55,528 nucleotides of DNA from Candidatus Planktophila sp. (lineage in GTDB: Bacteria > Actinomycetota > Actinomycetes > Nanopelagicales > Nanopelagicaceae). Numbering within the stretch: position 1 is the first letter of the stretch; each line of letters begins with the position of its first letter. The DNA lies in the NCBI GenBank assembly GCA_017858325.1, contig JAFMBT010000009.1, forward strand, positions 1 through 55,528, read 5' to 3'. Shown here in pieces: positions 1-55,528 of the stretch. The position numbers and the translations under genes were made by a program. Below the pieces are notes generated by a model that searched no databases, was not told the origin of the DNA, and saw only the letters and a program-made list of their open reading frames with translations.

Positions 1-577
1 CTTTTTATTCTCCAATGGACGTGCGCCACGTTTCCTAGGAAAAATTGAAGTATTTAGAGTGCCCATTATTGGCAAGATTCTCCTGGCAGCAGAGCAAATT
101 CCGGTAGACCGCGAAAGTAAAGAGGCGAGCGTAGCCCTTACCTACGCCTTGCAATTGCTTGAGATGGGTCATCAAATTGCTGTATATCCAGAAGGCACGC
201 TTACTCGTGATCCCGATTACTGGCCCATGGCTGCAAAGACTGGAGTCGCGCGTTTGGCGGTGATTTCAAAGGCGCCTGTCTATCCCGCTGCACAGTGGGG
301 AACGCAAGAGGTAATTCCTCCGTATGGTAAAAAGTTTAAAATTTTTCCACGCACGCTCATTCGCTATCGCGTGGGTGAGCCAGTTGATCTCTCGCCTTGG
401 TATGGAAAGGAAGAGGACCCAGTTGCTATGGCCGAGGCCACGGCGAAAATTATGGGCGCAATTACCCAATTACTCGAAGAGATTCGCGGTCAAGTACGAC
501 CTAAGGCTATCTTTGACCCTCATACCTCCGAACTGCCACGCACAGGCAATTTTAGAAAAGGTGAGAAGAAGCGATGA
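1..577 (+). CDS. plsC: 1-acyl-sn-glycerol-3-phosphate acyltransferase, 5'-truncated by window edge
   Basis: Acylates lysophosphatidic acid to phosphatidic acid at the membrane. The reading frame is open to the left edge (from base 2, reading FLFSNGRAPRFLG...), so the GTG at 59 is an internal valine codon and not the start. The visible part holds the substrate-binding motif YPEGTLTRD and a typical C-terminal half. The N-terminal HX4D catalytic motif lies outside the window. It overlaps gpsA by ATGA, so the two are probably cotranscribed, which fits because GpsA makes the glycerol-3-phosphate backbone. A second, different PlsC family member is at the right edge. The PlsC family is clear; acyl specificity is not. 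Confidence 0.9.
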   Translation, partial: FLFSNGRAPRFLGKIEVFRVPIIGKILLAAEQIPVDRESKEASVALTYALQLLEMGHQIAVYPEGTLTRDPDYWPMAAKTGVARLAVISKAPVYPAAQWGTQEVIPPYGKKFKIFPRTLIRYRVGEPVDLSPWYGKEEDPVAMAEATAKIMGAITQLLEEIRGQVRPKAIFDPHTSELPRTGNFRKGEKKR

Positions 578-1575
578 GTAAAGTCACCGTCTTTGGAGCA
601 GGAGCATGGGGTTCAACCCTCGCGCAGGTTCTCTGCGATGGCGCTAATGACGTTCTACTCTGGGGACGTAACGCTGAGACTATTAACGAGATTAACTCTC
701 TTCATACAAACCAGCGCTACCTCGTAGGGCAGAACCTTCCTACTCAGCTTCGTGCAACTACAGATCTTGATGAGGCTTTTGCCTTCAGTAATGTGTATGT
801 CTTAGCGATTCCTTCCACACAATTGCGAAAAACACTTAACCAGTGGAAGCCGCGTTTTTCAGCCGATTGCACGATCGTAAGTACCCTCAAAGGTATTGAA
901 GTATCAACGATGTTGCGTATGACCGAAATTATTGAAGAGGTCCTCGGTAAACATAAGGTTGCCCTCCTGACGGGTCCCAACTTGGCTGACGAGTTAATTC
1001 TTCGCCAACCAGCAGGTGCGGTGGCAGCCTCTACTTCTCTAGAAGTTGCTGAGCATGTTCGCGATCTCTTCCGCACTCCTTACTATCGCGTCTATACATC
1101 AGTAGATTTACAAGGCTGTGAGCTAGCTGGCGCGATTAAAAATGTAATCGCACTGGCTGTTGGTATCTCTATTGGCATGGGATATGGCGAGAATACTCAG
1201 GCGATGTTAATTACTCGCGGCCTCAACGAAGTTGCTCGTCTCTGCGCCGCTCATGGTTCAGATCCACTCAGCGCAGCAGGACTTGCCGGGATGGGAGATC
1301 TTGTGGCTACTTGCGGTTCACCGCTATCACGCAACCGAACCTTTGGTGAATTACTAGGTAAGACAGGTTCAATGCAGATGGCTACTGCTCAAGGAGCAAA
1401 GACGGTCGAGGGTGTTGCATCATCTGGGGCGATAGTTGAAATCGCACACCGCGTAGGAGTTGAAGTTCCTGTGATCGAGGCGGTTGCAGATATTGTCAAT
1501 GGCTCATTAAATCCAGAGCAAGCACTCACCCGCCTCATGGAGATCACCACCCAAGCAGAGAATTTCATTCGATGA
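574..1575 (+). CDS. gpsA: Glycerol-3-phosphate dehydrogenase [NAD(P)+]
   Basis: Cytosolic enzyme that reduces dihydroxyacetone phosphate to sn-glycerol-3-phosphate for phospholipid synthesis. The 333-aa protein starts with the Rossmann motif VFGAGAWGSTLA (about residues 5-16). It carries the STLKGIE and GPNLADE segments and the active-site lysine region GAIKNVIALAVG near residue 190. Length is normal for the family. The start overlaps the plsC stop (ATGA) and the stop overlaps the ddl start in the same way, indicating a translationally coupled plsC-gpsA-ddl run. Confidence 0.97.
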   Translation: MSKVTVFGAGAWGSTLAQVLCDGANDVLLWGRNAETINEINSLHTNQRYLVGQNLPTQLRATTDLDEAFAFSNVYVLAIPSTQLRKTLNQWKPRFSADCTIVSTLKGIEVSTMLRMTEIIEEVLGKHKVALLTGPNLADELILRQPAGAVAASTSLEVAEHVRDLFRTPYYRVYTSVDLQGCELAGAIKNVIALAVGISIGMGYGENTQAMLITRGLNEVARLCAAHGSDPLSAAGLAGMGDLVATCGSPLSRNRTFGELLGKTGSMQMATAQGAKTVEGVASSGAIVEIAHRVGVEVPVIEAVADIVNGSLNPEQALTRLMEITTQAENFIR

Positions 1576-2639
1576 CGTTGAGCGTTGCAATTATCTGCGG
1601 TGGGCGTAGCAGCGAACACGAGATTTCATGTACCTCTGCTGGCGGAGTTCTTGGCGCAATAGATCGAAGTAAATATGACCCCGTAATGATTGGAATCACC
1701 AAATCAGGGAAGTGGACCTTACTGGCAGAGGGATTTGATTTCGTGATCCGTGACGGCGTGCTTCCGGTGGTTCCAGAAGATGGTGAACCCATCTCGATTA
1801 CCCCAGCTGGTTTTTTTCTTCAAGGTAAGCCCCTTAATATTGATATAGCTTTTCCGATTCTTCATGGTCCATACGGTGAAGATGGAACAATTCAAGGGCT
1901 ACTCGAAATTGCAGATATTCCCTTTGTGGGATCAGGCGTGTTGGCATCAGCAGTTGCGATGGATAAATCTTTCGCAAAATCTATTTTCTCAGCTTCTGGC
2001 ATTCCAGTTGCCGAAGGAATTGTGATTCGAAAAAGTGAATGGGCTAGAAATAAGAGTGCCCTGACCGCCGATATTGCAACACTTGGCTATCCAGTCTTTG
2101 TAAAGCCGGTTCGCGGTGGCTCAAGTCGTGGCACTACAAAAGTTGCTTCCTCACATGAATTAGATGATGCAATTGCAGAGGCACATAAATTTGATCCAAA
2201 GGCGTTGGTGGAAAATGCCGTGATTGGTCGAGAGATTGAGTGTGCCGTTCTTGAAATTGATAGTGCGCCACAAGCGTCGGTAGTTGGCCAGATTGAGATT
2301 GATTCACATTTTGAGTTTTATGATTTTGAGGCGAAGTACTTGCACGGGGCAACAAGCATCACCCTTCCGGCGCCAATTTCAACTAAGCTCGCAGAAGAGA
2401 TTCAAAAAAAGGCGATCGCCGCCTTTATCTCATTGGGTTGTAGCGGACTTGCACGGGTTGATTTCTTTCTCACCCCCAATGATGAAGTGATTATTAATGA
2501 GCTCAATACAATGCCCGGTTTCACCGCAACATCGGCCTATCCAAAGATGTGGTCAGCCAGCGGAGTTACATATCAAGAAGTAATTTCACATCTTTTGGCA
2601 GGCGCGCTACTTCGAAATAACGGCGCGCTTGGAAATTAG
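1572..2639 (+). CDS. ddl: D-alanine--D-alanine ligase
   Basis: ATP-grasp enzyme joining two D-alanines for peptidoglycan precursors. The 355-aa protein begins with the signature IICGGRSSEHEISC, has HGPYGEDGTIQG near residue 97, the ATP-grasp strand YPVFVKPVRGGSSRG near residue 175, and the C-terminal metal-binding and substrate motif INELNTMPGFT. ATGA overlap with gpsA shows coupling. Its TAG stop overlaps the TAA of the convergent Lrp-like gene. In many actinobacteria a DUF3515 gene follows ddl; none is present here. Confidence 0.97.
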   Translation: MTLSVAIICGGRSSEHEISCTSAGGVLGAIDRSKYDPVMIGITKSGKWTLLAEGFDFVIRDGVLPVVPEDGEPISITPAGFFLQGKPLNIDIAFPILHGPYGEDGTIQGLLEIADIPFVGSGVLASAVAMDKSFAKSIFSASGIPVAEGIVIRKSEWARNKSALTADIATLGYPVFVKPVRGGSSRGTTKVASSHELDDAIAEAHKFDPKALVENAVIGREIECAVLEIDSAPQASVVGQIEIDSHFEFYDFEAKYLHGATSITLPAPISTKLAEEIQKKAIAAFISLGCSGLARVDFFLTPNDEVIINELNTMPGFTATSAYPKMWSASGVTYQEVISHLLAGALLRNNGALGN

Positions 2640-2872
2640 TGGTGTGTTACTGGGCAGGTAAGTGTTCGCGTAATTCCCGGAACGGCCTGAACCTTGGACA
2701 AAATTGTGCGACCAAGATCTTCCATTGTAGGAGATTCAGCGCGCATAATCACATCGTAAGGTCCGGTAACTCCTTCAGATAAAGTGACGCCGGCAATTGC
2801 GCCGATAGCAGTGGCGACAGATGATGCCTTGCCCACTTCAGTTTGAATCAAGATGTACACCTGAACTGTCAT
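2636..2872 (-). CDS. Stand-alone Lrp/AsnC-type ligand-binding (RAM) domain protein
   Basis: A 78-aa protein starting MTVQVYILIQTEVGKA. It is the alpha/beta effector-binding domain of Lrp/AsnC regulators, with the GVTGPYDVIMRAE strand-loop, but without the N-terminal helix-turn-helix. The start at 2872 is preceded by a good ribosome site (GAGGGGAG). The longer open frame upstream is rejected because it runs through thiL. Such proteins lie between ddl and thiL in many actinobacteria. It may bind an amino acid and modulate a partner by forming mixed oligomers; that function is inference. Confidence 0.88.
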   Translation of the reverse strand: MTVQVYILIQTEVGKASSVATAIGAIAGVTLSEGVTGPYDVIMRAESPTMEDLGRTILSKVQAVPGITRTLTCPVTHH

Positions 2873-2895
2873 CGCTGGCTCCCCTCGTTGCGCAT

Positions 2896-2928
2896 GTACT
2901 TGGTGTGATAACCAAGTGCGATAACCAA
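2896..2928. repeat. Tandem 13-bp direct repeat overlapping an inverted repeat in the Lrp-like/thiL intergenic region
   Basis: GTGTGATAACCAA (2903-2915) is followed immediately by GTGCGATAACCAA (2916-2928), 12 of 13 identical. The same segment contains an inverted repeat, GTACTTGGT (2896-2904) and ACCAAGTGC (2911-2919), with 8 of 9 paired. It sits between divergent genes about 17-50 bp upstream of the thiL -10 element, so it is a plausible operator. Confidence 0.5.
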
Positions 2929-2944
2929 AAGGTACATCATGATC

Positions 2945-2950
2945 TAGTCT
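2945..2950 (+). promoter_or_regulatory. -10 element of thiL (leaderless type)
   Basis: TAGTCT lies 7 nt before the thiL ATG at 2958. There is no Shine-Dalgarno in between, so the transcript probably starts at or next to the start codon. No convincing -35 is seen. Confidence 0.5.
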
Positions 2951-2957
2951 TGGCGCT

Positions 2958-3875
2958 ATGGTTTTCTCAGAACAGGAGTTGCTTGCACTTGTAGCCTCAA
3001 TCTTTGATTCCCACGGGGATCCGAATGTACTTGTCGGTATCGGAGATGATGCGGCGGTTGTGAGGGGCTCTGCCCACCAAGTGATTACAACTGATATTGC
3101 CGTCGAAGATGTGCACTTTAGTAAGCGGTGGTCAAATGCCTTTGATATTGGACGCAAGGCAACTACTGCAAATATTGCAGACATTCTGGCAATGGGTGCA
3201 ACTCCGCAGTACTTAGTTGTTGCACTCACCCTCACTGGTGACGAGGGATTGGTCCGGGTGGAAGAACTTGCACGCGGAATAAAGAGCGAAGCAGATAAGT
3301 CAGGGGCAATCGTCGTTGGTGGAGATATCGCTCGCGGTTCAGCTATCTCAATTGCTATAACCGCCATTGGAAGTGTTGAGCGTGCGATCACTCGCTCAGG
3401 CGCTCAACCAGGAGAGAGTATTTACATCTCATCGCTGACTGGTTGGTCAGCTGCTGGGCTACATCTATTGACTCATGAGGTAGAGCCTTTACACGCAGCA
3501 CACACGATGGCTTTAAATGAATTTCGCGCACCTACCTTGGATTATGGATGCGACTTCACTCGTGCTGGGGCCCTCTGTGATACAAGTGACTCTTTACTGA
3601 TCTCTCTTGAAGCAATTGCTCAATCATCATTAGTTGAATTAAATATTGATGTTGCGGCGATCGAGTCAGCCTATGAATTCAAAGAATTATCGCTCCTTGC
3701 CCAATCTGTTGGAATTGAGGTTTTTGATTGGATTCTTGGTGGTGGAGAAGACCATGTTTTCGTTGCAACAGGCATTGACCTCCCTGGAATCCGTATCGGA
3801 AGCGTTAAGGCAGGAAGTGGTGTAACTGGTTTAGAAATGAAAAAAGCGCCACAGATGTGGCGCCATTTTCAGTAA
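2958..3875 (+). CDS. thiL: Thiamine-monophosphate kinase
   Basis: Phosphorylates thiamine monophosphate to the cofactor thiamine diphosphate; dxs in this window uses that cofactor. The 305-aa protein shows the ThiL/PurM fold signatures IGDDAAVV (about residues 28-35), TTDIAVEDVHFS near residue 45, ANIADILAMGA near residue 74 and VGGDIARG near residue 119, and ends with the family GGGEDH segment. No ribosome site precedes the ATG. The last codons contain a strong hairpin that faces the convergent rpmB gene. Confidence 0.95.
   Translation: MVFSEQELLALVASIFDSHGDPNVLVGIGDDAAVVRGSAHQVITTDIAVEDVHFSKRWSNAFDIGRKATTANIADILAMGATPQYLVVALTLTGDEGLVRVEELARGIKSEADKSGAIVVGGDIARGSAISIAITAIGSVERAITRSGAQPGESIYISSLTGWSAAGLHLLTHEVEPLHAAHTMALNEFRAPTLDYGCDFTRAGALCDTSDSLLISLEAIAQSSLVELNIDVAAIESAYEFKELSLLAQSVGIEVFDWILGGGEDHVFVATGIDLPGIRIGSVKAGSGVTGLEMKKAPQMWRHFQ
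3840..3870. terminator. Bidirectional hairpin terminator inside the thiL 3' end
   Basis: Perfect 8-bp inverted repeat GCGCCACA (3846-3853) and TGTGGCGC (3856-3863). It is flanked by an A-run on the left and CATTTT on the right, so it has a U-tract in both directions. It overlaps the last codons of thiL and lies just after the end of the convergent rpmB. Confidence 0.65.
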
Positions 3876-3882
3876 GTAAAAA

Positions 3883-4068
3883 TTAGCGAGTAACTTTGCC
3901 AGCCTTGAGGCATGAGGTGCAGACATTCTGGCGCTTTGATGAACCGCCGACAAGTGTGCGTACGCGCTGGATATTTGGATTCCAACGACGACGTGTCTTT
4001 ACCTGTGAGTGCGAAACGTTATTGCCAAAGCCTGGCCCTTTGCCACAGATATCGCATGTTGATGCCAT
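3883..4068 (-). CDS. rpmB: 50S ribosomal protein L28
   Basis: The 61-aa L28 protein of the large ribosomal subunit ([21 protein letters not shown]...). CDIC near the start and CTSC near the end form a zinc-binding four-cysteine set, so this is the zinc-containing (C+) form. A clear AGGAGT ribosome site is 8 nt before the ATG. It is a single gene on the minus strand, convergent with thiL. In many actinobacteria a DAK2-domain gene lies between rpmB and recG; here it is absent. A 7-bp inverted repeat covers its likely promoter. Confidence 0.97.
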
Positions 4069-4091
4069 CGCTGTACTCCTTTGAGATCTTT

Positions 4092-4112
4092 GTGATGAAT
4101 TTTTATCATCAC
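4092..4112. promoter_or_regulatory. Inverted repeat over the probable rpmB promoter
   Basis: GTGATGA (4092-4098) and TCATCAC (4106-4112) form a perfect 7-bp repeat around a 7-nt AT-rich core. It starts 23 bp upstream of the rpmB ATG. The core, read on the minus strand, contains GATAAAAAT, a possible -10. It could be an operator. The rest of the 4069-4241 gap shows nothing else I can name. Confidence 0.35.
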
Positions 4113-4229
4113 CCTAGGTCAGCACCCGTAGGGCAGTGACAGGGCGAAAGGATATCAAGAGGGGGGCTATGACTGCCAATCGCGGCGGAAAAAGGAGAGT
4201 CCTCCCATCCCCATTGGCGATCTACACGA

Positions 4230-4235
4230 GAGAAT
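4230..4235 (+). promoter_or_regulatory. Possible -10 element of recG
   Basis: GAGAAT lies 6 nt before the recG GTG. The AGGAGG between them abuts the GTG with no spacing, so it should not work as a ribosome site for this start. A leaderless transcript explains the start better. Confidence 0.35.
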
Positions 4236-4241
4236 AGGAGG

Positions 4242-6413
4242 GTGGCTACCTTAGATTCCAAGCTTTCGAGCGTACTTGGAGATAAAACTTCTAAGGCGCT
4301 AAACACCACCTTTGGTTACCAGGTAGTGGGGGATTTACTCCATCACTATCCGCGGCGCTATTTAGTACGCGGTGAACTCAGCGATATTTCAGCGTTGCAA
4401 GAAGGTGATGAAGTAACAATTCTTGCTGAAGTCTTTAGCGCATCTACACGCAGGTTTGCTGCCAGAAAAGGCAATATGCTCGAAGTAGTTGTCACAGATG
4501 GAACTTCTAAGCTCTCACTCACCTTCTTTAATCAGGCATGGCGCGAGAGAGATCTCAAAGTTGGCCGGCAAGGACTTTTTGCTGGAAAGGTCGGGCTCTT
4601 TAACGGCAAGAGACAACTTGCCCATCCAGATTATGAATTGATTGCAGATGGTAACGATGTAGATGCTGCAGTGGAAAGTTTTGCCGGCAAATACCTTCCT
4701 ATGTATCCGGCATCTGGAAAATTACCCTCATGGAAGATCGCCCAGTGTATTGAGCTCTGTATCGGCGCACTCGATGAAGTTCGAGATCCGATCCCATCTT
4801 ATATTCTTGAAAAACATGGTTATCCAAGCCTGCAGCAAGCACTCGTTCAGATACATCAACCACTTGATCTGGAAATTGCAGAGTTATCTCGATTACGGCT
4901 GACCTTTGATGAAGCTTTCTTATTGCAGCTCTTACTGATGAGCCGGAAAGCGAAGATGCGTTTACTTGATGCGATTGCTCGACCAAGGCGAGCAGGTGGA
5001 ATCCTCGATGCATTTGATGCACAGCTGCCATTTGAGCTAACTGCTGGACAGAGAAGTGTCACCGCTGAAATCGAGCAAGATTTGAGCCAGCCACACCCTA
5101 TGCATCGACTCTTACAAGGTGAAGTTGGATCTGGAAAAACGGTGATCGCACTTCGCGCCATGTTGGCAGTTGTAGATAGCGGGGGACAGGCGGCCTTACT
5201 GGCACCGACGGAAGTTTTAGCTTCACAACATCTGCGCAGTATCACGAAGATGATGGGCGCGCTTGCACAAGGAGGAATGATCGATTCCCCAGAGCATGCA
5301 ACGCGTGTAACGCTTTTGACCGGATCGCAAAGTGCGGCAGAGAGGAAAGAAGCACTAGCGCTAGCTGCAAGCGGTGAAGCGGGGATTGTTATTGGAACTC
5401 ATGCACTCTTAAGTGCATCAGTGGAATTTTCAGATTTAGGTCTTATCGTGGTAGATGAGCAACACCGATTTGGCGTAGAGCAAAGAGATGCGCTCAAAGG
5501 TAAGGCAAAAATTCCTCCTCACCTACTTGTTATGACTGCAACGCCTATCCCGCGTACTGTTGCGATGACAGTATTTGGCGATCTTGATGTTTCCACACTT
5601 CGTGAACTCCCGTTGGGTCGAGCACCGATTACTACACATGTAGTGAACACGTTAGAAAAACCGGCATTCCTGGAAAGAGCATGGCAGCGCATTTGTGAAG
5701 AAGTTGCACTGGGTCATCAGGCATACGTAGTCGCCTCACGGATTAGCACTGGTGAAAGTGAAGATGCGGATATTGATTTTCTCAACGGGACTAGCGCGCC
5801 AGATATTGTCAGTGTTGAAGTTCTTGCCCCTGAATTGGCAACGGGTGCACTCAAGGGAGTGCGCGTTGCGCCTTTGCATGGGCGACTTCCGAGTGAGTTG
5901 AAAGATGCCACCATGAGCGCATTTGCAGCACATGAAATTGATGTACTGGTTTCAACGACTGTGATCGAAGTTGGTGTTGACGTACCGAATGCGAGCGTCA
6001 TGGTAATCATGGATGCTGATCGCTTCGGAGTTTCACAGTTACACCAATTACGCGGACGAATTGGGCGAGGTAGCGCTCCGGGACTCTGTCTGCTCATTAC
6101 GCAGGCGATTGCAGAATCACCTGCTCGTATGCGACTCGAGGCGGTTGCAGCCAGTACCGATGGTTTTGAACTTTCTCGAATTGATCTTGAGCAACGTCGT
6201 GAGGGAGATGTTTTGGGTGCGCGTCAATCGGGTGCACATTCACATCTGCGCTTGTTGCGCGTTTTAAGGGATGAAGATCTGATTGATCTGGCACGAGCGG
6301 ATGCTATTAACCTCTTACAGAAGGATCCGGCGCTCAAGAACTATCCGCAGTTGGCGATAGAGTTGGCTAAAGTGGAAGATGATGCAACATCAGAATTTAT
6401 AGATAAAGGCTAG
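4242..6413 (+). CDS. recG: ATP-dependent DNA helicase RecG
   Basis: Branch-migration helicase that remodels stalled forks and Holliday junctions. The 723-aa protein has an N-terminal wedge/OB region (VVGDLLHHYPRRY near residue 30), the Walker A motif GEVGSGKT near residue 293, a DEQHRFGV box near residue 405, the TATPIPRT motif, and the C-terminal helicase half with STTVIEVGVDVPNA and QLRGRIGRG. The N-terminus matches the actinobacterial pattern (MATLDSKLSSVLG), which supports the GTG start despite the abutting AGGAGG. rsmD follows after a few bases. Confidence 0.97.
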   Translation: MATLDSKLSSVLGDKTSKALNTTFGYQVVGDLLHHYPRRYLVRGELSDISALQEGDEVTILAEVFSASTRRFAARKGNMLEVVVTDGTSKLSLTFFNQAWRERDLKVGRQGLFAGKVGLFNGKRQLAHPDYELIADGNDVDAAVESFAGKYLPMYPASGKLPSWKIAQCIELCIGALDEVRDPIPSYILEKHGYPSLQQALVQIHQPLDLEIAELSRLRLTFDEAFLLQLLLMSRKAKMRLLDAIARPRRAGGILDAFDAQLPFELTAGQRSVTAEIEQDLSQPHPMHRLLQGEVGSGKTVIALRAMLAVVDSGGQAALLAPTEVLASQHLRSITKMMGALAQGGMIDSPEHATRVTLLTGSQSAAERKEALALAASGEAGIVIGTHALLSASVEFSDLGLIVVDEQHRFGVEQRDALKGKAKIPPHLLVMTATPIPRTVAMTVFGDLDVSTLRELPLGRAPITTHVVNTLEKPAFLERAWQRICEEVALGHQAYVVASRISTGESEDADIDFLNGTSAPDIVSVEVLAPELATGALKGVRVAPLHGRLPSELKDATMSAFAAHEIDVLVSTTVIEVGVDVPNASVMVIMDADRFGVSQLHQLRGRIGRGSAPGLCLLITQAIAESPARMRLEAVAASTDGFELSRIDLEQRREGDVLGARQSGAHSHLRLLRVLRDEDLIDLARADAINLLQKDPALKNYPQLAIELAKVEDDATSEFIDKG

Positions 6414-6417
6414 GTTG

Positions 6418-7002
6418 ATGAGGATAATTGCAGGCCTAGCAAAGGGTAGAGGAATTACAGCCGTCGCAGATTCAACGAGGCCAACCTCAGATCGTGCGCG
6501 CGAAGCGCTCTTCTCCTCCCTCGCATCAGAGTTTGGTGATTTTGATGGCTTGAATATTCTTGATCTCTATGCCGGAACGGGCGCAATTGGCCTTGAAGCG
6601 CTCTCCCGTGGTGCCTCGACTGTGCATTGTGTTGAGAGCAACGAGAAAGCATCACAAGCAATACTTAAAAACTATGAAGGTATTAAGAGTTCGCAATTTC
6701 CTGGTAATTTCCATCTCTACTCAATGGGAGTTGATCGGTTCCTAGAAGGTGTTGCTCCACTGCAGTATCACTTTATCTATCTTGATCCACCATATGATTT
6801 TTCAGATGTAGATGTGATTGAAAATTTGATTGCGATCGCAACGGGGAAATTCCTTCATCGAGATGGATTGATAGCTGTCGAGCGTAATAGCCGTGTGCGT
6901 GAAATGAGCTGGCCATTTGGCTTTGAAGAGCTGCGCCAAAAGAATTATGGCCAGACCACGATTTTCTATGGCGCTCCTACGCCTGAAATGGATCTCGACT
7001 GA
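6418..7002 (+). CDS. rsmD: 16S rRNA (guanine(966)-N2)-methyltransferase
   Basis: SAM-dependent methylation of G966 in the small ribosomal subunit rRNA. The protein is about 194 aa, with RIIAGLAKGRGI at the start, the SAM-binding ILDLYAGTGAIGLEALSRGA near residue 47, and the catalytic DPPYDF in place of the usual NPPY. I chose the ATG at 6418, 4 nt after recG stops, rather than the TTG one codon earlier. The gene is usually next to coaD, as here. Confidence 0.93.
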   Translation: MRIIAGLAKGRGITAVADSTRPTSDRAREALFSSLASEFGDFDGLNILDLYAGTGAIGLEALSRGASTVHCVESNEKASQAILKNYEGIKSSQFPGNFHLYSMGVDRFLEGVAPLQYHFIYLDPPYDFSDVDVIENLIAIATGKFLHRDGLIAVERNSRVREMSWPFGFEELRQKNYGQTTIFYGAPTPEMDLD

Positions 7003-7011
7003 TCTTCTTGC

Positions 7012-7017
7012 TAGCGT
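7012..7017 (+). promoter_or_regulatory. -10 element of coaD (leaderless type)
   Basis: TAGCGT lies 7 nt before the coaD ATG, just after the rsmD stop. It gives coaD its own promoter inside the run of genes. The same hexamer occurs before the desaturase and fadD genes. Confidence 0.5.
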
Positions 7018-7024
7018 TTGCCTC

Positions 7025-7510
7025 ATGAAACGCGCTGTCTGCCCGGGATCCTTTGATCCAGTGACATTTGGCCACCTCGATATTATCGAACGAGCGAGTG
7101 CGCAATTTGATGATGTGGTCGTAGCAGTTTTAGTTAATCGCACAAAGTCAAGCATGTTCACAGTTGCAGAGCGTATGGAGATGATTCTCAAAACCACAGC
7201 GCACCTATCTAATGTCCGAGTAGATTCTTGGTCTGGCTTACTTGTTGACTACTGCAAGAGTAATGAGATTCAGAGCATCGTTAAAGGCTTGCGCGCTGTC
7301 ACAGACTTTGATTACGAGTTACAGATGGCACAGGTCAATCTCCAAGGCTCAGGAGTTGAGACGATGTTTATGGCTACTGCTCCAACTCATTCTTTTCTAT
7401 CTTCCTCGTTGGTTAAAGAGCTTGCGCATTACGGTGGGGATGTTTCGTCGATGGTTCCAGAGTTAATTAATACTGCTCTCAAGTCTCGTGTTCAAGAAGG
7501 TGGGAAGTAG
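7025..7510 (+). CDS. coaD: Phosphopantetheine adenylyltransferase
   Basis: Penultimate step of coenzyme A synthesis: transfers AMP to 4'-phosphopantetheine. The 161-aa protein has the nucleotidyltransferase motif GSFDPVTFGHLDI at residues 8-20, the substrate segment VKGLRAVTDFDYE, and the C-terminal SSSLVKELAHYGGD. The longer open frame from 6917 overlaps rsmD and adds no family homology, so the ATG at 7025 is preferred. A leaderless -10 lies 7 nt upstream. Confidence 0.96.
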   Translation: MKRAVCPGSFDPVTFGHLDIIERASAQFDDVVVAVLVNRTKSSMFTVAERMEMILKTTAHLSNVRVDSWSGLLVDYCKSNEIQSIVKGLRAVTDFDYELQMAQVNLQGSGVETMFMATAPTHSFLSSSLVKELAHYGGDVSSMVPELINTALKSRVQEGGK

Positions 7511-7512
7511 CT

Positions 7513-7995
7513 ATGGATTCAATAGAAAAACTGAATGCAGCAGTAACTCTTATAGAAGAAGCTCGTGGGGTACCACTTTCGGCATCATGTGTTGTACATC
7601 GCGGTGAGATTCTTGAGATCCTTGATGGTGCTCGTTTGGCGTTACCAAGTGATCTTGACCAAGCAATTCAAATTATTTCTTCAAGAGATATCATCGTCGA
7701 AGAAGCTCGGGTGAGCGCCGAACAGTTGATTGCTACCGCGCGTGAAGATGTTGCGCGTATGGTCGAGCAGACTGCAATTGTTCAGGCAGCACGCGATGAA
7801 GCACAACGTATTTTAGATGATGCCAGAAGACTTGCAGAGCAAGAACAAGCGGAGGTAGAGAGTTATATTGACGGACGCCTTGCCACTCTTGAAGTGATCT
7901 TGAGTAAAACAATGGAATCTGTTGCCCGAGGACGCGAGCGCCTGGAAGGTGCTGGAGATAAAGATGCTCTGGGCCAGCTCGCTGAAGAAAAGTAG
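7513..7995 (+). CDS. SepIVA/DivIVA-like coiled-coil septation protein
   Basis: A 160-aa protein, largely helical, with charged heptad-like stretches from about residue 60 to 150 (EEARVSAEQLIATAREDVARM and RDEAQRILDDARRLAEQEQ regions). Its N-terminal part (EVVHRGEILEILDGAR-like) is typical of the mycobacterial SepIVA family, which affects septum formation and lies just before the DUF177-rpmF-rnc-smc block, as here. It starts 2 nt after coaD behind GGTGGGAAG. A role in division is by family and position; nothing enzymatic is seen. Confidence 0.75.
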   Translation: MDSIEKLNAAVTLIEEARGVPLSASCVVHRGEILEILDGARLALPSDLDQAIQIISSRDIIVEEARVSAEQLIATAREDVARMVEQTAIVQAARDEAQRILDDARRLAEQEQAEVESYIDGRLATLEVILSKTMESVARGRERLEGAGDKDALGQLAEEK

Positions 7996-8003
7996 CGAGA
8001 GAG

Positions 8004-8591
8004 ATGGTTCGACCATCCCATATTTATCACCTCAATACCCACGAAGTTCCTCGTCGTGCTGGGGAGATGAAGGAGTATCAACTGGATTTACTTGTTCCTG
8101 AAAGTGTGGGCGTCCCGCTAATCGCCGTTCCGCTAGGTGATGTAATTGAGGTAGATGCGCGGCTTGAGGCGGTAGCTGAGGGAATATTGCTTAGCGCCGA
8201 AATTTTTGCGATTGCAAAGGGTGAGTGCATTCGCTGCCTGGATCCTGTTGAAGTTGAAATTGATAGAAAAATTCAAGAGTTATATCTCTATGAAGACGAT
8301 GCACCGAAGAAGGGTTCACGCAACAAGCGCGACCAACCTGTCGATGTTGATGATGTAGAAATTGAAGATATTCTCTATCTCGATGGCGTGATCATGGATC
8401 TAGAGCCACCGATTCGCGATGCCATCGTCCTTGAGTTGCCAGTTAATCCCTTATGCGATCCAGAGTGTTTGGGCCTCTGCCCTGATTGCGGTCAGAAATG
8501 GGAGGTATTGCCGCAAGACCACGCCCATGAGGTCATCGATGCTCGCTGGTCTGGTTTGGCTGGGCTGGATTTTAAGAATCTGGACTCTTAG
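8004..8591 (+). CDS. yceD: YceD family protein (DUF177), linked to 23S rRNA/L32 assembly
   Basis: A 195-aa DUF177 protein. Members lie directly before rpmF and are implicated in 23S rRNA accumulation in other organisms. Visible features are the central CIRCLDPVEVEI segment, an acidic middle (about residues 110-125), and a C-terminal CDPECLGLCPDCG cluster that probably binds zinc, followed by the family ending DARWSGLAGL. Start is the ATG at 8004 behind GAGAGAG. It may couple L32 supply to rRNA processing with the nearby rnc. Confidence 0.88.
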   Translation: MVRPSHIYHLNTHEVPRRAGEMKEYQLDLLVPESVGVPLIAVPLGDVIEVDARLEAVAEGILLSAEIFAIAKGECIRCLDPVEVEIDRKIQELYLYEDDAPKKGSRNKRDQPVDVDDVEIEDILYLDGVIMDLEPPIRDAIVLELPVNPLCDPECLGLCPDCGQKWEVLPQDHAHEVIDARWSGLAGLDFKNLDS

Positions 8592-8611
8592 GGGATACTT
8601 CTCCCATACCT

Positions 8612-8635
8612 CGAAGCTCTCGCGTAGAGCCTTCG
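8612..8635 (+). promoter_or_regulatory. Leader hairpin before rpmF
   Basis: CGAAG-CTCT (8612-8620) pairs with AGAG-c-CTTCG (8626-8635) around the loop CGCGT: nine base pairs with one bulged C. It lies in the 74-nt gap between yceD and rpmF, about 30 nt before the rpmF start. No U-run follows, so a processing or translational control element is more likely than a terminator. Confidence 0.35.
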
Positions 8636-8665
8636 GTTCACTAAAAAGGAAGGGCGGTCCACCTC

Positions 8666-8839
8666 GTGCCAGTACCAAAGCGAAAGATGTCTCGTTCAAA
8701 GACACGTTCACGTCGAAGCATGTGGAAGACAACTGCTGCATCTCTTGCACCTTGCTCACAGTGCCAACAGCCAAAATTACAACACATTGCTTGTCCGACA
8801 TGTGGAACATATAACCGTCGACAAGTTGTCGATATCTGA
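8666..8839 (+). CDS. rpmF: 50S ribosomal protein L32
   Basis: Small large-subunit protein, 57 aa, starting at a GTG (VPVPKRKMSRSKTRSRRSMWK). The basic N-terminus and the pairs CSQC and CPTC, which bind zinc, identify L32. It sits in its usual place between DUF177 and rnc. The gene end overlaps the probable TTG start of rnc by 14 nt. Confidence 0.95.
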   Translation: MPVPKRKMSRSKTRSRRSMWKTTAASLAPCSQCQQPKLQHIACPTCGTYNRRQVVDI

Positions 8840-9524
8840 TCGAAGGTCTCTCCTGTTCCCCGAACTCAATAAAGCTCTGGGAGTTGAGATTGATCAGCAA
8901 CTTCTTGAGTTAGCGCTGACACACCGTTCATTCGCCTATGAAAATGGTTCGACACTCACCAATGAGCGCCTCGAATTCTTAGGGGATTCAATTCTCGGAC
9001 TTGTCGTCACAGAAGAGCTCTACCTTCGTTACCCTGATTTAGATGAGAGTCGGCTATCTCCGCTGCGTTCTGGAATCGTCAATATGCGGGCGCTGGCAGA
9101 TATTGCTCGCTCACTCGAACTTGGAAAGTATATTCGCCTCGGTAAAGGTGAAGAAGTTACTAACGGCCGTGATAAAAACTCATTACTGGCAGATGCGCTG
9201 GAAGCTCTGATTGGTGCGATTTATCTTGATACCGGCTTTGCAACCACAGCCACAGTGGTGCAGGGATTAATTAAGCAGACGCTGGAAGAGGCGATGGCAA
9301 AGGGTGCTGGCCTTGATGGGAAGACGGCGCTACAAGAACTCGTCGCATCTCTTGGAAGAGGAACCCTCGAATACGTGGTGATTGAAAGTGGTCCCGACCA
9401 CGATAAATCCTTCACCGCCACCGCCGTTGTTGGGGGGGAAGGTATTGCGCAAGGCACGGGAAAGAGCAAGCGTGAAGCTGAACAGGCTGCAGCCCGTAGT
9501 GCCTACGAAAAACTGAGCCTATAA
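8826..9524 (+). CDS. rnc: Ribonuclease III
   Basis: Double-strand-specific endoribonuclease that processes rRNA precursors and structured mRNAs. The catalytic signature NERLEFLGDSILGL, the second acidic motif DALEALIGAIYLD, and a C-terminal double-stranded RNA-binding domain (KTALQELVASLG to SKREAEQAAARSAYEKL) are all present. The open frame extends upstream through rpmF in another frame. I choose the TTG at 8826, giving about 232 aa, the normal length; the exact start is uncertain, since no good ribosome site is seen. mutM, often between rnc and smc, is absent. Confidence 0.94.
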   Translation: MSISDRRSLLFPELNKALGVEIDQQLLELALTHRSFAYENGSTLTNERLEFLGDSILGLVVTEELYLRYPDLDESRLSPLRSGIVNMRALADIARSLELGKYIRLGKGEEVTNGRDKNSLLADALEALIGAIYLDTGFATTATVVQGLIKQTLEEAMAKGAGLDGKTALQELVASLGRGTLEYVVIESGPDHDKSFTATAVVGGEGIAQGTGKSKREAEQAAARSAYEKLSL

Positions 9525-9529
9525 ACAGA

Positions 9530-9535
9530 TAGGTT
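9530..9535 (+). promoter_or_regulatory. -10 element of smc (leaderless type)
   Basis: TAGGTT lies 7 nt before the smc GTG, 5 nt after the rnc stop. There is no ribosome site between them. Confidence 0.5.
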
Positions 9536-9542
9536 TACCCAC

Positions 9543-12500
9543 GTGTATTTGAAGAGTATGACCCTCAAGGGCTTTAAGTCTTTTGCCTCGGCGACGACTC
9601 TTCGCCTGGAACGCGGGATCACATGTGTAGTCGGCCCCAATGGTTCTGGAAAATCTAACGTTGTTGATGCGCTCTCCTGGGTAATGGGTGAACAGGGCGC
9701 AAAATCACTTCGTGGCGGAAAGATGGAAGATGTCATCTTCGCCGGCACATCAGGGCGAGCACCGCTTGGCCGCGCCGAAGTGTCACTGACTATTGATAAC
9801 TCTGATGGTGCACTACCGATTGAATTTAGTGAAGTAACAATTTCACGCATACTCTTTCGTAACGGACAGAGTGAGTACCAAATTAACGGCGAGGCATCTC
9901 GACTACTAGATATTCAAGAGTTGCTCAGCGATTCAGGTATCGGCCGAGAAATGCACGTCATCGTCGGCCAAGGTCAGCTCGATGCAATTTTGATGGCCAC
10001 CCCTGAAGATCGTCGTGGTTTTATTGAAGAGGCAGCCGGTGTGCTCAAGCACCGTAAGCGTAAAGAGAAGGCGCTGCGCAAACTTGACTCAATGCAGGCC
10101 AACTTGGCTCGCGTACAAGATTTAACAGTTGAGCTAAGAAGACAACTACGGCCACTTGGTAAACAGGCGGAGGTAGCAAAGAAGGCGGCGACGATTCAAG
10201 CTGATCTTCGAGATGCAAAGCTGCGATTGCTGGCAGATGATTTCATCTCGCTTTCGCGCACACTCGATGCTGAAGTGGCTGATGAAACCGCGCTCCGCGC
10301 TCGCCGGTCAGAGGTTGAGACTGAACTTAATTCTGTACGACGCCGAGAAGAATTACTCGACGAGCAATCAGCTATTGAGAGCCCTCTTCTGATTCAAGCA
10401 CAAGAAAATTTCTACGCACTATCAGGTCTGCGAGAGAAGTTTCGTGGCACGCAATCACTTGCTCAAGAACGTTCACGATTTTTAGCTGAAGAGGCACAAG
10501 AAGCAAGAGATGCCGGGCGTGACCCGCAAGCTCTCGAACGCGAAGCGCTCTTGTTACGCACCGAAGAAGAAGAGCTGCGAAAAAGTGTCGAGTCTGCCCG
10601 CTCACTTCTTCAGTCTTCAACGCAACAGCTCGCTGCAGATGAAATAGCACTTAAAAGCGAAGAAGATAAAATTGCGGCAACTCTTCGTGCAATTGCAGAT
10701 CAGCGTGAAGGCACTGCAAGGCAGGAAGGTCACATCAAATCCCTTGCTGCGCGCCTTGATGCAATAGCTGAAGAAATCTCACGTTTGATTAAAGCTCGTG
10801 ATGGTGCGCAAGAGCGCGTCGATAGCGCAGCGCGAGAGTATTCCACTCTTGAGATGGAGATCGCAGGCGCTGATGCCGGCGAGCAAGGGCTTGACTCTCT
10901 CTTTGAAACGGCCAAGCGTGAGCTCGAAGCTGCCAAGAAGAAGCTAAACGATCTCGTTGATCTTGAGAGAAATACAGAACGTGAAAAGAATGCCATCGAG
11001 TCTAAACTTGATGTAATGCGTATTACCTCGAGTAACCGAGATGGTGGTGCAGCCCTTGTAAGTAATTCACGTGGCATCAACATCCTTGGCTCGATCGCAT
11101 CACTTATTCGTATTGATTCAGGGTGGGAGGCCGCAACTGCATCAGCCCTTGGCTCGTTAGCCGATGCAATTGTTGTACGGGATCTTAATTCGGCAGTCAC
11201 TGCGCTCAGAACACTGCGCAGTGAAAATCTGGGTCAGGCAGATCTCTTAATTCTTGATCGAGAAAATGCGTCTGCGGTTTCATTGCCACAAGGGCTTACT
11301 CCACTCTTGCAGTATCTCCATACAAGTGAGATCAGCGATCTGTTAACATCGTTGCTTTCAACTACAGTCGTTGCACCAGATCCAGCAAGCGCGGCCGATA
11401 TTCTGCGAAGCCACCCACACCTGACTGTTGTTACACGAGATGGAGATCTGCTCACATCCAAGCGCGTTCGAGGCGGATCCCAATCATCGTCTTCGCTTAT
11501 TGAGATTACTGCTTTGATAGAAGAACTCTCTGGCAAGTTGGAAACCCTGAGCCACGAATGTAATCGCCTGACCTTTGAAATTTCGACCGCTTCTGCTGAA
11601 GTCGATAGCAAGCAATCAGCCTTTGATCTTGCGCTCTCGCAACTTAATGAATCAGATGCTCGGATTGCAGCAATTACAGAAGCGCTAGCAGTCTCTGGCC
11701 AACATATGAAGTCCGCCAGCGCTGAAGTTGAAAGACTCAATAGCGCAATCAATGAAGCAACTGCCGCAAAATCTCGCGATGAGAATGAATTGAAGGTGGC
11801 ATCAGAGCAGTGGCAGCAACATGGTGATATTCAAGAGCCAGACCATCAGATTGCCCAGACACTTCGCCAGAAAGTTTCTGCAGCTCGTACCGCTGAAGTT
11901 GAAGCGCGGCTTGCAGTTCGTACAAGTGAAGAGCGAGTCGATTCCTTGGCAGCACGTGCGCAAGCACTGGAAGATGGGGCGCGCGCAGAGCGTGAAGCCT
12001 CCGAACGCGCAATCTCTCGCCGTGGTGCACGTGCGCGAGGTGCACTGATCTCGCAAGCGATCGCAGAAGCAGCGTACGAAGCACTGATCCATATTGAGCG
12101 TTCTATTGCAAAGGCATCAGCTGAACGTGCACGACTAGAGGCATCTCGATCAGACCGTGAAGGACAGACGTTGACGGTGCGTGCACGCAATCGTGAGTTA
12201 ACACTTGAGCTTGATCAACTCACCTCAAGTGTTCATCGTGATGAGATCGCACGGGCAGAACAAAGAATGCGCATCCAAGTTCTCGAAAGCAAGGCGGTTG
12301 AAGAGCTTGGAATTGATGTCACCACTTTGGTCAACGAATATGGACCCGATAATGATGTCCCAACATTTATTGAGACCGAGTCAGGTGAAATTGTCGCAAC
12401 TGAAATGGTTCCCTATCGTCGTGATCAGCAAGAGAAGCGATTGGCTGCAACAGAGCGATCCCTAACCTTGCTCGGAAAAATTAATCCGCTTGCACTAGAG

Positions 12501-13079
12501 GAGTACAGCGCCCTTGAAGAGCGCCTGAAATTCCTAGCCGAGCAACTTGAAGATTTGAAGAATACAAAGAAAGACCTGCTCGACATTATCAAGGAAGTTG
12601 ACGAACGGGTTCAGCAGATATTTATGGAAGCCTACGATGAGACTGCTCGCCACTTTGCTGAGATCTTCCCACGTCTCTTTCCGGGCGGTGATGGTCGACT
12701 TATCCTCACCAACCCTGATGATCTTCTCAATACCGGCGTCGATGTCGAAGCACGTCCACCAGGAAAGCGAATCAAGCGTCTCTCCCTTCTTTCGGGTGGT
12801 GAAAAGTCATTGACTGCTGTTGCAATGCTGATTGCGATATTTAAGGCTCGTCCAAGTCCGTTCTATGTCCTTGATGAAGTCGAAGCCGCACTTGATGATG
12901 TCAACCTTGGTCGACTACTTGGTGTGCTTGAAGAGCTGCGCGAGAGTTCACAGCTCATCATCATCACTCACCAAAAACGAACAATGGAAATAGCTGATGC
13001 TTTATACGGTGTAACGATGCGTGGAGATGGAGTCACTGAAGTGATTTCTCAACGCCTTCGTGAATCTGAAACTGCATAG
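9543..13079 (+). CDS. smc: Chromosome segregation ATPase SMC
   Basis: Structural maintenance of chromosomes protein of the condensin complex; it organises and segregates DNA. It is 1178 aa, full length. Walker A GPNGSGKS is at residues 31-38. Long coiled coils (about 160-500 and 670-1000) flank a hinge near residues 510-630. The C-terminal head has LSGGE at 1083 and Walker B FYVLDE at 1107-1112. The GTG start gives the standard MYLKSMTLKGFKSF. The partners ScpA and ScpB are not in the window. ftsY follows closely, as in other actinobacteria. Confidence 0.98.
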   Translation: MYLKSMTLKGFKSFASATTLRLERGITCVVGPNGSGKSNVVDALSWVMGEQGAKSLRGGKMEDVIFAGTSGRAPLGRAEVSLTIDNSDGALPIEFSEVTISRILFRNGQSEYQINGEASRLLDIQELLSDSGIGREMHVIVGQGQLDAILMATPEDRRGFIEEAAGVLKHRKRKEKALRKLDSMQANLARVQDLTVELRRQLRPLGKQAEVAKKAATIQADLRDAKLRLLADDFISLSRTLDAEVADETALRARRSEVETELNSVRRREELLDEQSAIESPLLIQAQENFYALSGLREKFRGTQSLAQERSRFLAEEAQEARDAGRDPQALEREALLLRTEEEELRKSVESARSLLQSSTQQLAADEIALKSEEDKIAATLRAIADQREGTARQEGHIKSLAARLDAIAEEISRLIKARDGAQERVDSAAREYSTLEMEIAGADAGEQGLDSLFETAKRELEAAKKKLNDLVDLERNTEREKNAIESKLDVMRITSSNRDGGAALVSNSRGINILGSIASLIRIDSGWEAATASALGSLADAIVVRDLNSAVTALRTLRSENLGQADLLILDRENASAVSLPQGLTPLLQYLHTSEISDLLTSLLSTTVVAPDPASAADILRSHPHLTVVTRDGDLLTSKRVRGGSQSSSSLIEITALIEELSGKLETLSHECNRLTFEISTASAEVDSKQSAFDLALSQLNESDARIAAITEALAVSGQHMKSASAEVERLNSAINEATAAKSRDENELKVASEQWQQHGDIQEPDHQIAQTLRQKVSAARTAEVEARLAVRTSEERVDSLAARAQALEDGARAEREASERAISRRGARARGALISQAIAEAAYEALIHIERSIAKASAERARLEASRSDREGQTLTVRARNRELTLELDQLTSSVHRDEIARAEQRMRIQVLESKAVEELGIDVTTLVNEYGPDNDVPTFIETESGEIVATEMVPYRRDQQEKRLAATERSLTLLGKINPLALEEYSALEERLKFLAEQLEDLKNTKKDLLDIIKEVDERVQQIFMEAYDETARHFAEIFPRLFPGGDGRLILTNPDDLLNTGVDVEARPPGKRIKRLSLLSGGEKSLTAVAMLIAIFKARPSPFYVLDEVEAALDDVNLGRLLGVLEELRESSQLIIITHQKRTMEIADALYGVTMRGDGVTEVISQRLRESETA

Positions 13080-13092
13080 CTAGGTAGCACAC

Positions 13093-13929
13093 ATGGGTTT
13101 ATTTGGCGCACTCGTTGCGAAGTTAACGCATTCACAGATCTCAGATTTAGATTGGGACCAGGCCAAGCGAGATTTGCTGACATCAGATATCGGACCCACA
13201 CTTGCAGATGAGGTTATTCAAGCGGCGAAGAAGATTAAGGGAGATGATGCCCGCGCAGGTTTAATGGCCGTACTCTCACAATTCCTCTCTGAAAAACCAC
13301 GGAGACTTGATCTTGCAACTCCGCTATCAGTTTTTCTCATTGTGGGAATTAATGGCACAGGTAAAACAACTTCGGCGGCAAAGCTTGCGCATTACCTCAA
13401 GAAAGATGGGAAAGATGTTCTCTTGGGAGCCGGTGATACGTTTCGCGCCGCCGCTGTTGAACAGTTGCAGACGTGGGGAACTCGCATCGGTGTAGATGTA
13501 ATTTCAGGGAAAGATCAATCTGAGCCAGCTTCAGTTGCCTTCGATGCGGTGCAACATGCGCGAGATCATCTCAGAGACGTTCTCATTGTTGACACTGCAG
13601 GTCGCCTACACAATAAAAGTGATCTCATGAATGAATTAGGGAAGATCAAACGCGTGATCGAAAAGATTGCACCAGTGACCGAAGTCTTATTGGTTTTAGA
13701 TGCGACGACTGGTCAGAACGCGCTTACTCAGGCAAGAGTCTTCTCTGACTCTGTAGCCGTTACAGGACTCATATTGACAAAGACCGATGGAAGCGCCAAG
13801 GGTGGATTTGCCCTAGCCGTGGAGCGTGAAATGGCTCTTCCGGTCAAATTTGTAGGTACCGGTGAGGCGATCGAAGACTTTTTTCCCTTTGACTCAGCGA
13901 CCTACCTGCAAGGACTTCTCGAAGAATAG
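13093..13929 (+). CDS. ftsY: Signal recognition particle receptor FtsY
   Basis: GTPase that docks the SRP-ribosome complex at the membrane. It is short (278 aa): only the N and G domains are present, without the acidic A domain of E. coli FtsY. G motifs: GINGTGKT at 85-92, DTFRAAAVEQL near 116, DTAGR near 169, TKTDGSAKGG near 232. It starts 13 nt after smc. TAGGTA lies 6 nt before the ATG, an imperfect -10, so coupling to smc or its own start are both possible. Its partner ffh is 4 kb downstream. Confidence 0.96.
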   Translation: MGLFGALVAKLTHSQISDLDWDQAKRDLLTSDIGPTLADEVIQAAKKIKGDDARAGLMAVLSQFLSEKPRRLDLATPLSVFLIVGINGTGKTTSAAKLAHYLKKDGKDVLLGAGDTFRAAAVEQLQTWGTRIGVDVISGKDQSEPASVAFDAVQHARDHLRDVLIVDTAGRLHNKSDLMNELGKIKRVIEKIAPVTEVLLVLDATTGQNALTQARVFSDSVAVTGLILTKTDGSAKGGFALAVEREMALPVKFVGTGEAIEDFFPFDSATYLQGLLEE

Positions 13930-13935
13930 GCTGGC

Positions 13936-14004
13936 GTAATCAGGCTGTAACACTAGCCCGCACTTTGTGACCAATTCTTAACCTAGATTCCGATCGCCTG
14001 TAAC
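13936..14004. promoter_or_regulatory. GlnR-like box array before amtB
   Basis: GTAAT-N6-GTAAC (13936-13951) and GTGAC-N6-TTAAC (13967-13982) repeat half-sites at 11-bp spacing, and a further GTAAC is at 14000-14004. This resembles the GlnR half-site pattern known for nitrogen genes in Streptomyces and Mycobacterium (AC-N9-AC). It fits the ammonium/PII operon that follows. The rest of the gap up to the amtB start holds only its ribosome site. Confidence 0.45.
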
Positions 14005-14073
14005 CGTACCAGAGCATCTTTGGGCCATCTCAATGGGGAGAGATTTCTCGATAACACGAAGGTGGTTCTTTTT

Positions 14074-15704
<1,631 letters not shown>

Positions 15705-15719
15705 AGAGTGAAGTAAGAA

Positions 15720-17969
15720 ATGAGTACTCGAGAACGTCGACTGAGATCTGACAAGATTGACGCCTCACTTGTTAACTTATTTGACGCTCTTGGTGCAACT
15801 TCTCAAGGGGTGAGTCTCGCCGCGGTCGGTGGTTATGGCCGCGGCGAACTCTCCCCAGGATCCGATCTAGATCTGATTTTTATCCATCGCAGTAAAGACC
15901 AAAGAGAGCTTAGCGAGATCGTTAACTCAATTCTCTACCCTCTCTGGGATCAAGGTTTATCAATTGATCACTCAGTAAGAACTATGAGTGAGAGTCTAGA
16001 GTTAGCAAAAAAAGATATCCGGGTGGCTATGGGGCTACTTGATATTCGCTTAATCTGCGGCGATCCCGATCCGGTCGCAAGCCTTCAATCTGAAAATCTT
16101 GAACTTTGGCGAAGAGACTCACGACGCTATCTGCAAGAGTTGAAAGAATCAATGCGCATTCGTCACGAGAAAAGTGGTGAGTTGGCATATCTCTTAGAGC
16201 CAGATCTGAAAGAGGCTCGTGGTGGCCTGCGAGATATTAATTCGATCAAATGTATTGCACGCTCTGATGTTCGCCTACCAACTCTGGAACGAATTGCAAC
16301 CGCAGAGAGCACACTTCTTAAGATTCGAGATAGCCTACACACTTTAACTGGAAACTCAAAAGATCGACTTTTCTTTCACGAGCAAGACACATTGGCAGAA
16401 GTTCTCGGCTACGCCGATGCCGACGTATTAATGGCTGAAGTTGCAAAATCTGCACGATCAATTGATTATCTACTTAGATCAATTTGGCATGGCATCGAGT
16501 ATCGCGGTAAAGATCGACTCGGAAGATTTATGAAGAAAGTTCGCACGACTGCGTTAACTGAGGACATTCTGATCTCACACCAAGAAGTTGCCTTAAGTGT
16601 TGATGCTCCCATTTCAACTGATGCAACCCTGTCATTTAAAGTCGCCGCTGCCGCATCTCAAATTGGTCTTCCTCTTTCGATGGAAACCTCAGCCCTTATT
16701 GGTCAGAAGGCGCCACCGCTCTCAACCCCTTGGCCGAGAATTGCACGGGAAAATTTCATCGCATTTATTGGCGCTGGCCCATCGATGATTTCGGTGTGGG
16801 AAGGCTTTGAGCAAGAAGGCGTGATTGCATCCTGGTTCCCAGAGTGGAGCAAGGTCAGCTCACTTCCGCAGCGCAATCTTTTACATCGCCATACTGTCGA
16901 TCGACATATGGTTGAAACCCTGGTTCACGCCAGCGCTCTCACTCGAAAGGTTCACCGCCCAGATTTACTTCTCTTTGCGGCACTCTTTCATGACATTGGT
17001 AAAGGCACAGAGGACGATCATTCGATTAGGGGCGCTTCGCTCATCATTCCGATTGCGGCTCGCGTGGGCTTTGATTCTGCCGATCAAGAGACCCTGAAAA
17101 TCTTGGTTCAACACCATTTATTACTTTCGGCTACAGCTACTCGGCGAGACCTTGACGACCCTGCGACTATTGCAACTGTTCTCTCCACGATACCTGATGT
17201 TGCTACCCTCGAACTCTTGCATGCACTGAGTGTTGCTGATGGTGAAGCAACTGGGAAGGCGGCTTGGTCTCAGTGGAAGGCTGGCTTGGTCGAAGATTTG
17301 GTGAGGCGAGTCAAGAGCGCGATGGTCGATAACACGCTCGCGCCACAACCTGAGTTAAGTACAGAACAGAGTGCAATCGCAGCGAAAGGCGAGCTCTCAA
17401 TTCATGTGGAGAAGCGAGAGTATGACTATCTTATTGATCTTGTAGTACCTGACAGATCTGGTTTGCTATCGCTAGTTGCAGGTGTTCTTAATGTCTTGCG
17501 CCTTGATGTTCGCTCTGCCAAGACAAAGACAGTAAATGATTGTGCAGTGATGCAGTGGGTGGTGATCGCCGATCCTCACGCACCTGAGATCACTGATGAA
17601 TCAATGAGACAGCAACTCACCAGCGCACTCAGTGATAGCCGTTTACTTGCCGAACGCATACAGGAACGAATTGCTGCCTATGCAATTTTGCCTAAGATTC
17701 CTTTCCCAGATCCCGTTGTTGAAACATTCTCAGATGGGGCGACCGATGCGACGATCCTTGAGATCCGAACCCACGATAGGCCTGCGCTTCTATTTAGTAT
17801 CGGTGACGTCCTTGCAGCTTGCCGTGTTGATATCCGAGCCGCAATTATTGCAACCCTTGGCGCGGAAGTGATCGACACCCTCTATCTGCGCGAAATTGAT
17901 GGAGGAGCACTTGACGGTATCCGAGTGGCTGAAATCATCGAGAAGGTAAAAAGAGCGCTCGTGAAGTAG
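15720..17969 (+). CDS. glnD: PII uridylyl/adenylyltransferase
   Basis: Bifunctional sensor that attaches a nucleotide to PII when glutamine is low and removes it when high. It is 749 aa. The nucleotidyltransferase motif GGYGRGELSPGSDLDL is at 37-52, an HD phosphohydrolase domain shows LFHDIGKGTEDDH near residue 424, and two C-terminal ACT domains (about 565-640 and 675-745) bind glutamine. In actinobacteria GlnD homologues may adenylylate instead of uridylylate; the sequence cannot tell. It starts 15 nt after glnB behind a purine-rich site. Confidence 0.96.
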   Translation: MSTRERRLRSDKIDASLVNLFDALGATSQGVSLAAVGGYGRGELSPGSDLDLIFIHRSKDQRELSEIVNSILYPLWDQGLSIDHSVRTMSESLELAKKDIRVAMGLLDIRLICGDPDPVASLQSENLELWRRDSRRYLQELKESMRIRHEKSGELAYLLEPDLKEARGGLRDINSIKCIARSDVRLPTLERIATAESTLLKIRDSLHTLTGNSKDRLFFHEQDTLAEVLGYADADVLMAEVAKSARSIDYLLRSIWHGIEYRGKDRLGRFMKKVRTTALTEDILISHQEVALSVDAPISTDATLSFKVAAAASQIGLPLSMETSALIGQKAPPLSTPWPRIARENFIAFIGAGPSMISVWEGFEQEGVIASWFPEWSKVSSLPQRNLLHRHTVDRHMVETLVHASALTRKVHRPDLLLFAALFHDIGKGTEDDHSIRGASLIIPIAARVGFDSADQETLKILVQHHLLLSATATRRDLDDPATIATVLSTIPDVATLELLHALSVADGEATGKAAWSQWKAGLVEDLVRRVKSAMVDNTLAPQPELSTEQSAIAAKGELSIHVEKREYDYLIDLVVPDRSGLLSLVAGVLNVLRLDVRSAKTKTVNDCAVMQWVVIADPHAPEITDESMRQQLTSALSDSRLLAERIQERIAAYAILPKIPFPDPVVETFSDGATDATILEIRTHDRPALLFSIGDVLAACRVDIRAAIIATLGAEVIDTLYLREIDGGALDGIRVAEIIEKVKRALVK

Positions 17970-17981
17970 AGTGCGCTCATT

Positions 17982-19436
17982 ATGTTTGACTCGCTCAGCA
18001 GTAAATTTAACGCTGCATTTTCATCACTTCGTTCCCGCGGAAAGATCACATCGGCTGACATTGATCAGGTATGTAATGAGATTTATCAAGGGCTACTCGA
18101 GGCAGATGTAGCTCTCGGGGTTGTTGAAAGTTTTATCGAGAAGGTAAAGAGCAAGTCGCTCAATGCGCTGCCAACTTTACAATCGGGGTCGAATCAGGCC
18201 CAGGCGATTTTTGAGATCGTCAACGCCGAATTGATTGAAATTCTTGGTGGTCAAGCTCGTCGTGTTCGACTAGCGAAGAATCCTCCGACGGTGATTATGT
18301 TGGCGGGTCTGCAAGGTGCTGGAAAGACAACACTTGCCGGAAAGCTGGCAAAGTACTTTAAAGATCTTGGCGATACTCCAATTTTAGTTGCATCAGATTT
18401 GCAGCGACCTAACGCGGTCAATCAACTGCAAGTAGTTGGGGAGAGGATCTCGGTTCCAGTATTTGCACCTGAACCTGGAAATGGAGTCGGTGACCCGGTC
18501 GTGGTTGCAAAGGCGGGTGTTGCATTCGCTCGATCGAAATTACATAACATCGTGATTGTTGATACCGCTGGACGGCTTGGTGTCGATGAAGAGATGATGA
18601 AGCAGGCATCAGATATACGAGATGCCATTAACCCTGATGAAATTCTCTTCGTTGTTGATGCGATGATCGGACAAGATGCGGTAAAGACTGCGCAAGCATT
18701 TAAAGTTGGTGTTGGTTTTGATGGAGTTGTATTAACAAAACTTGATGGGGATGCTCGAGGCGGCGCGGCCCTTTCGATTGCAGTTCTGACCGGCAAGCCA
18801 ATTATGTTTGCATCTACTGGTGAGAAACTCGGTGACTTTGACCTATTTCACCCTGATCGTATGGCATCTCGAATTCTGGGAATGGGTGATGTTGCCACCC
18901 TTGCTGAACAAGCGAAGAAAGCGCTCGACGGTGAGTCAAGTGCCAAGATGGAAGAGAAATTTATTAAGGGTGAAGATTTCACACTTGAAGATTTTCTGGA
19001 GCAACTCGAAGCAATGTCAAAGATGGGCTCGATGGGTAAGTTGCTAAGCATGCTTCCAGGCGCTGGCGCAATGAAGAAGCAGATAGAGAATTTTGATGAG
19101 AGTGAAATTGTGCGAACAAAAGCAATTGTTCAATCAATGACGCCACAAGAGCGGATCGAACCAAAGATTCTTAACGGTTCACGACGCGCACGTATTGCCT
19201 CTGGTTCAGGTCGTAAGGTGCAGGAAGTAAATGCACTGGTCGATAAATTCTCTGCCGCCCAAAAGATGATGAAGCAGATGATAAATGGTGGCGGCGCGCC
19301 TGCCGGTATGGCTCTACCTCCAGGGCTTCCAGCTATGCCTGCAGCGCCGAGAATGGGCAAAAAACCATCCACTCCGCCTAAGAGAAAGTCTCGCTCAGGA
19401 AATCCAGCCAAGAGGGCGATCGAGGAGAACTCCTGA
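17982..19436 (+). CDS. ffh: Signal recognition particle protein Ffh
   Basis: GTPase that with SRP RNA recognises signal sequences on ribosomes. It is 484 aa. N domain about 1-95; G domain with GLQGAGKT at 109-116, DTAGR near 188 and TKLDGDARGG near 247; methionine-rich M domain from about 320 (KMGSMGKLLSMLPGAGAMKKQ), ending in a basic proline-rich tail. No SRP RNA gene is seen in the window. It begins 12 nt after glnD without a clear ribosome site; TAGAGT stands 9 nt before the ATG. Confidence 0.97.
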   Translation: MFDSLSSKFNAAFSSLRSRGKITSADIDQVCNEIYQGLLEADVALGVVESFIEKVKSKSLNALPTLQSGSNQAQAIFEIVNAELIEILGGQARRVRLAKNPPTVIMLAGLQGAGKTTLAGKLAKYFKDLGDTPILVASDLQRPNAVNQLQVVGERISVPVFAPEPGNGVGDPVVVAKAGVAFARSKLHNIVIVDTAGRLGVDEEMMKQASDIRDAINPDEILFVVDAMIGQDAVKTAQAFKVGVGFDGVVLTKLDGDARGGAALSIAVLTGKPIMFASTGEKLGDFDLFHPDRMASRILGMGDVATLAEQAKKALDGESSAKMEEKFIKGEDFTLEDFLEQLEAMSKMGSMGKLLSMLPGAGAMKKQIENFDESEIVRTKAIVQSMTPQERIEPKILNGSRRARIASGSGRKVQEVNALVDKFSAAQKMMKQMINGGGAPAGMALPPGLPAMPAAPRMGKKPSTPPKRKSRSGNPAKRAIEENS

Positions 19437-19585
19437 TTTTGGATCGGCGCGCGCACATGGCAAGATTGGCCACCTGTGACGGGGCCCTCTACCCCCGAAA
19501 CATCCATATCCATCGTTGGATCTCTTAACTGGGCACCCCGCTACAGTCGCGAGATTGAACATATATTTTTAGGAGCACCACTGCT

Positions 19586-20110
19586 TTGGCTACAAAAATT
19601 CGTTTAATGCGTATGGGCAAGATCCGCACACCCTTCTATCGCATCGTTGTTACCGATTCACGTAAGGCTCGTAACGGACTTTCCATTGAAGAAATTGGTC
19701 GCTACGCTCCAGGGCAAGAGCCATCAATCATCGAAGTTAATTCAGAGCGCGCTCTCTATTGGCTCGGAGTCGGTGCTCAACCTTCAGAGGCTGTAGCAGC
19801 TCTACTTAAGGTCACCGGAGATTGGCAGAAGTTCAAGGGATTGCCAGGAAGTGAAGGAACTCTTCGCGTGGGTACACCTAAGCCACACAAGAGCGTTGCA
19901 TATGAGGCAGCAGTTAAATCTGCAATGGATGAGCCTAAAGAGGGTGCAACAACTCTGAAGAAGAAGGCACAAGAGAAGCTTGCAGCGAAGGCTAATCCAG
20001 TTGAGGTGTCCGAACCACAAGCTGTCGCTGAGGTGGCAGAGGTTCCAGCTGAAGTTGTAGTGTCCGAGCCACAAGCTGTGGTTGAAACCACTGAAGAAAA
20101 AGCTGAGTAA
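19586..20110 (+). CDS. rpsP: 30S ribosomal protein S16
   Basis: Small-subunit protein S16. The core is residues 1 to about 85 ([20 protein letters not shown]). It continues into a long Lys/Ala/Glu/Val-rich tail to 174 aa, a common extension in actinobacteria. The start is a TTG, supported by AGGAG 10 nt upstream. The tail contains an 18-codon imperfect duplication (VSEPQAV twice). The 149-nt gap before it holds no gene; I could not assign a promoter there with confidence. It heads the rpsP-khpA-rimM-trmD run. Confidence 0.96.
20006..20079 (+). repeat. Short in-frame repeat in the S16 tail
   Basis: The 20-mers at 20006-20025 and 20060-20079 (starting GTGTCCGA) match at 19 of 20 bases, 54 nt apart. 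This is 18 codons, so the reading frame is kept. They encode VSEPQAV in the low-complexity tail. Confidence 0.7.
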
Positions 20111-20112
20111 CC

Positions 20113-20352
20113 ATGATTGATGAAGCTCTTGAGCATCTTGTTAAGGGAATCGTAGATAACCCTGAAGATGTAATCATTGAGGAGAAGACGCACCGTAGAG
20201 GGACAACTCTTGAAGTTCGCGTCAACCCTGAAGATATCGGTAAGGTCATTGGACGTAACGGACGTACAGCAAAGGCGCTACGCACAGTCGTCAGCGCACT
20301 TGCCGGACGTAGCGTTCGCGTTGATCTCATCGATACAGACGAGGCTCGTTAA
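20113..20352 (+). CDS. khpA: KH-domain RNA-binding protein KhpA
   Basis: A 79-aa single KH domain protein. The GXXG RNA-binding loop is IGRNGR near residue 46 within DIGKVIGRNGRTAKALR. It lies between rpsP and rimM, its standard place in actinobacteria and firmicutes. Members bind many RNAs and act with a second KH protein (KhpB) in cell-size control in other bacteria. It begins 2 nt after the rpsP stop, so translation is probably coupled. Confidence 0.93.
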   Translation: MIDEALEHLVKGIVDNPEDVIIEEKTHRRGTTLEVRVNPEDIGKVIGRNGRTAKALRTVVSALAGRSVRVDLIDTDEAR

Positions 20353-20365
20353 GAGAACCGATGTC

Positions 20366-20869
20366 ATGCGCCTAAATGTTGGGCGCATTGGTCGTGCCCA
20401 TGGACTCTTGGGAGAAGCGACGATTGAAGTCCGAACAGATGATGCGGCAACCCGATTCGCTCTAGGTTCCTCTCTTGAAACCGATGATCACGGAGATCTC
20501 GTTGTTGACTCACTCAGAGTTCATAACGGAATCTTGCTACTTTCATTTAAAGGATTCACCGATCGCAATGCGATAGAAAAGTTGCGTGATGTGCTTCTTT
20601 ACGCGGAGATCGATATCAATGCACCAGGTGAAGATGAGGATGATTACCACGTCCTTCAACTGATCGGCTGCCAAGCCCACCTAGAAGATGACACCTTGGT
20701 CGGGGAAGTCACTGATGTACTGAACTTGCCTGGGCAAGATGTCCTAGTTATTGCTGGGCAGTCAGCGGAAATCTTGATTCCATTTGTTCGCGCACTTGTT
20801 CCGCAGGTCGACATTGTGAAGAAAAAACTTGTAGTAATTCCGCCAGTTATAGATGGGAGAGTGCAATGA
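20366..20869 (+). CDS. rimM: Ribosome maturation factor RimM
   Basis: Assembly factor for the 30S head; the family binds S19. The protein is 167 aa. The N-terminal RimM domain has [21 protein letters not shown], and the C-terminal PRC-barrel domain has [11 protein letters not shown] and [12 protein letters not shown], ending [12 protein letters not shown] and VVIPPVIDG. The ATG at 20366 is chosen because the upstream open frame only repeats khpA out of frame. It overlaps trmD by ATGA. Confidence 0.95.
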
Positions 20870-21552
20870 AGATTGATGCAATTACCATCTTCCCAGAATA
20901 CTTTGCACCACTACAACTCTCACTTCTTGGTAAGGCACAAGAAAGTGGCCTGTTATCTATCAATGTCCATGATCTCAGGGCACATACAACAGATGTCCAT
21001 CACACAGTTGATGATGCCCCTTACGGTGGTGGAGCTGGAATGGTAATGCTTGCCGATGTATGGGGAAACGCTATTGATGGCGTTCTGCACGATGATGCAG
21101 ATCTCATTATTTTGACTCCTGCAGGACGCCGCTTTGACCAGCAGATGGCAGAAGAGTTATCACACGCTAAGCGGTTGATTTTTGCATGTGGGCGATATGA
21201 AGGAATTGATGATCGCGTTCGAGAGCACTACAGCCAAACGCAATACGCTGACAGAAATATTAGAGTCAGAGAAGTTTCGATTGGTGATTATGTTCTTGGT
21301 GGGGGTGAGGTGGCAGCAATGGTAATGATTGAGTCGATCACCCGATTGGTTCCGGGCGTTCTCGGTAATCCATTGTCGCTGGCTGAAGAATCACATAATG
21401 AAGAGGGTTACCTCGAATATCCAAATTTCACCCGCCCGAAAGAGTGGCGTGGGCTAGAAGTGCCTGATGTATTACTCAGCGGCAACCACGGTGCGATCGC
21501 TACATGGCGCTCATCACAGGCACGCGAGCGTAAAGACACGAATTCTAACTAG
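20866..21552 (+). CDS. trmD: tRNA (guanine(37)-N1)-methyltransferase
   Basis: SPOUT-class enzyme that methylates G37 of tRNAs reading CNN codons and prevents frameshifting. It is 228 aa. Seen are AITIFPEYF at the start, [13 protein letters not shown], the SAM knot [12 protein letters not shown] and [15 protein letters not shown], and the C-terminal [11 protein letters not shown]. The gene is coupled to rimM. rplS (L19) normally follows trmD but is not here; a desaturase gene with its own promoter comes next. Confidence 0.97.
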
Positions 21553-21553
21553 T

Positions 21554-21570
21554 CAGTAACACAATTACTG
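21554..21570. promoter_or_regulatory. Inverted repeat upstream of the desaturase promoter
   Basis: CAGTAA (21554-21559) and TTACTG (21565-21570) form a perfect 6-bp repeat with a 5-nt centre. It ends 3 nt before the -10 element of the desaturase, where a bound repressor would block RNA polymerase. It is just after the trmD stop and lacks a U-run, so it is not a typical terminator. Confidence 0.4.
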
Positions 21571-21573
21571 CCG

Positions 21574-21579
21574 TAGCGT
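21574..21579 (+). promoter_or_regulatory. -10 element of the acyl-ACP desaturase (leaderless type)
   Basis: TAGCGT lies 6 nt before the ATG at 21586. No ribosome site is present. Confidence 0.5.
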
Positions 21580-21585
21580 TCTTCT

Positions 21586-22554
21586 ATGGCTTATGACTCA
21601 GATGCGATCCAATCTCGCCTCATTCGTGATTTAGAGCCCGTTGTCGAGGTCGAACTCAATCGACATTTAAGTGTGCAAAAAAATTGGTATCCACATGAGT
21701 ATGTCCCATGGTCAGAAGGCCGCGATTACGCCGGACCACTCAATGGTGATGCGTGGGAAGCGAAAGATTCCCGCCTTACTCCTGTTGCACAAGATTCTCT
21801 CGTTTTAAATCTTCTCACTGAAGATAACTTGCCGAGCTATCACACTGAAATTGCCATATCGATGGGTAGAGATGGTGCGTGGGGCAATTGGATTGAAAGA
21901 TGGACGGCCGAGGAAGCACGACACAGTATTGTCATTCGTGACTACCTCATGGCAACGCGCGGAGTAGATCCATACGAACTTGAAGATTTACGTATGGCGC
22001 ATATGTCTTTGGGCTATCAGACGCCTTATGAAAACGATATGTTGCACACAATTGCTTATGTCTCCTTCCAAGAACTTGCTACTCGTATCTCTCATCGCAA
22101 CACAGGAAAACTTTCGAATGATCCGATTGCAGAAAATATGATGCAGCGCGTGGCACTTGATGAAAATCTGCATATGATTTTCTATCGCAATTTGCTAGCT
22201 CAGGCACTTGAACTTGAACCTAATGCAGCGATGCGCGCGATCGCAGATGTTGTTACTAACTTTGATATGCCAGGGGCCAATATGCCAGGCTTTGGCCGCA
22301 AGGCAGTTCAGATTGCTCTGGCTGGAATTTATGATCTGCAGCAACATCTTGATGATGTGATCTCTCCGGTTTTGCGTGCCTGGAACGTTTTTGAAAGAAC
22401 TGATCTTTCGGGGGATGGCTTGGTTGCTCGCGAAGAGCTTTCTGCCTTTATGAAGAAGGCGACTGAAGATGCTGAGAGATTTAACGATAAGCGCGAGATT
22501 CACTTTGAGCGCCTGATAGCTCGCGGACAGGAACCAATTCGTATTCCACGATAG
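21586..22554 (+). CDS. Acyl-ACP desaturase (ferritin-like di-iron)
   Basis: Soluble di-iron enzyme that puts a double bond in acyl chains, of the DesA/stearoyl-ACP desaturase family. It is 322 aa. The iron ligands are visible as EEARHS (about residue 110) and DENLHM (about residue 193), the two E/DExxH motifs, within a mostly helical protein. It would adjust membrane fluidity. A leaderless promoter and an inverted repeat precede it, suggesting separate control from trmD. A C-terminal DLSGDGLVAREE segment looks like an EF-hand loop, but the position matches a conserved acidic stretch of the family. Confidence 0.9.
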   Translation: MAYDSDAIQSRLIRDLEPVVEVELNRHLSVQKNWYPHEYVPWSEGRDYAGPLNGDAWEAKDSRLTPVAQDSLVLNLLTEDNLPSYHTEIAISMGRDGAWGNWIERWTAEEARHSIVIRDYLMATRGVDPYELEDLRMAHMSLGYQTPYENDMLHTIAYVSFQELATRISHRNTGKLSNDPIAENMMQRVALDENLHMIFYRNLLAQALELEPNAAMRAIADVVTNFDMPGANMPGFGRKAVQIALAGIYDLQQHLDDVISPVLRAWNVFERTDLSGDGLVAREELSAFMKKATEDAERFNDKREIHFERLIARGQEPIRIPR

Positions 22555-22557
22555 ATT
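22552..22557 (+). promoter_or_regulatory. -10 element of the amidotransferase gene, overlapping the desaturase stop
   Basis: TAGATT, whose TAG is the stop codon of the desaturase, lies 6 nt before the ATG at 22564. Confidence 0.45.
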
Positions 22558-22563
22558 GGCCTT

Positions 22564-23307
22564 ATGTGCAGATTACTGGCCTACGCGTCATCTGAGCCAT
22601 CGACCTTGCAGTCGGTGGTTGGGTCCAGTCTGAACAACTTTGTAGAACTCTCAGAAGAACATAAGCACGGGTGGGGACTTACCACCTGTGCGACGATCGC
22701 TGGAGTGCAAGAGCGTCAACGTGATCTCACGCCAGCTTTCCAGAGCCAACTCTTCTCTGAGGTCGCAGAACATGTAACCAGCGATGGCGCGCTCTTACAT
22801 CTTCGCCTGGCTTCTAAAGGGCTAGCGATAGATATTTCAAATAATCACCCATTTATTCATGGGGATATCTCATTTATGCATAACGGAACAATTCGGCCAC
22901 CATCGAGTGTAGAAAAGCTGATTGATGCAGATCTCATCTCAGAACTCACATCAACGACAGATAGCGAGAGATATTTCTTCGCAATTCTCTCAGCAGCCAA
23001 GACAGAGGGATTAATCAACGGCATTATTTCAACAGTTAAAAAAATCTCTACAACCTGTGATTATTCAGCGATTAACTCGATCACTCTTACCCCCGATTTC
23101 CTCATAGCAGTCTGCCAATTTAATAAAGAAGAGCAGAGTGAATGGACCGTTGCCGATCATTATGAGTTGCGCTTCACCAAGGAAGATGGGGCAATTAAAG
23201 TCGCATCTACTGGATGGGGTCACGATGATTGGACTCCGTTGAAAAATGGCACGATGCTTGTTGTTAATCGGGCGGATCTCTCTTATAAGGTACTTGAGAT
23301 CGCATGA
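22564..23307 (+). CDS. Class II glutamine amidotransferase (YafJ/EgtC type)
   Basis: N-terminal nucleophile glutamine amidotransferase fold, 247 aa. It has catalytic Cys2 (MCRLLAYAS), HLRLASKG near residue 80 and FMHNGTI near residue 101. It resembles EgtC of ergothioneine synthesis and the YafJ family; no other egt gene is in the window, so I do not assign a substrate. It ends in an ATGA overlap with miaB, so the two are probably translated from one transcript. Confidence 0.8.
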
Positions 23308-24734
23308 CACGTACCTATACAGTTGAAACGTATGGCTGTCAGATGAATGTTCACGATTCTGAGAGGATTGCCGGACTCTTAGATGAGGCAGGCTTCGTTC
23401 CAGCCGAATCTGGTGTTCAAGCAGATATCGTGGTCTTTAATACATGCGCTGTCAGAGAGAACGCTGATAACAAACTTTATGGAAATCTCTCCTTCCTGGC
23501 ACCGATTAAGAAGAAGAATCCATTAATGCAGATCGCAGTCGGGGGATGCCTGGCGCAAAAAGATCAGGCGATTATTCTTAAGAAAGCTCCCTATGTAGAT
23601 GTGGTCTTTGGAACTCACAACGTTGGCTCCTTACCAATTCTGCTAGAGCGGGCCCGAATTGAAGAAGAGTCACAGATTGAGATTCTAGAAGCGCTAGAAC
23701 ATTTCCCATCCACACTTCCTGCGCGACGCTTCTCTGCCTTCTCATCGTGGGTCTCTATCTCAGTCGGATGTAATAACACTTGCACGTTCTGTATTGTCCC
23801 TACTTTGCGTGGTGTTGAAAAAGATCGCCCCATGGCAGATGTTCTCACTGAAGTTCGAACTCTTGTTGATCAGGGAGTTATCGAAATTACACTTCTAGGC
23901 CAGAACGTCAATGCCTACGGTGTCGAACTTGGCGAACGCGGTGCTTTCGCACGACTGCTCAAGGAAGTTGCTGCGGTGGATGGCCTAGAGCGTCTTCGCT
24001 TCATGTCACCGCACCCGCGCGATTTCACTGATGACGTTATAGAGGTAATGGCATCAACTCCAGTTGTTATGCCTCACCTGCATATGCCTCTTCAATCAGG
24101 CTCGGATTCAATTTTGGCATCGATGAGACGCTCCTATCGCAGCGATCGATTCTTGGGCATCCTCGAGCGCGTCCGAAAGAGCATTCCGCAAGCCATGATT
24201 ACAACCGACATCATTGTTGGTTTTCCCGGTGAAACTGAAGAAGATTTCTCAGCAACACTCGACATTACATCGCAGGCGCGCTTTGCAGCTGCCTATACAT
24301 ACAAGTATTCGATTCGCCCAGGAACGCCAGCTGGTGAAATGACAAATCAAGTTCCGGAAGACGTTGTCGGAGAGCGTTACACCCGCCTACACGAGCATCA
24401 ACAGAGAATTTCTCTCAGCGTTAATCAGGAAGCAATTGGAAGCAAGCATCAAATTATGGTCACTGAAGTTGAAGGTCGAAGAGATGCCGTGCAATCTCGC
24501 CTTACCGGACGCTCTCAAGATTTTCGCCTCGTGCATTTTGATAACTCAAGCATCGCTCGACCTGGTGATTTCGTTGATGTGGAGATTACCGATGCTTCGG
24601 CACACTATCTCATTGGCCACGAATTAGCGGTCACTCCAACGCGCGGCGGAGATGCTCACGCCAAGCGAAATGAAGAGCCCACCAAGATTGCGGGTGTGAC
24701 ATTAGGGATGCCGACCAGAAAAGTTGATCTTTAA
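23304..24734 (+). CDS. miaB: tRNA-2-methylthio-N6-dimethylallyladenosine synthase
   Basis: Radical-SAM enzyme that adds a methylthio group to i6A37 of tRNAs reading UNN codons, acting after MiaA, which is the next gene. It is 476 aa. The N-terminal UPF0004 domain has [12 protein letters not shown] and NTCAVRENA cysteines; the radical-SAM cluster is CNNTCTFC; a TRAM domain (about 380-450) closes the protein before a short tail. The 3' end abuts miaA. Confidence 0.96.
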
Positions 24735-25634
24735 TTGCGCACGATAATTATTTGTGGAGCAACTGCTACAGGCAAAAGTGATTTAGCCGTTGCCCTAGCG
24801 CAAGAGATCGATGCTGAGATAGTAAATGCCGATTCAATGCAGGTCTATCAAGGGATGGATATTGGTACAGCAAAACTGAACCACGCCGAGCGCGGTGGTA
24901 TTACACATCACCTACTAGATGTTCTTACCGTCAAGCAGGATTCAACAGTTGCTTGGTATCAAGAACTTGCTCGAAAAACTATTGATGAGATTCATAGTCG
25001 TGGACGTGATGTGATTATCGTCGGCGGTACAGGTCTTTACATTAAGGCGATAGTTGATGATTTGAATTTTCCAGATACCGACCCTGTCGTTAGATCGCGC
25101 TTAGAGCTTGAAGCTATTGAGCAAGGACCAGCCGCACTGTTTCAACGGCTAGAGAAGTTAGATCCAGCAGCGGCCTTAGCAATTGACCGAGCAAATACCC
25201 GCCGCATGATTCGAGCGCTGGAAGTTATTGAGATAACAGGTAAACCATTTACGGCAAATCTTCCGCGCGAAGAGAGTTCACGTTATCCCGCAGCGCTTCA
25301 CTTCGGCTTGAGTCAGGATCGTGAGAGTTTAGATATTCGCGTCAGTAATCGGGTGGATTCCATGTGGGATGCAGGTCTGATCTCTGAAGTTGAGGCCTTG
25401 ATTGGCCACGGTCTGCGTGAAGGGGTTACTGCCCAGAAGGCGCTGGGATATGCCCAAGTACTACAGATGCTCGATGGCGTCCTCACCTCCGAGCAAGCTC
25501 GGGAAGAGACAAAGCGAGTGACGCGTCAATACATTCGTCGACAGGACACGTGGTTCTCACGCGATTCTCGCCTTCACTGGCTTGGACATTATGAAAATCG
25601 ACTCGAAAAAATTCTGACAAGGCTAAACTCATAA
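24735..25634 (+). CDS. miaA: tRNA dimethylallyltransferase
   Basis: Transfers a dimethylallyl group from DMAPP to A37 of tRNA, using isoprenoid precursor from the pathway that starts with Dxs, also in this window. It is 299 aa, with the P-loop GATATGKSDLA at about residues 8-18, NADSMQVYQGMDIGTAK and VGGTGLYIKA. The TTG start directly follows the miaB stop; it is chosen because the P-loop sits at the usual distance from the N-terminus. Confidence 0.95.
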   Translation: MRTIIICGATATGKSDLAVALAQEIDAEIVNADSMQVYQGMDIGTAKLNHAERGGITHHLLDVLTVKQDSTVAWYQELARKTIDEIHSRGRDVIIVGGTGLYIKAIVDDLNFPDTDPVVRSRLELEAIEQGPAALFQRLEKLDPAAALAIDRANTRRMIRALEVIEITGKPFTANLPREESSRYPAALHFGLSQDRESLDIRVSNRVDSMWDAGLISEVEALIGHGLREGVTAQKALGYAQVLQMLDGVLTSEQAREETKRVTRQYIRRQDTWFSRDSRLHWLGHYENRLEKILTRLNS

Positions 25635-25638
25635 CCTT

Positions 25639-26448
25639 ATGAAGAACTCAGTAATGGCCACATACGGCCACGGTACAGAAAATGACTTTCTTCTTATCTT
25701 CGATCCGGACGACCAGATCTCAATCTCCGATGAGGTAGTGAAAGCGTTATGTGACCGTGTTTCAGGGATCGGTGCAGATGGTGTTATTAGAATTACCAAG
25801 ATAGACGGTAAATGGTTTATGGATTACCGCAACTCTGACGGATCTATTGCCGAAATGTGCGGAAATGGAATTCGGGTTATGGCGCGCTACTTAGTAGTTA
25901 AGGGGCATCAAGGTGAAGGGTTATTTCCGATTAATACACGAGATGGTGTGAAGTATCTGCGCGTTCCCATGGAAGGAGACATCTCAGTAAATATGGGTCA
26001 GGTAAGTGATGAGGGGGATGAGGTAACAGTGCTCCAAAACTCTCATAGTTACTCTGCCCGCTACATCAGCGTCGGAAATCCTCATGCTGTTGCTTTTCTC
26101 GATGATCTGACCGAGGTGGGATCTCTGGAAAAAGCTCCAGAAGTTAATCCGCAGTCAGTCTTTCCACATGGCGTCAATATTGAGTTTGTTGAAATTATTT
26201 CTTCTGACACGTTAGCAATGCGAGTGCATGAGCGAGGTAGCGGAGAGACACGTTCATGTGGCACCGGAACATGCGCAGTCGCTCTCGCTGCAACGATTCA
26301 CACAAAAGGGCGGTTACCTGCCCGTTGGGTAATTAAGCCCCCAGGGGGCACTCTCATCGTTGATATTGATGCACATTCAAATGCAACTCTGACAGGTCCT
26401 GCGCTTCTGATTCAGGATTACGATATTTCAGATTATTTCATCCAATGA
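25639..26448 (+). CDS. dapF: Diaminopimelate epimerase
   Basis: Converts LL- to meso-diaminopimelate for lysine and peptidoglycan. It is 269 aa. The two catalytic cysteines are in MCGNGIR (about residue 74) and SCGTGTCA (about residue 212); GADGVI and YRNSDGSIAE are also family segments. It starts 4 nt after miaA. The last bases overlap the hflX start by ATGA. Confidence 0.96.
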   Translation: MKNSVMATYGHGTENDFLLIFDPDDQISISDEVVKALCDRVSGIGADGVIRITKIDGKWFMDYRNSDGSIAEMCGNGIRVMARYLVVKGHQGEGLFPINTRDGVKYLRVPMEGDISVNMGQVSDEGDEVTVLQNSHSYSARYISVGNPHAVAFLDDLTEVGSLEKAPEVNPQSVFPHGVNIEFVEIISSDTLAMRVHERGSGETRSCGTGTCAVALAATIHTKGRLPARWVIKPPGGTLIVDIDAHSNATLTGPALLIQDYDISDYFIQ

Positions 26449-27929
26449 CGGATGAGACTCCAGATCAGCGCGAGCAACGTTTTGAAGCGCTCTTACTCGA
26501 AAGTGCTCGAGCTGCAGCAGATTATGACGCTGCGGATGGAGAGATGGATTACGGCGCAGAACAAGAACTCAGTGAGCGCCAAGCACTCCGTCGCGTTAAA
26601 GGATTTTCAACTCAGCTGCAAGATATTTCAGAGGCCGAGTATCGAGAATTTCAATTAGAGCGAGTCGTGTTAGTTGGGGTGTGGACTGAAGGGTCAATCG
26701 AAAATGCAGAGAATTCGTTGACCGAACTGAGGGCGCTAGCAGAGACAGCGGGATCAGAAGTCATGGATGGATTGATTCAAAGACGAGATAAGCCAGATCC
26801 GGCAACCTATATAGGTTCAGGTAAGGTGCAAGAACTTGGAGAAGTAGTTCGCGCAACCGTGGCCGATACCGTTATTTGTGATGGTGAACTTTCTCCATCA
26901 CAACTACGTCAATTAGAAGATAAGTTAAAGGTAAAGGTTGTTGATCGGACAGCGTTGATCCTTGATATTTTCGCCCAGCATGCCAAGAGTCGTGAAGGTA
27001 AAGCTCAAGTTGAACTGGCTCAGATTGCTTATCTACTTCCACGACTTCGTGGTTGGGGTGATTCACTTTCACGCCAGGTAGGTGGACGCGCAGCGGGGGG
27101 AGCGGGTATCGGCGGCCGCGGACCTGGTGAAACGAAGATCGAAACAGATCGACGTCGTATCAGAGACAAAATGGCAAAACTGCGCCGGGAAATTACTGAA
27201 ATGAAGGTGGCTCGCGATACCAAGCGGCAAGAGAGAAGGCGACATAATATTCCTTCGGTTGCCATCACTGGCTATACCAATGCTGGAAAATCATCGCTAC
27301 TCAATAAACTTACCGATGCGGGAGTCCTGGTCGAGAATGCCCTCTTTGCGACCTTGGATCCAACGGTAAGAAGGACGCAGACTTCAGAAGGTCGGATTTA
27401 TACCTTGACCGATACCGTTGGATTTGTGCGCCACTTGCCACACCAACTTGTCGATGCATTTAGGTCAACCCTAGAAGAAGTTTCTGAGGCAGATCTGATT
27501 ATCCACATTGTAGATGGGTCACATCCCGACCCTGCCGAACAGATTCGAGCCGTGAGGCAGGTTGTTAATGAGATTGGCGGGGCAGAGATCCCGGAAATCA
27601 TTGCTATCAATAAAGTAGATATCGCAGATCCAGAAGTTGTTATGAACATACTTCGTACCGAGAAGAATTCATATGCATTTTCGGTTCGTACAGGCTTTGG
27701 AATTGAAGGACTTCTCCATGCGATCGAGAAATCTTTGCCTCATCCACAAGTAGAAGTAAATGTCACTATTGCTTACGATCGGGGAGACCTCGTTAGCGCA
27801 ATCCATGAACATGGTGAGATCATCGCTGAGTCATATGAAGAATCAGGCACCAACATTCATGCCAGAGTAGATGCGGGATTAGCACAGGCGATCAATGAAG
27901 CGGTCAAATCCTCATCATCTGGGGAATAA
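26445..27929 (+). CDS. hflX: GTPase HflX
   Basis: Ribosome-associated GTPase that splits stalled ribosomes under stress. It is 494 aa. After an acidic N-terminal extension (about 1-60) comes the HflX domain (IGSGKVQEL, GRGPGETKIETDRR), then the G domain with GYTNAGKSSLLN near residue 280, DTVGFVRHLP near 324 and NKVD near 390. Order miaB-miaA-dapF-hflX is conserved in Mycobacterium, with other genes interspersed there. Confidence 0.96.
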   Translation: MTDETPDQREQRFEALLLESARAAADYDAADGEMDYGAEQELSERQALRRVKGFSTQLQDISEAEYREFQLERVVLVGVWTEGSIENAENSLTELRALAETAGSEVMDGLIQRRDKPDPATYIGSGKVQELGEVVRATVADTVICDGELSPSQLRQLEDKLKVKVVDRTALILDIFAQHAKSREGKAQVELAQIAYLLPRLRGWGDSLSRQVGGRAAGGAGIGGRGPGETKIETDRRRIRDKMAKLRREITEMKVARDTKRQERRRHNIPSVAITGYTNAGKSSLLNKLTDAGVLVENALFATLDPTVRRTQTSEGRIYTLTDTVGFVRHLPHQLVDAFRSTLEEVSEADLIIHIVDGSHPDPAEQIRAVRQVVNEIGGAEIPEIIAINKVDIADPEVVMNILRTEKNSYAFSVRTGFGIEGLLHAIEKSLPHPQVEVNVTIAYDRGDLVSAIHEHGEIIAESYEESGTNIHARVDAGLAQAINEAVKSSSSGE

Positions 27930-27971
27930 ATCCGACACGCCCACGGTTTGATTGTCTAGTGCGGCCTTTAT

Positions 27972-28006
27972 GGGCCATGATGCGCCCGTGGCCCCAACCC
28001 GGGTTG
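27972..28006. promoter_or_regulatory. Palindrome cluster before the DUF4193 gene
   Basis: GGGCCA (27972-27977) pairs with TGGCCC (27989-27994), and right after it CAACCCGGGTTG (27995-28006) is a perfect 12-bp palindrome. They lie 27-61 nt before the DUF4193 start in a 103-nt gap. No U-run follows, so this is more likely a binding site or leader structure than an hflX terminator. Confidence 0.35.
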
Positions 28007-28032
28007 CACGTATTGGTCGAGAGTGAGGTGAG

Positions 28033-28335
28033 ATGACTGTGGCAACAGATTACGACACCCCCAGAAAAACTGATGAGGAGCTCCATGAGGAGTCTCTGGA
28101 AGAGCTCAAAGCCCAACGCGTAGATGCGCAATCTGGTCAGATCGATGTCGATGAAGCCGAGGCTGCCGAAAATCTTGAGCTCCCAGGTGCAGATCTCTCT
28201 GGCGAAGAACTTTCAGTACGAGTCGTTCCTAAGCAAGAAGATGAATTTACCTGTTCACGTTGTTTCTTAATTCACCACATCACTCAATTGGCAAAAGGTG
28301 AAGGCGCTAAGGCAGTCTGCAAAGAATGTTCTTAA
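28033..28335 (+). CDS. DUF4193 family zinc-ribbon-like protein
   Basis: A 100-aa acidic actinobacterial protein. Residues 1-75 are charged and probably unfolded; the end carries CSRC and CKEC pairs that should bind one zinc. The function is unknown; the family is near universal in actinobacteria and sits beside DUF3093 and dut, as here. The start is behind GAGGTGAG. It converges on the DUF3093 gene with an 11-nt gap in which I see no terminator. Confidence 0.85.
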   Translation: MTVATDYDTPRKTDEELHEESLEELKAQRVDAQSGQIDVDEAEAAENLELPGADLSGEELSVRVVPKQEDEFTCSRCFLIHHITQLAKGEGAKAVCKECS

Positions 28336-28346
28336 TTCTTTCTTCG

Positions 28347-28793
28347 CTATCTTTTGAGAGCTAAAGCTAACTTCTCTCCACGCCTAGATGTAACCAACCA
28401 ATATGGTGTGGGGTCGCGTGAGTCGGCTATCTCTATAACAACTCCTCGAGCTGTCCAGAATCGAATTGCTAGAAATGCCGCGGGATCTGCACCACGAGTA
28501 CGTTTTGCCAACATCTCTTTCTGAGTTAAGACATGAACTACACCTAGATACTCGAGTGAAATATGCGCTTTCCCAACCCTGAGTTCCTCACTATCGACTT
28601 CAATAATTAACCTGGAAGTAAAGTAAATTGCTACTGTGCCCGCGCTTGCAATCGCCAATGCAAAAGCGGCAATTGTCGTAGTCATCGCAGCCCAGATGGC
28701 TATAACTAAGGAGAGGGCGAGGAAGTAGATAAATGCCATGAGCCAGAATGGAGGCCGGATAACTTCGCGGAATTTGATCAATCTCTCACTCAT
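28347..28793 (-). CDS. DUF3093 family membrane protein
   Basis: A 148-aa protein with two adjacent hydrophobic segments (about residues 14-60) and a cytoplasmic-type C-terminal domain containing RTRGADPAAFLAIRFWT and ending in basic residues. The function is unknown. The ATG at 28793 is chosen because the longer frame upstream runs through the divergent thioesterase gene, and TACCGT lies 6 nt before this ATG. It sits between DUF4193 and dut, as in Mycobacterium. Confidence 0.85.
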   Translation of the reverse strand: MSERLIKFREVIRPPFWLMAFIYFLALSLVIAIWAAMTTTIAAFALAIASAGTVAIYFTSRLIIEVDSEELRVGKAHISLEYLGVVHVLTQKEMLAKRTRGADPAAFLAIRFWTARGVVIEIADSRDPTPYWLVTSRRGEKLALALKR

Positions 28794-28799
28794 AGCGCT

Positions 28800-28805
28800 A
28801 CGGTA
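28800..28805 (-). promoter_or_regulatory. -10 element of the DUF3093 gene (leaderless type)
   Basis: TACCGT on the minus strand, 6 nt before the ATG at 28793. It is 17 bp from the divergent -10 at 28823, so the two promoters share one short control region. Confidence 0.45.
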
Positions 28806-28822
28806 TCTGAAGTCAGAGAGAG

Positions 28823-28828
28823 TAAAGT
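28823..28828 (+). promoter_or_regulatory. -10 element of the hotdog thioesterase gene (leaderless type)
   Basis: TAAAGT lies 6 nt before the ATG at 28835. Confidence 0.45.
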
Positions 28829-28834
28829 GAAGCC

Positions 28835-29419
28835 ATGACACGAGTGGCAAGTACCACACCCCCTGAAGGCGCGAAGCTTCCGGAGCGACACCCACTTGCC
28901 CCTGTTGTCGGAACTCAAATTCCCTCTCACTTCGGACATTGTTTTGGCTGTGGTCAACTCCATCCAACAGGACTTCATCTGATCGCACATGCTGGATCCG
29001 GTCTTGATCTCACTGCAGAGTTCACCGTTACCGAAAATCATCAGGGAGCGCCCGGCTTAGCTCACGGTGGTTTATTGTCATTGGCCTTTGATGAAGCGCT
29101 TGGAAAACTTATGTGGTTGATCCGTTCACCGGCTGTCACTGGCCGTTTGGAGACAGATTTCCTCAAACCAATTCCAATTGGAACTACTCTTCACATCTCT
29201 GCCGTGATTACAGGTCAAGTACGTCGCAAGGTCTATACCGAGGCAGTCGGACGAATCAATGGTTCTGACGGCGATATAGCAGTACGCGCATCGGCGCTTT
29301 TCATTATTGTTCCGATGAGTCACTTTATCTCGAGCGCGCCTGCTGATTATCTTGCGTACATAAAGAAATCTCCAGAGTTGCTTGCCTTCGTTGATCCAGA
29401 TTTCGAGATTAATCCATGA
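28835..29419 (+). CDS. Hotdog-fold (PaaI-type) thioesterase
   Basis: Probable acyl-CoA thioesterase of 194 aa. The hotdog core has GLAHGGLLSLAFDEALG near residues 75-91 and TDFLKPIPIGTTLHI near residue 108. A CFGCGQLHPTGL segment (about residues 36-47) precedes the core; such CFxCG segments occur in this subfamily and may bind metal. Substrate unknown. It overlaps dut by ATGA. Confidence 0.82.
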   Translation: MTRVASTTPPEGAKLPERHPLAPVVGTQIPSHFGHCFGCGQLHPTGLHLIAHAGSGLDLTAEFTVTENHQGAPGLAHGGLLSLAFDEALGKLMWLIRSPAVTGRLETDFLKPIPIGTTLHISAVITGQVRRKVYTEAVGRINGSDGDIAVRASALFIIVPMSHFISSAPADYLAYIKKSPELLAFVDPDFEINP

Positions 29420-29862
29420 GCCAGGTTGAGGTGCTCATTACTCGGCTGGATCCAGAGCTACCACTTCCACGATATGCAAAGCCAGGTGATGCTGGCGCTG
29501 ACATTCTCTCAAGAATTGATATCACCTTAGCTCCGGGAGAGCGAGCACTTGTTCCTACTGGAATCGCAATCGCACTCCCTGATGGATATGTTGCACTTGT
29601 CCATCCTCGTTCTGGACTTGCAATTAAACATGGTGTCACGATGGTCAATTCACCCGGAACAGTAGACGCTGCATATCGAGGTGAGTTACAGATAATTCTT
29701 ATCAATCACGATTCCAAGGAGGCCGTAACCTTCAAACGCGGTGATCGTATTGCTCAACTGGTCATTCAAAAAGTCGAGCACGCAGAGTTCATTGAGGTTA
29801 GCCAGTTACCAGGTTCAGATCGTGGCTCAGGTGGTTTTGGTTCCACTGGGGTAGAAGTATGA
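29416..29862 (+). CDS. dut: Deoxyuridine 5'-triphosphate nucleotidohydrolase
   Basis: Hydrolyses dUTP to dUMP, which keeps uracil out of DNA and feeds thymidylate synthesis. It is 148 aa. All five trimeric dUTPase motifs are visible: DAGADI, PRSGLA, the catalytic-aspartate motif GTVDAAYRGEL, RIAQLVI, and RGSGGFGSTG at the C-terminus. It is coupled to both neighbours by ATGA overlaps. Confidence 0.97.
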   Translation: MSQVEVLITRLDPELPLPRYAKPGDAGADILSRIDITLAPGERALVPTGIAIALPDGYVALVHPRSGLAIKHGVTMVNSPGTVDAAYRGELQIILINHDSKEAVTFKRGDRIAQLVIQKVEHAEFIEVSQLPGSDRGSGGFGSTGVEV

Positions 29863-30503
29863 GTAGTCACTTAGAGGGCGGTAATTCAGAAGATAAAGAG
29901 AAGATAATCTCTGCCTTCGGTGGAAAGAAAGGGCTGATCGATGCGGGCTTTCCTGCCCTGGTCTTTCTTATCTCATTTAATATCACGAAAGATTTATGGA
30001 ATTCGCTAATTGCTTCAATCATTATTTCAGCAGTGCTCACGATCATTCGTCTGATCATGAAAGATACGATTCAACACGCACTTTCAGGTTTTATCGGAAC
30101 TCTCATTGCAGCCTGGTTTGCTAATCGAACGGGAAACCCCAGCGATGTATTTGTTCCAAAACTTTTGACCAACCTTGGATACGGCACTGTCTACTTGATT
30201 GCTAATCTGGTTGGCTGGCCAATCCTCGGCGTGATGCTTGGTCCAATCCTCGGCGAGAATTTTTCTTGGCGTAATGACCCAGCGCGTAAGCGCGCGTACA
30301 TACGAGCAAGTTGGATCTGGGTTGGCCTCTTCTTTAGCCGGCTTGCAGTCCAAACCCCGATCTATTATTCAGATAATCTCAATCTTCTCGGGGCAGTTAA
30401 TTTAGCTATGGGTTATCCACTCTTCTTCTTAACCGCTTATGGAACGTGGCTTGTGCTTAAAGGTGTCCCAGCAACTAAACCACCCAACACAGAATCAGAT
30501 TAA
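29859..30503 (+). CDS. DUF3159 family membrane protein
   Basis: A 214-aa actinobacterial membrane protein with about five hydrophobic segments (around residues 30-65, 70-90, 105-130, 150-170, 180-205). Function unknown; the family regularly sits near dut and the TrkA pair. Its start overlaps the dut stop, and its end overlaps the convergent ceoC-like gene by 4 nt. Confidence 0.82.
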   Translation: MSSHLEGGNSEDKEKIISAFGGKKGLIDAGFPALVFLISFNITKDLWNSLIASIIISAVLTIIRLIMKDTIQHALSGFIGTLIAAWFANRTGNPSDVFVPKLLTNLGYGTVYLIANLVGWPILGVMLGPILGENFSWRNDPARKRAYIRASWIWVGLFFSRLAVQTPIYYSDNLNLLGAVNLAMGYPLFFLTAYGTWLVLKGVPATKPPNTESD

Positions 30504-31159
30504 AATTTAATAAAGCAGCCCTTAATCAAGTCTTCAGCGGCAGCAGATGCGACAAAGAGAAGTTCATCACCGGCGCTAAAGACATCAGCTGCCGTTGGTG
30601 CAATGACGCGGCCATCACGGACGATGGCAGCCAGAGAGGCATCATCTGGAAGTTCGATCTCTTCGACAGTCTTACCAATACAACTAGAGGTATCTGGCAA
30701 GGTAAGTTCTACAAGGTTTGCTTGACCTTTTCGAAAGCTAAATAGTCTTACAACATCGCCAACGCTAACGGCCTCTTCGACAAGTGCTGAGATGATCCGA
30801 GGAGTAGATACAGCAACATCAACTCCCCATGATGAGTCAAACATCCACTCATTTTTTGGATGATTGATTCGAGCGACAACTCTTGGCACACCATATTCGG
30901 TCTTAGCAAGCAGTGATGCAACAAGGTTCACTTTGTCATCACCTGTTGCAGCCACCAATACTTGGGCTGTGCCTAGGGCAGCCTTATCAAGTGAAGATAT
31001 CTCACATGCATCAGCCATCAACCACTGTGCATCTGGAACAGAATCCAATTTCAGCGCCTTTGGGTCACGATCAATCAGGAGAACTTCATGTCCATTATCT
31101 AAAAGTTCACGAGCGATAGCTCTACCAACATTTCCCGCACCTGCGATAGCAATTCTCAT
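30500..31159 (-). CDS. ceoC: TrkA-type K+ transport regulatory subunit (second of pair)
   Basis: Cytosolic RCK protein, 219 aa: N-terminal Rossmann domain binding NAD(H) (AIAGAGNVGRAIARELLDNGH at the start, with LIDRD closing the site) and a C-terminal RCK_C domain (about 140-215). Such pairs gate K+ uptake in response to nucleotides. Its ATG overlaps the end of the ceoB-like gene, so they form one operon. No transporter gene is adjacent. Confidence 0.9.
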   Translation of the reverse strand: MRIAIAGAGNVGRAIARELLDNGHEVLLIDRDPKALKLDSVPDAQWLMADACEISSLDKAALGTAQVLVAATGDDKVNLVASLLAKTEYGVPRVVARINHPKNEWMFDSSWGVDVAVSTPRIISALVEEAVSVGDVVRLFSFRKGQANLVELTLPDTSSCIGKTVEEIELPDDASLAAIVRDGRVIAPTAADVFSAGDELLFVASAAAEDLIKGCFIKF

Positions 31160-31821
31160 GAACGCTCCTCTGGCGGATTGGCCAAAATAACTTCAACTTC
31201 ACCGAGTCGAGACGTTTCGATGATCATGTGAAGGAGGTCTCCCTCTTGCAGAACTGTATGTTCATCTGGAACCAAGCCCTCTGCAAGTCGCGTCAGAAAT
31301 GCAACGCGGGCAGAAGTGGCAATTTCAATAACGGTGATTGGCATTCCAAGCCACTGATTATGGGGATGAACCTCAGCCAACTCAATGGTTCCAGTGGCAT
31401 CTCGCCATTCACTGCGAGAACCTTCAGGTACTAGTCGTCGCATGATTTGATCTGTCGCCCAGAGTACTGTGGCAACGGTAGGGATTCCTAAACGTTGATA
31501 AATTTCTGCTCGCCCTGGATCGTAAATTCGTGCAACGACATTTGCGACTCCATATGTTTCACGAGCAACGCGCGCTGCCAAAATATTTGAGTTATCACCA
31601 TTACTTACCGCGGCAAATGCATCAGCTGTTTCAATCCCAGCTTCAAGCAATGTGTCACGATCAAATCCAATTCCGCTGATCGTGCGACCCTTGAAATCTG
31701 GTCCAAGGCGACGAAAGGCTTCTCGCGATTGGTCTATGATAGAAACGGTATGGCCGAGGAGTTCGAGTTCACTGGCTAAAGAGGAGCCGACTCGACCGCA
31801 ACCCATGATCACTACGTGCAC
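31156..31821 (-). CDS. ceoB: TrkA-type K+ transport regulatory subunit (first of pair)
   Basis: Second RCK protein, 221 aa, with the Rossmann motif VIMGCGRVGSSLASELELLGH and SIIDQS, then RCK_C from about residue 135. The start is a GTG with TAAGTT 7 nt before it. It matches CeoB in order and sequence pattern. In Mycobacterium an amino-acid-permease-type membrane protein lies between this gene and the RNA methyltransferase; here only 32 bp separate them. Confidence 0.9.
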   Translation of the reverse strand: MHVVIMGCGRVGSSLASELELLGHTVSIIDQSREAFRRLGPDFKGRTISGIGFDRDTLLEAGIETADAFAAVSNGDNSNILAARVARETYGVANVVARIYDPGRAEIYQRLGIPTVATVLWATDQIMRRLVPEGSRSEWRDATGTIELAEVHPHNQWLGMPITVIEIATSARVAFLTRLAEGLVPDEHTVLQEGDLLHMIIETSRLGEVEVILANPPEERS

Positions 31822-31828
31822 ATGACAT

Positions 31829-31834
31829 AACTTA
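31829..31834 (-). promoter_or_regulatory. -10 element of ceoB (leaderless type)
   Basis: TAAGTT on the minus strand, 7 nt before the GTG at 31821. It lies only 6 bp from the divergent -10 at 31841. Confidence 0.45.
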
Positions 31835-31840
31835 CCCCCT

Positions 31841-31846
31841 TAGGCT
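31841..31846 (+). promoter_or_regulatory. -10 element of the RNA methyltransferase gene (leaderless type)
   Basis: TAGGCT, 7 nt before the ATG at 31854. With the opposing -10 so close, both polymerases cannot sit here together. Confidence 0.5.
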
Positions 31847-31853
31847 TACCTTT

Positions 31854-33044
31854 ATGACATCTACTCCACGTGCCGTTCTCCGAGTAGGGCAAATCATCCG
31901 GGTGACAATCGAGAAGGTTGCCCACGGGGGACACTTTATAGCCCACCATGAAGGCGCTGTAATTTTTCTGCGCCACGGCCTTCCCGGAGAAGTAGTTGAT
32001 GCTGCGATTACGAGTATCGGATCATCTTTTAATCGTGGGGATGTGGTTAAGGTGATCACCGCCTCGGTAGATCGTGTGGAAGCTCCATGCCCTTATGCCA
32101 ATCGAAATGGTTGCGGCGGATGCGATTTTCAACATGTTGAAATCTCAGCTCAACGAAAACTTAAGAGCCAGGTAATCACAGAGCAATTTTCACGAATTGC
32201 CAAGATGGAGATAAATGTTGAGGTAGAAGAAGTTTCATCACCACTGGGATGGCGGACACAGACAACAATCGGTAGTGATAAGAACGGACATGCAGGATTC
32301 TATGGCTCCAGAACGAACACAATAATTCCAATAAAGAATTGCCAGGTACTGCATTCATCCGTTGGTTACGATTCTATTGCAGCGAGAAGTTGGGAGCCAG
32401 GGATCCGAATTGAGGTGAGCGCTGCAAGCACGAAAGAGCCAAGGCTTATTGCTGGAGATAGGGTCGAGGGAGACCTTATTCAGATCTATAGTGTGGCGCA
32501 GAAGGAGTATCAAGTCAGCGCAGGTTCGTTCTGGCAGAGCAATATTTGTGCACCTGCAGTTTTAGTCGATGCGGTGAGAAGTTTTGCAGATGTGAAATCG
32601 GGCGACCACCTTATTGACTTGTATGGCGGTGTCGGGCTATTTGGACTTGCAGTACTTGATCTGATCGGTACTGAGGGGAGAATCGATCACGTTGAAGCAA
32701 GCAAATCAGCAATTGCTGATGCACGTGTAAATTTCGGTGAAGCTAAGAATGTTCATTTCTATACAGGTGATGTCGAAAAAATTCTTCCACGGTTTTCTAG
32801 TGCAGATGTTGTCATTCTTGATCCTCCTCGCGAAGGGGCGAAGAAAGCAGTGATTGAGAGTCTAGTTGCGTGCTCTCCTCGCGCAATTGTTTATGTTGCC
32901 TGTGATCCTGCCGCTCTGGCTCGAGATACCGCCTTACTACGTGATGCCAATTACACTCTCATTAAACTGCGGGCATTTGACCTCTTTCCGATGACACATC
33001 ACATCGAGTGCGTTGCCCTCTTCGCGCCGACTGATGTATCTTGA
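31854..33044 (+). CDS. TRAM-domain RNA m5U methyltransferase (RumA/TrmA family)
   Basis: SAM-dependent uridine-C5 methyltransferase for rRNA or tRNA, 396 aa. It has an N-terminal TRAM domain (about 10-70), iron-sulfur cysteines in [12 protein letters not shown] (about residues 79-90) with a fourth in KNCQVL, the SAM motif [15 protein letters not shown] near residue 258, DPPREGA near residue 323, and the catalytic [11 protein letters not shown]. Which uridine is methylated cannot be told. Acts alone or ahead of acnA, whose start is 4 nt beyond the stop. Confidence 0.88.
33037..33042 (+). promoter_or_regulatory. -10 element of acnA (leaderless type)
   Basis: TATCTT, inside the last codons of the methyltransferase, 6 nt before the ATG at 33049. 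A weak -35-like TTGCCC is at 33013-33018 with an 18-nt spacer. Confidence 0.45.
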
Positions 33045-33048
33045 CCCT

Positions 33049-35706
33049 ATGAGCAAGAATTCGCTGGGCAGAAAGAAAAATCTCACAGTTGCAGGTAAAG
33101 ACTTTGAAATCTTTGATATCAGCCAGGTGGAGGGGGCAGCGAACCTTCCCTTCTCGCTAAAAATTCTTCTCGAAAATCTCCTTCGCTGTGAAGATGGCGC
33201 CAATATCACCGTTGACCACATCAAGGCTCTGGCTCAATGGGACCCCGCGATCGAACCAGATACTGAAATTCAGTTCACCCCAGCTCGCGTTGTCATGCAG
33301 GACTTCACCGGCGTTCCTTGTGTAGTCGATCTAGCAACCATGCGTGAGGCGATCGTGGAACTTGGGGGAGATCCATCAAAGGTAAACCCACTTGCTCCTG
33401 CCGAGTTGGTCATTGATCACTCTGTCATTGCAGATGTGTTTGGTACACGTGATTCATTTGAAAAAAACACAGATATTGAATACGAACGTAACCGGGAACG
33501 CTATCGCTTCTTACGCTGGGGCCAAGGTGCATTTGATGAGTTTAAGGTTGTACCGCCAGGAACCGGAATTGTGCACCAAGTTAATATTGAATACCTCGCG
33601 CGCGTAGTAATGACGAGAACTGTCAATGGTGCACTGCGTGCATATCCTGACACTGTTGTCGGTACTGATTCGCATACCACTATGGTCAATGGCCTTGGAG
33701 TACTTGGCTGGGGCGTTGGTGGAATCGAGGCAGAGGCAGCCCTTCTTGGTCAGCCTGTTTCAATGTTGATTCCGAAAGTTGTCGGTTTCAAACTCAGCGG
33801 TCAACTTCCAGTCGGAACAACAGCTACCGATCTTGCACTTACTATTACCGAAATACTTCGCAAGCATGGAGTTGTTGGAAAGTTTGTTGAGTTCTATGGC
33901 CCAGGTGTTGTCAGCGTTCCTATGGCTAATCGCGTCACAATCGGAAACATGAGCCCTGAATATGGTTCAACATGTGCGATTTTTCCAATCGATGATGAGA
34001 CCTTACGTTATCTACGACTTACCGGTCGTAGCCAAGACCAAGTCTCACTCGTTGAGGCCTACGCAAAGGCACAGGGACTCTGGCATGACCCAGCCGCTTC
34101 TCCTCGTTTTTCAGAGGATATCGAGTTAGATCTTTCAACGGTTGTTCCATCAATCGCCGGTCCTAAGCGCCCACAAGATCGAATCTCACTTTCAGATTCA
34201 AAGAGCTCATTTGAGAAAGTACTTCCAACATATTTCACAGAGAAGACTGGAAAGTCTGCCTATCCGATCAAAGTTGGCGATAAGGCGACAACAATTAAAA
34301 ATGGTGATGTTGTTATCGCATCAATTACTTCATGTACAAATACATCTAACCCATCGGTGATGATTGGTGCCGCTCTGCTTGCAAAGAAGGCGGTAGAGAA
34401 GGGTCTTACATCCAAGCCATGGGTGAAGACCACATTGGCACCGGGGTCGAAAGTCGTCACGGATTACTACGATCGTGCGGGCTTAACCCAGTACATGCAA
34501 GAGCTAGGTTTTCACCTTGTCGGATATGGTTGCGTGACGTGTATCGGCAACTCAGGGCCGCTTCCAGTTGAAGTCAGCAAGGCCGTCAACGAGAATGACT
34601 TAGCCGTATCGGCAATCTTGTCAGGTAACCGAAATTTCGAAGGTCGTATCAGCCCTGATGTAAAGATGAATTATCTTGCTTCACCACCACTTGTAGTTGC
34701 ATACGCAATCGCCGGAACTATGAACCATGATTTCGAGAAAGATTCACTGGGTGATGACAAAGATGGAAATCCAGTTCTCTTGAAAGATATCTGGCCATCA
34801 GCTCAAGAAATCCAATCCGTCATTGATGAGTCAATCTCATCAGATATGTTTACGAAGGATTATGCAACAGTTTTTGAGGGTGACCACCGTTGGAAATCAC
34901 TTGATACGCCAACCGGCAAGACATTTGAATGGGATCCACACTCCACCTATGTTCGTAAACCTCCCTATTTTGAGAATATGCCCGCGACCCCAACACCTGT
35001 TGTTGACATTACCGGCGCTCGTGTCCTAGCAATCCTGGGGGATTCGGTGACAACCGATCACATCTCGCCGGCTGGAAATATTAAAGCTGACTCACCGGCT
35101 GGCAAGTACCTTGAAGCTCATGGTGTTGCTCGTAACGACTTCAACTCATATGGATCTCGTCGCGGTAACCATGAAGTGATGATTAGAGGAACCTTTGCAA
35201 ATATTCGCCTTAAGAATATGCTCCTTGATGGTGTTGAAGGTGGATTCACTCGCAACTATCTCAATGATGGCGTCCAAGAGACTATCTACGATGCTTCAAT
35301 GGCATACCAATCTGCCGGTGTCGCGCTAGTAATTCTGGCAGGAAAAGAATATGGATCTGGATCATCACGCGACTGGGCTGCTAAGGGAACTGCGCTCCTA
35401 GGAGTACGTGCAGTCATCGCCGAAAGTTTTGAACGCATTCATAGATCCAACTTGATCGGTATGGGCGTTCTGCCATTGCAATTCCTTGATGGGCAAAATC
35501 CTTCAACCTTGGGACTCAAGGGCGATGAGGTCTTTGCAATCTCAGGTATCACCGCCTTGAATTCTGGCGGAGTGCCAAAAGAGGTCACTGTGACGGCAGG
35601 GGCAAAAACCTTTAAAGCCAAGGTGCGCATTGATACACCTGGCGAAGCGGATTACTACCGACATGGAGGAATCATGCAGTTCGTTCTCCGACAATTGCTT
35701 ATCTGA
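33049..35706 (+). CDS. acnA: Aconitate hydratase A
   Basis: TCA-cycle enzyme that isomerises citrate to isocitrate using a 4Fe-4S cluster; the AcnA/IRP type can also bind mRNA when iron is short. It is 885 aa. Cluster cysteines are in SCTNTSNPS (about residue 425) and [11 protein letters not shown] (about residue 498). [20 protein letters not shown] near residue 205 and a swivel domain with [14 protein letters not shown] near residue 768 complete the family pattern. The ATG at 33049 is preferred to one 36 nt upstream. Confidence 0.97.
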
Positions 35707-35708
35707 TC

Positions 35709-35714
35709 TAGACT
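35709..35714 (+). promoter_or_regulatory. -10 element of dxs (leaderless type)
   Basis: TAGACT, just after the acnA stop, 6 nt before the GTG at 35721. Confidence 0.45.
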
Positions 35715-35720
35715 TCTCGC

Positions 35721-37634
35721 GTGATCGAATCCATCAAGAGCCCAGAAGATATTAGGGGGCTGAGTAACGAGGCGCTCATTAAGCTCGCCGCGGAGATTCG
35801 TTCTTTTCTCATCGAGAAGGTCTCGAAGTCAGGTGGCCATCTAGGTCCAAATCTCGGTGTTGTTGAACTCACCATGGCGATCCATCGCACCTTTGATTCA
35901 CCTCGAGATGTCATTCTCTTTGATACAGGTCATCAATCCTATGTACATAAAATTCTGACAGGACGATCTGATCAATTCGAATCTCTTCGTCGTCGTGGAG
36001 GAATTGCCGGTTATCCCAATCGTGGTGAAAGTGACCATGATGTTATTGAGAATTCACATGCATCTACCGCACTTTCATGGGGGGATGGAATCTCGCGCGG
36101 TTTTTGGCTTACTGGTCAGAAAGATCGCAGCGTTGTAGTAGTCGTTGGCGATGGCGCTCTTACTGGAGGCATGTCATGGGAAGCGCTCAACAATATCGCT
36201 GCCGCAAAAGAGCGAAATTTGATTCTTGTCGTAAATGATAACGAACGCTCCTATTCGCCAACTATTGGTGGAGTTGCGACGTATCTGTCGACGCTTCGGC
36301 TTACCCAAGGGTATGAACGCTTCCTTGATTGGGGCAAAGAAGTTTTACATAAGACCCCAGTTGTTGGCACACCTATCTATGACACCCTACATGGAATGAA
36401 GAAGGGCATTAAAGACATTATCGCCCCGCAAGGTATGTTTGAGGATCTTGGACTTAAATATTTGGGGCCAATTGATGGTCATGACTTTCTTGCACTCGAG
36501 AGAGCGCTAACGCAGGCAAAGCAATTCGGCGAACCAGTCTTACTCCATGTCATTACCGAAAAGGGTCGCGGGCATAAACCTGCGATCGCCGATGAGGCGG
36601 AGAAATTTCATGCTGTAGGAGTCGTTGATCCACTTACCGGCCAACCTTTAGCAAAGAGCGCTCTCTCTTGGACAAAGGTATTTTCGGAGGAGCTAGTCGA
36701 GATTGGGCGGGAGCGCTCAGATATTGTTGCGATCACCGCCGCTATGTTAGGCCCCACTGGCCTTGATAAATTTGCAGATGCTTTCCCCGAGAGAACAATC
36801 GATGTGGGAATCGCTGAGCAACATGCTGTAACAAGCGCTGCTGGCATGGCATTTGCAGGGCTCCATCCAGTTGTTGCTATCTACTCAACCTTTCTCAGTA
36901 GAGCCTTTGATCAACTACTTTTAGATGTTGCGCTACATAAGGCTGGTGTTACCTTCGTACTCGATCGCGCTGGAATCACAGGTGATGATGGGCCTTCACA
37001 CCACGGTATTTGGGATATGGCGCTGACTGGAATCATTCCGTCGCTCTCACTCGCCGCGCCACGAGATGGTGCACGCCTGAGGGAAGTTCTCCGTGAGGCA
37101 GTGGATATTAGTGATGCACCATCTGTTATCCGTTTTCCAAAAGGCCCAGTCTCTGCAGATATTCCAGCCTTTGAAAGACGCGATGGAATTGATGTCCTCT
37201 ACCGCGGTGAAAGTGCTGATGTTCTCCTCATTAGCGTGGGTGCGATGGCGACTATGGCTGTTGAGGCTGCATCACAGGCATACCGCGAGGGTGTTGGCGT
37301 CACTGTTATAGATCCGCGATGGGTAAAGCCATTGCCATCATCGTTGATCACGCTGGCTGATCGATACAAGAGTGTAGTTGTTGTGGAAGATGGAATTGCT
37401 CATGGGGGCATCGCAAGCGCCTTATCTGAGATGTTTAGAACAGCAGGGTTAACCACTCCGATTCATTCAATCGGTGTGCCACTAACCTTTATCGAACACT
37501 CTTCGAGGGCTGAGATCCTAAGTGACCTTGGAATGACAGCGCAAAATATTGCGCGCGAAATTGTTGAGTGGTCAAGTGCTAGTGCGAAGGTAGAGATGCC
37601 ACTCCCGCAGGATGAAAACGTGAACCGCAGATAG
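35721..37634 (+). CDS. dxs: 1-deoxy-D-xylulose-5-phosphate synthase
   Basis: First step of the MEP isoprenoid pathway: joins pyruvate and glyceraldehyde-3-phosphate using thiamine diphosphate. It is 637 aa. The cofactor site is VGDGALTGGMSWEALNN near residue 142, with GHQSYVHKILTGR near residue 74, VGIAEQHAVTSAAG near residue 363 and DRAGITGDDGPSHHG near residue 414. The last 56 nt overlap the convergent fadB, and the final residues look like a free tail. Confidence 0.97.
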   Translation: MIESIKSPEDIRGLSNEALIKLAAEIRSFLIEKVSKSGGHLGPNLGVVELTMAIHRTFDSPRDVILFDTGHQSYVHKILTGRSDQFESLRRRGGIAGYPNRGESDHDVIENSHASTALSWGDGISRGFWLTGQKDRSVVVVVGDGALTGGMSWEALNNIAAAKERNLILVVNDNERSYSPTIGGVATYLSTLRLTQGYERFLDWGKEVLHKTPVVGTPIYDTLHGMKKGIKDIIAPQGMFEDLGLKYLGPIDGHDFLALERALTQAKQFGEPVLLHVITEKGRGHKPAIADEAEKFHAVGVVDPLTGQPLAKSALSWTKVFSEELVEIGRERSDIVAITAAMLGPTGLDKFADAFPERTIDVGIAEQHAVTSAAGMAFAGLHPVVAIYSTFLSRAFDQLLLDVALHKAGVTFVLDRAGITGDDGPSHHGIWDMALTGIIPSLSLAAPRDGARLREVLREAVDISDAPSVIRFPKGPVSADIPAFERRDGIDVLYRGESADVLLISVGAMATMAVEAASQAYREGVGVTVIDPRWVKPLPSSLITLADRYKSVVVVEDGIAHGGIASALSEMFRTAGLTTPIHSIGVPLTFIEHSSRAEILSDLGMTAQNIAREIVEWSSASAKVEMPLPQDENVNRR

Positions 37635-39690
37635 CTTCGCTTATTCCCTCGCGATCTAAGAAGGGTAATATTCCACCAAGGTGCATTGGCCATCCAGCGC
37701 CCATCAACATACATAGATCAATTTCGGCAGGGGTAGCAACTACTCCTTCATCGAGCATCATGCGCGCCTCTTCGGCAAGTGCATTTAATGCGCGGATGCG
37801 CACCTGCTCTGCCGTTGAAGGAGAGTCACCTTTATGTACCAAGGCTAACGCTGCTGGATTGACAGCAACCGTTCCGTTTTCTGCCTTAATGTAGAAAGTC
37901 TTAATACCTTCTTTGACCATCGCCTCCATCGTTGGAGAAATTCGATAGCGCGGACCGAGATTTTCGTGCAACGTTTTTGCAACGTGTAGACCCACCCCTG
38001 GACCAACGAGGCCAAGCAATTCGAAGGGCGACATTGGAAAACCGATTGAACGCATTGCATTATCGGCAACTTCTGGAGATGTTCCCTCATCTACCGCATC
38101 AGTAATTTCACCCATAAAACGAGTCAGTAAGCGGTTCACGACAAAACCTGGAGCATCCTTACAGATGATCATGGTTTTCTTAAGCTCTTTCCCAATATTG
38201 ACAGCGGTTGCAGTGGTTGCATCATCTGTCTTTGATGTTCGAGCAATCTCTAGCAGAGGCATAATCGCTACAGGATTAAAGAAGTGGAATCCAACCACTC
38301 TCTCAGGGTTATTGAGTCCTTCACCCATCTTCTCAACTGAGAGCGAGGATGTATTTGTGGCAAGAATGCACTCGGGGGAGACGATCTTCTCTAATTTCTT
38401 AAAGAGATCTTGCTTCAGCGATAACTCTTCGAAGATAGCTTCGATAATAAAGTCACAGCCTGCAAAGACGTTCTGGTCAGCAGATCCTGAAACTAGAAGA
38501 GCTAAACGAGCCGCTGACTCTGCCGACATGCGCTTCTTCTCAACTAACTTGTTGAGTTCGTTCTGTACCCAGGCGACACCCTTGTCGGCACGCTCTTGAT
38601 CAATATCGGTCATGACAACAGGGCACTTGAGATTTCTGACGAGTAAGAGTGCAAGTTGAGATGCCATTAACCCAGCACCAACGACACCCACCTTGGAAAC
38701 TTTTCGAGCTAGCGCTGGCTTAGGCGCACCCTCTACTTTTTTGCGCTTTTTCTGAATCACATTAAAGGCATAGAGCGAGGCGCGCAAAGGATCAGACATT
38801 GTCAGATCAGCTAAAGTTTGATCTTCTGCATCAAAGCCGGCACCACGAGAATAGGTACGCGAGGCTGCCATCAGCTCCAGTGCCTTTGTTGGACTGGCAA
38901 TCTCCGCACCGCCAAACTTCTTAAGCGCAATTGCGCGACCTTGCGCCAACGCTGAGTCCCAGGCAGGATCTGAGGAGAAGTCTTTTCTTGTGATCGTTCT
39001 TTTTCCTGAGAGAACAGCTGCTGCAAAGGCGATGGATTTTTCAAGAAAATCTGCAGGTTCAAAGACGCTATCGACAACTCCGAGTGCAAGCGCATCTTTT
39101 GCCTTCATCATGGTGTTGTTATTAAGAGCGTTAGCGATAATTACTTGTACCGCTTTTTCTGGACCGATAAGTTGCGGAAGAATTGTTGCTCCTCCCCAGC
39201 CAGGTACAAGACCCAAGAAAACTTCCGGCAGACCGGTAAATGCTGTCGCCGAAAGAGTGCGGTAGGTGCAGTGAAGTCCAACTTCTAAACCGCCACCGAG
39301 TGCCAAGCCATTGATAAAGGCGAAGGTTGGAATTGCGCACTCATCAAGACGGCGGAAGACATCATGTCCGAGTTTTCCGATGGCAACTGCCTGCGCGCGA
39401 TCGTTGAGAAAAGAGAGCGCTGAAAGGTCGGCGCCGGCGGCAAAGATAAATGGCTTACCGGTAATTCCAATTGCCGCTGGCTTACGAGAAATCGCGTCAG
39501 TGATAGCGGCATCGAGCGCGAGAAGTGATTGTGGTCCAAAGGTATTGGGGCGAGTGTGGTCGTGGCCATTATCGAGAGTAATGAGGGCAAGAAGGCCTGT
39601 TGCGCCAAAGGCAGCGAGATCCACATCTCTGACGAGTGCGTTGGTTACAACTTCTTCTGGTGCACCTTCTGGAAGAGTAATTGTTGTCAT
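37579..39690 (-). CDS. fadB: Fused enoyl-CoA hydratase / 3-hydroxyacyl-CoA dehydrogenase
   Basis: Multifunctional beta-oxidation alpha subunit, 703 aa. Residues 1 to about 210 are a crotonase domain (oxyanion loops GKPFIFAAGADLSAL and GLALGGGLEVGLHC). A dehydrogenase domain from about 325 has the nucleotide motif VVGAGLMASQLALLL, ATNTSSLS and VGFHFFNPVAIMPLLEI. The third glycine of GxGxxG is Ala, which I recall as usual in actinobacterial members. It is translated with fadA (3-nt gap). The 3' end overlaps dxs. Confidence 0.93.
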   Translation of the reverse strand: MTTITLPEGAPEEVVTNALVRDVDLAAFGATGLLALITLDNGHDHTRPNTFGPQSLLALDAAITDAISRKPAAIGITGKPFIFAAGADLSALSFLNDRAQAVAIGKLGHDVFRRLDECAIPTFAFINGLALGGGLEVGLHCTYRTLSATAFTGLPEVFLGLVPGWGGATILPQLIGPEKAVQVIIANALNNNTMMKAKDALALGVVDSVFEPADFLEKSIAFAAAVLSGKRTITRKDFSSDPAWDSALAQGRAIALKKFGGAEIASPTKALELMAASRTYSRGAGFDAEDQTLADLTMSDPLRASLYAFNVIQKKRKKVEGAPKPALARKVSKVGVVGAGLMASQLALLLVRNLKCPVVMTDIDQERADKGVAWVQNELNKLVEKKRMSAESAARLALLVSGSADQNVFAGCDFIIEAIFEELSLKQDLFKKLEKIVSPECILATNTSSLSVEKMGEGLNNPERVVGFHFFNPVAIMPLLEIARTSKTDDATTATAVNIGKELKKTMIICKDAPGFVVNRLLTRFMGEITDAVDEGTSPEVADNAMRSIGFPMSPFELLGLVGPGVGLHVAKTLHENLGPRYRISPTMEAMVKEGIKTFYIKAENGTVAVNPAALALVHKGDSPSTAEQVRIRALNALAEEARMMLDEGVVATPAEIDLCMLMGAGWPMHLGGILPFLDREGISEAICGSRFHPAGVASLPSH

Positions 39691-39693
39691 GAG

Positions 39694-40902
39694 TTATGCC
39701 TTCTTTCCAAAGTGTGGGTTCTCCCAGATAACGCTTCCGCCCATGCCAAGACCAATACACATGGTGGTAAGTCCGTAGCGAACATCAGGTTTTTCTTCAA
39801 AGGTGCGAGCAAGGTTAAGCATTAAACGAATTCCTGATGAAGCTAAAGGATGACCGACAGCAATAGCGCCACCATAAGGGTTTACGCGGGGATCATCATC
39901 TGCAATTCCAAAGTGATCTAAGAAGGCAAGTACCTGAATTGCAAAGGCTTCGTTGACTTCAAAGGCTCCGATATCTTCGATCGATAGACCGGCATTAGCA
40001 AGAGCCTTGATTGTTGCTGGCACTGGGCCGTATCCCATCACTTCAGGTTCAACTCCAGCGAATGCAAATGTCACCAGACGAGCCTTAACTGGAAGACCAA
40101 GAGCAATTGCTTTCTCTTCGCTAGCAAGAATCGCTGCAGTTGCACCATCATTAAGGCCTGATGAGTTTCCGGCAGTAACGCGACCAGCTGGACGGAAAGG
40201 TGTCTTCAGTGTGGCAAGGCCTTCCAGGGTTGTCGTAGGACGTGGTGGCTCATCCACTGTTGCAATACCCCACCCAAGATCGGCACTTCGCGCAGCAGTT
40301 GGAATGAGATCGCGTTGGATCTTTCCCTCCTGGTATGCCTTAGCTGTCTTCATCTGTGAGGCCAAGGCAAATGCATCTGATCGCTCCTTTGTTAAATGTG
40401 GAAAGCGATCATGTAAACGCTCTGCTGTTGCACCCATGGCTAACGCATCTTGTTCAACAATGCGCTCTGCCAAAAAACGAGGGTTGGGATCAAGACCATC
40501 ACCGATCGGATGATTACCCATATGTTCAACGCCGCCTGCAATTGCAATCTCATTTGCACCCATTGCAATGGATGCAGCAAGTGTGGTCACTGATGTCATC
40601 GCGCCAGCACACCAACGATCTACTGAATAACCAGGAACTGTATTGGGAAGACCAGCAAGCAGCGATGCACTTCGCCCCAAGTTCATTCCTTGATCACCGG
40701 TTTGGGTCGCAGCAGCAATTGCCACATCATCGATCTGATCAAGAGGTAATTGTGGGTTGCGCTCTAGTAAGCCGCGCATAGCTCGCACCATTAAGTCATC
40801 GGCGCGGGTACCGGCATAGAGTGAGCCAGCTTTTCCAAAGGGGGTTCTGACAGCATCGACTAGAACAACGGAGGTGAGACGGTCGCGTGAGTATGTAGCC
40901 AT
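39694..40902 (-). CDS. fadA: Acetyl-CoA C-acyltransferase (thiolase)
   Basis: Beta-oxidation thiolase, 402 aa, cleaving 3-ketoacyl-CoA to acetyl-CoA. The nucleophilic Cys98 is in DRWCAGAM; the C-terminal set is NEAFAIQVLAFLDHFG, GGAIAVGHPLASSGIR with its histidine, and MCIGLGMGGS with the second cysteine. AGAGGG lies 8 nt before the ATG, so this operon, unlike many here, has a leader. It pairs with fadB downstream to form the two-subunit complex. Confidence 0.95.
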   Translation of the reverse strand: MATYSRDRLTSVVLVDAVRTPFGKAGSLYAGTRADDLMVRAMRGLLERNPQLPLDQIDDVAIAAATQTGDQGMNLGRSASLLAGLPNTVPGYSVDRWCAGAMTSVTTLAASIAMGANEIAIAGGVEHMGNHPIGDGLDPNPRFLAERIVEQDALAMGATAERLHDRFPHLTKERSDAFALASQMKTAKAYQEGKIQRDLIPTAARSADLGWGIATVDEPPRPTTTLEGLATLKTPFRPAGRVTAGNSSGLNDGATAAILASEEKAIALGLPVKARLVTFAFAGVEPEVMGYGPVPATIKALANAGLSIEDIGAFEVNEAFAIQVLAFLDHFGIADDDPRVNPYGGAIAVGHPLASSGIRLMLNLARTFEEKPDVRYGLTTMCIGLGMGGSVIWENPHFGKKA

Positions 40903-40984
40903 GGGATAAGCCCTCTTTCAATGGTGAGGTTTCAAGGCTACCCGTCAGTAGGCAAATGTGCCATCAGCTCTACGCGTGTGATGG

Positions 40985-41014
40985 GAATTACGCAACACTA
41001 ATGTTGCGTAATTC
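40985..41014. promoter_or_regulatory. Perfect 13-bp inverted repeat upstream of the iron transporter
   Basis: GAATTACGCAACA (40985-40997) and TGTTGCGTAATTC (41002-41014) with a CTAA centre. No U-run on either side. The centre is about 39 bp before the fbpA start codon, i.e. over the -35 region of a leaderless fbpA transcript. It could serve the divergent fadA gene as well. The arms do not fit Fur, DtxR/IdeR or Zur consensus boxes as I know them. Confidence 0.7.
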
Positions 41015-41026
41015 AGTGGGCTGGAT

Positions 41027-41032
41027 TAAGGT
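41027..41032 (+). promoter_or_regulatory. -10 element of fbpA (leaderless type)
   Basis: TAAGGT, 6 nt before the ATG at 41039. Its AAGG could alternatively act as a weak ribosome site for a leadered transcript. Confidence 0.4.
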
Positions 41033-41038
41033 CAGAGT

Positions 41039-42049
41039 ATGCGCTCCTCGATTGCTTCCTCGCTCGTATTGGCCACCGCTGTACTGCTCTCTGGATGTTC
41101 AAGCTCCACCGAGCAGGAGAGTAGCCCGACAGAGCTCACGATCTACTCAGGCCGTTCGCAAGAGTTCATCGCCCCATTCCTTGCCGAATGGGAGAAGAAG
41201 AGCGGAATCGCTCTGAAGATTCGTTATGCAGATTCAGCCGAATTAGCGGCCCAGATTCGCGAAGAAGGATCTAACTCTCCAGCCGATATTTTTCTCGCTC
41301 AAGATGCTGGTTCCCTAGGAGCCGTATCGCTAGCTGGACTCTTTACGACGTTGGGTGATGAAGTAGGCGCTGAAATTCAACCTCAATACATTGCAGCCGA
41401 TCGCAGCTGGATTGGAGTCACAGGACGCGCTCGCGTCTTTGCATACAACCCACGGTTACTGACCGACCTACCTCAATCAATTACCGATCTTGCAAACCCT
41501 GTATACAAATCTAAGTTGGGAATTGCGCCTACCAACTCTTCGTTTCAGGCATTTGTTACCGCGCTCATCAATGCAAAGGGTGAGGACTTTACACAGAAGT
41601 GGTTGGAATCCTTAGTCAAGAACGATGTCCAGATATTTGCAAAGAACAGCGCAATTGTGGAAGCAATCGACTCTGGCAAAATCTCGATCGGGCTGGTAAA
41701 TCACTATTACACATGGGAAGTCAGCCAAGGGTTAGGCCGAAAAATTAGCGCCGAAAATGGATTCTTTACAAGCGGGGACTTAGGAAACATGGTTAACGTC
41801 TCCGGTGCTGGAATTCTAAAGTCCAGTAAGAAATATGCCGCAGCTGAAGATCTCATTAACTATCTGACCTCACAGGTCGTGCAGAGTAAATTCGTGGCTG
41901 AGACTCATGAATACTCACTCATCGCTGATCAAATCTCACCTGCTGGCCTGCCATCTCTGAGCCAGATCGGCGCTCCATCCGTTGACCTAGAAAGTCTTGC
42001 TGAGATTCAAAAGACGCAAGAACTCTTGATCAAGGTTGGACTTCTCTAG
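41039..42049 (+). CDS. fbpA: Ferric iron ABC transporter, substrate-binding lipoprotein
   Basis: Extracellular solute-binding lipoprotein, 336 aa. A signal peptide ends in the lipobox LLSGC with Cys20 as the lipid anchor. The mature part follows the FbpA pattern: LTIYSGRSQEFIAPFL, the DIFLAQDAGSLG segment, and the paired tyrosines in NHYYTW near residue 223 that bind ferric ion in this family. First gene of a three-gene importer. Iron is by family; a related cation or complex is possible. Confidence 0.88.
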   Translation: MRSSIASSLVLATAVLLSGCSSSTEQESSPTELTIYSGRSQEFIAPFLAEWEKKSGIALKIRYADSAELAAQIREEGSNSPADIFLAQDAGSLGAVSLAGLFTTLGDEVGAEIQPQYIAADRSWIGVTGRARVFAYNPRLLTDLPQSITDLANPVYKSKLGIAPTNSSFQAFVTALINAKGEDFTQKWLESLVKNDVQIFAKNSAIVEAIDSGKISIGLVNHYYTWEVSQGLGRKISAENGFFTSGDLGNMVNVSGAGILKSSKKYAAAEDLINYLTSQVVQSKFVAETHEYSLIADQISPAGLPSLSQIGAPSVDLESLAEIQKTQELLIKVGLL

Positions 42050-42054
42050 AGTTC

Positions 42055-43629
42055 ATGAGTGACACATTAACTAGATCAGGGAGAACTAGCTCTCGCCTAG
42101 TTGCTCTTGCATCAGCAGTTCTTCTCGTAACTTTCATTCCCCTCTTCTACCTCGTAATTCGAGCTGCAGAGAAGCCGGTGGGAGCGATTGCAGATTTGTT
42201 GCTGCGACCGAGAACGGTGGAGATCGTAGCCACGACGGCGATCATTCTGGTGGCAGTAGTCCTCATTAATGTTCTACTTGGAACTCTGATAGCAGCGGGA
42301 ATTCATTTTGTGCGCTTGCCATATGCGCATTTGCTCATCATTCCCATGATCTTGCCACTTGCCATTCCCTCATATGTATTTACATATACCTGGATTGCGC
42401 TGGTGCCAGATTTATCCGGAGTTGTGGCTGCCATATTTATATTGGTGTTGACCACGCTACCGTACATGATGCTTTCCATCGTAATCGCGCTGCGACGCTT
42501 AGATTCTGGACTTATTGAAGTCGCGCGAACACTGGGTCTTTCTAAAACCGCGATTCTTTTTCGAGTGGTTACTCCTCAGATAAAGGGAGCGATCAGTGCA
42601 GGGTCACTCTTATCGGGACTCTATGTGCTCAGTGACTTTGGAGCTGTCTCACTCCTTAATGTGACAACCCTTACCGTTTCAATTCAAAATCTTTTTAAAT
42701 CAACCTATGACCGAAGCGGTGCGGCAATTATGGCGCTAGTCCTCGTTGCCGCCTCCACCGTCTTTATCGCTTTAGAATCTGGACTCAAGCGCAGGCAAGC
42801 AAATGAGAGTGCGAGCAGACGTACTGGTACAAAACATCTGCGCATTAGTAACTCTTCGGCGAGAATTTCTCTCTTGGTTCTTGTGAGCGCCTATACATTT
42901 GTGGGAGTAATCGCACCAATTTCAGTTTTACTCTCAAGGTTTTTCTCCAATAGCGCACCCATCCAATGGGCTGAGTTATTTTCTGCTGGGCTATCTGCGG
43001 TAAGCATTGCAGCAGCTGGTGCTGGTCTTGCTCTTCTCTTCTCAATCCCTTTGGGAGCCCTTGTTGCGCAAGGATCGAGCAGATTTGCACTCTTTTCCGA
43101 GAAGGCAGTTTTGGTCTCGCATGCTCTGCCGGGCGTTGTTATTGGCTTAGCTCTTGTCTCACTTGGCTCGAAACTTGGTCCTCTCTATCAATCGGTGGCA
43201 CTTCTTGCATTTGCTTACGCAATTTTGTTCTTAGCAAAATCTGTGGCAGCAATGAATTACTCTCTGCAGCTCATTTCTCCATCAGTGAAAGAGGCAGCTG
43301 CTACTTTGGGAAAAAGTAAGGGTGAGATCGCTCGAACAATCACGTTCCCTATCGCATTTCCTAGTATTGCCTTAGGCACGCTATTGGTCTTTCTCACCGC
43401 TATGAAAGAGTTGCCCGCAACTCTTATGCTTCGCCCTATTGGAATGGAAACTCTTGCTACACAGGTGTGGAGCTATGCTGCAGTGAGTAAATTTAATGAG
43501 GCGGCACCCTATGCGTTACTCTTGATCATCATTGCTGCGGTTCCAACTTTCTTACTAAGCCTTCCGCGAGAAGCTCTCGATAGACCAAGAAACAGTGTTC
43601 GTGACTTACAGTTAGGAGAATCTCGATGA
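42055..43629 (+). CDS. fbpB: Ferric iron ABC transporter, permease
   Basis: Fused two-domain permease, 524 aa, with about twelve hydrophobic helices in two halves (about 1-255 and 270-515). Each half carries an EAA-type coupling loop, VARTLGLSKTAILFRVVTPQ near residue 156 and EAAATLGKSKGEIARTITFP near residue 415. This duplicated layout is typical of FbpB. It starts 5 nt after fbpA and overlaps fbpC by ATGA. Confidence 0.93.
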   Translation: MSDTLTRSGRTSSRLVALASAVLLVTFIPLFYLVIRAAEKPVGAIADLLLRPRTVEIVATTAIILVAVVLINVLLGTLIAAGIHFVRLPYAHLLIIPMILPLAIPSYVFTYTWIALVPDLSGVVAAIFILVLTTLPYMMLSIVIALRRLDSGLIEVARTLGLSKTAILFRVVTPQIKGAISAGSLLSGLYVLSDFGAVSLLNVTTLTVSIQNLFKSTYDRSGAAIMALVLVAASTVFIALESGLKRRQANESASRRTGTKHLRISNSSARISLLVLVSAYTFVGVIAPISVLLSRFFSNSAPIQWAELFSAGLSAVSIAAAGAGLALLFSIPLGALVAQGSSRFALFSEKAVLVSHALPGVVIGLALVSLGSKLGPLYQSVALLAFAYAILFLAKSVAAMNYSLQLISPSVKEAAATLGKSKGEIARTITFPIAFPSIALGTLLVFLTAMKELPATLMLRPIGMETLATQVWSYAAVSKFNEAAPYALLLIIIAAVPTFLLSLPREALDRPRNSVRDLQLGESR

Positions 43630-44663
43630 CATCACTCGAGGTCTCTCATCTAGATGTGAAGTTTGGAAATCGAAAGGTAATCTCGGATCTTTCTTTCTCT
43701 CTGAGTTCAGGTGAAATAGCATCCCTCTTAGGCCCTTCAGGTTGCGGGAAGACCACTCTTCTGCGAGCTATTGCCGGCTTACTCACACCAAGTGGTGGCA
43801 CGATTCGTTTGGGTACGCAATTAGTCGGACTTTCATCACTCTCCTTAGCTCCACATAAGCGATCGACAGGATATGTTCCACAACAAGGCGCTCTCTTTCC
43901 ACATCTGAACGTTGCCCGCAATATTGCTTTTGGTATCGATAAGAAGAAGTTCAGCCGTTCCCAGATCGAGAGCCGAACCTTCGAGATGCTTGAACTCATT
44001 GGTATGTCAGGTTATGAGCAGGTGATGCCGACTGAGTTATCTGGTGGGCAGCAAACGCGTGTTGCGCTGGCCAGAGCGCTAGCGATTAAGCCGAAGATGG
44101 TCTTACTTGATGAACCATTTTCAGCTCTTGATGCACATTTAAGAAATGAATTGCGCGCCGATGTTATTGCACTTCTTCGCAGCCTAGGTGCCACTGCAAT
44201 TTTAGTTACCCATGATCGTGAGGAAGCGTTGGTGGCATCAGATAAAGTGTTCTTGATGCGTGATGGTGCTATCGCTCAGTATGGATCGCCAGAAGATGTA
44301 TACGAGAATCCAACCTCACCGGAGATTGCAGTCAGTACCGGGGACGCCATGATTCTTCCCGCTCGACAGAGCATGGATGGAACAGTCAGCTATCCACTTA
44401 ATACAATTGTAAATAATGCTGCCGGAAGTAAGGGCTATGTCGTTATTCGCCCAGAAGAGATAGTTGTTTCTCAGCAGAGTTCAGTTGGAATGAAAGCAAA
44501 ACTTCTGGCACTCGATTACTTTGGCCACGATGCGATGCTCACATTTTCTTTAGCTCACACATCAGATTTGATTAAAGTCAGAGTTGCTGGTCATGCGGGT
44601 TATTTAGTGGGAGAGACTCTCTCCCTTAGCCACGAAGGTCCGATTCGATTTTTTAAAGAGTAA
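43626..44663 (+). CDS. fbpC: Ferric iron ABC transporter, ATP-binding protein
   Basis: ATPase of the importer, 345 aa: Walker A GPSGCGKTT near residue 36, Q-loop PQQGALFPHL, signature LSGGQQTRVALARAL near residue 139, Walker B MVLLDEPFSALD and switch histidine VTHDRE. A C-terminal TOBE-like domain (about 245-340) is typical of the FbpC/PotA class. The gene ends 5 bp from the convergent ribonuclease D gene; I see no terminator between them. Confidence 0.94.
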   Translation: MTSLEVSHLDVKFGNRKVISDLSFSLSSGEIASLLGPSGCGKTTLLRAIAGLLTPSGGTIRLGTQLVGLSSLSLAPHKRSTGYVPQQGALFPHLNVARNIAFGIDKKKFSRSQIESRTFEMLELIGMSGYEQVMPTELSGGQQTRVALARALAIKPKMVLLDEPFSALDAHLRNELRADVIALLRSLGATAILVTHDREEALVASDKVFLMRDGAIAQYGSPEDVYENPTSPEIAVSTGDAMILPARQSMDGTVSYPLNTIVNNAAGSKGYVVIRPEEIVVSQQSSVGMKAKLLALDYFGHDAMLTFSLAHTSDLIKVRVAGHAGYLVGETLSLSHEGPIRFFKE

Positions 44664-44668
44664 GTAAC

Positions 44669-45964
44669 TTAACCGTCTTCGCTCTTATCTATCTCTTCAG
44701 AGGACGCTTGTTCTTGAACGACTATTGGTTCAGTTTCAAGTAGCGCTGCCTCCAAAATAGGGGTGACGATCCCTATCTGCCAACGGCGGGCACCTAATGT
44801 AGATAGAGCAGCGTCTACTGAGCCAGTGGGATTACTCCAGCAGATACGGCGAACGTATTCAGGGGAGATGAGATTTTCAAGGGGGAGTGCGAGTTCTTGA
44901 GAACGTAGCAATAAATTCTCTTTTGCATGCGTTAGCGCGGCGTAACGAAGTGGGTATTTTCCACGCCAGACCTTTACAGGTGGAAGTGCATCACTCTCAC
45001 CGCGCACAGGGGGCAATTCTTCCTCGGCTAGATTCTGGGCGGTAGCGATAGAAGAAATCCAGCGTATATGGTGTTCTAGCCAACGTGGACGCAAACCTAT
45101 TGGGCGAAGTATTTTTTCAAGAGCTTTCTTCGACTCTATCTTCGTATCGTCGCCAATTGAAAGGGCAATCGCAGAGATAGCAGTATCAGATAGTAATCTT
45201 CCGGGGGCGATGTCGAGTTCTGCTGCGAGTGAAATCCGAGATTCCCATAAACTCTTTACGACCGCGAGTTGGCGGCGCTTTTTAATGTGATGCATTCCTG
45301 AAGTCCGTCGCCAAGGATCTACTCGCGGCGGGGGAGGTGGCGTATTCAAAATTGCTGCAAATTCTTGTTCGGCCCACTGAGTTTTACCAGCAGCCTCGAG
45401 CAGCGCATCTACTTCATCGCGTAATTCAACAAGGAGTTCGACATCGAGGGCGGCGTAGTTGAGCCAATCAGTTGGTAATGGTCGCGTAGACCAATCAACA
45501 GCTGAATGTTCTTTGGCTAGCGAGACACCAAGAAGTGATTCCAGAAGCGGTCCTAAGCCGACTCGAGGTAATCCAGCCAGGCGTCCTCCCAGCTCTGTAT
45601 CAAAGAGTTTTACGGGGTGGATTCCAAGTTCGCGCAAGCAAGGCAAGTCTTGCGTACTTGCGTGAAGAATCACCTCATTAGTTGCAAGAAGATTGTTGAG
45701 TTCTGAAAATAAACGGTGCCCCGGGCCGAAAGGAATGGGATCGATCAGATGTAAGCCCCCACCATCGCGGGCAATCTGGATCAAGTATGCACGAGCGCTA
45801 AATTTATAACCACTTGCTCTCTCTGCATCAAGGGCAAATGGTCCTGTGCCTTGAGCCAAAGATTTAAGCGCCTTTTCAAATAGCTCTTCTGTGTCGACGA
45901 CATCCGGCAGACCTTGAGCCGGAGCCAGCAGTGGCGTCGGAAGTTTCTCTTCTTCATCTGTCAC
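44669..45964 (-). CDS. rnd: Ribonuclease D-type 3'-5' exonuclease with HRDC domain
   Basis: DEDD exonuclease acting on tRNA or other RNA 3' ends, 431 aa. Exo I FALDAERASG near residue 42, Exo II HASTQDLPCL near residue 100, Exo III with YAALDVELL near residue 170; an HRDC domain follows (about 225-300), with an actinobacterial C-terminal extension. GTG start, 12 nt after DUF3000, so cotranscribed with it. The rnd-DUF3000 pair near dxs is also found in Mycobacterium. Confidence 0.92.
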   Translation of the reverse strand: MTDEEEKLPTPLLAPAQGLPDVVDTEELFEKALKSLAQGTGPFALDAERASGYKFSARAYLIQIARDGGGLHLIDPIPFGPGHRLFSELNNLLATNEVILHASTQDLPCLRELGIHPVKLFDTELGGRLAGLPRVGLGPLLESLLGVSLAKEHSAVDWSTRPLPTDWLNYAALDVELLVELRDEVDALLEAAGKTQWAEQEFAAILNTPPPPPRVDPWRRTSGMHHIKKRRQLAVVKSLWESRISLAAELDIAPGRLLSDTAISAIALSIGDDTKIESKKALEKILRPIGLRPRWLEHHIRWISSIATAQNLAEEELPPVRGESDALPPVKVWRGKYPLRYAALTHAKENLLLRSQELALPLENLISPEYVRRICWSNPTGSVDAALSTLGARRWQIGIVTPILEAALLETEPIVVQEQASSEEIDKSEDG

Positions 45965-45976
45965 AGAGTTAATCCG

Positions 45977-46564
45977 CTATCTGCGAGGACTTTTAATAGT
46001 TGAGACTCCATCAATTACTGGTGGAAGAAATGAAATCTCTGCAATGAGATTGCACCATGACATGACGTGGTTGAGCAGTGCTTCTCCGGCATCGGCACCT
46101 TGAGGGATAACCGGAGTCCACGATGCCCGGATTTCAATTTCTGATTCATTACTTCGAGGAGATAATTTGCCAAAGGAAGCGCTGGAAACACGGGTCACCG
46201 TGCCAGAGGGTGAGTTATATGAGCAGCCAGAATTCTCAAGCGATGCTAATAACCAGTTCCAGCCGACCTCAGGTAGCAGCGGGTCCTCCTGCATCGCAGA
46301 GTCAACGTCTGCGCTTACAAATGTCACACAACGAAACTCACCATCCCATGTGTCTTGGCCACCTGGCTCATGTAATAAAACAAATCTTCCCGTTGCTATC
46401 TCGTCCTCGGCATCACCTAAGAGCCCGTTTGTCACATCGGCAGTGAATGCAAAAGAGTAAGTTGCAAGTTTCTGCGGTGGAGGAACTTCTTCCAGAAATA
46501 TCTCGTTGCGCGGAGTCGCTGTTCGCAGGATATCTAAAAGTCGATTGAAAGCGGCTGTATCCAT
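45977..46564 (-). CDS. DUF3000 family protein
   Basis: A 195-aa actinobacterial protein of unknown function, cytosolic by appearance. Characteristic parts are VRNEI-like RNEIFLEEVPPPQKLATYSFA, GRFVLLHEPGGQDTWDGEFR near residue 60 and VGWNWLLASL near residue 100. Upstream gene of rnd. The ATG at 46564 has TAGAAT 6 nt before it. Confidence 0.87.
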   Translation of the reverse strand: MDTAAFNRLLDILRTATPRNEIFLEEVPPPQKLATYSFAFTADVTNGLLGDAEDEIATGRFVLLHEPGGQDTWDGEFRCVTFVSADVDSAMQEDPLLPEVGWNWLLASLENSGCSYNSPSGTVTRVSSASFGKLSPRSNESEIEIRASWTPVIPQGADAGEALLNHVMSWCNLIAEISFLPPVIDGVSTIKSPRR

Positions 46565-46570
46565 TTCTTT

Positions 46571-46576
46571 ATTCTA
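46571..46576 (-). promoter_or_regulatory. -10 element of the DUF3000 gene (leaderless type)
   Basis: TAGAAT on the minus strand, 6 nt before the ATG at 46564. The AAAGAA between could also act as a poor ribosome site. Confidence 0.45.
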
Positions 46577-46621
46577 AATTGCACATATCCCAGCATGCGG
46601 GAGGCGTGCCCAAAAGTGCGA

Positions 46622-46627
46622 TATCTT
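46622..46627 (+). promoter_or_regulatory. -10 element of the EamA transporter gene (leaderless type)
   Basis: TATCTT, 7 nt before the ATG at 46635; identical to the acnA hexamer. Confidence 0.45.
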
Positions 46628-46634
46628 CTGCAAC

Positions 46635-47480
46635 ATGGCAGCCCTATTAGCACTGATTTCAAGTGGAATGTGGGGCGCTGCCGATTATCTTGCAGGTAAT
46701 TTAAGTAAAAAATTTGCACCCACTGCTGTCCTAGCAGTCACACAGATTATCGGACTTATTTTTGGACTCTTACTTGCAATCACAACGGGTGCATTCGATG
46801 CCCAAGCACTCGGAGAGGGTGGATATCTCATCCCGGGAATTGCTGCGGGTTTTGCAGGTTACTTTGGATTGATTTGTTTATATCGAGCACTGGCAACTGG
46901 GCGAATGGGCGTAGTCTCACCAATTAGCGCTATGAGTGGAATCGTTCCAGTTCTCTATGCACTGATCTTTCTAGGAGAGCGATTTGGTCCACTTGTAGCA
47001 ATCGGTGTCATCTTTGCGCTGCTGGGTGCATTTCTAGCCAGCGGACCCGAACTCTCACAAGGCTTCCCACTCAAGCCTGTTTTTTTAGCTCTGGGTGCAG
47101 CAGTAGGTTTTGGTATAGCTCTGACATTTATGGCACAAGGTTCTGAATCAAGTGCTCTCATGACAATGGTCTCGATGCGTGGAGCGACCTTCTTTGTCAG
47201 TGTTGCAATTCTCTTTCGATTGCGCGGCACTGGCGGTTTGGGAAAAAGTCATATTGGCCTACTTTTATTTATTGGTGTTGCCGATTTCAGCGCTAATTTG
47301 ATTCTTGGTATTGCAACAACGAGAGGCCTTGTTTCGCTGGCCATGGTTTTAGGATCTCTCTATCCAATTATGACTGCACTTCTCGCCTTCGTATTTCTAA
47401 AAGAACGTTTACACCGCGTCCAATATGTAGGAATTGCCAGCGCAGTATTTGGCGTAGCGATGATTGCAGCTTTTTCCTAA
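46635..47480 (+). CDS. EamA/DMT-family transporter
   Basis: Drug/metabolite transporter superfamily membrane protein, 281 aa, with about ten hydrophobic segments in two EamA repeats (about 1-135 and 145-281). PISAMSGIVPVLYALIFLGERFG near residue 95 and LYPIMTALLAFVFLKERLH near residue 245 are the conserved ends of each half. Substrate cannot be inferred. It converges on the RibD-like gene with a 6-bp gap. Confidence 0.85.
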   Translation: MAALLALISSGMWGAADYLAGNLSKKFAPTAVLAVTQIIGLIFGLLLAITTGAFDAQALGEGGYLIPGIAAGFAGYFGLICLYRALATGRMGVVSPISAMSGIVPVLYALIFLGERFGPLVAIGVIFALLGAFLASGPELSQGFPLKPVFLALGAAVGFGIALTFMAQGSESSALMTMVSMRGATFFVSVAILFRLRGTGGLGKSHIGLLLFIGVADFSANLILGIATTRGLVSLAMVLGSLYPIMTALLAFVFLKERLHRVQYVGIASAVFGVAMIAAFS

Positions 47481-47486
47481 CAATTA

Positions 47487-47999
47487 TTATCGAGTAGCGG
47501 TATAGAAGACTGTTTCGCCTTCACTCTCACTCGACACCGATGTAAAGTGCGATAGCAATTCCTTGACATCAACCCGATCTTCTCCGCCGGCAACGGGGGT
47601 GACACTGAGCTCGAGGCGATCAATCATGTTGAGCGAGATTAGCTCGAAAATAATCGATTGCCCTGCTTCGATCAGAATCGTCGGCCCGAAAAGTCTGCGC
47701 GCTCTCTCGATCGCCACACTGGGAGATGCGCTCCACCAATAGGCCTGGCGATTATCGGCTAAAGCGTTAGCCATGGAAGTCGAGACCACAACAACTGGCA
47801 CGGGTGTCTTGTGATAGGGCTCTGTCCGCGCAGTATTTCCCCCGATGAGAATTGCATCAACACTTCTGCGCCGCGCAAGAAAGCGAGTTCTATCGGCGCT
47901 CGAGCTGACTCCACGCGAGCTGCCATCTTTTGTCGTACTGCCATCACTTCCTACGACGAGAGTGGCGATGATCTCTCCATCGATTTGGCTTGCGGTCAT
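47487..47999 (-). CDS. RibD C-terminal-domain (pyrimidine reductase-like) protein
   Basis: A 170-aa NADPH-dependent reductase-like protein. The RibD_C/dihydrofolate-reductase fold is indicated by VVGSDGSTTKDGSS near the start, DAILIGGNTARTEPY near residue 48 and ILIEAGQSIIFELI near residue 107. It is shorter than the usual 220-260 aa of this family, and no deaminase domain is present. It may act on a pyrimidine or unrelated substrate. TAATCT lies 6 nt before the ATG. Confidence 0.75.
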   Translation of the reverse strand: MTASQIDGEIIATLVVGSDGSTTKDGSSRGVSSSADRTRFLARRRSVDAILIGGNTARTEPYHKTPVPVVVVSTSMANALADNRQAYWWSASPSVAIERARRLFGPTILIEAGQSIIFELISLNMIDRLELSVTPVAGGEDRVDVKELLSHFTSVSSESEGETVFYTATR

Positions 48000-48005
48000 T
48001 GGCAG

Positions 48006-48011
48006 AGATTA
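48006..48011 (-). promoter_or_regulatory. -10 element of the RibD-like gene (leaderless type)
   Basis: TAATCT on the minus strand, 6 nt before the ATG at 47999; the overlapping GATAAT is 8 nt away. Confidence 0.45.
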
Positions 48012-48065
48012 TCGCCACTGGTATCCCTTGTGCGCCTAGATCACAGGATTTGCCACGCCCAACGG

Positions 48066-48184
48066 GTGAGAATCGGAGAATCTCACTCGCTTTTTAGCTC
48101 CTCTTAAGTTGAGGACGGTGGTGCTGGCAAGTTAGCCTTGCCAGATGAAATGTAATGCGAGCACGGGAATTGCTTTAGCTCGCA
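48066..48184. promoter_or_regulatory. Cluster of inverted repeats in the RibD-like/PimB-like gap
   Basis: The 273-nt gap 48000-48272 has no gene. It contains GTGAGA/TCTCAC (48066-48071, 48081-48086, followed by a CTTTTT run), CCTC/GAGG (48100-48114), a perfect 8-bp CTGGCAAG/CTTGCCAG (48124-48131, 48137-48144) and a perfect 7-bp TGCGAGC/GCTCGCA (48156-48162, 48178-48184). The third spans GTTAGCCT and matches the DtxR/IdeR 19-mer at 13 of 19 positions by my alignment. Either operators or a small structured RNA. Confidence 0.4.
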
Positions 48185-48272
48185 CCCTGCGCGTGAACTT
48201 TCTTCGCTCAACATCTTCAGTTTTGGCTAATAGTGTAGAAAAAAAACTGCACGTTGGGGCGCACCGGTTCTA

Positions 48273-49421
48273 GTGGAGCGAATTCTCTGTGTAACAAACG
48301 ATTTTGGTCCTAGAGCCGGTGGTATTGAATCCTTTGTTATAGGACTTATAGAGCGACTTCCGAAAAATACCGTCATCGTCTACACGAGCGCGCAGGATAA
48401 GAGTGAGCTGTATGACCGGCAATGGCGTGAAAATTATGGCGTCGAAGTAATCAGAGATAAAGCACGTATTCTTCTGCCAACACCGGGTGTTGCCTATTGC
48501 ATATCCGCCCTTGTTAAAGATCGAGAGATAAAGATGGCATTTTTTGGCGCGGCCGCCCCGCTCGCACTACTTACGCCGGTTCTACGGCGTGCAGGGGTGA
48601 AAAAAATTGTTGCCCTCACACACGGTCATGAGGTGTGGTGGTCAAAGATTTGGCCATTTACATGGGCGATGAAATCTATTGCACGCAACGTTGATCACCT
48701 TACCTACCTCGGTGAGTTTACGAAAAATGCAATTTCTCAGCCGATAAGTGCATCTGCGAAGGCTGCGATGGTAAGAATCGCCCCTGGAATAGATACCGAC
48801 CATTTTGCTCCCGTTGACACATCTGAGTTGAAGAAATCACTTGGTCTTGTCGACAAGAGGGTGATTGTAAGTGTGGGACGACTTGTCCATCGTAAAGGTC
48901 AAGATATTCTCATTGCAGCGATGCCAGAGATTCTCAGAGAAATTCCAGATTCACATCTACTTCTCATCGGTGAAGGCCCATATCGCCAGTATCTGCAATC
49001 ACGAGTGAAAAAACTTCGGATAGATTCACACGTTACCTTTATAGGCCGCATCACATTCTCAGATCTTCCTCACTATATCTGTCTCGGAGAAATCTTTGCT
49101 ATGCCGGCTCGCTCACGATTTGCAGGGCTCGAAGTGGAAGGGTTAGGGATTGTCTACCTCGAAGCCAGTGCATGCGGACTCCCAGTAATCGCCGGAAATT
49201 CTGGGGGAGCACCCGATGCTGTGCGCGATGGCGTTACCGGACTTGTCATAGATGGAAGAGATCCTCGCTCTGTAGCGCAATCTATATCTGAACTCTTACT
49301 TGACCCAGAGAGAGCTCGTCAGATGGGACGGGCAGGTAGAGCATGGATTATCAAAGAGTGGCGATGGCAGATCTGGTCTGAAAGATTTGCAGAAATTCTT
49401 ATATCAAACCCAAAGATTTAG
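48273..49421 (+). CDS. GT4 glycosyltransferase, PimB-like
   Basis: GT-B fold glycosyltransferase, 382 aa, cytoplasmic side of the membrane. VTNDFGPRAGGIESFV at the start, FFGAAAPLALL near residue 90, THGHEVWWSK near residue 116, GRLVHRKGQD near residue 204 and EGLGIVYLEASACGLPVIAGNSGGAPDAV near residues 285-313 match the PimB mannosyltransferase of phosphatidylinositol mannoside synthesis. Its neighbour, the FadD15-type ligase, is also the mycobacterial neighbour. The donor and acceptor are inferred. GTG start without a ribosome site; a possible -10 (TAGTGT, 48231-48236) would give a short leader. Confidence 0.85.
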   Translation: MERILCVTNDFGPRAGGIESFVIGLIERLPKNTVIVYTSAQDKSELYDRQWRENYGVEVIRDKARILLPTPGVAYCISALVKDREIKMAFFGAAAPLALLTPVLRRAGVKKIVALTHGHEVWWSKIWPFTWAMKSIARNVDHLTYLGEFTKNAISQPISASAKAAMVRIAPGIDTDHFAPVDTSELKKSLGLVDKRVIVSVGRLVHRKGQDILIAAMPEILREIPDSHLLLIGEGPYRQYLQSRVKKLRIDSHVTFIGRITFSDLPHYICLGEIFAMPARSRFAGLEVEGLGIVYLEASACGLPVIAGNSGGAPDAVRDGVTGLVIDGRDPRSVAQSISELLLDPERARQMGRAGRAWIIKEWRWQIWSERFAEILISNPKI

Positions 49422-50022
49422 CTCGAGCGACAGCAGCTGGACGAGAGTGCGTATTTAGTTTTCGATAAATTGTAGTGATATGGGTCTTGGCTGTTGAGTG
49501 CGAGATAAACATCGTCTTGGCAATGTCAGAGATACTCATTTCACCCGCCAGATAAGCAATAACTGTTATTTCTCGAGGAGATAAAATCGTGCCATTTTTC
49601 TCTCGCATTAAAAGCTCAATTGCGCGGTCACTTGTAAAAGTTGCTGGATTCACCAGCGCTGTCTGTATTGCTGCTATGAGAAGATCAATCCCTGCTGATT
49701 TTGATATAAAACCTTGAGCTCCAGCCTTTGCCGCAGCCGAGATCAAGTCAAGCTCATCGTTAAGGCTGATAACAATGATGATCAGAGACGGAGATTGCTT
49801 TCGCGCCCATTGCACAATCTCTAAGCCGTTGCCATCGGGTAGGTTGATATCCACGGTAATTACTTGAGGATTATGCAGTGCGATCATTGCCGTCGCCTCT
49901 TTCAATGAACCGGCTTCGCCTATACAGTTAAATCCAGCAGTGGTTAGCGCTTTTATGATTCCTATTCTGACTACTGGATGATCATCGATCACCAGGACGC
50001 TCGCCAAAACGTTATGACTCAT
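49399..50022 (-). CDS. NarL/LuxR-family response regulator
   Basis: Two-component transcription factor, 207 aa. Receiver domain 1-125 with the acidic pair in VIDDHPVVRIG, phosphorylatable Asp58 in VDINLPDG and the lysine in SKSAG; a LuxR-type DNA-binding domain at about 145-205 (LSPREITVIAYLA and STAKTHITTIYRKLN). Coupled to the kinase by an ATGA overlap. Its 3' end overlaps the convergent PimB-like gene by 23 nt. Target genes unknown. Confidence 0.92.
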   Translation of the reverse strand: MSHNVLASVLVIDDHPVVRIGIIKALTTAGFNCIGEAGSLKEATAMIALHNPQVITVDINLPDGNGLEIVQWARKQSPSLIIIVISLNDELDLISAAAKAGAQGFISKSAGIDLLIAAIQTALVNPATFTSDRAIELLMREKNGTILSPREITVIAYLAGEMSISDIAKTMFISHSTAKTHITTIYRKLNTHSRPAAVARAKSLGLI

Positions 50023-50564
50023 AAGGTGATTGAGACTGTGGTTCCTTTCATCCCGGTCTCGATATCGATCTTTCCACCGTGCCTTTGGACTCGTTCAACA
50101 CAGCCAACAAGTCCGTATCTATCCTGAGTGATTTTTGCGCCGCCGGATCCGTTATCAGAAATTACTACCATAGTCTGATTATTGTCTTGGGTGAAGGTGA
50201 GGTGTATCTGGGTAGCCCCAGAGTGATGGGTGGCATTGCGAAGCAACTCTGCAACCACGAGAAGTAAAAGTTCTTGATCCTGTGGTTCGACGACAGAATC
50301 TCCGGTATTAATGTGAATAAGGGGAGAGATCTGATCCGCAAGGCGTTGAATCTCAACCCAAAAGTCGAATCCTTTACGCAGATTTAGAATTTCATTACGA
50401 ACTTTCACAATCAAATCAGAGAGATTGTGTCGAATTGTGCGCATCTCGTGGCGAACTGACGGTGGCGTCTCTGGCTGAGCTAGCACCAGATCAATCTGAT
50501 AGCCGAGTGCGATGAGATCCTGCGCGATTCCATCGTGAATTTCTTGGGCAATAGCGATTCGCAC
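50019..50564 (-). CDS. Minimal sensor histidine kinase (HisKA_3 type)
   Basis: Only 181 aa: His10 in IAQEIHDGIAQDLIALGYQ, then the ATPase domain with ELLRNATHHSGA (N box), ISDNGSGGA (G1) and YGLVGCVERVQRHGGKI. There is no N-terminal sensor or membrane segment. The GTG start has no good ribosome site. The reading frame continues upstream for nine more codons to the TAA of fadD, so the true N-terminus is uncertain (an ATC at 50577-50579 lies 8 nt after GAGG). It partners the response regulator. Confidence 0.85.
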   Translation of the reverse strand: MRIAIAQEIHDGIAQDLIALGYQIDLVLAQPETPPSVRHEMRTIRHNLSDLIVKVRNEILNLRKGFDFWVEIQRLADQISPLIHINTGDSVVEPQDQELLLLVVAELLRNATHHSGATQIHLTFTQDNNQTMVVISDNGSGGAKITQDRYGLVGCVERVQRHGGKIDIETGMKGTTVSITL

Positions 50565-50591
50565 CGATTGTGACTCGATGCGATCTACCTC

Positions 50592-52385
50592 TTACTCCTT
50601 GGCGTAAAGCTCATCAATTTCCTTGGCGAATTGGGTTGCAACCACGTGGCGCTTGACCGATAGCTTTGCAGTGAGGTGGCCACCAGCGATGGTGAAGTCT
50701 TCGCCAAGAATTGTGAACTTACGAATTGATTCAGCCTGACTGACCGCCTTATTAGCCTCATCAACAGCTGTCTGAATTACCGCAATCAAATCTGGGTCAT
50801 TGCGAAGTGTTTCAAGCGTTGCACCATCTTTCTTGTGAGCTGTCATCCAACCCTTGGACATGTCGGGATCGATTGTGATCAGCGCTGCAATAAATGGCTT
50901 GTTATCACCAACAACCATGCACTGGCTTACAAGTGGGTGCGCGCGAAGTCGATCTTCAAGCACTGCAGGGGCGACATTCTTTCCGCCTGCTGTAACAATG
51001 AGTTCTTTCTTACGACCAACAATAGAGAGGAAACCATCTTCATCAAGCCTTCCTAGATCTCCAGATTTAAACCAGTGCTCACTATCAAATACTTCGCTAT
51101 TGGCTTCATCATTCTGCCAATACCCTCGCATCACAATCGGTCCCCTAATGAGAACTTCACCATCATCGGCAATGCGTACCGACGTCCCTGGGATGGGGCG
51201 ACCGACTGAACCAATCTTGAGGTGGCCAGTGATGTTAAGAGTGGCACCTGCCGTTGTCTCAGTTAATCCATAACCTTCATAGATGGTTACACCTGCACCA
51301 CGGAAGAAGTGACCTAGGCGAACACCCAATGGAGCTCCACCTGAAATTGCAGCTTCAACAGCTCCACCTAATGTGGTGCGGATTTTTGAAAAGACTAACT
51401 TGTCAAAAAGTGCATGCTTAAATGAAAGCATTGGCTTAAACTTTTTGGCATCAATATTCTCGCTATAAGCGATAGCAATTTCTGCAGCTTTTCTAAAGAT
51501 ATTTCCCTTACCAGCCGCTTCTGCCTTGGCTTCAGCTCCGTTATAGACCTTTTCAAATATTCGAGGAACTGCAAGGACGAATGTTGGTTTAAATGATTGG
51601 AGATCTGGGAGCAGTCGTGAAACAGGATCGCTGCAATGTGCTAAGTGTAGCCCTGCAGTAATCGCACCGATCTGCACCATGCGCCCGAAAACGTGAGCAA
51701 CTGGAAGGAAGAGAAGGGTTGAGCCGCCAGGCTTAAGGAATAGATCAGAAGCTCCTTGCACAACATTTCCGCACTCTGAGAGGAAGTTACCGTGTGTAAG
51801 ACTTACTCCCTTTGGTCGTCCTGTTGTTCCAGATGTGTAGATGAGGGTCGCAAGAGTTTCAGGAGTTAAGGCGTTACGGCGACGATCAATCTCATCATCG
51901 CTAATGTGGGCACCGGCCTTTGCAAGAACAGAGAGAACATCATCTGTCATGGTCCATACATGTTTTGTATGTGCGGGAAGCACTGTCTGCACTAGCTCGC
52001 GATAAGTAGGGGCTTCGACAATCACACCAACAGAACCAGAATCGCTCAAGATCCAATCAACCTGCTCCGCCGATGATGTTTCATAAATTGGCACAACGCA
52101 CCCGCCGGCAAACCAAATCGCGAAATCAAGAATCGTCCACTCGTAACGAGTACGAGCCATAATTGCGACTCTATCTCCGATATTAATACCGGCTGCAATC
52201 AAGCCCTTCGCAGTTGCGCGCACCTCGGCCTCAACTTCACGAGCAGTCACTGGTTGCCACCCTTCACCCAAAGGACGGGACATCACCACACGCTCTGGTT
52301 CAAACCATGCGCGATGAGCGATTAATTCAGTGAGGTTGCCCTCAGTGGCAGCAGGGACCAAAGCTTCTACGGAGTAAGTTGTCAT
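50592..52385 (-). CDS. fadD: Long-chain fatty acyl-CoA ligase (FadD15-type)
   Basis: Activates fatty acids to acyl-CoA via acyl-adenylate; feeds the beta-oxidation enzymes encoded at 37579-40902. It is 597 aa. AMP-binding motif LIYTSGTTGRPKGVSLTHG near residue 187, GYGLTETTAG near residue 372, KSGDLGRLDEDGFLSIVGR near residue 444 and the lysine-bearing GGKNVAP. ATG at 52385 is chosen over a TTG 6 nt upstream because TAGCGT lies 6 nt before it. The kinase-regulator pair follows on the same strand. Confidence 0.93.
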   Translation of the reverse strand: MTTYSVEALVPAATEGNLTELIAHRAWFEPERVVMSRPLGEGWQPVTAREVEAEVRATAKGLIAAGINIGDRVAIMARTRYEWTILDFAIWFAGGCVVPIYETSSAEQVDWILSDSGSVGVIVEAPTYRELVQTVLPAHTKHVWTMTDDVLSVLAKAGAHISDDEIDRRRNALTPETLATLIYTSGTTGRPKGVSLTHGNFLSECGNVVQGASDLFLKPGGSTLLFLPVAHVFGRMVQIGAITAGLHLAHCSDPVSRLLPDLQSFKPTFVLAVPRIFEKVYNGAEAKAEAAGKGNIFRKAAEIAIAYSENIDAKKFKPMLSFKHALFDKLVFSKIRTTLGGAVEAAISGGAPLGVRLGHFFRGAGVTIYEGYGLTETTAGATLNITGHLKIGSVGRPIPGTSVRIADDGEVLIRGPIVMRGYWQNDEANSEVFDSEHWFKSGDLGRLDEDGFLSIVGRKKELIVTAGGKNVAPAVLEDRLRAHPLVSQCMVVGDNKPFIAALITIDPDMSKGWMTAHKKDGATLETLRNDPDLIAVIQTAVDEANKAVSQAESIRKFTILGEDFTIAGGHLTAKLSVKRHVVATQFAKEIDELYAKE

Positions 52386-52391
52386 GGGCAA

Positions 52392-52397
52392 ACGCTA
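52392..52397 (-). promoter_or_regulatory. -10 element of fadD (leaderless type)
   Basis: TAGCGT on the minus strand, 6 nt before the ATG at 52385. Confidence 0.5.
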
Positions 52398-52415
52398 GCG
52401 GTGGAATGGCAAAAA

Positions 52416-52427
52416 TGGGAGATCCCA
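52416..52427. promoter_or_regulatory. Dyad midway between the fadD and SRPBCC promoters
   Basis: TGGGA-GA-TCCCA. It is exactly 18 bp from each of the two divergent -10 elements, so it covers both -35 regions symmetrically. Confidence 0.45.
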
Positions 52428-52445
52428 GAAAGAGATTTCTCAAGG

Positions 52446-52451
52446 TAGCCT
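52446..52451 (+). promoter_or_regulatory. -10 element of the SRPBCC gene (leaderless type)
   Basis: TAGCCT, 7 nt before the ATG at 52459. It lies inside CAAGG-TAG-CCTTG, a 5-bp inverted repeat. Confidence 0.5.
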
Positions 52452-52458
52452 TGCGCCT

Positions 52459-52893
52459 ATGAGCGATTTGAGCAGATCAACGATAGTTATTGAAGCCGCG
52501 ATGAGTCAGGTGACAGAGGTGCTTTTCGATCTCGAGAAGTACCCCGATTGGTCGGATTCTATAACAAAAGTCAAAGTTACTGAGCGCGATGAATCCGGGC
52601 GCCCCACCGGTGTAACCATGACAATCAGCGCAGGAGCAGTGAAAGATGAAGTCTCCCTGACCTACAATTGGGATGGCGCGCCTGGGCGAGTGGAATTTGA
52701 ACTCGAAGATGCAAATATGTTAACCAAGATGGATGGCGCATACATCGTTAAGGATCTTGGCGATGAAACCGAAGTCACCTATGAACTTTCAGTCGGACTT
52801 TCAATGCCAATTCCACAAATGATGATTACTAAGCAAGAAAAATCCACGATCGATCAGACGCTTTCTCAATTAAAAGAGCACTGCGAAGCATAA
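52459..52893 (+). CDS. SRPBCC (polyketide cyclase/dehydrase-like) protein
   Basis: A 144-aa START-like hydrophobic-pocket protein: IVIEAAMSQVTEVLFDLEKYPDWSDSI at residues 8-34 is the family opening, and the C-terminal helix ends LSQLKEHCEA. Probably binds a lipid; substrate unknown. Members sit near fadD15, pimB and plsC in Mycobacterium (order differs). It shares a 73-bp divergent control region with fadD and is followed by the glucokinase after 7 nt. Confidence 0.83.
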   Translation: MSDLSRSTIVIEAAMSQVTEVLFDLEKYPDWSDSITKVKVTERDESGRPTGVTMTISAGAVKDEVSLTYNWDGAPGRVEFELEDANMLTKMDGAYIVKDLGDETEVTYELSVGLSMPIPQMMITKQEKSTIDQTLSQLKEHCEA

Positions 52894-52900
52894 ATAGCAG

Positions 52901-53845
52901 ATGACCTACACAATCGGCATTGATGTCGGAGGGACGAAAGTTCTTGGTGGCGTAGTTGATGCCTCTGGAGAAATTCTCCTTGAGGCACGGCGTGACACTC
53001 CACATGAAGGTGGCAGAGCGCTCACTGCAGCGATTGCAGATGTTGCACGTGAGCTGATGGATGCATATTCGGTTGAATCTATTGGAATTTCTGCAGCTGG
53101 ATTCGTTTCATCCGATAGAAAAACTATGCTGGCAGCACCGAATATTGCGGGTTGGAATGGTGTTGATCTTGATGCCGAACTCACCGCGCTGATTGGCTTG
53201 CCAGTAGTGATTGAAAATGATGCCAACGCCGCAGCATGGGGGGAAGCAGCCTTTGGTGCAGGTCGTGGCCACGGTCATCTTCTTATTGTGACAGTGGGTA
53301 CTGGAATTGGTGGGGGAATGGTTGTCAACGGCAATCTCTATCGCGGTGGATTTGGAACTGCGGCAGAGATTGGACATATGCGTGTTGTTCCCGAGGGACA
53401 CCTGTGTGGATGTGGGGCACGCGGTTGCTTTGAGCAATATGCCAGCGGTAGCGCGCTTATGCGTCATGCACGCGAAGCGATTAGTGCGACTCCAGAGCTA
53501 GCTCGCAATCTTCTCGCACTTGGTGACGGCACCGTCTACGGCCTTACCGGAAAACATGTGACCGAGGCAGCTCATTCCGGAGACGCTGTTGCACTTGCCG
53601 CCTTTAACACCACTGCACATTATCTAGGCGCTGGAATTGCAGCATTGAGTGTGATTCTCGATCCCACTCGCATTGTCATTGGTGGTGGAGTCGTTGATGC
53701 CGGAGAGATACTGCTAGAGCCAACGCGTCAATCATTAATCAGACATATGCCCTTTGCTGGAAAACATCCATATCCAGATATCGTTCCAGCAGAACTTGGA
53801 AATAAGGCCGGCCTGGTCGGCGTTGCTAATCTCGCACGATTGTAA
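52901..53845 (+). CDS. glk: ROK-family glucokinase
   Basis: Phosphorylates glucose with ATP, 314 aa. GIDVGGTKVLGG at the start is the phosphate site, ENDANAAAWGEA near residue 104 bears the catalytic Asp, VGTGIGGGMVVNG follows, and a zinc site is seen as GHMRVVPEGHLCGCGARGC near residue 157. No DNA-binding domain, so it is an enzyme and not a ROK repressor. Sugar specificity is by family. Likely cotranscribed with the SRPBCC gene. Confidence 0.88.
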   Translation: MTYTIGIDVGGTKVLGGVVDASGEILLEARRDTPHEGGRALTAAIADVARELMDAYSVESIGISAAGFVSSDRKTMLAAPNIAGWNGVDLDAELTALIGLPVVIENDANAAAWGEAAFGAGRGHGHLLIVTVGTGIGGGMVVNGNLYRGGFGTAAEIGHMRVVPEGHLCGCGARGCFEQYASGSALMRHAREAISATPELARNLLALGDGTVYGLTGKHVTEAAHSGDAVALAAFNTTAHYLGAGIAALSVILDPTRIVIGGGVVDAGEILLEPTRQSLIRHMPFAGKHPYPDIVPAELGNKAGLVGVANLARL

Positions 53846-53863
53846 AACTCTGAGAGGTGCTAC

Positions 53864-54850
53864 TTATCTCTCGCTAGGATAGATAAGCCCAATTTGCTTG
53901 CGGACTTCATCGAGTGATTCCATAATCACAACTGATTCAGCCGGAGTCAAAATTGGTGAACTCTTCGCACCACTTCGTACCACTCTTTCAAATTCAAGTG
54001 CTTGATCGCGCAGGCCATGGCCTTTGTAATCTTTAGGATATTCAGTAGTGGTTCCATCATGCATAATCACGCGCATTGATGCAGGGTTATAGAAGGTGCG
54101 ATCGATTTCAATTTTTCCAAGAGTTCCGCAGATGGTTGCACGGCAAGGGGTTGAGACCATCATATTTGATGTCAGTATCGCCTGAGCTCCACTCTTGTAA
54201 TCAAAGATCACAGTTGAACTGGCATCAACGCCCTTGTCAGTAAAAGTTGCCGAAGCTGTAATTTTCATTGGAGCCCCTAGAACCATATGTGCAAATGAGA
54301 TTGGATAAATTCCGAGATCAAGGAGTGCGCCACCACCGAGCGCTGGTTCCCAGTGTCGAGGGTTAGCATGATCTGAAAGTCGCTGTCCGTGATCTGCTTC
54401 AACCGCCCAGATATCTCCAAGAATTCCGGAGGCAAGAATTTCGCGCACCTTATGCATATGTGGCAAGAAGCGTGCCCACATTGCCTCCATCAGTGCAACA
54501 TCGTTAGCCTCTGCTGCCGCTTTCATCTGACGCGCCTCTGCTGCATTAATCGTCAATGGTTTTTCGCATAACACTGGCTTGCCTGCATTGAGTGCGAGAA
54601 GTGTGTTGCTCACATGATAAGGATGGGGCGATGCCACATAAATAGCATCGAGTGTGGCATCTGCGACAAGCTCTTCATAGCTTTCATATGCAGTACAGCC
54701 AGGAAATTCGGCGGCAAATGAATCGGCACTCTTTTGCGAACGAGAACCGACTGCTGCGACGATGTGATGATTAAAGTAGGAAAGATCTCGTGCAAATGCT
54801 TGTGCGATACCACCACTTGCAAGGATTCCCCATCTAAATTCTCTACTCAT
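53864..54850 (-). CDS. Gfo/Idh/MocA-family oxidoreductase
   Basis: NAD(P)-dependent sugar or cyclitol dehydrogenase, 328 aa. Rossmann N-terminus (WGILASGGIAQAFARDL), SPHPYHVSN near residue 73, the catalytic-lysine motif CEKPLT near residue 94, and GGGALLDLGIYPISFAHMVLG near residue 171 with the conserved Asp. Substrate unknown. The first base pairs overlap the end of the small upstream gene by 4 nt, so one operon. The glucokinase gene converges on it across 18 bp. Confidence 0.9.
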   Translation of the reverse strand: MSREFRWGILASGGIAQAFARDLSYFNHHIVAAVGSRSQKSADSFAAEFPGCTAYESYEELVADATLDAIYVASPHPYHVSNTLLALNAGKPVLCEKPLTINAAEARQMKAAAEANDVALMEAMWARFLPHMHKVREILASGILGDIWAVEADHGQRLSDHANPRHWEPALGGGALLDLGIYPISFAHMVLGAPMKITASATFTDKGVDASSTVIFDYKSGAQAILTSNMMVSTPCRATICGTLGKIEIDRTFYNPASMRVIMHDGTTTEYPKDYKGHGLRDQALEFERVVRSGAKSSPILTPAESVVIMESLDEVRKQIGLIYPSER

Positions 54851-55143
54851 ATCTGTGCTCCATCATCATCGAGGTCGGTATTATCTTTTCTAGGGTTATC
54901 TTTCCACTTCTTAAAAGCTTTGATACCTTCTTTGATAGAAGTGAGGAATTGAATTTTCTCTGGCTCTGGGGGAGTAAAACCCTCAACTTCTTCACCACGT
55001 GCAAGAGTGTCGAGATAATCGGTTGGAGCACTTTGATCAAGTGAAAGCCCAGATACGAGAGCGTGAAATTTCTCATCCATGAGATCTTGGTCATCTTCAC
55101 CAGGATTTTGCTCTGGTTTGGGATCTTCTGAGGTTGGTACCAT
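54847..55143 (-). CDS. Hypothetical acidic protein
   Basis: A 98-aa protein I do not recognise. It is highly acidic, with a negative N-terminus (PEQNPGEDDQDLMDEKF), a middle with FHALVSGLSLDQ, and a basic helix IKEGIKAFKKWKDNPRK near residues 70-86 before an acidic end. No membrane segment or signal peptide. It overlaps the oxidoreductase gene by ATGA, which supports it being real. There is no ribosome site before its ATG; GAATAT lies 5 nt upstream. Confidence 0.6.
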   Translation of the reverse strand: MVPTSEDPKPEQNPGEDDQDLMDEKFHALVSGLSLDQSAPTDYLDTLARGEEVEGFTPPEPEKIQFLTSIKEGIKAFKKWKDNPRKDNTDLDDDGAQI

Positions 55144-55192
55144 GCTTTATATTCGCATAAACTGCCCAGATTGAATAGAAAGGGGTTAAATT

Positions 55193-55528
55193 ATGAGCAT
55201 GAACAATCTGCCCTACGGCACTTTGCGCGCATTCCTCACACCCTTCCTCATGATTCTCTTTCGCCCCAAGGTGAAGGGTCTTCGAAATGTTCCAAGCTCT
55301 GGTCCATTGATTATTGCCTCAAACCATCTCTCCTTTAGCGACTCCATCTTTATGCCACTTGTCGTCCCACGTAAGGTGACATTTTTAGCCAAGAGCGAGT
55401 ACTTCACATCCCCAGGGCCGAAAGGTTTTATTAAGAAACTCACCTTTATCGCCCTAGGACAAGTTCCCGTTGATCGCTCAGGTGGGCGACGCAGTGAAGC
55501 GGCGCTGATCACAGGGCTCCAGGTCTTA
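55193..55528 (+). CDS. plsC: 1-acyl-sn-glycerol-3-phosphate acyltransferase, 3'-truncated by window edge
   Basis: First 112 residues of a PlsC-family acyltransferase. The HX4D catalytic motif is visible in SNHLSFSD near residue 44, and VTFLAKSEYF with LGQVPVDRSGG follow. AAAGGGG 7 nt before the ATG supports the start. The EGT motif lies beyond the right edge. It is a paralogue of the gene at the left edge, not a copy. It is divergent from the small acidic gene. In Mycobacterium a PlsC homologue lies near the SRPBCC-pimB-fadD15 group. Confidence 0.9.
   Translation, partial: MSMNNLPYGTLRAFLTPFLMILFRPKVKGLRNVPSSGPLIIASNHLSFSDSIFMPLVVPRKVTFLAKSEYFTSPGPKGFIKKLTFIALGQVPVDRSGGRRSEAALITGLQVL

Follow-up and report, generated by a model that had tools for sequence, protein, structure and literature searches.

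The window (the whole stretch of DNA that was analysed, 55.5 kb) encodes an apparent ferric-iron ABC importer, fbpABC, flanked by the divergent gene fadA and by an RNase D-like exonuclease gene. The closest solved structures to FbpA are ferric-iron-binding proteins (E = 8.2e-67 for the best), and nothing among the NCBIfam models is above cut-off, the nearest (phosphonate or thiamine type) being sub-threshold. Between fadA and fbpA lies an inverted repeat whose arms are 100% complementary (Table 1), exactly at the coordinates given by the original prediction, which had described a perfect 13-bp dyad with a 4-nt centre and judged it very unlikely to arise by chance. No other inverted repeat in the window combines perfect 13-bp arms with a loop of 0-10 nt, repeats of this kind were found in 0 of 40 simulated windows (first-order Markov, equal length), and the 1.34-Mb genome (32 contigs) contains a single copy with up to three mismatches allowed. 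The centre of the dyad (40999.5) is 39.5 bp 5' of the fbpA ATG, where about 39 bp had been estimated.

Table 1. Features of the importer locus in the window
Feature	Position	Strand	Basis or remark
fadA	39694..40902	-	divergent from fbpA
Perfect 13-bp inverted repeat GAATTACGCAACA-CTAA-TGTTGCGTAATTC, 4-nt centre	40985..41014	.	candidate SufR operator of the iron importer
Conserved core TTACGCAAC-N6-GTTGCGTAA	40988..41011	.	encloses CAAC-N6-GTTG at 40993-41006
TTGCGT, proposed -35 hexamer, within right arm of dyad	41004..41009	+	motif and spacing
TAAGGT, proposed -10 hexamer (TANNNT)	41027..41032	+	17 bp after TTGCGT, 6 nt before ATG
fbpA, ferric-iron-binding lipoprotein of ABC importer	41039..42049	+	Pfam; best solved-structure match 7w3w
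fbpB, ABC permease	42055..43629	+	Pfam
fbpC, ABC ATPase	43626..44663	+	Pfam

Within the genus, the 20-letter dyad is present with up to three mismatches in 54 of 61 genomes, versus 3 of 61 for a reversed control; it is present in all 21 genomes with a completeness of 90% or more and a contamination of no more than 5%, and the seven genomes with no match are all at most 83% complete. There is one copy in 52 of these 54 genomes and two copies in G037 and G040. Directly 3' of the dyad, all 30 fetched genus loci encode either EfeU (22) or FbpA (8), and the same is true of all 19 loci examined across the family Nanopelagicaceae (L224-L242; EfeU in 16, FbpA in 3). EfeU belongs to the FTR1 family (in L010, PF03239 with E = 8.2e-55, and above the NCBIfam EfeU cut-off). 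The original prediction of an operator-type site linked to iron uptake, to be looked for in related genomes, is thus supported: the dyad precedes two unrelated importers, the FbpA operon and FTR1/EfeU, and is conserved before them instead of being scattered at random sites. In relatives such as L197, efeU is found between the same two neighbours that flank fbpABC in the window, fadA and the RNase D-like exonuclease gene, which indicates that the operator stayed in place while the importer was swapped. G037 carries both importers, EfeU and FbpA, with one dyad each, and either dyad departs from the consensus by one mismatch. The complete genome of Candidatus Planktophila versatilis has the dyad in front of EfeU (L111) as well as a sufR site (L206).

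Among 394 genomes sampled across the class, a near-perfect dyad (at most one mismatch) was detected in 40 of 41 family members versus 11 of 353 others. The lone family exception, G415, has a two-mismatch dyad before EfeU in the scan at up to three mismatches; at that threshold it yields two matches to the pattern and four to the reversed control, so that its site rests on placement and not on number. The same scan gave three-mismatch matches in G062, G063 and G401, and L304 falls within a reading frame. Among the 11 non-family genomes, eight belong to genus g44 and the others are G124, G235 and G206, of which only G206 has an iron importer (EfeU) after the dyad; in G124 and G235 the dyad is beside genes that by eye look unrelated to iron. 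The eight g44 genomes (L216-L223) share a look-alike conserved site, TTACGCA-N10-TGCGTAA, located in L218 before a geranylgeranyl-reductase-family gene, and this site probably belongs to a different regulator. Since the near-perfect dyad is uncommon outside the family, any wider claim about Actinobacteria is limited to some lineages.

The exact core occurs in at least 119 stretches of a genome contig database of 257 Gb, in which simple arithmetic predicts about four chance matches; among those listed, 85 are before EfeU and 22 before FbpA (107/119). Five further listed stretches place the core before iron- or siderophore-type uptake genes, namely genes for a periplasmic-binding protein (L148 and L090), a FecCD permease (L116), FeoB at a distance of about 280 bp (L144), and an ABC ATPase nearest to FecE although below cut-off (L078). 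Of the rest, L087 is truncated by the contig end, and no iron gene was recognised by eye in L077, L113, L132, L133, L146 and L177. Several database records look mislabelled: those titled Bifidobacterium breve (L097, L120, L127, L135 and L141) and Streptomycetaceae (L088) encode FbpA/FadA like those of Nanopelagicaceae, with 94% identity for FadA in L088.

The layout of the promoter in the window, TTGCGT-17-TAAGGT-6-ATG, is widely maintained. Among the exact-core matches listed, a TANNNT motif follows TTGCGT by 17-18 bp in 83 of 85 EfeU promoters and 21 of 22 FbpA promoters, the start codon is 6-7 nt past the -10 box in 82 of 85 and 12 of 22, respectively, and the distance from dyad to efeU is fixed at 27-29 bp in 82 of 85. 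A position of the dyad over the -35 region, suggested earlier on the condition that the transcript is leaderless, agrees with this arrangement. Judged by motif and spacing, the probable -35 element of the importer promoter, which appears to be leaderless, falls within the operator; the dyad fits the operator of a repressor because its right arm supplies the -35 hexamer 17-18 bp before the -10 box.

The dyad had been described as matching no known box. Its core, CAAC-N6-GTTG, is nevertheless the operator printed for SufR (PMC8593673, PMC13421787), a known [4Fe-4S] repressor, and has been given for SufR of Streptomyces avermitilis, with a near match in Corynebacterium glutamicum (PMC11995493). 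By itself, CAAC-N6-GTTG is matched 25 times in the genome and its reversed control more often, 66 times; the core alone is consequently not specific and is uninformative as a genome scan.

The window's genome encodes a single SufR-like protein (G000:C27:23220-23822, E = 6.4e-22 to TIGR02702), the gene for which heads an operon sufB-sufD-sufC-sufS-sufU whose five genes all score above NCBIfam cut-offs. The protein does not reach the curated cut-off of TIGR02702 (SufR_cyano; 77.6 versus 178.8 bits), which we take to be tuned to cyanobacteria and hence not decisive for an actinobacterial SufR. At an E-value of 0.001 the model also matches 12 of 14 named control genomes, including C. glutamicum, E. 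coli and B. subtilis, and its cut-off is passed in one of the 14. Given the low score and the non-specific model, the name SufR rests on the full-length match, the cysteines and the position in the suf operon. Four cysteines are conserved with the spacing C-X3-C-X12-C-X27-C (in an alignment of 54 proteins, each is shared by 52 or 53 of those that extend over its position), and the combination of a helix-turn-helix, cysteine ligands and encoding together with suf is found in the window's genome; no solved structure was matched to SufR by sequence. SufR-like matches to TIGR02702 were detected in 23 of 31 genus genomes (weakly in G023) and in 22 of 22 others (weakly in G401).

A dyad with the geometry of the importer site recurs at the start of sufR, its commonest form in the genus being TTACGACAC-N6-GTTGTGAAA. 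The sufR site of the window's genome, TTACGATAC-N6-GTTGTGAAA, departs from the importer dyad in 4 of the 18 arm letters (for Demequina and Arthrobacter the count is 5-6) and has the GTG start codon inside its right arm; in genera g3, g4, g6 and g7 the site is TTACGCAAC-N6-GTTGTGAAA, with 16 of 18 arm letters in common with the importer dyad. Autoregulation would call for a matching dyad in the sufR promoter, and one is present, with 2-6 of the 18 arm letters differing across lineages. The sufR start codon lies inside its own dyad at L047:2134-2157, and the sufR mRNA would be leaderless should transcription begin at the final G of GTTG, the start reported for S. avermitilis, where the SufR site overlaps the -10 element (PMC11995493).

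In 53 of 54 sufR loci (with a tie in L210), the stretch most similar to the importer dyad is at the sufR promoter, the exception being L202 (Timonella), in which a better match is found 221 bp before the projected start. For 15 of these 54 loci, hand-picked to represent lineages, the sufR-promoter dyad was the best match in 14 with 61 summed mismatches, while 1000 permuted half-sites achieved at best 13 of 15 lineages with at least 84 summed mismatches, the best of them being close rearrangements of the real half-site, and 14 other spacers (range 0-14) achieved at best 10 of 15 with at least 99.

A degenerate pattern that covers both types of site (at most one mismatch) matches the window's genome at exactly two places, one being the importer dyad and the other the start of sufR. 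The pattern was found in all 59 genus genomes that are at least 85% complete, with two matches in 34, more in 24 and one in 1; matches beyond two per genome total 32, including the second importer of G037, versus 21 for the reversed control. Among the matches listed for this pattern, the 16 loci examined (L246-L261) are all at SufR (9) or EfeU (7). G472 has six SufR-type matches, not two. In G040, a SufR-like site, TTACGAAAC-N6-GTTGCGAAA (L198:2006-2029), lies between an ABC operon and a gene that on inspection by eye resembles an O-acetylhomoserine sulfhydrylase; being found in one genome, it is possibly due to chance.

The absence of a fit to the DtxR/IdeR consensus, noted from the outset, extends to the protein: a search for the DtxR C-terminal domain (PF02742) gave no hit in 31 genus genomes, the control being detected in 11 of 14 named genomes, and a DtxR box was rejected in this genus on both grounds, the missing domain and the different sequence. 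Elsewhere in the family, PF02742 is present in 1 of 20 genomes, G415, in which a DtxR-like box (two mismatches to a DtxR consensus) is located before EfeU, at an offset of 38 bp from the dyad start. Outside the family, DtxR was present in six of six genomes tested that have the exact dyad, and in those six the best DtxR-like box of the locus (2-5 mismatches) is within about 50 bp of the dyad. These six genomes have 11 dyad sites (at most two mismatches), ten of which precede genes of the iron- or siderophore-uptake type (L078 only FecE-like); the eleventh, L297, precedes a gene with no Pfam match. Counter to this pattern, on the short contig L090 a DtxR-like box is absent (best 8 mismatches), and the non-family genome G206 has its dyad before EfeU yet lacks DtxR. 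Retention of DtxR together with a dyad beside a DtxR-like box in G415, Arthrobacter, Timonella and Demequina suggests that dual control by DtxR and SufR may be older in some lineages, and that SufR may act alone in most of Nanopelagicaceae.

The dyad is placed among known operators by its core, and the earlier proposal of an undescribed metal-responsive regulator is not supported: the core fits the operator of SufR, and the genome's own sufR carries a dyad with matching geometry. The regulator is known; what appears to be new is its target, namely iron import where DtxR is lacking. Very probably, the dyad is a SufR operator at which Fe-S-loaded SufR would repress iron import in place of DtxR. 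The dyad, its conservation, its two importer targets, the promoter geometry, the sufR dyad and the lack of any hit to the DtxR C-domain are observed directly at the level of sequence; from them we infer SufR binding, cluster sensing and repression at the importer dyad. SufR is a winged-helix repressor, and its [4Fe-4S]-loaded dimer would bind the dyad, both the CAAC-N6-GTTG core and the arms that extend it, and cover the -35 hexamer in the right arm, turning off the apparently leaderless promoter of the importer, which would be FbpABC in the window's genome and EfeU in most relatives examined. During shortage of iron or of Fe-S clusters, apo-SufR would release the site, allowing expression of both the importer and the suf operon. 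In this lineage, for which no DtxR/IdeR was found, SufR would be the principal regulator of iron uptake. Repression by the cluster-loaded form and release by the apo form are drawn by analogy with SufR elsewhere (PMC8593673, PMC13421787, PMC10848736).

Two Fur-family regulators are encoded in the window's genome and could be iron sensors here. The second (L194, G000:C30:72500-78000, at 2386-2793) adjoins the Fe-S maintenance gene ygfZ; for the neighbour of the first (L193), a guess that it is a zinc transporter was rejected, there being no Pfam match. The dyad might be the operator of such a regulator, for example the Fur protein beside ygfZ, acting also at the sufR promoter; without DtxR, another iron regulator would be expected, and one of the two candidates has an Fe-S gene as its neighbour. 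We consider this unlikely, as the core coincides with the published SufR operator, the sole other site found in the genome is at sufR, where autoregulation predicts it, and none is at either fur gene; the 9-6-9 geometry of the dyad, moreover, presumably differs from that of a Fur box. It is equally improbable that SufR binds the dyad as an activator of the importer, or only modulates it slightly, with iron sensed elsewhere: the importer sites overlap the -35 element and the S. avermitilis site the -10 (PMC11995493), a difference that leaves room for another mode of action, but a dyad containing the -35 hexamer is expected to block polymerase, and the literature presents SufR as a repressor (PMC8593673, PMC13421787).

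Control of the fatty acid degradation gene fadA, with fbpA as a bystander, is hardly credible and was rejected from the position of the dyad in EfeU genomes: although the divergent fadA start is 83 bp from the dyad in the window, the whole efeU gene separates the two in the EfeU genomes examined, the spacing that is fixed (27-29 bp in 82 of 85 listed cases) is that to efeU, and fadA is absent from some of the fetched stretches. An RNA hairpin, terminator or leader structure, into which a perfect 13-bp dyad would fold, is just as implausible, since no T run follows the dyad in the window sequence (the lack of a U-run was noted at the outset) as an intrinsic terminator would require, the dyad is upstream of the -10 box and start codon and so would be outside the importer transcript, and the arms of the sufR site are unequal and overlap a start codon.

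With SufR as the preferred regulator, a broader proposal is somewhat favoured: that SufR is a second actinobacterial regulator of iron uptake, sharing promoters with DtxR in Arthrobacter, Timonella, Demequina and G415, and that Nanopelagicaceae, with few exceptions, lost DtxR and run import on SufR alone, Fe-S status instead of free iron setting uptake, as a convergent counterpart of RirA. These freshwater Actinobacteria are abundant, and if the proposal is true they control iron import via an Fe-S assembly repressor that has few targets in all; it would also be a reason to test SufR at the iron promoters of culturable Actinobacteria.

The published accounts consulted treat SufR as dedicated to suf (PMC8593673, PMC11995493), and a review names sufBCDS, sufR and ftrC as its targets (PMC13421787). 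A sufR mutant of Mycobacterium tuberculosis contains two-fold more intracellular iron, which the authors attribute to Fe-binding proteins (PMC6255865) and which would fit with a limitation of uptake by SufR; a transcriptome of such a mutant is mentioned in PMC10848736. Iron control in Actinobacteria is taken to be by IdeR/DtxR (PMC8464063), and links of DtxR/IdeR to suf expression are in print (PMC6701010, PMC10848736), so that cross-talk is already known, while an iron importer under SufR control was not encountered in the literature covered, which takes in few subscription papers. The ferric-iron ABC importer cg0508-0506 of C. glutamicum is said not to be under DtxR control (PMC2807442).

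Among known systems, the DtxR/IdeR boxes of Actinobacteria are similar in their target genes, and a DtxR-like box is near the dyad in the six DtxR-bearing genomes and in G415, but these boxes differ from the dyad in sequence, and in the genus the DtxR C-domain is at 0 of 31. The SufR operators of cyanobacteria and S. avermitilis have a core and spacing identical to those of the window dyad, and SufR systems share with it a similar dyad at sufR/suf in the same genome and a context of Fe-S and iron; unlike the known sites, the site in the window is perfectly symmetric, extended, located at an iron importer, and over the -35 element instead of the -10. RirA of Alphaproteobacteria is likewise a [4Fe-4S] repressor of iron uptake (PMC6748827, PMC10510648), but it belongs to the Rrf2 protein family and recognises the IRO box, and its likeness to SufR is in role only.
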